DNA of 27,532 nt from a virus, in IMG/VR virus record IMGVR_UViG_3300032267_000311, positions 1 to 27,532 of that record; one strand, 5' to 3'. Position numbers and translations under genes: made by a program. Below, in pieces: positions 1 through 27,532 of the stretch. The notes under the pieces are model-generated. The model made no database searches and was not told where the DNA came from. It saw only the letters and a list, made by a program, of their open reading frames with translations. Numbering within the stretch: position 1 is the first letter of the stretch; every line of letters begins with the position of its first letter.

Positions 1-798
1 GGAAAGTGGCACACGCACGAAGTGCTTCAGACCGTTTGGCACGTCCGTGGTCAGGAACCATGCGTTCGGGTCGGTCAAGAAGTGGTTAACGGTGTAACCC
101 TCAGGGATCGAACCGTTGTTCTTCAGAGCGTTGATGTCGTTGTCAGTGGTTCCAACACGGAGGCTGGTTTCCAACAGACGGGTAGCAACGAACATCAGAG
201 CAGGCGGGATGACCAGCTTACGTGGCTTTGCTGCGATCAGCAGGCCGCGCTCATCCGTCCAAGCAGCGATTTGAATAACTGCGTTTTCCAACGAAGTCTC
301 ATTCAAGTCAGCAGCCGTGGAAGGGCGATTGCTGTTTGTACCACCCGAAACCAGCGGATGGGCTGTGCTAAACAACGAAACACCGTCGCCGCCAACAAAG
401 GCGCTGCTGAAGCCGTTGTTGATAACAGAAGCAGCTTTCACCTGTTTGGTGTACGCCATGGCGCGAGCCAGAGCCTTGGTGTAACGAGCAGACAGGCTGT
501 CGTACAGGTTGTCCTCAATCGCCTCTTCGGTGATCGAGAAACCAAGAGCAATGGTCTCGTGGTTGTAGCGAGCGGTGAAGGCTTCCTGCGCATTGTCATA
601 AGCAATTGCAGAACCTTCGTTTTTAACCGGAGCAGCGGAGAAACCGGACAGCTTGGTTTCTTCTTCAAAGCTACGCTCCGATTTCTCGGTTTCGTAAAGC
701 TCTTTATGCTCTTCGCCGTAACGGGAATACTCCAGACCAAACAGCGCATTAAGCCCCGGCAGGAGTTCTTTAAGTAGTTGGGCGCGTGAAATTGCCAT
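1..798 (-). CDS. Major capsid protein, Mu gpT-like (C-terminus off window)
   Basis: This is the reading frame open from an ATG at 798-796 down to the left edge, giving 266 codons without a stop, so the C-terminus is missing. The ATG follows AAGGAG with good spacing. The product begins MAISRAQLLKELLPG and contains the features I associate with the Mu gpT-like HK97-fold head subunit: an N-terminal helical segment, a GFSITEEAIEDN stretch near residue 95, an STAHPLVSGG stretch around 155, and a KLVIPPALMF strand around 205. It should form the icosahedral shell. It is the last gene seen of the leftward head operon, after scaffold and accessory head genes, which fits. Recognition is from memory of the family, not a search; another HK97-type capsid family remains possible. 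A long plus-strand frame over the same bases is its antisense shadow. Confidence 0.82.
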   Translation of the reverse strand, partial: MAISRAQLLKELLPGLNALFGLEYSRYGEEHKELYETEKSERSFEEETKLSGFSAAPVKNEGSAIAYDNAQEAFTARYNHETIALGFSITEEAIEDNLYDSLSARYTKALARAMAYTKQVKAASVINNGFSSAFVGGDGVSLFSTAHPLVSGGTNSNRPSTAADLNETSLENAVIQIAAWTDERGLLIAAKPRKLVIPPALMFVATRLLETSLRVGTTDNDINALKNNGSIPEGYTVNHFLTDPNAWFLTTDVPNGLKHFVRVPLS

Positions 799-811
799 TT
801 TAAATTACTCC

Positions 812-1636
812 TTAAGCAATGCTTGTGCCAGCATAATACTGATGCTGACCAAAGTTAATCTTGACCAAAATCTCTGGGTACTGCATGAACACAATAGTTG
901 AGTTCAAAGTAGCAACAGGAGCTTGGTTCAAAACAAACGAGGTAGCACCGGCAGAAGCAGCGGTGTCAACAAAAGAACCCGCAGAAACGTAGTTTCCGTT
1001 TGAGTCCAGCGAACCAACATCAGTACCAACTGGCAACGCGAACGGCAACGCCGAACAAGTCACAGTAGCGGTAGAAATGCTGGAGTAGGTTGCAGTACCC
1101 AGAGAAACCGCCGTATCAGGCACTAAACCAAGCACGCGAACGGGCAAAGATGAAGTGGTGGCGGGAGTGTCATTAGGAGCCAAGACAGCGTTCTTGGAGT
1201 TGCCTGTTGCAGTACTACCCGTGTTGTTGATCATGGCCAGATTTTGGCCAATCATGGCGCGAGCGCCAGAAGCAACAACGGTAGTAGCAGAACAAACCAC
1301 AGCTTTAAACACTTGGTCAGGATCGTCAGCAACAATAGCTACTGCATCACCAGCCGCAGTTGATGCTGGCCAGTATTGCTGAAATTGCTTTTGTTTTGTG
1401 ACGGGGTTGGTAAACGAACATCCCAAAAAGATGCCGGTTTGGTTACCTGCTGTGCCAGTAGACACAGACAGACGAACGATTTCACCACGGGACAGTCCTA
1501 CGTAATCACCGTAAAAAATTGCCGTGCTGTAACCATTAGTAATAGGGTACTCACGGGTGGACCCCGCAAACACCTGCCCACCAATCAAATTGATTGGCTT
1601 TAGCCCGTATGGGGCGTCAACAACTGGATAAGCCAT
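812..1636 (-). CDS. Probable virion protein, capsid decoration candidate
   Basis: The 274-residue product starts MAYPVVDAPYGLKPINLIGG and is rich in Gly, Ala, Ser, Thr and Val with few charged residues, as in beta-rich virion surface proteins. An ATG at 1636 follows CGGAG at normal spacing. Middle residues (about 110-230) are almost wholly small and Thr/Ser-rich, and the end (about 245-274) is more hydrophobic and aromatic. It lies between a small upstream gene and the major capsid gene, the usual place for head decoration or stabilising proteins. I have seen similar proteins beside capsid genes of aquatic phages, but I know no defined function. The decoration role is inferred from position and composition. 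Confidence 0.6.
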   Translation of the reverse strand: MAYPVVDAPYGLKPINLIGGQVFAGSTREYPITNGYSTAIFYGDYVGLSRGEIVRLSVSTGTAGNQTGIFLGCSFTNPVTKQKQFQQYWPASTAAGDAVAIVADDPDQVFKAVVCSATTVVASGARAMIGQNLAMINNTGSTATGNSKNAVLAPNDTPATTSSLPVRVLGLVPDTAVSLGTATYSSISTATVTCSALPFALPVGTDVGSLDSNGNYVSAGSFVDTAASAGATSFVLNQAPVATLNSTIVFMQYPEILVKINFGQHQYYAGTSIA

Positions 1637-1647
1637 TTAAAACTCCG

Positions 1648-2100
1648 TTATTTAATACCAGAACCAAAACCGCCGCGACTGACTGAAGATTTGCGATCCG
1701 CAAACAGCGGCATGCGGGGGTCATTGTTGCGCATGAAGTTGTTGTCAACAGACTCCATTTGTTTTTGCGCTTGATCGTTGTAGTAATCCGACATGGCGTC
1801 AGCTTTTTCGTTCGAGATTTTGCAAAGCAAAAGCCCACCGATTTCCACATTACCGTCAGAGTTTGCTTCGATCATCAATTCGGGGTGATCTTTTGCCTTA
1901 ACCGGAACCCAGCCCATCCTGAACTTACCGGACACGTTAGTGTTTGCGGCTTGCCCCATGATGTGCGTTGCAATCCACCGGAATGAATAGCCCGCTTCAG
2001 GGGTAGGATCTGGCAAGGAACTCGGCGGTACATAGACAGCCCGAGCGGTTTTTTCGCGTGACGCCAAGTCACGGGGGGTACGAGCGTTAGTTTCAGCCAT
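1648..2100 (-). CDS. Hypothetical head-operon protein, 150 aa
   Basis: I do not recognise this family. The product reads MAETNARTPRDLASREKT and has a basic N-terminus, a central region with YSFRWIATHIMG and GKFRMGWVPVKAKDHPE, and a Gly/Ser-rich tail ending FGSGIK. The start at 2100 is preferred over an in-frame ATG at 2106 because GGAG lies about 7 nt before 2100 but only 1-2 nt before 2106. It overlaps the end of the scaffold-like gene by 8 nt, indicating translational coupling. Its place between scaffold and decoration candidates suggests a virion or assembly protein, for example a minor head protein, but nothing in the sequence proves it. Confidence 0.65.
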   Translation of the reverse strand: MAETNARTPRDLASREKTARAVYVPPSSLPDPTPEAGYSFRWIATHIMGQAANTNVSGKFRMGWVPVKAKDHPELMIEANSDGNVEIGGLLLCKISNEKADAMSDYYNDQAQKQMESVDNNFMRNNDPRMPLFADRKSSVSRGGFGSGIK

Positions 2101-3007
2101 TTGCATTCTCCAATTTAACCAGTTGATCAGCGTATTGTTTCGGTGTTAAGCCAAACTTCTTAGCCAACGCGACTTGCGTGGTTGTTAGCTTGACTTGGCG
2201 AGTGCCTGACGAGCGTGTCGCAGGCGCAACAACTGCCGATTGTCTCTTGGAGGTAGACCCCCCAAACATGTCAGGGAAAGTCTTATGCAGGCGTGAATCT
2301 ATTGCCTGAAAGTACTCATCGCTTCGCGGGTCAGTACCCGAACCGACTAGTTTTTGATGCAGCCCTAGTGCGTAGCTGGTAACTTCCTCGTACCCCGGCG
2401 ATCCAAACCACTGGTTTTTTGCCTGCCAGCGCAGAGTTTTTTCGTCCGGTTGGACCGCTTGGGGAGCGGATACTTGTCTTTGTACAGTATCTGAAGTTGT
2501 TTGTAAAGGGGTAGGTCTGAAGTTCTTGATCGACTCCAATTTTAGTTTGGCTTCGGTCAAAGCCTCCTGTGCCGCAATGATGGCGTCTGTATCAAACGCC
2601 TCTTGCGCTTCCTTGTATTGGCGACGCACAGCAGCCAATTCTGCTTCAGCCGCAGCCTTTGCGGTTTCTGCATACTGTACTGTGCCATTGTCCACATACT
2701 GTTTAAGCTGTTGGTTTTCAGACAACAACTGTTGCGCAAAACGCTCAAGCTCTTGTTTCTCCCGCAGCGTGGCTTCCTTGGCGCGGCGCTCGTCATGGCG
2801 CGCATGCGTCAATTCTTTTATGCGCCCCTTTACCTTGTCCGAATACGACTCAATCTCGTCGTCGGTTGGGTCTTCAATATCCCGGTCCAGCGGCTTGCGC
2901 CCCCGGTCTTGCTCAGGCGTATCGTCAACAATTTCAATTTCAATGTCTTCGTCACTGGCTTTTGTGACTTGGACGCCGTTCTCATCTGGGAATTTGTACT
3001 CTTCCAT
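2093..3007 (-). CDS. Capsid scaffolding-like protein
   Basis: The 304-residue product is strongly acidic at the N-terminus (residues 15-55, many Asp/Glu), then a long charged, Ala/Gln/Glu-rich coiled-coil segment (about 65-165), then a proline-containing linker (about 165-190), and a basic C-terminus (about 255-304) containing KLTTTQVALAKKFGLTPKQ. This acidic, coiled-coil, basic-tail layout is typical of phage scaffolding proteins, whose basic C-terminus binds the inner capsid surface. The ATG at 3007 follows GAGGT. It is located between the portal and capsid genes, the normal scaffold position. No protease domain is visible. The assignment is by architecture and context; no family motif is decisive. 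Confidence 0.72.
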   Translation of the reverse strand: MEEYKFPDENGVQVTKASDEDIEIEIVDDTPEQDRGRKPLDRDIEDPTDDEIESYSDKVKGRIKELTHARHDERRAKEATLREKQELERFAQQLLSENQQLKQYVDNGTVQYAETAKAAAEAELAAVRRQYKEAQEAFDTDAIIAAQEALTEAKLKLESIKNFRPTPLQTTSDTVQRQVSAPQAVQPDEKTLRWQAKNQWFGSPGYEEVTSYALGLHQKLVGSGTDPRSDEYFQAIDSRLHKTFPDMFGGSTSKRQSAVVAPATRSSGTRQVKLTTTQVALAKKFGLTPKQYADQLVKLENANG

Positions 3008-3018
3008 GTGTTACCTCA

Positions 3019-3384
3019 TTAAGCGCGGCTGATGCCACGGGGGTCTTCGACAACAGCCTCAACCTGATCGTCATTGATCAGGCGGAACTCGCGGTCAAAA
3101 ATTTTCAATCGCGTACCGGAATAGGCACGTACCAAAACAAAGTCGCCCTCTTTGCACCAAGCACCGTAAGGAAACTTTACTTTGTCCTTGTATGCGTCAG
3201 GGCCTATCTTCACTACAAAAAGCACCGTTGATGCAGGCCCTTCCTGTTTGATAAACGCATCGGGCTTAACAATGTCAGTGCCCTCAAACGTCTCATCCAT
3301 CTCAGGAATAGCGCAAAGAAGTTTCCACCCAGTCGGTGCTGGGATTGTCTTTGCTTTTTGCTCTGGCGTAAGTTCTTCAGTCAT
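3019..3384 (-). CDS. GroES-like co-chaperonin (Cpn10)
   Basis: The 121-residue product from the ATG at 3384 aligns by eye with GroES: IPAPTGWKLL near the start (strand 1), then GTDIVKPDAF in the place of the mobile loop that contacts GroEL (GGIVL type in GroES), then FVVKIGPDAY (GEVLAVG position), and a C-terminal GDFVLVRAYSGTRLKIFD ... INDDQVEAVVED matching the GDxVLF-GTxIK-DILAVV pattern. Length is slightly above the usual 95-100 residues because of an N-terminal extension and a longer loop. A start at 3432 would overlap the upstream gene by 55 nt, whereas 3384 overlaps by 8 nt, so I chose 3384. Phage co-chaperonins such as T4 gp31 work with host GroEL to fold capsid protein; its location among portal, scaffold and capsid genes fits that job. 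Confidence 0.75.
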   Translation of the reverse strand: MTEELTPEQKAKTIPAPTGWKLLCAIPEMDETFEGTDIVKPDAFIKQEGPASTVLFVVKIGPDAYKDKVKFPYGAWCKEGDFVLVRAYSGTRLKIFDREFRLINDDQVEAVVEDPRGISRA

Positions 3385-3571
3385 TGGCTTCGTCCACTTT
3401 TTTAGCAAGGTCGATGATGTAACGCTCTGCAATGGCTAGACCTTGAATAACACCACAGAGTTTCCGATACTCCTCAAACGACTGACACACGCCGTTAGCC
3501 AAATCATCGGCGTAGTTGTTCAAATCGTCGCGGATCTTTTCGCGCAATACGCGCGCAAATTCATGAATCAT
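3377..3571 (-). CDS. Hypothetical small helical protein, 64 aa
   Basis: I do not recognise this protein. It reads MIHEFARVLREKIRDD, is probably mostly alpha-helical, and has mixed charge with no membrane segment or signal peptide. It starts inside the portal stop codon (ATGA overlap of 4 nt) and its own stop overlaps the co-chaperonin start by 8 nt, so it is locked into the same operon by translational coupling. Small helical proteins of this size between portal and scaffold genes occur in many phages without known function. The tight overlaps on both sides are the main reason to believe it is real. Confidence 0.65.
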   Translation of the reverse strand: MIHEFARVLREKIRDDLNNYADDLANGVCQSFEEYRKLCGVIQGLAIAERYIIDLAKKVDEAND

Positions 3572-6177
3572 TCTTTGTTCTCCGGTTTGCGTTGTTGAGC
3601 TTGTTCGGCCTGCACGGCTGTCTGCGCTCTATGTTTGGCAATATCTGCCCCAATACGCAGCCCCTCAATCTCATGCTGGGCGTCTTGCTTGGCTTTGCTC
3701 TCTTTAATCTGCGCACCCATCTTCATACCGGCAAGCTGCATGTCGCCAGTCATCTTCTCTTTATCCAACTCAAGTCGAGCTTGATCCAGCGCGGTGCGGC
3801 TTGCTTGTGCTTGTGCTTGGACCTGTGCAGCCTGCGCTTGCGCGGCTGCTACCTGCATTTTTAGCTGCATGTCCTGCTGCTTTAGCTGTGCATCAAGTTG
3901 TGCTTTCTGCGAATCAAGCTGAATCCGCGCCTGTGCTTCCTGTTGCTTCATCTGCAACTCTTGCTGCTTCATCTGCAACTCCTGCATCTGCATCTGGATT
4001 AGCGGATCTTGTGCTTGCTGCTGCGCCTGCTCTCTGGCCTGCTGCGCTTTGTTCTGCTCGACCACCTGCTTGGATGCTTGTGCAATCAGATTAGAGAGCG
4101 CGTACTCGGCTTCTGGGGGCAAGTCATCGTCGTATTTAGGCAACGCCGCGCCAAGCTGCTGTTCTACTTGATAGCGATACAGGAACCCAGCATGTTCTGC
4201 GATATGCTCCATGAGAGCGGCTGAGATCTGCTGTGCTTTCGGGTTCTGCCCAAGTGCCTGAGCAATCGTTGGGTCTTGAATCATCGCCATGTGAACCTGA
4301 ATGTGCGACTTGTGGTCTTGGTAGAAGAACGCCTTGACCGGCTCGCTCTTCATCAGGTTCATGTTCTCCGTTACCGGATCGCGCGGCTTCATGTCCTCTG
4401 GCAGAGGCACCAGTTTATTTGCGTGTTTGATGCCCAGAATCTCCAACATCTGCCGGTGCAACTGTGGCAGATCGTAAATGTCCGGTGCCATCTGCGCCAT
4501 CTGAATGACGGCTTGATACTGAACAACTCGCTGACTCAGCGTAGCCGCGTTGGGATCACTAACAGGGATGATATCTAAATGGTCGTAGTCAGACTTTTTC
4601 GCCTTGCGCGGTCCCTCTTCTGGGTCGTAGTCGTATTCTGCATCGGTTTCGTCCCGAACAATCTGCGCAAGCAAGCGCAGTTCCTGCTTGAAGCTGTAGT
4701 GCAGGCGCGCCGGCACCGCCGTCATTACCTTGAGTTGGCGCTCCAGCAGAGCGAGCGTGGTCCCCACTGGTGCTTGACCCGACATGTCACTAACTTGCAT
4801 GTCAGCCGTGGCTGCGAAGCGCCGCCCTTCTTCCACAATCGTGGAAAGTAACTGATACAGGACGTTTGACGGCTCTTTGTATGGCAGCGGCAAGATGTTG
4901 TCGCGCAGTGCCCCTGAACCAATATCTACATCACGCCACTCTCCCGGCGCAATTGGTGTGTCATCACCCTTGATCCGCAACCCACGGGATTTCAAACCGC
5001 CCGGTAAGTTTGAGAGCGTGCCCGCATCAACAAGCTGACGCATGATGCTGGTAGCGGATTTGGCAAAGCCGCCAATCAGATGGAATAACCCGAAGCCATA
5101 CGCACCAAAGCCGGGAATGTAGTCGTACTTAACAAAGTGCTGGCGCTTCAGGCAGAACTCGTCCTCTTCTCTCCAGTTGCGCCGAACAGCCAGTACGTCG
5201 TTCGTCCCCTTAACAATCGTGATCACATATGGACGCGCAATGCCGGTTTCTTCCCCGTCATCATCCTTGTCCTCAAACCCGGCAATATCCAGATCGGCGT
5301 GGATCTCGTAAATAATGTAGCGGTCGTCGTTCAGATCGCTAAAGCCAGTCTCTTTGTCCTTGGCTTTCTGAATGTCTGTCTGCTCGCGGCTAGGGTCGGG
5401 CAACTCAATATCCCGGTAAAAACCGGCTTGTTGCAACCGCACAATCTCTTGCTCGGTCTTGCGCATAACATGCGTAACCCGATAGCACGTATCCAGATCT
5501 GTGGCTCCGTACGGCAGGATGATGTCCTCTGCCGGTACAAACATTGATACCGGGCGGTCAAGCGACGGATCGAAATAAACTTTCTTGAAAGCCGAACCCG
5601 TTGCCGGTAAACTCCACAGCATGCGTTCATGCTCGGGCCTAAACTCGCGCATCACTTCCGTAAGCTCGTAGTTCAGGTCGTCCTCAACTCGCTTAGCGGC
5701 TTCTTTTTTCTCTGGCGTCTCTTTACCAAGGATCTTGGTGCGCACCGGACCTTGCGCGGGGAACGACTCAGTGATAGCTTCAGACTGGAACCGTACAACG
5801 GCTTCCGTAATCATGGGGTGGAACACGCCACAAGCACCGTTCCACGGCTCCGTGCGCTCCTCATACTGGAGACCCAAGAGTTTCAGCCCCTCTTTGTAGG
5901 ACTTCTCCCAGTCCTTGCGCGAAGCGCGGTCATTCTCAATGGCTTCAGCTAGCTCTCCCGCTAACATATCCAAGTCGCCCGCATCAATGTCGTCGGCAAG
6001 GTTGGCGTAAAAGTCGGACGCTTCACCGTCTTTCTCAATACTGATCTCAAGATCACCGGCCTTGATGTTGACTGCTTCCGGGTCAACGATCTCAATCTCA
6101 AGCGGTTCTTCCTGCGCAGCCAGCGTGTCAATGCCCTGCGGTGCGCTATAGAGTGCTTTGTCAATATTGGTAGCCAT
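3568..6177 (-). CDS. Portal protein with long Gln-rich coiled-coil tail
   Basis: The 869-residue product is a large portal protein, the dodecameric ring at the capsid vertex through which DNA enters. An acidic N-terminus (1-75) is followed by RKDWEKSYKEGLKLLG (about 87-102) and EPWNGACGVFHPMITEAVVRF (about 110-130), a pattern I associate with portals of podovirus-like and related aquatic phages, then the portal core up to about residue 660. Residues about 700-815 are extremely Gln/Ala/Lys-rich and predicted coiled coil, including tandem QMKQQEL units. This makes it longer than most portals (500-750 aa) and is reminiscent of the helical barrel at the C-terminus of P22 portal. Start ATG overlaps the upstream stop by 1 nt (TGATG). 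It follows terminase, as usual. I am confident in portal, less so in subfamily. Confidence 0.85.
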   Translation of the reverse strand: MATNIDKALYSAPQGIDTLAAQEEPLEIEIVDPEAVNIKAGDLEISIEKDGEASDFYANLADDIDAGDLDMLAGELAEAIENDRASRKDWEKSYKEGLKLLGLQYEERTEPWNGACGVFHPMITEAVVRFQSEAITESFPAQGPVRTKILGKETPEKKEAAKRVEDDLNYELTEVMREFRPEHERMLWSLPATGSAFKKVYFDPSLDRPVSMFVPAEDIILPYGATDLDTCYRVTHVMRKTEQEIVRLQQAGFYRDIELPDPSREQTDIQKAKDKETGFSDLNDDRYIIYEIHADLDIAGFEDKDDDGEETGIARPYVITIVKGTNDVLAVRRNWREEDEFCLKRQHFVKYDYIPGFGAYGFGLFHLIGGFAKSATSIMRQLVDAGTLSNLPGGLKSRGLRIKGDDTPIAPGEWRDVDIGSGALRDNILPLPYKEPSNVLYQLLSTIVEEGRRFAATADMQVSDMSGQAPVGTTLALLERQLKVMTAVPARLHYSFKQELRLLAQIVRDETDAEYDYDPEEGPRKAKKSDYDHLDIIPVSDPNAATLSQRVVQYQAVIQMAQMAPDIYDLPQLHRQMLEILGIKHANKLVPLPEDMKPRDPVTENMNLMKSEPVKAFFYQDHKSHIQVHMAMIQDPTIAQALGQNPKAQQISAALMEHIAEHAGFLYRYQVEQQLGAALPKYDDDLPPEAEYALSNLIAQASKQVVEQNKAQQAREQAQQQAQDPLIQMQMQELQMKQQELQMKQQEAQARIQLDSQKAQLDAQLKQQDMQLKMQVAAAQAQAAQVQAQAQASRTALDQARLELDKEKMTGDMQLAGMKMGAQIKESKAKQDAQHEIEGLRIGADIAKHRAQTAVQAEQAQQRKPENKE
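3942..3990 (-). repeat. Tandem repeat in portal tail, ~21-nt units
   Basis: Within the Gln-rich tail of the portal gene, the plus strand shows GCTTCATCTGCAACTC twice in a row with a near-identical spacer of CTGC or TTGCT, then a partial third copy. On the coding strand the units give ELQMKQQ repeated. It looks like an in-frame tandem duplication in a coiled coil, so its length may vary between relatives. Confidence 0.6.
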
Positions 6178-6443
6178 CAGTATCTCTTCTTTAAAGTTGC
6201 CCGATTAGTGGCGGGATCATACTTGAATGCTGACACGGGCTTGCCTGTGCGTTTTTTAGCCCGATCAAGCGCACGTTCTTCTGCTGTCATGGCATCGCGT
6301 TCGCGTCCTGCGGCAGTCAAATTGCCAAACTCGTCCACGTGCCCCCTAGAACGTAAAACGTCGAGCGCAGCGTCCCTTGACCCCATCTGTGCTGACAGAC
6401 GGTCAATCAGTTGACCACGACCCATGAACTTTTGTGTTGCCAT
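6177..6443 (-). CDS. Hypothetical protein between terminase and portal, 88 aa
   Basis: The product reads MATQKFMGRGQLIDRL and is basic and helical, ending in a Lys/Arg-rich segment (NRATLKKRY). I do not recognise a family with certainty. The start at 6443 lies just after the large terminase stop and its stop overlaps the portal start by 1 nt. A longer in-frame version starting at 6665 would overlap the terminase gene by over 200 nt and its extra N-terminus is an antisense-like Arg-rich sequence, so I reject it. A small basic protein at this place is often seen between terminase and portal in aquatic phages; a role in packaging or head completion is only a guess. Confidence 0.62.
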   Translation of the reverse strand: MATQKFMGRGQLIDRLSAQMGSRDAALDVLRSRGHVDEFGNLTAAGRERDAMTAEERALDRAKKRTGKPVSAFKYDPATNRATLKKRY

Positions 6444-6444
6444 A

Positions 6445-7986
6445 CTAATAATAAGCAGCCGTGCGACGGCGGAAAAGCGACAACTCATCCTTCTCGTCCG
6501 AGTCCAACGCGATAAATCCACCTTGGCGGTATCGTAACAGGGCTTGGGTGGTCGTATCCACGTAATCGTCATGTTCCCCAACGGGAAATGTCGCAACTTC
6601 TTCAATGACTTCGCGTGCCCAGCGCGTATCCGGTGCCCAGACTTTTCCTGAATGAAATAAGTCACTTACCGCGTTCATCCGAACCATTTTGTCATTGCCG
6701 CGACTAGGCGAGAATTCCTGAACGGGAATGCCCATAGCCCGCAACTCTTGGATGAGCGGTGCGCCCGCTGCCTTTTTCTCCACAATGAAGGCATCTGGGT
6801 CCCACTCCTTCCAATGTTTGAACGCTGCCGACTTCAATTCGGGAAAAGCCATGCGTTCCTTGAACGCATCAAGCAGAATTATCTGCGGCGAGTTGTTTTC
6901 TTCTTCATTATAGAAGACACCCCACGTAGTACAGGCTGAATAGTCCGAATTGTTCTTGGTCTCAAACGCCGTATCCCACGACTGGATGATGTACTCGCAC
7001 GTGGGTGGGTCATCGTCCGGCCAAATGCGCCAATGTTTGCGTGAGACGACCGCTGAGGTGTCGGCTGTGGGCTGCTGCATGTACTGCGCATTCCAAAACC
7101 GGGGGTCCATGTTGGCTTTTTTGCTTTTTAGCTGGTCAAGCGGCCACTGCTCAGGCCAAAGCGACTTTTCCTGCTCCGTACCTTCATTAAGAATGGCAGG
7201 AAGCTCAACAATCTCCCACCGATCAGCGTCTTTGTTCTTTGTTTGGTAGTCGATCAAGCGCCCAGTCAGGTCAATCAGGGACCAGCGCGTCATAATTACT
7301 ATGATTGCACCACCCGGCATCAAGCGCTGTAGCGGCCCAGTCTGAAACCAAGACCATGCGTTATCAAAAGCCAGCCGAGAGTTGATCTTTACGTCTTGTT
7401 CCGAGTGTGGATCGTCAATTACAAACAGATCCGCGCCCCGTCCAGCTAGCGCACCCCCTACGCCTGCGGCGTAGTACTGTCCGCCCGCCGTTGTTGACCA
7501 CTTCCCCGCAGCTTTCTGGTCATCTGCCACATTTGTTTGGGGGAAAATCTCTGCGTAGTCCTCGCCGTCGATCAAATTTCGTATGCGCCGCCCGTAATCC
7601 TCAGACAAACTGGCGGTGTGCGTGCCCATGATGATCTTCTTTTCGGGGTGTTTACCCAAAAAGTACGCGGGGAACAGGTAAGACGAGAACTCAGACTTAC
7701 CCATACGTGGCGCGATGTTGATGATCACACGCTTTTTTGTGCCGTTGAGCACATCATGAAAGATCTTTGCCAGCTTGCGGTGGTGAGCGCCCACCTTAAA
7801 CCCTGGATATACGGCAGCAGCAAAACCTAAAATTGAGTTGTGCGCGGCAGACATGCGCGCTCGATGCTCTCGGACTTCCAAATCCTCAAACAACTCCATC
7901 TTGTCCTTGGTGGACATGTGGGGAAGCGCTCGCTGGAGCGCTTGAAGCTCAGCTTTACTAAGCGTCGTGAAGTTGTTCAGGGACAT
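6445..7986 (-). CDS. terL: Terminase large subunit
   Basis: The 513-residue packaging motor and nuclease is recognisable by its motifs. The ATPase domain has a Walker A-like NIAPRMGKSE (about 90-99), a Walker B LFVIDDPHSEQD (about 187-198) and a coupling region MTRWS (about 232-236). The nuclease domain begins at QSWDTAF (first acidic residue D338), with IVEKKAAG (E403) and HDDYVD (D473/D474) providing the other metal ligands of the RNase H-like fold. The length is typical. It translocates DNA into the prohead through the portal and cuts concatemers. It overlaps the upstream small-terminase candidate by 29 nt, and no strong Shine-Dalgarno site precedes its ATG, which suggests translation depends on the upstream gene. 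Confidence 0.95.
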   Translation of the reverse strand: MSLNNFTTLSKAELQALQRALPHMSTKDKMELFEDLEVREHRARMSAAHNSILGFAAAVYPGFKVGAHHRKLAKIFHDVLNGTKKRVIINIAPRMGKSEFSSYLFPAYFLGKHPEKKIIMGTHTASLSEDYGRRIRNLIDGEDYAEIFPQTNVADDQKAAGKWSTTAGGQYYAAGVGGALAGRGADLFVIDDPHSEQDVKINSRLAFDNAWSWFQTGPLQRLMPGGAIIVIMTRWSLIDLTGRLIDYQTKNKDADRWEIVELPAILNEGTEQEKSLWPEQWPLDQLKSKKANMDPRFWNAQYMQQPTADTSAVVSRKHWRIWPDDDPPTCEYIIQSWDTAFETKNNSDYSACTTWGVFYNEEENNSPQIILLDAFKERMAFPELKSAAFKHWKEWDPDAFIVEKKAAGAPLIQELRAMGIPVQEFSPSRGNDKMVRMNAVSDLFHSGKVWAPDTRWAREVIEEVATFPVGEHDDYVDTTTQALLRYRQGGFIALDSDEKDELSLFRRRTAAYY

Positions 7987-8533
7987 CTGATACGTCTACG
8001 ACATCAACAACCTGCATAAAGCGATTGAGCTTCTCTTTAATGCGCGTCTCCAACTCGGAATCAGTCAGGTCAGCTTTCTTAATCTCAATCTTCTCAGTGA
8101 ACAAACCAACCTCAGTCACGCGCCCCAGCATTCCAAGCGCCTTGAGGCGGATACTCGGGTTCGTGTGCTTTGTCTCTTCAACGATCTTTGCTACTGTATA
8201 GCCACGAAGTTCCTTGGCCTGTTGCACAAACTCCCAATCATATGCGGTGAGCATCCCAGTTAAATGCTGCACTGCAACAGGCGTCTTGATTGCAGCTAGC
8301 GCCGTGCGCTGATCGTCTGTGTCCGTGGTCGCAACTAATGAGCCAAAGGCTTTCCGCGCGCGGTCAACTTCTATTTCCTGCTCAAGCGCGGCGTCTGGCA
8401 CCACGCCCAGATCTTCTAGCCACTTTGTAGTGGCAACTTTAGCCGACACAATCTTTTCCGGCGCAGCCGTATGCAACGGCGTGAAGTTTGCCGTGTCTGT
8501 AATAGCGGGAGCATGTATTAAATGTTCTAGCAT
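7958..8533 (-). CDS. terS: Terminase small subunit (putative)
   Basis: The 191-residue product is first in the leftward operon and directly precedes and overlaps the large terminase, the standard place of the small subunit that recognises the pac or cos site. The C-terminal half contains NPSIRLKALGMLGRVTEVGLF (about 125-145) and a charged helix DSELETRIKEKLNRF (about 157-171), a pattern I have seen in small-terminase-like proteins of aquatic phages. The N-terminus (1-60) is Thr/Ala-rich with no clear helix-turn-helix. There is no good ribosome-binding site ahead of the ATG; a possible promoter at 8540-8568 would start transcription at or very near the ATG, so the message may be leaderless. 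Function is inferred mainly from position. Confidence 0.68.
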   Translation of the reverse strand: MLEHLIHAPAITDTANFTPLHTAAPEKIVSAKVATTKWLEDLGVVPDAALEQEIEVDRARKAFGSLVATTDTDDQRTALAAIKTPVAVQHLTGMLTAYDWEFVQQAKELRGYTVAKIVEETKHTNPSIRLKALGMLGRVTEVGLFTEKIEIKKADLTDSELETRIKEKLNRFMQVVDVVDVSDVPEQLHDA

Positions 8534-8539
8534 GAAACC

Positions 8540-8568
8540 ACTCTACACGCAAGATTTGACAAACGCAA
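8540..8568 (-). promoter_or_regulatory. Candidate sigma-70-type promoter of the leftward arm
   Basis: On the minus strand a -35-like TTGCGT (8568-8563) and a -10-like TAGAGT (8545-8540) are separated by exactly 17 nt. A start 6-8 nt later would fall at about 8533, the A of the terS ATG. The box matches are only moderate (3/6 and 4/6), and a second weak pair, TTGTAA and TAAACA also 17 nt apart, lies just upstream. Some promoter is expected here because the operon begins here. Confidence 0.35.
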
Positions 8569-8728
8569 GCATGTTTAGCGTTGGACAGGGATAATTACAA
8601 TTTTTTATAGTAGTGGTGGGGGGTACGAATGGGGGCAAGCGGATAGGAATTGGACAGGGGGATTTGGAAATTGGGGGGATGGTTATGAAACAGTGTTCCG
8701 CGCGCAGCGTGCGCCGCCATCGTGCCAA

Positions 8729-8750
8729 GGGGGGTGGGGGGTGGGTGGGG
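8729..8750 (+). other. Potential G-quadruplex
   Basis: Four G runs of 6, 6, 3 and 4 are joined by single T residues, which is the pattern of a very stable parallel G-quadruplex in the plus strand or its transcript. Further G runs at 8756-8760 and 8763-8765 continue the cluster. Folding is predicted from pattern only. Confidence 0.55.
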
Positions 8751-8765
8751 TTGCCGGGGGCTGGG

Positions 8766-8782
8766 CTGGCACGAAAATCGCA
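8766..8782 (+). promoter_or_regulatory. Candidate sigma-54 (RpoN) promoter of the early arm
   Basis: The sequence CTGGCACG, then AAAA, then TCGCA matches the -24/-12 consensus YTGGCACG-N4-TTGCW at every position but one (TCGC for TTGC). The key GG (8768-8769) and GC (8780-8781) are exactly 12 nt apart. Transcription would start near 8793, ahead of the palindrome at 8811 and the gene at 8860. No enhancer-binding protein gene is seen in the window, so a host activator would be needed. No sigma-70 promoter of comparable quality is obvious here. Confidence 0.45.
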
Positions 8783-8810
8783 TATATCTGGCTTGGGCAC
8801 ACTTACGCCT

Positions 8811-8837
8811 AACTCGCGGACATAGTGTCCGCGAGTT
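8811..8837. repeat. Palindrome copy 1 (12-bp arms, 3-nt loop)
   Basis: Arms AACTCGCGGACA and TGTCCGCGAGTT are perfectly complementary around the loop TAG. It lies 23 nt ahead of the first early gene, downstream of the sigma-54-like site. Only TTT follows, so it is a poor terminator and more likely an operator, RNA processing site or stability hairpin. Related 25-nt copies occur at 9564-9588 and 11022-11046. Confidence 0.8.
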
Positions 8838-8859
8838 TCAACCCGACGGAGATGATGAG

Positions 8860-9462
8860 ATGGAATCGAACCAAAACGAAGCGACGGCGTTGGCCGTCGC
8901 ACTCGACCAAGCGGCAGAGCAAGTGACGGATACCGCGCAAGTAGACGAAAGGGCGATCTTTGCATTGTTCGACACAATGTCGAATGCGACGCAAGCCGCG
9001 CGCGATCAGATCCGCGACCTACGGATTGCGGATCGTGACACTTGCCTGAGTTTCCTACAAAGGTGGGCTTGCGTACGCTACGGCTTGACGCTGACGGAAG
9101 GGCAACGCGGATCGAAATTCGATCCAAACCCACTAGCCGCCCAAATCAGCGCACGAAAGATCGTCAACGGCGAACCCGGGAAGCTAGTAGCTGAGCATGG
9201 GTTGGATCCACACTTGGCCGTGATGACGGTTCAACAAGCCGCGTTGAAACAAGCCGAAACGCAATGCGATTCGGCCGCGCGTCAAATTCGACGAATGCTT
9301 AACGATCTTTTCGACGAACCCGAAAAGAACCCTAGTGGTAAGGCAAAACAGGATGAGGTGGCGCGGCTTTTGAAGGCCATTGCGAAACTGGAATCCGATT
9401 CTCTCAATCGACTGGAATCAGGGATTGACAAGATCAAACGGGAGCGTAACGCAAGCAAGTAA
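8860..9462 (+). CDS. Hypothetical early protein, 200 aa
   Basis: I do not recognise this protein. It starts MESNQNEATALAVALDQ at an ATG preceded by GGAG at good spacing; a longer frame from 8722 would translate the G-rich control region and is rejected. The product is highly charged and helical: an acidic N-terminus, a central part with CLSFLQRWACVRYGLTLTEG (about 62-81) and KFDPNPLAAQISARKIVNG, and a C-terminal basic coiled-coil-like helix (about 150-200) ending KIKRERNASK. It has no membrane segments. It is the first gene of the rightward arm, right after the candidate promoter and palindrome copy 1, and is followed by a hairpin and terminator cluster, so it may be a separate early transcript. 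Host takeover or regulation is a guess from position. Confidence 0.7.
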   Translation: MESNQNEATALAVALDQAAEQVTDTAQVDERAIFALFDTMSNATQAARDQIRDLRIADRDTCLSFLQRWACVRYGLTLTEGQRGSKFDPNPLAAQISARKIVNGEPGKLVAEHGLDPHLAVMTVQQAALKQAETQCDSAARQIRRMLNDLFDEPEKNPSGKAKQDEVARLLKAIAKLESDSLNRLESGIDKIKRERNASK

Positions 9463-9480
9463 TCCAACCCGATCCACGCT

Positions 9481-9508
9481 ACCCGCCCGGGGTTTACCCC
9501 GGGCGGGT
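9481..9508 (+). terminator. GC hairpin 1 of overlapping hairpin chain
   Basis: Arms ACCCGCCCGGGG (9481-9492) and CCCCGGGCGGGT (9497-9508) are perfectly complementary around TTTA and are followed by TTT. It lies 18 nt after the stop of the 200-aa early gene. Its right arm shares 9504-9508 with the left arm of the next hairpin, so the two cannot form together. Confidence 0.7.
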
Positions 9509-9547
9509 TTTCGTTTGTCCGCGTTTTCGTGGACAAACGAAAACCCG
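9504..9547 (+). promoter_or_regulatory. Long perfect hairpin 2 (17-bp stem)
   Basis: Arms CGGGTTTTCGTTTGTCC (9504-9520) and GGACAAACGAAAACCCG (9531-9547) pair perfectly around a 10-nt loop. No T tract follows. It overlaps hairpin 1 on its 5' side, while AAACCC (9541-9546) can alternatively pair with GGGTTT (9553-9558) on its 3' side. Such mutually exclusive stems just before a terminator resemble an attenuator, though no leader peptide is obvious. Confidence 0.6.
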
Positions 9548-9563
9548 ACATTGGGTTTGAGCG

Positions 9564-9594
9564 ACTCCCGGACATATTGTCCGGGAGTTTTTTT
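9564..9594 (+). terminator. Rho-independent terminator built on palindrome copy 2
   Basis: Arms ACTCCCGGACA (9564-9574) and TGTCCGGGAGT (9578-9588) are perfectly complementary around TAT and lead straight into a run of seven T (9588-9594). This is a canonical intrinsic terminator. Compared with palindrome copy 1 the arm change G to C is matched by a compensating C to G in the other arm, so the pairing is conserved while the sequence differs. Confidence 0.88.
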
Positions 9595-9638
9595 GTGGCA
9601 ATGACGCGCGAGTCGCGTCGAACGTGGAGCGTAGAACG

Positions 9639-9845
9639 ATGAAGGACACATACGAAGTATTGAGCGAAGGGCGTGCGCGCCATGACTGGCGTTACACAGT
9701 CAACACAGTTGACCCAGACTTCGACATTCGATCTGAGATTGAGTTCGCGGATCGAACGAAGAGCGAAGATGATCTGTACGGTCTGACCATCGTCGAGTTC
9801 GACGACGAGTTCGATGCGCGCGCATGGTTGAAGGGGCGTCTATGA
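9639..9845 (+). CDS. Hypothetical small acidic protein, 68 aa
   Basis: I do not recognise this protein. It reads MKDTYEVLSEGRARHDW and is acidic, with a C-terminal stretch TIVEFDDEFDARAWLKGRL. The chosen ATG at 9639 follows GGAG (within GTGGAGCG) at about 9 nt; an in-frame ATG at 9624 lies before that site. Its stop overlaps the next start (ATGA, 4 nt). It lies 45 nt after a strong terminator, so it would need read-through or its own promoter. Size and acidity are like small phage early proteins that bind host enzymes or mimic DNA, but that is not shown. Confidence 0.62.
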   Translation: MKDTYEVLSEGRARHDWRYTVNTVDPDFDIRSEIEFADRTKSEDDLYGLTIVEFDDEFDARAWLKGRL

Positions 9846-10054
9846 ACGACGAGCATTTACCCATCTGCGTGTCGTGCTACTCGGTGCGCGTTGAGTATGG
9901 GCGGCGGCGTATGCCGCGCCCGACTTGCATGTCGTGTGGCGAACGAGAAGCGCGTAACGTGCGGCACACAGTTGTGCCCATGAACAAGTCGAACTACGTG
10001 CACGTACGTGACATTAGTTTGCTGACTCAACTTAACCCAAAGAGAACGACATGA
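9842..10054 (+). CDS. Small zinc-ribbon-like protein, 70 aa
   Basis: The product begins MNDEHLPICVSCYSVRVEYG and has two CxxC pairs, CVSC (about residues 9-12) and CMSC (about 29-32), the spacing of a zinc ribbon or treble-clef finger. The remainder is basic with many Arg and Val. Its ATG overlaps the previous stop (ATGA) and its own stop overlaps the next start (ATGA), so three small genes are coupled. Such short four-cysteine proteins in phage early regions often bind nucleic acid or host transcription proteins; which applies here is unknown. Confidence 0.65.
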   Translation: MNDEHLPICVSCYSVRVEYGRRRMPRPTCMSCGEREARNVRHTVVPMNKSNYVHVRDISLLTQLNPKRTT

Positions 10055-10140
10055 GAGTGCCAAATTGGTTGTGGGGTTTCGTCTACGGCATGGCCTTTGC
10101 CGTAGTTCTCCATTACGTATTATGGAGTCCTTGTTGTTGA
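10051..10140 (+). CDS. Very small membrane peptide, 29 aa
   Basis: The frame ATGAGAGTGCC... ends at TGA 10138-10140 and gives a peptide starting MRVPNWLWGFVYGMAFAVV and ending WSPCC. Residues about 5-25 form a single hydrophobic, aromatic segment long enough to cross the inner membrane. Its ATG overlaps the stop of the zinc-ribbon gene by 4 nt (ATGA), the same coupling used by its neighbours, which is the best argument that it is translated. There is no strong own Shine-Dalgarno site. Function is unknown; small phage membrane peptides can act in superinfection exclusion or host inhibition, but I have no specific evidence. Confidence 0.5.
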   Translation: MRVPNWLWGFVYGMAFAVVLHYVLWSPCC

Positions 10141-10458
10141 AAAACAACAAAAGTTTGGTGGTCCACCATTCCGACGTTCTGTGCGAGCGCACAGGACGCT
10201 GGAATGGCGTGGATTCATGCGGCTTTCAGGCGTCCACCCCCCCAGAAACCTACGTATATATATATAGTTTTTTCCAAAAGATATATATATGTATGTGTAG
10301 CCGGACACGCTCGCGCGCAACTTGCGCTTTTCCGTTTGCCGTGGCACTCTTTTAAAAACGTAGGTATACGCGGGGGTAACACCCCCAACGCTAGTGTTCA
10401 TGCGGGTTAGTTTATGTCCACCTATAGTGGACCACCTTGCGAAATGGAGGACCACCTG
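10141..10458 (+). other. Structured non-coding leader region
   Basis: No convincing gene fits in this 318-nt stretch, but it holds many inverted repeats. They are: an 8-bp stem TTGTTGTT/AACAACAA at about 10130-10149; a long stem at 10163-10212 (CCAC-CATTCC-CGTTCTGTGC against GCACAGGACG-GGAATG-GTGG); an AT hairpin at 10256-10290; ACCTACGT (10248-10255) pairing with ACGTAGGT (10358-10365) around it; GGGGGT/ACCCCC at about 10373-10387; and GTCCAC/GTGGAC at 10416-10432. GGTGGTCC at 10157-10164 can pair with GGACCACC at 10429-10436 or 10449-10456, the latter touching the Shine-Dalgarno site of the next gene. It may be a regulatory leader or a small RNA. Confidence 0.6.
10163..10212 (+). ncRNA. Long stem-loop, possible structured RNA
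   Basis: A 50-nt element folds as CCAC (10163-10166) and CATTCC (10167-10172), a 2-nt internal loop, CGTTCTGTGC (10175-10184), tetraloop GAGC, GCACAGGACG (10189-10198) with one G-T wobble, a 2-nt internal loop, GGAATG (10201-10206), a GC bulge and GTGG. About 20 base pairs is far more than chance would often give. No T tract follows, so it is not a standard terminator. Confidence 0.5.
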
Positions 10459-11067
10459 ATGAAGCAATGTGGACAATGTAAAACCTTTTACAAGGCTAGT
10501 GCGTTCCGTGTGCGGCTCTCAAAGTTGGCGTCTGAGGGGCGCGGACTATACGACGGGCGCAGACTCACCATGGAGATGTCAATCTGTAGACAATGCAGAC
10601 CCAAGCCTCGACCGTACACAGCCATGACGGAGCGCGAACTCAACACGCTGGTGCTATCCCGGGATATCACCCGTGAGTTTGCCGATGGCATCCTGCGAAC
10701 CCGCGCCACACACGCAAGGCGCAAAATGTCCACGGCGGTGAACAAACGCTGGGAACGCGAACGACTGGCGCGTGTGAAGCCTGCGCTCGACCTGTGCTCA
10801 GTAGAACGCAGAGCGGTGAAGGACCAGCTACGGTACGCAACGGAGAACGGCAAGGAACGTGTCATTGCCTTCTGTGAAACGTATCTGCAAGTGATTGACG
10901 AGTACGCCAAACAAGTGCGCGACTCTAAAAAGATACACGACATACCCTCGGCAACGCGGGCGTGTGTGTTAGCCGCATGGCATGCGTGTGATAAAGCGCG
11001 CGGACCCATGCTTTTCAGCCAACTGGCGGACATCCTGTCCGCGAGTCAACAACCGGAGAGCGATTGA
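10459..11067 (+). CDS. Hypothetical zinc-finger protein, 202 aa
   Basis: I do not recognise the family. From the ATG at 10459 the protein begins MKQCGQCKTFYKASAFRV and carries a two-part cysteine motif, CGQC (residues 4-7) and CRQC (about 43-46), resembling a zinc ribbon; the rest is basic and helical with RRKMSTAVNKRWERERLARV in the middle. The start is fixed by a perfect GGAGG at 10446-10450, 8 nt before the ATG; an ATG at 10414 lacks such a site. The leader carries several hairpins. Palindrome copy 3 lies inside the last codons. Its stop overlaps the next start by 1 nt. Nucleic acid binding is likely from the finger and charge, but the role is unknown. Confidence 0.7.
   Translation: MKQCGQCKTFYKASAFRVRLSKLASEGRGLYDGRRLTMEMSICRQCRPKPRPYTAMTERELNTLVLSRDITREFADGILRTRATHARRKMSTAVNKRWERERLARVKPALDLCSVERRAVKDQLRYATENGKERVIAFCETYLQVIDEYAKQVRDSKKIHDIPSATRACVLAAWHACDKARGPMLFSQLADILSASQQPESD
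11022..11046. repeat. Palindrome copy 3 (inside coding sequence)
   Basis: Arms ACTGGCGGACA (11022-11032) and TGTCCGCGAGT (11036-11046) pair around TCC with one mismatch. The length of 25 nt and the CGGACA/TGTCCG core equal those of copies 1 and 2. It lies 20 nt before the start of the next gene although it encodes the end of the zinc-finger protein (LADILSAS). Confidence 0.65.
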
Positions 11068-11258
11068 TGAAACAGAAGTACTTGGTTGAGATGCACTACG
11101 AGGTGCACTACGACGCAGAGGTGGAGGCCGAGTCGGAGGACGAAGCCGAGATGCTTGCGCTTGAAGAGATCAAAGGGCGCAAAGATCTGCCGCAGGGCGA
11201 CAACTGGTACGCCGAGTTTATAAGCGTGATTGAAGAGGAGGATGAAGATGGAGAATGA
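11067..11258 (+). CDS. Hypothetical small acidic protein, 63 aa
   Basis: I do not recognise a precise family. The product reads MKQKYLVEMHYEVHYDAEVE, then SEDEAEMLALEEIKGRKDLP, and ends in a run of Glu/Asp (EEEDEDGE). The pattern of a short strand, acidic helix with EAEMLALEEI and a further strand is common in small phage proteins. The ATG at 11067 follows GGAG by 9 nt and overlaps the previous stop; an in-frame TTG at 11064 is a weaker choice. The gene overlaps the next start by 11 nt. Palindrome copy 3 lies just upstream. Confidence 0.65.
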   Translation: MKQKYLVEMHYEVHYDAEVEAESEDEAEMLALEEIKGRKDLPQGDNWYAEFISVIEEEDEDGE

Positions 11259-11550
11259 TTTGCGCAAGGAACTGACCACGCTACGGGTATCCGTAGCGCG
11301 GATAGCGCAGGTGATTGGCGTTGACACCCACTTAGAGGTGAAAGACAAAAGCTACGCAGAACTGCACGAGCTTGCCGTTAGAGCGGAGCGCGGGTGGAAC
11401 CATCTGGCGAACATGATCATCGTTGAGATCGAGCAGATGCAGGGCAACGAACGGTTCTCAGATGATAGCTACAAGTGGGTAGCTGAACAACTCAAGGGCG
11501 CGCGCAAAGCGCTCAACCAGATTGAAACCATTGCGGGGATATACAAATGA
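11248..11550 (+). CDS. Hypothetical helical protein, 100 aa
   Basis: I do not recognise this protein. It starts MENDLRKELTTLRVSVARIA at 11248, chosen because AGGAGG lies 6 nt upstream while the in-frame ATG at 11242 touches the same site directly. It is mostly alpha-helical and charged, with a conserved-looking central W (ERGWNHLANMIIVEIEQM, about 50-67). Its stop overlaps the next start (ATGA). No membrane segment, cysteine motif or catalytic pattern is visible. It belongs to the string of coupled early small genes. Confidence 0.65.
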   Translation: MENDLRKELTTLRVSVARIAQVIGVDTHLEVKDKSYAELHELAVRAERGWNHLANMIIVEIEQMQGNERFSDDSYKWVAEQLKGARKALNQIETIAGIYK

Positions 11551-11726
11551 TGATTGGTGACTGGTCAATAGTGGAGACGCCCAATGGCATCTCTATCCGC
11601 TACAAGTCGCATGACCCGGAGATCTGTGTACACATGGAGAACGACAAGGTTTTCATGAACGTATACGCACGGTACGAGACGATCTCGCCCGTGTCCTTGG
11701 TCGTGCCGTTGAAGGGAGATGAGTGA
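11547..11726 (+). CDS. Hypothetical small protein, 59 aa
   Basis: The frame starts at ATG 11547 (overlapping the previous stop by 4 nt) with a second ATG next to it and ends at TGA 11724-11726, which overlaps the next start. The product begins MMIGDWSIVETPNGISIRYK and continues with alternating hydrophobic residues (KVFMNVYARYETISPVSLVV), suggesting a small beta-rich fold. I do not recognise it. The double overlap and the protein-like composition support a real gene. Confidence 0.6.
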   Translation: MMIGDWSIVETPNGISIRYKSHDPEICVHMENDKVFMNVYARYETISPVSLVVPLKGDE

Positions 11727-11962
11727 TGAATATACGGGAACGGGAGAACTTAGCTATCGCATATGCGAACGCATGGTATGCGGTCAAGGGCACGAAGGTC
11801 ATGTTGACCACCGGGCCGCGCGGTTGGTTCACGATACGTTACGAGAATGGGGGCATGGCACGTGGAGTTCGGACACGCGCCATCCTCGATGGGCTGGTCA
11901 CGCTGACCAGCAGACTTGCGCAGAACGACATCACCAAGATGCGTGAAGCGCAGATTCAATAA
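11726..11962 (+). CDS. Hypothetical small protein, 78 aa
   Basis: I do not recognise this protein. From the ATG at 11726 it reads MNIRERENLAIAYANAWYAV and continues with a likely beta segment (KVMLTTGPRGWFTIRYENG, about 25-43) and a C-terminal helix. GGGAG at 11714-11718 gives ideal spacing to this ATG; an in-frame GTG at 11723 is less well placed. Its start overlaps the stop of the preceding gene by 1 nt. It ends the run of small early genes and is followed by a 15-nt gap and a larger gene. Confidence 0.62.
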   Translation: MNIRERENLAIAYANAWYAVKGTKVMLTTGPRGWFTIRYENGGMARGVRTRAILDGLVTLTSRLAQNDITKMREAQIQ

Positions 11963-11977
11963 CTTTGGGAGAACGAA

Positions 11978-12907
11978 ATGGCCTATGGCGCACTATGCAA
12001 CGATCTTAGATCAATCGGGTCTTACTTCAGAGCCGACGACTGGTGGCACAAAGCACCGCCTTGTCGATCCGCGAAGATGGACCCCAAGTTTCAGAAGTCC
12101 CTTCACCCACGCAAGCCTTCATCGTTCACGCATTACCGGCTGGAACGCGGACCTAACGCAGACTACTACGACCTCGCACTCTATGACACATCTCTGTGTC
12201 GCTTATTCAAACCACGGGAGAACGGTGACTACGAGGTGTGGTATGCGCACACTGGTTCGCAGACCGACTCTCACTTTCACAACCGAGTAACGCCGTATCA
12301 ATCTCGCGTGATGACAACGGACAACGTGCGTGTGGTCGTGCCACTGGCGCTGGCTAGGCGTGGGCGTGAGGACTTCACCGCCAAGTGCGTGTTCACGGCG
12401 AGTGGGCTACTTATACGGGAGAAGTCTTGGCACGTGCCGCATGGCAAGCTCTTCATGACCAAGGAACGCAGAGACGCGCGCAAGGAAACCGTGCGCTTGG
12501 TCGAGCCATACGTGACCATGGCACTGGTAGGTCGGGATAACTTGGATATGTACTCGGAGCACGTGTGCTTATCGAACCCCCGACACAAGCATGACGCCGA
12601 TTGGCTACGCCAAGAACCAACCGAGGAGGTTATCAACGGAATCATGCGCATGGCGTATGACCGCAAGACGTACTGGGAACGTAGGAACCGTAAGTGGGTG
12701 CAGAACCTTGACCCGCGCATGCCTAATTTCGGTAACTATGAACACGTGCCAATGCCAGACAAGGATTTAAGGGAGGCAATCATATCGAATATACACAGCA
12801 TCAATCAGACAAGTAGCTACAAAGATGGGTGGAAAGAGATGCCCATGTTCATGGCTGACGCGGACTACCCGCGTGGCGGACTCTCATTCAAAACACCAAG
12901 GGACTAA
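11978..12907 (+). CDS. Hypothetical protein, 309 aa
   Basis: I do not recognise this protein. It starts MAYGALCNDLRSIGSYFRAD with GGGAG 7 nt upstream. It is rich in Arg, His, Tyr and Trp; visible segments are a strand-rich middle (TTDNVRVVVPLALARRG, about 112-128, and KCVFTASGLLIREKSWHVP, about 135-153), and a C-terminal part with TYWERRNRKWVQNLDP (about 230-245). There are no membrane segments or nucleotide-binding motifs. It sits 5 nt ahead of the MoxR-type ATPase gene and could be the first member of that cassette; its basic character is compatible with nucleic acid binding, which is only a suggestion. Confidence 0.7.
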   Translation: MAYGALCNDLRSIGSYFRADDWWHKAPPCRSAKMDPKFQKSLHPRKPSSFTHYRLERGPNADYYDLALYDTSLCRLFKPRENGDYEVWYAHTGSQTDSHFHNRVTPYQSRVMTTDNVRVVVPLALARRGREDFTAKCVFTASGLLIREKSWHVPHGKLFMTKERRDARKETVRLVEPYVTMALVGRDNLDMYSEHVCLSNPRHKHDADWLRQEPTEEVINGIMRMAYDRKTYWERRNRKWVQNLDPRMPNFGNYEHVPMPDKDLREAIISNIHSINQTSSYKDGWKEMPMFMADADYPRGGLSFKTPRD

Positions 12908-12912
12908 TTGAA

Positions 12913-14034
12913 ATGCAGGACTTCTTATCACTGGCGCAAGCCGAGGCCGCTATCGAGTCGCTCACCGGGGAGGAGACCATCCTCATCCAAGGCGAGCATG
13001 GTATTGGCAAGACCCAACTGTTTCGTAATCTTGCCAAGAAGCAAGCGTACGCCAACCACATCTTTATCGAGCCGATTGATTGCTCTCAGTTGAGCGACGG
13101 CTCTGTGTTCATGCCAGACATCGACCGTGAGGCGGGTGTATCCCGTGAGCTACCCAACGAGCGGCTTGGTGTCAGTAAGCTCAATCGCCATGGTGTAGCC
13201 AACTCCCGACCTGTAATGCTGTGCTTTGATGAGATCGGCAAGACCACACGCTATATGCACAACGTGCTAGCACCACTGGTATACGAGGGTCGGGTCGGCG
13301 ACTACTACTTCCCCAAGGGTAGCCTGACAATGTGCGCTACGAACCTAGCCATCGAGGGGCTGGGTGATGTGATCCAAGAACACATCATGGACCGGCTGAT
13401 CTCAATCTGTGTGCGCAAGTCTACTGCCGAGGAGTACGTGCAGTATGCGCAGGGTGCAGGTGTGCACCCTATGGTGATCGCTTACGTAGCGTCATACCCG
13501 CAGGTTATGGAGTCGTTCATGGACTACGAGCCGGGGGGTATCCATCACGGCAAGGATCTATCCAAGACCAATGGCAGGATCTACAACCCACGCAAGAAGG
13601 GCGGCAAGTATGCGACGCCGCGCTCCATTAGCAGGATGGGGACGATCCTCACGGCGCATGAGACCACGGGTAAGACCGACGAGTTCACGCTTGAGGTGGT
13701 GCTTGGCGGTGCTGTGGGTACGCTGGTGGCGGCTGAGTTCATGTCGTTCCGTGCATTGGGTGAGAGTAACTGCTCGATTGCCCGTGTGCTCCACGACCCG
13801 CTGACTGCGCCGGTCTCTGACAACAAGATGGCGCAGATGCAGCAAGCTATGAAGCTCCTGTCCGTGATCGACAACCGCACGGATGCGCAGTTGGCATGTG
13901 CGTATGTGCGCCGCATGGCGCGTGAGGTGCAGTGCATGTTCGTCAATGGCGTGACGGGGAGCAACCGCAAGGCTATCTATCTGACGCTGGCTGTGTACCT
14001 GCAAATGCAGAACGACACCAAGATGATGCTTTGA
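12913..14034 (+). CDS. MoxR/CobS-type AAA+ ATPase
   Basis: The 373-residue protein has a complete AAA+ core: Walker A GEHGIGKTQ (27-35), an ENG-like region FIEPIDCSQLSDGSVFMPD (51-69), Walker B VMLCFDEIGK (101-110), a sensor 1-type CATN (141-144) and an arginine-finger-like MDRLI (159-163). The GSVFMPDID segment and short inserts fit the MoxR/dynein-related AAA group. Such ATPases act as chaperones or metal-insertion machines together with a VWA-domain partner, and here the next gene is exactly such a partner. The C-terminal third is helical and of unknown role. No strong Shine-Dalgarno site is seen before the ATG. The substrate in this phage is unknown. Confidence 0.85.
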   Translation: MQDFLSLAQAEAAIESLTGEETILIQGEHGIGKTQLFRNLAKKQAYANHIFIEPIDCSQLSDGSVFMPDIDREAGVSRELPNERLGVSKLNRHGVANSRPVMLCFDEIGKTTRYMHNVLAPLVYEGRVGDYYFPKGSLTMCATNLAIEGLGDVIQEHIMDRLISICVRKSTAEEYVQYAQGAGVHPMVIAYVASYPQVMESFMDYEPGGIHHGKDLSKTNGRIYNPRKKGGKYATPRSISRMGTILTAHETTGKTDEFTLEVVLGGAVGTLVAAEFMSFRALGESNCSIARVLHDPLTAPVSDNKMAQMQQAMKLLSVIDNRTDAQLACAYVRRMAREVQCMFVNGVTGSNRKAIYLTLAVYLQMQNDTKMML

Positions 14035-14074
14035 TGTTCGACAAGGCTTGTCCTTGCAAAAAAGGGAGTGTGAT

Positions 14075-15280
14075 ATGAGCTTGCATTCATGGGAGAAACT
14101 CCCACTAGATATGCGGATAACCGCAGTCAACATCGACTGCGCTAGGCATCCGAAGTTCGCGGTGATGGCGGGCGTGATCATGCTTGGTCAGAACAAGATC
14201 AAGCAGATCAAGACTGCCGCCACCAATGGCAGGGACGTTCACTACGGTGAGGAGTTCTCTAAGGGGCTGAACCGCAAGCAACTGCGGTACTTGGCGCTAC
14301 ATGAGAACGGTCACAAGGCGCTGATGCACTGCGTCTTGCCTATGTATAAACAACTCAACAAGAAGTATCCGAGGCTGACCAATCAGGCGCAGGACTACGT
14401 GATCAATGGGTGGATCGAGGAACTGGACCCCAACTTTGAGTTCGTGGAGCGCCCGTGTGATGGGCTGTGTGTAGACAAGCGGTTCGACGGGATGTCCTTC
14501 ATAGACATCATGAAGATACTGATCAAGGAAGCAGAGGAACGCGGCGACGACCCAACAGAAGACAAGGATGACGAGCATGACTTTGACGAACACATCGACG
14601 GCGACCAAGAGTTTGCGCCAGAGGAACAAGAGCAGATCAAGAAGGAGGTTGATAGCGCACTGCGTCAGGGCGAGTTCTTGGCGCGCAAGCTGGCCGGTAA
14701 AGGGTCGGGTGGCCGGGACATCTTTGGACTGGCGCAAGACCGGAGCACCAACTGGATCGACCCTATGCGGGAGTTCATCGAGGAGATGACTCGCGGGGAT
14801 GAGAACGGTCGGTTGATACCGCCCAACAAGCGCATGTTTGCAAGTGGCTACATCTTCCCATCACGCTACGACGAGACGGTCGGGGACTTGGTTATCGCAT
14901 GCGACACCTCCGGGTCTATGGGTCCGTACTACACGCTGATCTTCGGTGAGGTGGCGCGGATCTGTCAGGACACCAAGCCGCAGAGCGTACGTGTCCTGTG
15001 GTGGGACTCAGCAGTGTGTCACGACCAAGTGTTCAAGCCAGATGACTACGGCAGTATCGCTACGCTACTCAAGCCCAAGGGGGGCGGCGGCACCGATCCG
15101 CAGTGCGTGGTGGACTACATGAAAGCTAAAGAGATCAAGCCCAAGGCGATGATCTGGATCACAGACGGTTACATCGGTGGTGAACCGCACAACGAAGTGC
15201 CAGCGTTGTGGGGTGTGGTGGGGAACGATCACTTCGTTCCTCGGTTTGGCAAGTTAGTACGTATCCCAACGGAGCTTTGA
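14075..15280 (+). CDS. Metallopeptidase-like / VWA domain fusion protein
   Basis: The 401-residue protein from ATG 14075 (GGGAG 6 nt upstream; an in-frame TTG at 14048 is less likely) has two parts. Residues about 15-130 contain LALHENGHKALMH with HENGH (76-80), an HExxH zinc-binding motif as in the putative metallopeptidase domain of the DUF2201 type. An acidic linker (about 155-190, nearly all Asp/Glu) follows. Residues about 265-400 form a VWA domain with the MIDAS motif CDTSGSMG (276-283), the Thr of GGGGTD (340) and WITDG (361-365, D364). Both metal sites look intact. DUF2201-VWA proteins are typically encoded next to MoxR-type ATPases, as here, and probably form a complex with them. Whether it is an active protease is not known. 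Confidence 0.85.
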   Translation: MSLHSWEKLPLDMRITAVNIDCARHPKFAVMAGVIMLGQNKIKQIKTAATNGRDVHYGEEFSKGLNRKQLRYLALHENGHKALMHCVLPMYKQLNKKYPRLTNQAQDYVINGWIEELDPNFEFVERPCDGLCVDKRFDGMSFIDIMKILIKEAEERGDDPTEDKDDEHDFDEHIDGDQEFAPEEQEQIKKEVDSALRQGEFLARKLAGKGSGGRDIFGLAQDRSTNWIDPMREFIEEMTRGDENGRLIPPNKRMFASGYIFPSRYDETVGDLVIACDTSGSMGPYYTLIFGEVARICQDTKPQSVRVLWWDSAVCHDQVFKPDDYGSIATLLKPKGGGGTDPQCVVDYMKAKEIKPKAMIWITDGYIGGEPHNEVPALWGVVGNDHFVPRFGKLVRIPTEL

Positions 15281-15282
15281 TT

Positions 15283-16179
15283 ATGGACATGAGTATCCCT
15301 CGCTACAACCTCGACACCTGTTCAGTACTGGTGGAGTTCAACGCCAGTGTGTGGACAGCACGCAAGCTGGACAAGTCTACGACTGAGGAGGTTGTTACCA
15401 ACAAGAACGCGGCGGCTAAGGATGCCGCACGTGTGAACAAGAACCTGCTGGCCGGGCGCACAGAACTGGATAAGATTCAGCAGATCGTGAGCGCGGCGCG
15501 CGCATACCTTAACGACAACACCTTGCCGTGGTCTAACAACGGACAGCGCATGCTTCCACAGGCTAGGTTTATGGAGGTGGACAAGAAGCTGACCGAGTAC
15601 GGTGATCTGTTCTGGGCAGAGGTGAAACCGTTCATCGACATCTACCCGACGCTAATCGTGGCGCAAGCCATGGCTCTCGGAGATATGTTCAAGCGGCAAG
15701 ACTACCCAACACAGGCTGACATCTCGCAACGCTTTGCTTTCTGTGTGAACTACCTGCCAGTACCCACGGCGGGTGACTTCCGTATTGACGTAGGCAACGC
15801 CGCGATGAACGAAGCCCGTGATGCGTGGTCGAAACGGCTTGAGAAGCTCACAGCGGAGCGGGTTGACAATGCCATGGCAGACGTTCGTGCTCGCCTTGGC
15901 GACCATCTCAAGCGTATGTCAGATAGGTTGACAACAGACATCGTGGATGGAGAACCGAAAGCTCGCAGGATCTACGATTCTGTGGTTGACGGCGCGTTAG
16001 AATTATGCGATGTTGTCAAAGCTTTGAATGTAGTACAAGATCCGAGCCTAGAAGCTGCGCGGTATTCGCTGGAGTGCGCCCTGATTGGGGTCACGCCTGA
16101 CGAGTTGCGCAAGAATGAGTATGTGCGTGAAGGTACCAAGAAGGCAGTCGATGCCATCTTGGAACAGTTTAATTTCTAA
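15283..16179 (+). CDS. DUF3150-like protein of the MoxR/VWA cassette
   Basis: The 298-residue protein starts MDMSIPRYNLDTCSVLVEFN at 15283 (GGAG 8 nt upstream, 2 nt after the VWA stop). ASVWTARKLDKSTTEEV (about 21-37) followed by long helices, a PWSNNGQRMLP region (about 85-95), and RFAFCVNYLPVP (about 150-161) resemble DUF3150 proteins, which I recall beside MoxR and VWA genes in bacteria and phages. The rest is alpha-helical with several conserved-looking Trp and Phe. It has no enzyme motif. I infer it is the third member of the ATPase-VWA system, perhaps an adaptor or target. The family name is from memory, and a search might give another. Confidence 0.6.
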   Translation: MDMSIPRYNLDTCSVLVEFNASVWTARKLDKSTTEEVVTNKNAAAKDAARVNKNLLAGRTELDKIQQIVSAARAYLNDNTLPWSNNGQRMLPQARFMEVDKKLTEYGDLFWAEVKPFIDIYPTLIVAQAMALGDMFKRQDYPTQADISQRFAFCVNYLPVPTAGDFRIDVGNAAMNEARDAWSKRLEKLTAERVDNAMADVRARLGDHLKRMSDRLTTDIVDGEPKARRIYDSVVDGALELCDVVKALNVVQDPSLEAARYSLECALIGVTPDELRKNEYVREGTKKAVDAILEQFNF

Positions 16180-16191
16180 GGAGTGTTTACC

Positions 16192-16746
16192 ATGCAAGAC
16201 ATAGCAACTGCCCTCAAGTCCGCAATCAACCAGTGGGAGATCGTTAAAGAGATCAACCCACCAAGGATAGAAAAAGAAACCGTTGTACAGCATGTTCAGT
16301 TGAGCGGCGCAGCACCCACGGCAAAGCAACCCGTAGCACACACCATCTTTAATTATGTTCGGGACAACCCGGGCATGACGGCTGCGCAGTACACGGACAA
16401 GCTATCCGAGAAGGGGTTGATCCGTGGGTCTGTCAGTTCGTATCTGTACCAGATGATCAGCTACAACTTGCTCTACGCTGATGCAGACAAGAAGCTGCAT
16501 ACGAAACACAAGGAGTACAAGACAGTAAAGCAACTGCCCAAGAAGACGAAGCCGCCCACCCAGCGCAAGGCGAAGCCCGCACCAGCGCCAACACCCAAGC
16601 CTGCGGCAACTCCCGCTCCAGTCTCTGCGCCCGTGCCAGCAACACGTAGCACAGCACAGCAAGAGGTGGAGAACATCTTGTCCACGCTGAACATCCGCAC
16701 GGCGCGGCTGTTACTTGAGAATCTTACCGACATCTTTGACAGGTGA
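16192..16746 (+). CDS. Winged-helix-like protein with Pro/Ala linker
   Basis: The 184-residue product begins MQDIATALKSAINQWEIVKE; TAAGGAG lies 8 nt upstream of ATG 16192. Residues about 50-100 (HTIFNYVRDNPGMTAAQYTDKLSEKG ... SSYLYQMISYNLLYAD, written here in part) look like a winged helix-turn-helix. Residues about 105-150 are a Pro/Ala/Lys-rich flexible linker, and the C-terminus (about 155-184) is a short helix, NIRTARLLLENLTDIFD. This DNA-binding head, long linker and terminal interaction helix layout occurs in phage regulatory and replication proteins. It directly follows the DUF3150-like gene and might link the cassette to DNA. The function is inferred. Confidence 0.65.
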   Translation: MQDIATALKSAINQWEIVKEINPPRIEKETVVQHVQLSGAAPTAKQPVAHTIFNYVRDNPGMTAAQYTDKLSEKGLIRGSVSSYLYQMISYNLLYADADKKLHTKHKEYKTVKQLPKKTKPPTQRKAKPAPAPTPKPAATPAPVSAPVPATRSTAQQEVENILSTLNIRTARLLLENLTDIFDR

Positions 16747-16749
16747 CAT

Positions 16750-17025
16750 ATGCTTGAAGAACATGTACCAGTAATACGTGACTATCCTGCGTGCTTTGAT
16801 TCCGGTGCCGAGTACGGGCGCTGGTTACAGATGGCGCGGCATAGTCCTCCCACCCCGGGACATAGCTACTGTGAAGACTGCACGATTGAGTATCAGACAA
16901 AGATGATCACGCAAAGTCGGTGCGGGTTCCCAAGTACTTTGTTCATAAACAATGTGGGTATGCGTAGCGCAGAAGCTATCCACAAGTTGACTGGTCGTCG
17001 CCCATATCATAGGAACACCAAATGA
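16750..17025 (+). CDS. Hypothetical protein with Cys motif, 91 aa
   Basis: The product starts MLEEHVPVIRDYPACFDSGA and has a short cysteine cluster YCEDCTIEYQTKMITQSRCG (about 40-59), giving CxxC and a third Cys 13 residues on, perhaps with the Cys or His nearby completing a metal site. A C-terminal basic end HKLTGRRPYHRNTK follows. I have seen similar short CEDC proteins in aquatic phages but know no function. Its start is 3 nt after the previous stop, and its stop overlaps the DUF3310 start by 4 nt (ATGA). Confidence 0.6.
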   Translation: MLEEHVPVIRDYPACFDSGAEYGRWLQMARHSPPTPGHSYCEDCTIEYQTKMITQSRCGFPSTLFINNVGMRSAEAIHKLTGRRPYHRNTK

Positions 17026-17294
17026 TTTATGCACACACAGGTGAAAGCCTCAAGACATCTATTATGGTTGACGACCCAGTAACGAAGCCCAAACACTACA
17101 CGTTTGGGTACTTTGAAGTCATTGATGTGTTGCAGGATTGGTTCCCAAAGAACCCGTTGCTGTGGCAGGTTGGCAAGTACATTGCCCGGGCTGACCACAA
17201 GGGCAAGCCGCTGGAGGATCTACGCAAGGCACGGTTCTATCTTGAGCGCGAGATAGAACGACGCGAAGAACTTTCCAAGAACTCCAAAACGTAG
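17022..17294 (+). CDS. DUF3310 protein (T7 gp1.7-related)
   Basis: The 90-residue product carries the DUF3310 signature: PVTKPKHYTFG (19-29), FEVIDVLQDWF (31-41), NPLLWQVGKYIARADHKGK (44-62) and LEDLRKARFYLEREI (64-78). T7 gp1.7, a nucleotide kinase, has this domain; in many phages the function is not proven. It probably works in nucleotide metabolism for phage DNA synthesis, consistent with DNA polymerase downstream. The ATG at 17022 follows AGGAA by 8 nt and overlaps the preceding stop. An internal ATG at residue 15 would keep the whole domain but has no ribosome-binding site. Confidence 0.82.
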   Translation: MIYAHTGESLKTSIMVDDPVTKPKHYTFGYFEVIDVLQDWFPKNPLLWQVGKYIARADHKGKPLEDLRKARFYLEREIERREELSKNSKT

Positions 17295-17373
17295 CCGACG
17301 CTGCATCTCGGACGGTGCTCACACGCGGCTTGTATATCTTGTGTGTCCCGTTAGGGGGCGGGGTTGTCGGCTA
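17292..17373 (+). ncRNA. Possible branched structured RNA in gene gap
   Basis: In the 164-nt gap between the DUF3310 and VRR-NUC genes, TAGCCGAC (17292-17299) pairs perfectly with GTCGGCTA (17366-17373) and encloses two smaller stems, CACAC (17320-17324)/GTGTG (17341-17345) and CCCG (17347-17350)/CGGG (17359-17362). The outline resembles a cloverleaf, but there is no TTCGA T-loop or D-loop pattern, so I do not call a tRNA. It may be a processing or regulatory element. Confidence 0.3.
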
Positions 17374-17458
17374 GGAAGATTGGACCCTGCCCTCACTCCC
17401 TTACCGCGAACCGAGGGGGCGCGGAATATACATTCCCCCCTCACTAATTGGAGCAATG

Positions 17459-17755
17459 ATGACAACGCCTGAAGCCAAGGTTAAAAAGAACATACGCGCA
17501 ATACTCGATGCGGCGGGGGCGTACTACGCCATGCCCATAGGTAGCGGCTACGGAAACGCAGGAGTGCCTGACTTCCTTGTGTGTTGCAACGGACGGTTCA
17601 TTGGCATCGAAGCCAAAGCCGGGACAAACAAGGCAACCGCATTGCAAGAGAAGAATATCCAAAAGATATTTGACGCAGGTGGTATTGCGCTGGTCATTAA
17701 CGAACACACCATACCCGATCTTCAGGAGCTAATTAAATGGACGATGAAACTATAA
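17459..17755 (+). CDS. VRR-NUC domain nuclease
   Basis: The 98-residue product is a minimal VRR-NUC (PD-(D/E)XK superfamily) nuclease: early Glu in TPEAKVKK (E5), GVPDFLVCCNG (G36, D38), FIGIEAKAG (E51, K53) and LQEKNIQKI (Q63). The stand-alone form is common in phages and is thought to act on branched DNA or recombination intermediates. GGAG is 5 nt before ATG 17459 and only 2 nt before the in-frame ATG at 17456, so I prefer the former. It opens the polymerase gene cluster; the gap before it is the largest within this part, so a promoter may precede it. Confidence 0.85.
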   Translation: MTTPEAKVKKNIRAILDAAGAYYAMPIGSGYGNAGVPDFLVCCNGRFIGIEAKAGTNKATALQEKNIQKIFDAGGIALVINEHTIPDLQELIKWTMKL

Positions 17756-17979
17756 CGTCAGCAGTACGTAACGCCACACATTTGGCCGCTCTTGTTAAGA
17801 GTTGCATCACTCCCGAAGAGAATGCGAAGGGGGTGTTTCTTTATAACAAGGACGGGCAGCTAGCCATCCTCACGTTTAACGCAGGCCCAGTAGATGTGTT
17901 CAACATGGCGGCACATACGGCACACGTTATAGATAAGTCAATCCACGCAGACATGCCACCAAGGGAGATGTTCAATTGA
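17737..17979 (+). CDS. Hypothetical protein, 80 aa
   Basis: I do not recognise this protein. It reads MDDETITSAVRNATHLAALV, then a beta-type segment KGVFLYNKDGQLAILTFNAG (about 31-50) and an acidic or neutral tail ending PPREMFN. It overlaps the VRR-NUC gene by 19 nt, with AGGAG 9 nt upstream of its ATG inside that gene, and overlaps the polymerase start by 4 nt. The coupling implies co-expression with DNA polymerase. No catalytic or metal-binding motif is visible. Confidence 0.62.
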   Translation: MDDETITSAVRNATHLAALVKSCITPEENAKGVFLYNKDGQLAILTFNAGPVDVFNMAAHTAHVIDKSIHADMPPREMFN

Positions 17980-19931
17980 ACATAGTAACAATAGACTTTG
18001 AGACGAGATGGGACAGCAAGGAGTACACACTATCCAAACTCACGACAGAAGAGTATATTAGGGACCCCCGTTTCAAAGCATTCGGTGCTTGCCTACATGA
18101 GTATGGATCAGATGACCCCGTTCGTTGGTACAACGGCGACGACTTGCGTGAAGCCCTTGCCCAGTACGACTGGACCAAGACAGCAATCCTTGCGCACAAC
18201 GCGCAGTTCGATGTCGCCATCCTTGGGTGGAAATACAACTGTCACCCAGCTTTTATCCTTGACACGCTCAGCATGGCGCGTGCCCTGCGTGGAGTCGAGC
18301 AAGGTAACTCACTCGCAAAGCTAGCGGCTGACTTCCGCCTGCCCCCAAAGGGCAGGGCGGTGCACGACACGAACGGATTGCAAGAGATCACGCCTGAGAT
18401 CGAGGCCGAGCTAGCGGCGTACTGCGCACACGATGTGGAGTTGTGCGAGGCAATCTTTGAACGCCTGTCAGTTAACTATCCAGCCAAGGAGTTGCGTCTG
18501 ATCGACATGACTCTGCGCATGTACACACGCCCCATGCTGTTGCTTGACGGCGGCATGTTAATCAATGCAATCAGCCAAGAGTCCAGCTATCGGACTGAAC
18601 TACTGGAGAGACTCAATGTTAAAGAGGAAGACCTTGCGTCGAACCAGAAGTTTGCATCGCTATTGGAGAGTGTTGGGGTTGAACCACCGCACAAACTTAG
18701 TAAGACAACTGGTAAACAGACGCTCGCTCTTGCTAAGACGGACGCCCTCTTTCAAGCGATACTTAATGGTGAGAATGAACCGGCTGCTCTACTCTGCGAA
18801 GCCCGACTTAAAGTAAAGTCAACGAGCGAACGCACCCGAGCACAACGGTTCTCGGACATCAGTAGACGCGGCGCTCTGCCTGTGCCGCTCAGCTATTACG
18901 GTGCGGCAACGGGACGGTGGACTGCGAGCAAGGGGTCCGCTATCAACATGCAGAACCTCAAGCGCGGGTCGTTCTTGCGCCGTGCAATCATGGCACCGGA
19001 GGGGTATCAGTTAGTAGTCGGTGACCTATCTCAGATCGAGCCGCGTGTGCTGGCGTGGCTAGCTGACTACCAAGATATGCTGGACATCTTCCGCTCTGGC
19101 GCTGATCCGTACGCACAGTTCGGGGCGCAGATGTTTCGTATCCCGGGCATGACCAAGGAGTCGCACCCTGACCTGCGCCAGTCTGCCAAGTCTGCGCTGC
19201 TTGGGTGTGGGTACGGGTTGGGCTGGCAGTCGTTTGCTTCTCAGCTAATGGTTGGGTTCCTTGGCGCGCCGCCTGTACGGTACGACAAGAAATTTGCCAA
19301 GTCCTTGGGCGTTGATACGGAATACATTGGCAAGTTCCTGCTGTGGAAAGACAACACAGAAAAATTAGACAAGATTCCACGTGTCTGTAGCGACTTAGAG
19401 ATACTAACGCATGCCGTAGCAAGCAAGATGATCATCGACACGTACCGTGCTACTGCATGGCCGGTCAAAGCGTTCTGGGATATGTGTACAGAACTACTGG
19501 GGTCTTCGTTGTACGGCGGCGAGCCGTACACACACAAGTGTCTGACGTTTGAGAAGGAAGCAATCTTACTTCCCAACCGGATGTACATACGCTATAATGA
19601 CCTCAAACAAGTAGCGGACGATGAGGAAGGTCGCTTGCAATGGGTCTATGGCCCGGACGAGACCAAGCTCTACGCAGGGAAGATTACGAACAACGTCACG
19701 CAAGCATTGGCTCGCATCGTGATGACTGACGGCATGCTGCGCGTAGCTAAACGCTACCCAGTTGTCGGGACAGTTCACGATGAGTTGATCTGCGTGGTGC
19801 CGGACTCTGAGGTTGATGAAGCCAAGGCGTGGGTCTTGGAACAGATGACCGTGGAGCCTAGCTATATGCCGGGGATACCTCTGGCCGCTGACGTTGGCGC
19901 ACACCGTCGATATGGGGATGCAAAGAAGTGA
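17976..19931 (+). CDS. Family A DNA polymerase with 3'-5' exonuclease
   Basis: The 651-residue replicative polymerase begins at TTG 17976, because GGGAG lies 8 nt upstream and no ATG exists in frame before residue 178. Exonuclease motifs: Exo I IDFETRWD (6-13), Exo II LAHNAQFD (72-79), Exo III YCAHDVEL (149-156). Polymerase motifs: A VVGDLSQIEPR (347-357, D350), B RQSAKSALLGCGYG (401-414, K405, Y413), C VGTVHDELI (597-605, H601-D602-E603). All catalytic residues are present. There is no 5' nuclease domain, as usual for phage enzymes. The position equal to E. coli Pol I Phe762 (K+4 in motif B) is Leu409. It will copy the phage genome together with the helicase, SSB and primase downstream. Confidence 0.96.
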   Translation: MNIVTIDFETRWDSKEYTLSKLTTEEYIRDPRFKAFGACLHEYGSDDPVRWYNGDDLREALAQYDWTKTAILAHNAQFDVAILGWKYNCHPAFILDTLSMARALRGVEQGNSLAKLAADFRLPPKGRAVHDTNGLQEITPEIEAELAAYCAHDVELCEAIFERLSVNYPAKELRLIDMTLRMYTRPMLLLDGGMLINAISQESSYRTELLERLNVKEEDLASNQKFASLLESVGVEPPHKLSKTTGKQTLALAKTDALFQAILNGENEPAALLCEARLKVKSTSERTRAQRFSDISRRGALPVPLSYYGAATGRWTASKGSAINMQNLKRGSFLRRAIMAPEGYQLVVGDLSQIEPRVLAWLADYQDMLDIFRSGADPYAQFGAQMFRIPGMTKESHPDLRQSAKSALLGCGYGLGWQSFASQLMVGFLGAPPVRYDKKFAKSLGVDTEYIGKFLLWKDNTEKLDKIPRVCSDLEILTHAVASKMIIDTYRATAWPVKAFWDMCTELLGSSLYGGEPYTHKCLTFEKEAILLPNRMYIRYNDLKQVADDEEGRLQWVYGPDETKLYAGKITNNVTQALARIVMTDGMLRVAKRYPVVGTVHDELICVVPDSEVDEAKAWVLEQMTVEPSYMPGIPLAADVGAHRRYGDAKK

Positions 19932-20224
19932 TACCTGACAACGTACTGATAGGAAGCAAACTGTACACGGTGCACGTGCTCGATCATCTAAAGCATGATC
20001 ACCTTGGGTATATCGACTATGACAAACAAACAATTGAGGTGTCACGCTACCGATTCGACAACACAGAAGTAAGCCCCAAAGAACTGGAGCATGCGTTCTG
20101 GCATGAGGTCACACACGGAATCCTTAAAGACATGCACCACAAACTAGAGAGCAACGAGAAGTTCGTTGACGCCTTTGGCCTACGGCTAGCGCATATCCAG
20201 CGTTGGTTGCGGGGTGAGAGATGA
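19928..20224 (+). CDS. Small HExxH zincin-like protein
   Basis: The 98-residue product contains EHAFWHEVTHGILKDM with a full HExxH motif (H59-E60-V-T-H63) and a possible third ligand about 14 residues later (NEKFVDAFG, E77), as in small ImmA/IrrE- or SprT-like metallopeptidases. It starts at GTG 19928, whose GTGA overlaps the polymerase stop, and its stop overlaps the next ATG. Phage proteins of this type are common beside replication genes; their targets are rarely known. Its size leaves little room beyond the active-site helices and the N-terminal beta-hairpin (GYIDYDKQTIEVSRYRFD). Protease activity is plausible but unproven. Confidence 0.75.
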   Translation: MIPDNVLIGSKLYTVHVLDHLKHDHLGYIDYDKQTIEVSRYRFDNTEVSPKELEHAFWHEVTHGILKDMHHKLESNEKFVDAFGLRLAHIQRWLRGER

Positions 20225-20886
20225 AGCCGGTAACGTGGAGCCACTCAAGTCTCAAGGACTATGAGGGTTGTGCTCGCCGCTATCACGAGATCAAAGTGCT
20301 CAAGAACTACCCGTTCCAAGAGACAGAAGCCACACGATACGGCACAGAGTTGCACAAGGCGGCTGAGTTATACGTATCTAAGGGAACGGAACTGCCGCCT
20401 CAGTTCAACTTTGTTCAACCAACACTCGACGCACTGCTGACCAAGACTGGACGCAAGCTGCCCGAGTATGAGATGGCGCTGACTGTTGAGCTAAACCCGT
20501 GCCGCTGGTCTGCTGACAACATGTGGGTGCGTGGCATTGCTGACTTGCTAATCATTGACGACGACAACTTGACGGCGTGGATCGTTGACTACAAGACAGG
20601 CAACAACAAGTACCCTGATTTAGATCAGCTAAAGCTGATGTCGTTGCTTGTGTTCGCGCACTTCCCACACATACGCAAGGTCAACTCGGCTCTGCTATTT
20701 GTTGTCAAGAACGACATGAAGACTTTAGTCATGCGCCGGGACGACATCGAGCCAGAGTGGTGGGAGTACAGGCTACGTGTCGCCAAGCTGGAGGCGTCAT
20801 TTGCCAATGATGTGTGGAATCCAACGCGCACTCCGCTCTGCGGTTGGTGCGCGGTTAAGTCGTGCGAGTTCAACCCTAAACACTAA
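20221..20886 (+). CDS. Cas4/RecB-like PD-(D/E)XK nuclease
   Basis: The 221-residue protein is a PD-(D/E)XK exonuclease-like enzyme. Motifs are YGTELHKAAE (H45), GIADLLIID (D108), IVDYKTG (D123, K125) and QLKLMSLLVF (Q136). Four cysteines, one near the N-terminus (YEGCARRY, C17) and three near the end (LCGWCAVKSC, C207, C210, C215), are arranged as in Cas4 and AddB, where they bind a 4Fe-4S cluster. There is no helicase domain. It probably processes DNA ends in recombination or replication. It follows the zincin gene with a 4-nt overlap. No cas1 or CRISPR array is nearby, so a CRISPR role is not indicated. Confidence 0.87.
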   Translation: MKPVTWSHSSLKDYEGCARRYHEIKVLKNYPFQETEATRYGTELHKAAELYVSKGTELPPQFNFVQPTLDALLTKTGRKLPEYEMALTVELNPCRWSADNMWVRGIADLLIIDDDNLTAWIVDYKTGNNKYPDLDQLKLMSLLVFAHFPHIRKVNSALLFVVKNDMKTLVMRRDDIEPEWWEYRLRVAKLEASFANDVWNPTRTPLCGWCAVKSCEFNPKH

Positions 20887-20895
20887 GGAGTATGT

Positions 20896-21156
20896 ATGAA
20901 GAACAAAATGTCTGAAGCTTGGCGTGAGTGGTGGGCAATTACTCACGGTAAAAACACCCCGGCGGGTAGCTACAACCCCCTAGAAGCACACATGTATGAG
21001 GCGTGGGTCGCGGCTTGGGATGCGGCAGATAAACAATCTCAAGTTGAGATCACGCACCTCAAAGAACAGTTGCTTAGAGCTAACACAAACGATGGCGCAT
21101 ACAAAGCGGCGTTCTTGGCCGGTCAGATGACGGCACGAGGTGGGAGTTGGAAGTGA
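20896..21156 (+). CDS. Hypothetical protein, 86 aa
   Basis: I do not recognise a defined family. The product starts MKNKMSEAWREWWAITHGKN and has EAHMYEAWVAAWDAADKQSQ (about 32-51), followed by a charged helix. Short proteins with a repeated EAW/AAW pattern, where a helix is amphipathic and Trp-rich, are common in phage accessory regions. AAGGAG lies 7 nt before the ATG. It overlaps the start of the next gene by 4 nt. It opens a set of seven or eight small genes between the nuclease and the helicase genes. Confidence 0.65.
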   Translation: MKNKMSEAWREWWAITHGKNTPAGSYNPLEAHMYEAWVAAWDAADKQSQVEITHLKEQLLRANTNDGAYKAAFLAGQMTARGGSWK

Positions 21157-21392
21157 TTGACGATCTATCAGCACAAAACCCTGCGTCTTGTATCAATAGA
21201 TCAGACATCATCCGCATGGCGCGGGAGGCTGGGGTGTATACCGCGCATACAGAGTTGACGCTAATAGCGGGGCTGGAACGCTTCGCCGCCATTGTCGCCG
21301 CGCATGAGCGGGAGGAGTGCGCCAAAATAGCGTTTAACGCCAAGACATACATCGAAGCTGCCGCCGCTATCCGCGCAAGGGGAGAGAAATGA
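21153..21392 (+). CDS. Hypothetical protein with GTG start, 79 aa
   Basis: I do not recognise this protein as a named family, though ITRSDIIRMAREAG-type sequences are common in phage accessory proteins; here the segment is NRSDIIRMAREAGVYTAHTE (about 15-34). A helix ERFAAIVAAHEREECAKIA follows (about 40-58), and the C-terminus is Ala-rich. The GTG at 21153 has GGGAG 6 nt upstream and overlaps the previous stop (GTGA); a TTG at 21147 touches the ribosome-binding site. The stop overlaps the next ATG. Confidence 0.65.
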   Translation: MIDDLSAQNPASCINRSDIIRMAREAGVYTAHTELTLIAGLERFAAIVAAHEREECAKIAFNAKTYIEAAAAIRARGEK

Positions 21393-21592
21393 AACACTGC
21401 TGGTCCAAGAAACTATATTACGTCTGTTGTCGTTGGATTGATTACCCCAAAGGCGGCGGCAGAAACTTTATTGCAACCAAACATTTAGGTCGTGCGCGGT
21501 ATTACGCCAAGCGTTTAAAGCTTAAAGAACGGCAAATTGATGTATGGGAAAAGGGTAAGAAAAAATATGTTTTGCAAGGGAGTTGGCTATGA
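21389..21592 (+). CDS. Hypothetical basic protein, 67 aa
   Basis: I do not recognise this protein. It begins MKHCWSKKLYYVCCRWIDYP and is strongly basic with many Lys, Arg and Tyr; Cys residues 4, 13 and 14 do not form a clear zinc motif. Its start overlaps the preceding stop by 4 nt, with GGGGAGA upstream. Its own stop overlaps ATG 21589 of a very short frame. Basicity suggests binding to nucleic acid or to an acidic partner. Confidence 0.6.
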   Translation: MKHCWSKKLYYVCCRWIDYPKGGGRNFIATKHLGRARYYAKRLKLKERQIDVWEKGKKKYVLQGSWL

Positions 21593-21651
21593 GATACGGA
21601 ATCCTTGACGAACTTTGCCACAGAAGGAAACATAGAAATGAAACCAATTGA
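21589..21651 (+). pseudogene. Truncated copy of the 22243 gene start (20 codons)
   Basis: A 20-codon frame starting MRYGILDE follows GGGAG by 7 nt. The first part matches the start of the 48-aa gene at 22243 (MNKYGILDD); the DNA TACGGAATCCTTGACGA is identical at 21595-21611 and 22252-22268. After that the sequences diverge and the frame ends inside the next gene. It looks like the leftover of a recombination or duplication, though a short leader peptide is possible. Confidence 0.45.
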
Positions 21652-21937
21652 AAAAGCAATCAGAGAATTTTGCGGACATCATGCAGATTGGTGGCCCTCT
21701 ACTACCCAAGTGCAAGAGATGTTGGCTTTAGCGCAACCATGTCCAACTTGCGAAGCACTGGCGCGTACAGTGATGCTTGACCAGACATCGCATGACACAC
21801 AACGGCAATGGGTTGGGCTGACGGATGAGGAAATTAAAGAAATCATAGGCCCGTGGGGAGATACGCCAATCAAAGGCTACACCCGCAAACTGTTTGACCA
21901 GATCGAAGCCAAACTGCGGCAGAAGAACGGTGGATGA
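21638..21937 (+). CDS. Hypothetical protein, 99 aa
   Basis: The product from ATG 21638 (AAGGAAA 8 nt upstream) begins MKPIEKAIREFCGHHADWWP and contains CPTCEALARTVMLDQTSHD (about 38-56), QRQWVGLTDEEIKEIIGPWG (about 59-78), and a C-terminal helix. The WVGLTDEEI motif is frequent in phage accessory proteins of unknown function. The start at 21605 suggested by the frame would lie inside the remnant without a ribosome-binding site. CxxC is present but without a second pair. The role is unknown. Confidence 0.65.
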   Translation: MKPIEKAIREFCGHHADWWPSTTQVQEMLALAQPCPTCEALARTVMLDQTSHDTQRQWVGLTDEEIKEIIGPWGDTPIKGYTRKLFDQIEAKLRQKNGG

Positions 21938-22250
21938 CCTGCTACGCAGTGCATGGAATGTTTTAGATAGTTTTAAACAGGTTTACCCCAACAGTTGGTA
22001 CGAAGACGTAAGCTTTAAAGGAGAAGAACACATGAAGCGTGAACTATATGACTTCACAACCCCTCCCGATTCAAAGGGGGCACACGCTAGTTTGTACTAC
22101 TTCCCGCACAATAAGCAAAGCAGTATCGGCCTTCAGTCTCGCGCACCGGCATATAACGAACCGCCGTGCATGGTGGCTAACTACGACAAAGAAGGCAACC
22201 TGTTGTACACGCGGTTCATTTTTAAAGACGGGACATGGAGAGATGAATAA
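21930..22250 (+). CDS. Hypothetical protein, 106 aa (or 72 aa)
   Basis: I do not recognise this protein. A GTG at 21930 gives 106 residues beginning MDDLLRSAWNVLDSFKQVYP, and its first 34 codons look protein-like. However, the ATG at 22032 has a much stronger Shine-Dalgarno site (AAAGGAG, about 8 nt upstream) and gives 72 residues starting MKRELYDFTTPPDSKG. Either could be the main start, or both may be used. The rest includes a strand-rich part with SLYYFPHNKQ and CMVANYDKEGNLLYTRFIFK. It overlaps both neighbours by 8 nt. Confidence 0.55.
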   Translation: MDDLLRSAWNVLDSFKQVYPNSWYEDVSFKGEEHMKRELYDFTTPPDSKGAHASLYYFPHNKQSSIGLQSRAPAYNEPPCMVANYDKEGNLLYTRFIFKDGTWRDE

Positions 22251-22389
22251 GTACGGAATCCTTGACGACGAAGGCAAGGTGGTCCGGTGGGTCTGGCATA
22301 TGCCGCCATACCCACACATCGTGCAGAAAATCAAACGCCAGCGCAAACCGAAGCTGGATCTATCTAACGTACCGGAGGCTTTATTTTGA
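22243..22389 (+). CDS. Hypothetical small basic protein, 48 aa
   Basis: The frame starts at ATG 22243, overlapping the previous stop by 8 nt, and ends at TGA 22387-22389. The product reads MNKYGILDDEGKVVRWVWHM and ends KLDLSNVPEALF; KYGILDDEGKVVRW is a pattern I have seen in small phage proteins. It is partly copied at 21589-21651. Its stop overlaps a TTG start of the next small gene. The role is unknown. Confidence 0.6.
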   Translation: MNKYGILDDEGKVVRWVWHMPPYPHIVQKIKRQRKPKLDLSNVPEALF

Positions 22390-22556
22390 TCATTAACGGA
22401 AGGCTAGTAAAAGACTGGGACAAAAGCCAAATCAGTACAGGCTATCAACGGCCCAACCAGTTCCGCATCATTACGTGGGATATGGGCAGGGTTCAAAGCT
22501 GGCTACTCGGCAAGCAACCACTGGCGCGCACACTACTAGAGAAGGTGATCAGATGA
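22386..22556 (+). CDS. Hypothetical small protein, 56 aa, TTG start
   Basis: A TTG at 22386, overlapping the previous TGA, opens a frame through to TGA 22554-22556, which overlaps the next ATG. The product reads MIINGRLVKDWDKSQISTGY and continues with FRIITWDMGRVQSWLLGKQP, a plausible compact small protein. I do not recognise it. No strong ribosome-binding site is visible, so translation would depend on the upstream gene. Without it the region would be the only 160-nt gap in this tightly packed stretch. Confidence 0.5.
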   Translation: MIINGRLVKDWDKSQISTGYQRPNQFRIITWDMGRVQSWLLGKQPLARTLLEKVIR

Positions 22557-22819
22557 GCGGCGGATACTTTGACTATCGACAATTTGAACTGCAAAAAATG
22601 GCTGATGAAATTGAGCAGTTGGTTTTAGATAATGCAAACCAAGACTGGGAGGACAAGTATGAACAGCGGACAATTGATGAATTTAATAAAACAATAAAGC
22701 TTCTGCGTGAAGCATATGTATATGTACAACGTATCGACTGGTTAGTGTCCGGCGATGACAACGTAATTACATTCCACAAACGACTTAAAGAGCAGCTAAA
22801 TGACCGCAATGCTAAGTGA
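22553..22819 (+). CDS. Conserved phage protein, MSGGYFDY type, 88 aa
   Basis: The product starts MSGGYFDYRQFELQKMADEI and is helical and acidic, with a middle segment EDKYEQRTIDEFNKTIKLLR and a C-terminal DWLVSGDDNVITFHKRLKEQ. The MSGGYFDY start is familiar from many phage and prophage proteins of unknown function. GAGAAGG precedes the ATG at about 8 nt, and the start overlaps the previous stop by 4 nt. It overlaps the next gene by 20 nt. No catalytic motif is visible. Confidence 0.7.
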   Translation: MSGGYFDYRQFELQKMADEIEQLVLDNANQDWEDKYEQRTIDEFNKTIKLLREAYVYVQRIDWLVSGDDNVITFHKRLKEQLNDRNAK

Positions 22820-23165
22820 TCCCGTAGTTGAGTATCTTACAAACAATGGCGAAGGGTCCATCGCTACCATTGACATCCCGGGCCTGACTAAAAACGCTGT
22901 CAAGAGCAGACTAATTAAGTTAGTCAACGCTGGAGTGCTGATTCGTAGGCAGGAAGTAATCCCGACGGACAGTGGTAAAGATCGTATGCGCTGGCTATAC
23001 AGCGTGTCTGGCGTGGCGCCCACAGCTAAACCAGTTAAACAGGCTTTGCTTGATAAGTTTAGAGATAAAGTTTTAGCAAACGAACCCAAACACTTTTCTA
23101 TTTTACGCAACTTGCCGAGACACACAAATGACTGCGACGAATATACCGCTGGTGAATATAGCTGA
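22800..23165 (+). CDS. Winged-helix-like DNA-binding protein, 121 aa
   Basis: The product from ATG 22800 begins MTAMLSDPVVEYLTNNGEGS and has a winged helix-turn-helix pattern in residues 5-70: a first helix VVEYL, then IDIPGLTKNAVKSRLIKLVN (about 25-44) as the HTH, then a beta wing (GVLIRRQEVIPTDSGKDRMR). The C-terminal part is helical and basic. AAAGAG precedes the start, which overlaps the preceding gene by 20 nt. It is likely a regulator or replication accessory protein; the target is unknown. Confidence 0.62.
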   Translation: MTAMLSDPVVEYLTNNGEGSIATIDIPGLTKNAVKSRLIKLVNAGVLIRRQEVIPTDSGKDRMRWLYSVSGVAPTAKPVKQALLDKFRDKVLANEPKHFSILRNLPRHTNDCDEYTAGEYS

Positions 23166-23337
23166 CGCTTGGCTGTTGAACTACGGACCCGACTGGGTAT
23201 CGGAGGATGAGATAAAGACAGATTTATTTTTCTGGCAAGAACTACCCAAGCTAATGTCTCGCGGTTTTCTTGAGTCTCAGTTCATGCTTTACACAAACAG
23301 GTTGCACTACAGGTTTATTCCGTATGGAGATAGTTGA
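23128..23337 (+). CDS. Small winged-helix-like protein, 69 aa
   Basis: The product begins MTATNIPLVNIADAWLLNYG and continues with WVSEDEIKTDLFFWQELPKL, then FLESQFMLYTNRLHYRFIPY, which together look like a small winged helix. Its ATG lies 38 nt inside the upstream gene without a clear ribosome-binding site; a GTG at 23152 is an alternative start. It overlaps the helicase start by 14 nt. It might be a partner of the helicase or a second DNA-binding protein; no family is recognised. Confidence 0.55.
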   Translation: MTATNIPLVNIADAWLLNYGPDWVSEDEIKTDLFFWQELPKLMSRGFLESQFMLYTNRLHYRFIPYGDS

Positions 23338-24886
23338 CAACAAGGCGCTGCTTTTCAGGACTCGCAATCCTCAAAAGTACAGCATCATTCCTAAGCACAA
23401 GGTGCTTGAGCAAGATGAAGACGGCATCTATCAAGTGGCGGTGTATTGGGGGCTGGACGAGGCTAGGGTGCTGCGCAACCTTGGCGTCAAAGATGTGCCG
23501 TCCCCTATCACAACACGGTACGGCTGGCCCGGGCGGTTCAAGCCCATGCAACATCAGATTGAAACGTCCGCGTTCTTGACGCTGTATCGCAGAGCTTTTT
23601 GCTTTAACGATCCGGGCACAGGTAAAACTATGTCCGCGTTGTGGGCTGCTGACTATCTGATGGAGCGCGGGTATGTGCGCCGCGTGCTTGTGCTGTGTCC
23701 ACTATCTATTATGCAGTCGGCGTGGGTACAGGATATAAACAACTCCATCATGCACCGTAGCGTCATAGTCGCCCATCACCAGCAAGCATCGCGTCGGATT
23801 GAGATGATCCAGAAAGACTACGAGATAGTCATCACCAACTACGACGGGCTGGCGCTGATTGCACAAGAGATCAACAACGACGGCAGGTTTGATCTAATCA
23901 TTGTCGATGAGGCGAACGCATACAAGAACTCAACTACGCGCAGGTGGAAAGCGCTTGCGTCAATCATTAAACCGGACACCTACCTGTGGATGATGACGGG
24001 TACGCCTGCTTCGCAGTCACCCGTGGATGCGTACGGTCTGGCTAAGTTGGTCAATCCCACAGGCATACCCAAGTTCTTGACGGCGTGGCGTGAGCAAGTG
24101 ATGAACAAGCTCACCATGTTTAAGTGGGCACCAAAGCCCGACGCCGCGCAACAAGTACACAAGGCGTTGCAACCAGCGATTAGATTTACGAAAGCCCAGT
24201 GCCTCGATCTGCCACCAGTTGTCACGGTCACACGCGAAGTGCCCATGACTCCACAGCAGAACAAGTACTACAAGCAACTCAAAGATCAGTTGATGTTCTA
24301 TGCCGCCGGGGAGACCATCAGCGCAGTCAACGCTGGCGTGGCGGTGAGCAAGCTGTTACAGATAAGTTGTGGAGCAGCGTACACAGACGACAAAGAAGTG
24401 GTGGTCTTCGATGCCAGTCCGCGCATGGCTGTGCTGGAGGAGATCATGGAGGAGACGGATCGCAAGGTGCTGATCTTCGCCATGTTCCGTACAAGTATGG
24501 ACAGCATTGCCGCGCACCTAACCAAGCACGGGTATACCAATGCGCAGATCAACGGGGATGTGAGCGCCAGCAAACGCAACAAGATCATCCACGACTTCCA
24601 GAACACGGACAGCATCCGGGTGCTGGTCATGCAACCACAAGCGGCGGCGCACGGGCTGACGCTGACTGCCGCTGACACGGTGGTGTTCTTTGGTCCGCTC
24701 ATGTCTGTTGAGATGTATACACAATGTATAGCCCGGGCAGACCGTAAGGGACAGGACTCAGACAAGGTGACTGTGGTTCACATCCAGAGCAGCACCATCG
24801 AACGCGACCTGTTCTCGGCTATGCGCAACAAGGTGAACGACCACACCCTGCTGGTCAAGTTGTTCAGCGAGGAAGTCAAACGATAA
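23324..24886 (+). CDS. SNF2-family DEAD/DEAH-like helicase
   Basis: The 520-residue protein is a superfamily 2 ATPase of the SNF2 type. Visible motifs: Q-type FKPMQHQIETSAF (72-84), I FNDPGTGKT (94-102), Ia VLVLCPLSIM (121-130), II LIIVDEANAYKN (191-202; DEAN in place of DEAH), III MMTGTPASQS (223-232), IV KVLIFAMFRTS (381-391), V APS-type QPQAAAHGLTLT (437-448), VI YTQCIARADRKGQ (465-477). The order and lengths fit phage SNF2 helicases encoded beside a family A polymerase and SSB. It may act in replication or recombination by branch migration. ATG 23324 overlaps the upstream gene by 14 nt; a start at 23270 would read an unlikely Cys/Thr-rich stretch. Confidence 0.92.
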   Translation: MEIVDNKALLFRTRNPQKYSIIPKHKVLEQDEDGIYQVAVYWGLDEARVLRNLGVKDVPSPITTRYGWPGRFKPMQHQIETSAFLTLYRRAFCFNDPGTGKTMSALWAADYLMERGYVRRVLVLCPLSIMQSAWVQDINNSIMHRSVIVAHHQQASRRIEMIQKDYEIVITNYDGLALIAQEINNDGRFDLIIVDEANAYKNSTTRRWKALASIIKPDTYLWMMTGTPASQSPVDAYGLAKLVNPTGIPKFLTAWREQVMNKLTMFKWAPKPDAAQQVHKALQPAIRFTKAQCLDLPPVVTVTREVPMTPQQNKYYKQLKDQLMFYAAGETISAVNAGVAVSKLLQISCGAAYTDDKEVVVFDASPRMAVLEEIMEETDRKVLIFAMFRTSMDSIAAHLTKHGYTNAQINGDVSASKRNKIIHDFQNTDSIRVLVMQPQAAAHGLTLTAADTVVFFGPLMSVEMYTQCIARADRKGQDSDKVTVVHIQSSTIERDLFSAMRNKVNDHTLLVKLFSEEVKR

Positions 24887-24893
24887 ACATCAC

Positions 24894-24922
24894 TTGCATT
24901 CCCCAGAAGTTACCTGTAAACT
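24894..24922 (+). promoter_or_regulatory. Weak candidate sigma-70-type promoter
   Basis: In the 62-nt gap after the helicase gene, TTGCAT (24894-24899) and TAAACT (24917-24922) are 17 nt apart. Matches are 3/6 and 4/6. The gap is notable since nearly all neighbours overlap, so a new transcript may begin here for the coiled-coil and SSB genes. Confidence 0.3.
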
Positions 24923-24948
24923 GTCAAACACTAGACAAGGAGAAGTAG

Positions 24949-25368
24949 ATGCCTGACGAAGCCAACGATTTGGCGGTTGTCCCTATGGACAAACTCGCCA
25001 AGGTGTACCGTAAGATGGCGGCACGGATTCAAACACTCACCTCTGAGTACGAGAATGCTGTCGAGGAAATCAAGATTCAGCAGGAGCAGATCAAGAATGC
25101 TCTGAAGGATCAGATGCTTGCCCTTGGGCTGGCGTCTGTGCGCACGACCGAAGGCACCGTAACGCTGTCAACCAAGACACGTTACAACACGCAGGACTGG
25201 GATGCCTTCAAGCAGTTCGTTATTGCCAACGATGCGGTCGATCTTCTGGAGAAACGTATCCATCAAACCAATATGGCTTCGTTCCTTGAAGAGAATCCCG
25301 GTTCAGTTCCCCCCGGACTCAACTCCGTGCAGGAGTATGGAGTCTCTGTTCGCAAACCCACTAAGTGA
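24949..25368 (+). CDS. Conserved phage coiled-coil protein, 139 aa
   Basis: The product starts MPDEANDLAVVPMDKLAKVY. Residues about 15-65 form a helix of coiled-coil type (EYENAVEEIKIQQEQIKNAL), followed by VRTTEGTVTLSTKTRYNTQD (about 65-84), DWDAFKQFVIANDAVDLLEK (about 83-102), MASFLEENPGSVPPGLN (about 108-124) and YGVSVRKPTK. This succession is a widespread phage protein family placed next to SSB, recombination and replication genes; I know no proven activity. AAGGAG precedes the ATG. It lies 6 nt before the SSB-like gene, so they are probably translated together. Confidence 0.75.
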   Translation: MPDEANDLAVVPMDKLAKVYRKMAARIQTLTSEYENAVEEIKIQQEQIKNALKDQMLALGLASVRTTEGTVTLSTKTRYNTQDWDAFKQFVIANDAVDLLEKRIHQTNMASFLEENPGSVPPGLNSVQEYGVSVRKPTK

Positions 25369-25374
25369 GGCTGT

Positions 25375-26286
25375 ATGTCTAACGTAACTATGTTCAATCC
25401 GGCACAAGTACCCGCTCACGTTCGTGCCCGTGGCGAGCTTTCAGCCATGGCTAAGTCCTTGGCTGGCGGTGCAGTCGGTGGCGGCAAGCGCATCTCCATC
25501 AAAGGCGGGGTCTTCCGTCTCATGGCTGGTGGTAAGGAAGTGGCGGCTATTGAGGATCGCTTTCTTGATGTCGTGTTTGTCAACGCCGCGCCTAACATTG
25601 GACGCACCTTCTATGCTAAAGCCTACGACGGGGACGCTAATGCACCGGACTGCTGGTCTGCTGATGGCAAGACGCCAAGCCCTGACGCAAGTAACAAGCA
25701 GCATGACCAGTGCGATGGGTGCCCCAAGAACATCGCTGGTTCTGGTCAGGGTAATTCTCGCGCTTGCCGTTTCCAGCAACGTCTTGCTGTTGTGCTTGCT
25801 AATGATGTGGGCGGGGATGTTCTCCAGCTAGCGCTCCCAGCTACGTCGCTGTTTGGTAAAGGTGATGCGGATCAGCGCCCCCTACAAGAGTACGCTCGCT
25901 ACCTTGCGGCACAGAACGTAGATCCTGCTGACGTTGTTACTCGCATGAAGTTCGACACCAAGAGTGAGTCGCCCAAGCTCACGTTCAAAGCCATGCGTTG
26001 GATTGATGCGGACGAGCAAGCGACCATCAAGTCGCAGAGCGAGTCTGATGATGCTATCAAAGCTATCACCATGACGGTTGCCAAGATGGATAACGTCAAA
26101 GCTCCGGCCCCGTTAATGGCTACGCCGCGCCCTGCCTCCAAGGCAGAGCCGAAGAAGACCGAGGCGTTGGTTGCAGACGAAGCTGAAGAGCCAGTCGTGC
26201 GCAAGGAAGAGAAGAAGCCTAGCGCAGTACCCGCAAAAAAGAGTAGCCTAGCGGCTATGGTTGACGACTGGGACGACGAAGCTTAA
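25375..26286 (+). CDS. Putative single-stranded DNA-binding protein
   Basis: The 303-residue product begins MSNVTMFNPAQVPAHVRARG. A central domain (about 40-230) has a beta-rich segment GGVFRLMAGGKEVAAIEDRF, four cysteines in a zinc-site arrangement (C93, CDGC 113-116, C131) and AVVLANDVGGDVLQLALPAT. A low-complexity Ala/Pro/Lys/Glu linker (about 245-290) leads to an acidic tail DDWDDEA. A zinc-bound core with an acidic, partner-binding tail resembles phage single-stranded DNA-binding proteins such as T4 gp32. Neighbouring primase, helicase and polymerase genes support this. I judge the role from layout and context, not from a firm family match. Confidence 0.6.
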   Translation: MSNVTMFNPAQVPAHVRARGELSAMAKSLAGGAVGGGKRISIKGGVFRLMAGGKEVAAIEDRFLDVVFVNAAPNIGRTFYAKAYDGDANAPDCWSADGKTPSPDASNKQHDQCDGCPKNIAGSGQGNSRACRFQQRLAVVLANDVGGDVLQLALPATSLFGKGDADQRPLQEYARYLAAQNVDPADVVTRMKFDTKSESPKLTFKAMRWIDADEQATIKSQSESDDAIKAITMTVAKMDNVKAPAPLMATPRPASKAEPKKTEALVADEAEEPVVRKEEKKPSAVPAKKSSLAAMVDDWDDEA

Positions 26287-26291
26287 AGGGA

Positions 26292-26307
26292 GGGGGCGCA
26301 AGCCCCC
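26292..26307 (+). promoter_or_regulatory. GC hairpin with GCAA tetraloop
   Basis: GGGGGC (26292-26297) and GCCCCC (26302-26307) pair around GCAA, 6 nt after the SSB-like gene. Only AAATATT follows, so it is a weak terminator. It ends 11 nt before the ATG of the next gene, which has no other ribosome-binding site: the purine-rich GGGAGGGGG lies within or just before the stem. Confidence 0.55.
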
Positions 26308-26318
26308 CAAATATTCAC

Positions 26319-26597
26319 ATGGCATATTCACAGAAACTTATTGATGAGGTAGCCGCCGCTCCCAAGACGCTGGGTAACCAGCTAGGGCGGTGGGCTATTC
26401 ACCGGGACTTCTCCGTCCTGCGGGTGGCGCACATTACTGGTGCGTCTCGACAGTCTGTATACAACTGGTTTAGTGGCGGAGAAGTTTTCGTGGCGTACAA
26501 ACCTATAGTGGAGGCGTTGATTAAGATCTTAAAAGCCAACGTCGATCCTGACGTTGCGCACGAAGAAGCATGCAAGGCATTCAAGATAAACCCGTAA
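26319..26597 (+). CDS. Helix-turn-helix protein, 92 aa
   Basis: The product starts MAYSQKLIDEVAAAPKTLGN. Residues about 19-52 (LGRWAIHRDFSVLRVAHITG and ASRQSVYNWFSGG) fit an Xre/Cro-like helix-turn-helix in which the recognition helix is ASRQSVYNWF. The C-terminus is helical (KPIVEALIKILKANVDPDVA). Such proteins near SSB in phages act as small regulators. There is no ribosome-binding site between the GC hairpin and the ATG, so its translation may be low or depend on the fold of the leader. It is only a candidate regulator, not a clear CI-type repressor. Confidence 0.7.
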   Translation: MAYSQKLIDEVAAAPKTLGNQLGRWAIHRDFSVLRVAHITGASRQSVYNWFSGGEVFVAYKPIVEALIKILKANVDPDVAHEEACKAFKINP

Positions 26598-26609
26598 CTG
26601 GGAAAGCTA

Positions 26610-27532
26610 ATGACACTACCGCTGAGATTTCTAGCGGAGGTTCTGCCGTCCCCGGGAGATGGGTACTATTGCGCGGTAGAACTTTCAAACACTAAAGAAC
26701 ACGTTTTCGTAAAACAAATTGAGGAGATTGACCAGCCTGTAGAAGACTGGTTGCAGAAGCGATACGACATTTACTTTGCGCTAGCCACATTCAAGACGGC
26801 AAGTAATCGCCGCGCAACGAATGCTTTTCAGATCCGTTCGTTCTTTCTGGACATGGACGGGTATGCCTCACGCAAGGAGGCGGCGCTATCACTTGACGCA
26901 TTTCTTGAAAAGACAGGGCTGAATGGTCTCGGCATGCCATGGCTGGTTAACTCTGGCGGTGGGCTGCATGTGTATTGGCCGCTTACCGAGCCGGTCGATG
27001 TTGTTGATTGGAAACCAGTAGCTGAAGATCTCAAACGTCTGTGCAAACAGGAAGGTCTTCGTATCGACATGACTGTCACGGCTGACGCCGCACGGGTGCT
27101 GCGCATCCCGGGCACGATGAATTTCAAGAAGAAGTACCCAACACCACGGGAAGTTAAGCTGCTGGCTGAAGGTGACAACTTCGCCTTTGCTGACATTGTG
27201 AAGTGCATTGCCGATCACCTTGTCGAACCCAGCCCAATGGGGGCACCGCCGCTACAACTCCCCGGTACGCGCCCATCCAAAGATACTAGCGCGGCTAAGC
27301 TGACTCTGATCTCTAATAGCGCGACATCGTTTGCGCTGATGGAGAAGAACAGCGACTGTGCTCAGATCAAGTTCTACCGTGACAACGCGGCTGATGATGG
27401 GATGGAGCCACTATGGCGCGGGCTTCTGTCGTGGGCAAAGGTTTGTGAAGATGGCGAAGAAGCTGCCCGTGAGCTTAGCGCCCTGCACCCATACGATGAA
27501 GATCGTATGCGCAACAAACTTGCGGAGATCAA
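26610..27532 (+). CDS. Archaeo-eukaryotic (AEP) primase, N-terminal part
   Basis: The frame opened by ATG 26610 runs to the right edge without a stop (307 codons seen), so the C-terminus is missing. Motifs of AEP primases are present: FFLDMDG (78-84, acidic pair D81/D83), NSGGGLHVYWPL (114-125, with S and H of the sxH motif), RIDMTVT (151-157, D153) and DAARVLRIPGTMNFK (159-173). A helicase domain often follows in such phage primase or primase-helicase genes but cannot be judged here. GGGA lies before the start and 12 nt separate it from the preceding gene. It should synthesise primers for the family A polymerase. Confidence 0.85.
   Translation, partial: MTLPLRFLAEVLPSPGDGYYCAVELSNTKEHVFVKQIEEIDQPVEDWLQKRYDIYFALATFKTASNRRATNAFQIRSFFLDMDGYASRKEAALSLDAFLEKTGLNGLGMPWLVNSGGGLHVYWPLTEPVDVVDWKPVAEDLKRLCKQEGLRIDMTVTADAARVLRIPGTMNFKKKYPTPREVKLLAEGDNFAFADIVKCIADHLVEPSPMGAPPLQLPGTRPSKDTSAAKLTLISNSATSFALMEKNSDCAQIKFYRDNAADDGMEPLWRGLLSWAKVCEDGEEAARELSALHPYDEDRMRNKLAEI

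Follow-up and report, generated by a model that had tools for sequence, protein, structure and literature searches.

The window analysed here is the whole 27,532-nt virus record IMGVR_UViG_3300032267_000311, in which the structural genes point to the left and, starting near 8.8 kb, a replication module points to the right; this module includes an AAA ATPase, a phrog_1314 protein and a PolA-type polymerase, among others. A pattern search of the window recovered the three copies of ACTNNCGGACA-N3-TGTCCGNNAGT that the initial annotation had reported, each an exact match to ACTNNCGGACANNNTGTCCGNNAGT, and placed them where it had (Table 1). No fourth match to ACTNNCGGACANNNTGTCCGNNAGT was found in the window, even when up to 3 mismatches were allowed, and 100 dinucleotide shuffles of the window gave 0 matches, so that the palindrome is commoner than chance.

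Table 1. Coordinates of the palindromes, neighbouring genes and other features in the window
Feature	Position	Strand	Description
TGGCACGAAAATCGCAT, sigma-54-like element (GG-N10-GC)	8767..8783	+	putative early promoter ahead of P1, conserved among members of the window's sub-group
P1 (copy 1)	8812..8836	.	leader of gene A, behind the putative early promoter; ATG 23 nt further on
Gene A	8860..9462	+	first early gene, 200 aa; candidate cognate DNA-binding regulator
Terminator-like GC-rich hairpin, strong	9481..9508	+	between gene A and P2
P2 (copy 2)	9564..9588	.	downstream of gene A; with T6 also an intrinsic-terminator-like hairpin; 50 nt before the next ATG
Gene D	10414..11067	+	217-aa ORF with CxxC pairs; conserved across all site types
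P4 (copy 3)	11022..11046	.	inside the final codons of gene D; next ATG 20 nt further on
92-aa HTH protein	26319-26597		by the primase

The arms of copies 1 and 2 form a perfect 11 bp, and those of copy 3 have a single mismatch, G opposite G at position 4. Copies 1 and 2 differ (CG/CG against CC/GG) by one flipped pair at position 5. The measured distances to the next ATG agree with the 20-50 nt ahead of gene starts given by the initial annotation, as do two of its further observations: copy 2 doubles as a terminator, being followed by TTTTTT and terminator-like by score, and copy 3 is inside a coding sequence, at the 3' end of gene D. P1 occupies the same place in L006, L008, L013, L014, L017, L018, L019 and L022, and the position of P4 is kept in relatives. 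Upstream of P1, TGGCACGAAAATCGCAT is a putative early promoter, so assigned from its GG-N10-GC motif, which is kept in 9/9 distinct members of the sub-group, with L014 varying beside the GC.

An exact scan of IMG/VR with the window pattern returned 19 contigs, all but one of which share many proteins with the window. The relatives carry 2-6 copies per genome, clustered only in the early control region of about 5 kb. In the long contigs (63-66 kb), 3-6 copies lie within about 5-6 kb, between the terminase side and a MoxR-type ATPase gene, with none elsewhere. Further copies and conserved positions in relatives are thus what the search suggested by the initial annotation yielded, and neither their absence nor an equal frequency of such palindromes in random sequence, which it had named as grounds for dismissal, was found. 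Across 84,980 genomes of bacteria and archaea (257 Gb) the pattern gave just 17 matches, all single-copy, mostly in Clostridia and at chance level, and no multi-copy palindrome arrays; on these counts we rejected a host-borne repeat. Since the phage copies are restricted to one region and the bacterial matches are single, the palindrome is a phage element tied to that region, and the idea of a phage-specific repeat is well supported by copies confined to the early region of a single phage lineage. The contigs of this lineage are metagenomic, and the lineage itself is a large family of uncultured aquatic phages whose arrays are repeated through the early-gene region.

Three contigs need separate mention. 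L012/G008 has one copy and no proteins in common with the lineage, and was treated as chance. The 23.9 kb contig G006/L010 is an inverted self-duplicate, taken to be an assembly artefact because its copies are mirror-symmetric, and was counted once. Contig 3300045996_002259, in which three TGTGGTCA copies are scattered and A is lacking, was placed outside the lineage. Among named phages (HTVC027P, HTVC023P, DSL-LC04 and others), terL is at most 52% identical, A and D have no match, and the layout of the early genes around the annotated terL regions differs.

To look beyond the window's own pattern, relatives were gathered by terminase in IMG/VR, where 574 were confirmed and the best 80 kept. 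These sister phages carry different palindromes at corresponding positions, 2-6 times per genome among the best 80 of the 574, and at least 12 types could be grouped by eye, each uniform within its genome. They include GGGTCA-N3-TGACCC, GGGGAAC-N2-GTTCCCC, GGGGAC-N2-GTCCCC, GGGGACTNAGTCCCC, GGGGACA-N3-TGTCCCC, AGGGACA-N3-TGTCCCT, GATTCA-N3-TGAATC, TGTGGTCA-N2-TGACCACA, TGTGGAGA-N2-TCTCCACA and CAGGAACACGTGTTCCTG, with palindromes of 16-25 bp across types. The corresponding places are near the start of gene A, just behind A, at about 1.8-2.3 kb, behind D, and ahead of the operon segment that follows. Nearly all sister types have a copy after the gene A stop, usually within about 30 nt of it and at about 105 nt in the window's group, and the end of gene D overlaps a palindrome or shortly precedes one. 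G017 has no P1, and depending on the type P1 otherwise lies upstream of the promoter, in the leader or in the coding region, a variability that makes a single uniform geometry of repression unlikely. As all copies in a genome are of one type, the sites change type in concert, which in turn suggests that each phage has a single trans-acting reader.

Which protein might that reader be? Site type is co-inherited with gene A. Among pairs of phages with terL at least 95% identical, the median fraction of identical A residues is 0.81 where the site is the same (n=41) and 0.16 where it differs (n=49), compared with 0.88 and 0.58 for gene D. The nearest neighbour shares the site type for A in 34/36 phages, for D in 32/36, for TerS in 27/36 and for terL in 25/36, and the two exceptions for A fall between similar site types. 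On maximum-likelihood trees the fewest site changes needed are 11 for A (the minimum possible for 12 types), 12 for D, 13 for TerS and 15 for terL. Individual pairs follow the same pattern: L156 and L126, which have different sites, are 69% identical in A while D is 99%, the small ORFs 100%, TerS 94% and terL 90% identical; L096 and L102, again with different sites, have terL at 100%, A at 65% and D at 77%; G020 and G027, with the same site, have A at 100%.

A blind test was made by scanning IMG/VR with two other site patterns and picking contigs by site alone. All new contigs in which the copies cluster (18/18) have a matching A, and a site lies 3 nt after its stop codon. The single-copy contigs had no matching A, apart from one with a weak, distant match far from the copy. 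P1 falls within the coding sequence of A in several CGGACA phages, and the residues ADxxSAS are written there as GCG GAC ... TCC GC(G/C) AGT; in L117, which has CTGACA sites, the same residues are written GCT GAC ... TCA GCC AGT. Synonymous codons thus keep the site inside the gene A coding region, which is selection on the DNA sequence.

Two other proteins were considered as readers. Gene D, where alignment with homologues starts at the second ATG (about 10459), correlates with site type almost as well as A because the two are linked. G021 and L005 have CGGACA sites with a D closest to that of TGTGGTCA phages, and D is nearly unchanged across the site change between L156 and L126, so D was rejected; in the G023/G026/L085 group, gene D is kept and gene A was not found. 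The 92-aa HTH protein was also rejected, since its identity ignores site type: it is 74% to G023/G026, with a different array, but 60-63% to CGGACA phages.

We propose that the palindromes are most likely docking sites whose evolution has gone hand in hand with that of a regulator not described before, the product of the first early gene. Two suggestions of the initial annotation, that the copies might be an operator family and that a protein of the early region may bind them, are well supported on sequence grounds, as site type changes in concert per genome and tracks gene A. The A protein is 120-150 aa in most phages and about 200-230 aa in the window's group, and has no significant match in Pfam, PHROGs or NCBIfam, nor does its profile match PDB sequences at E<=1. 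AlphaFold2 models of two A proteins have H-H-H-hairpin cores (mean pLDDT 80 and 83). In the window's A, the core spans about residues 30-88 and is winged-helix-like, with GQRG in the turn of the hairpin in CGGACA-type proteins. The best Foldseek match has an E of about 0.7, which is not significant, and the weak PDB matches include the winged-helix repressors MarR and DtxR; structure comparison (VIA) gave a Z of at most 4.5, with unrelated proteins at the top. As the PDB matches are not significant, the DNA-binding fold of A is a reading of topology, and on the predicted models A is likely a winged helix.

Would A read DNA or RNA? The palindromes could act as hairpins in the early RNA, with A binding them in antitermination or translational control, such that A would let RNA polymerase past the terminator at P2 or block translation of the next gene; we regard this as unlikely. 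Phage regulators can read matched hairpins, as in the N-boxB specificities of lambdoid phages and the dual DNA/RNA binding of Aca2. Sites just behind the A stop and before ribosome sites would suit such a role, as would the terminator-like hairpin of P2 in many types. A hairpin would also explain the compensating flips of pair 5, which count against a duplex operator: this pair is kept, as G-C, C-G or A-T, in 60 of 62 distinct CGGACA-type copies. Pair 5 is the one arm pair to which the compensating changes described by the initial annotation apply. In the same 62 copies, the base is fixed in each half at pairs 1-3 (ACT/AGT), with no covariation beyond shuffling, and A.C mismatches at position 4 are as frequent as G.T ones, against what a helix of RNA would favour. 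In addition, the loop is variable, and the palindromes of L102 and G029 are even-centred and perfect. Finally, in four types (TGTGGTCA, TGTGGAGA, GGGTCA and GATTCA), P1 lies upstream of a putative conserved -10-like element and hence would be absent from that transcript. Along with the lack of an Rfam family match at gathering score, these points leave the RNA processing site of the initial annotation unsupported. The pair pattern is more readily explained by two half-sites read independently than by a helix, but pair 5, together with P2 acting as a terminator, leaves room for an additional hairpin function.

Two further options would make the array something other than an operator. The sites might be ordinary terminators or RNase III-type processing hairpins, alike through copying and with no dedicated reader. 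T7 does have processing hairpins between its early genes, and copy 2 and its counterparts have T-runs, but only about one copy per genome does, the core is uniform per genome and switches in concert between types, and linkage to A alleles is tight; we hold this to be highly improbable. Alternatively, A might read the array as an element for DNA maintenance or replication, similar to parS or iterons, for which multiple matched sites, diversification of specificity and a conserved G-rich block adjoining the array could be cited. Such an element has very little chance of being the answer, given sites 0.3-2 kb apart that lie at gene ends, some of them as terminators, and no ParA-type ATPase found.

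Taken as a whole, the comparisons are probably best explained by a double-stranded DNA operator array that is read by A and through which the early operon would be controlled, most likely by repression. We infer that A would bind the sites as a dimer, reading two inverted half-sites 2-3 bp apart, on DNA rather than RNA. Its targets would be P1, close to the promoter of A itself, and P2 to P6, where one gene of the early operon meets the next; A would limit initiation at the early promoter and, at the intergenic sites, block RNA polymerase by roadblocks in the manner of stoperators; in many phages P2 would also serve as an intrinsic terminator just behind A. Site sequence and A would have changed together many times, giving each phage type its own A/site pair. 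It may also be that A activates rather than represses.

The closest comparison is with the Rep/stoperator system of cluster A mycobacteriophages (L5, Bxb1), in which 20-30 asymmetric 13-bp sites, oriented with transcription, are spread genome-wide, mostly in short gaps between genes and in part at promoters, and are read by a two-domain monomer (PMC6550527, PMC9283540). From one phage type to another, the stoperator consensus changes along with the repressor, resulting in heteroimmunity (PMC6550527, PMC9283540). Our array likewise has many sites at promoter and gene boundaries, and site type and candidate regulator were found to diverge together. Unlike stoperators, the sites here are palindromes, number 3-6, all in the early region, and have as candidate reader an apparently different small protein from the first early gene. 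With two defining features of stoperators lacking, the array would work like stoperators without being a member of that class. The Streptomyces phage phiC31 is temperate and has a large repressor that reads conserved inverted repeats in early intergenic regions. By description, its palindromic sites repeated in early intergenic regions resemble those here; its temperate lifestyle and large repressor set it apart. Searches of eight 50-66 kb contigs (completeness unrated) for integrase, resolvase and ParA (PF00589, PF00239, PF13614) gave no match, and lysogeny is therefore not indicated.

Aca proteins are small phage regulators that bind inverted repeats and repress their own anti-CRISPR operon, each family with its own repeat; they have known HTH domains and one or two promoter repeats (PMC9410906). 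In contrast, A has no HTH-family match and 3-6 sites along the operon. Another likeness is to coliphage N4, which resembles this lineage in having few early-region hairpins with 3-nt loops and a podovirus-like genome of 60-70 kb. Those hairpins are promoters in N4, whereas the loops here are not conserved and the giant virion-module protein carries LPD38 instead. A search for T7-type RNA polymerase (PF00940) gave no match, a weak result as the control genomes were silent too. No dispersed palindrome system of this kind is described in the open literature searched, which is weak evidence of absence.

These phages offer at least 12 naturally matched candidate regulator/operator pairs, several of them in near-identical genomes, making concerted change of specificity directly testable, and the A/site pairs would serve as orthogonal gene-control parts. 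The regulator family is nameless in the protein family databases despite more than 570 terminase-bearing relatives in IMG/VR. Tentatively, a new family of DNA-binding regulators that has repeatedly switched specificity, with 3-6 operators changing in concert and no evident lysogeny module, could be an early shut-off that also serves as a type-specific weapon against kin infecting the same cell. The diversification of site and regulator may thus reflect competition between such kin, and if A does shut them off, immunity types would evolve in phages without sign of lysogeny.

Ahead of gene A, the first early gene and inferred cognate regulator of the repeated palindromes, members of the window's sub-group share a conserved, putative sigma-54-like promoter element (GG-N10-GC). 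Sister types, which are related phages with different palindromes, do not have this conserved element upstream of gene A and carry a sigma-70-like extended -10 instead (e.g. TATAATAGANGCATCGGTT). In most relatives a block (GGTGGGGGTAGGGTGGGGTC) that resembles the window's G-rich run precedes gene A by about 160 nt, with the strict pattern matched in 36 of 61. Behind gene A, the terminator and second inverted repeat (GTTTTCGTTTGTCCGCGTTTTCGTGGACAAACGAAAAC) are retained by close relatives.

Features in the window and its relatives
Feature	Location	Position relative to genes
Putative sigma-54-like promoter element, TGGCACG-N4-T[C/A]GCAT	window 8767-8783	upstream of gene A
G-quadruplex-like G-rich run, GGGGGGTGGGGGGTGGGTGGGG	window 8729-8750	upstream of gene A
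Strong terminator and second long inverted repeat, additional to the palindrome	window 9481-9546	behind gene A
Terminator-like hairpin with T6	L167 17591-17609	between promoter and gene A
HTH-like protein, 92 aa	window 26319-26597	adjoins primase
Giant virion-module ORF, 2960 aa, LPD38 domain	L061 1218-10097	adjoins primase end of replication module

The HTH-like protein is kept in long relatives at 53-74% identity, which does not track site type (the palindrome sequence of each phage); a weak second copy was seen in one relative (G021 51952-52164).

Three nearby relatives of the window (G023, G026, L085) have no recognisable gene A and a differently arranged early region, in which CGGCAA-N3-TTGCCG palindromes lie paired, about 32 nt apart, ahead of the first gene. 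Separately, the 23,884-base IMG/VR contig 3300032304_000327 (L072-L073) consists of two inverted copies of one sequence that meet at its midpoint, which probably arose as an artefact of assembly or amplification.

Hairpins similar to the leader hairpin of TGTGGTCA-type phages were observed in the leaders of G021, L005 and G029. In the TGTGGTCA-type phages themselves, such as L167, the terminator-like hairpin separates the promoter from gene A, placed as an attenuator would be.
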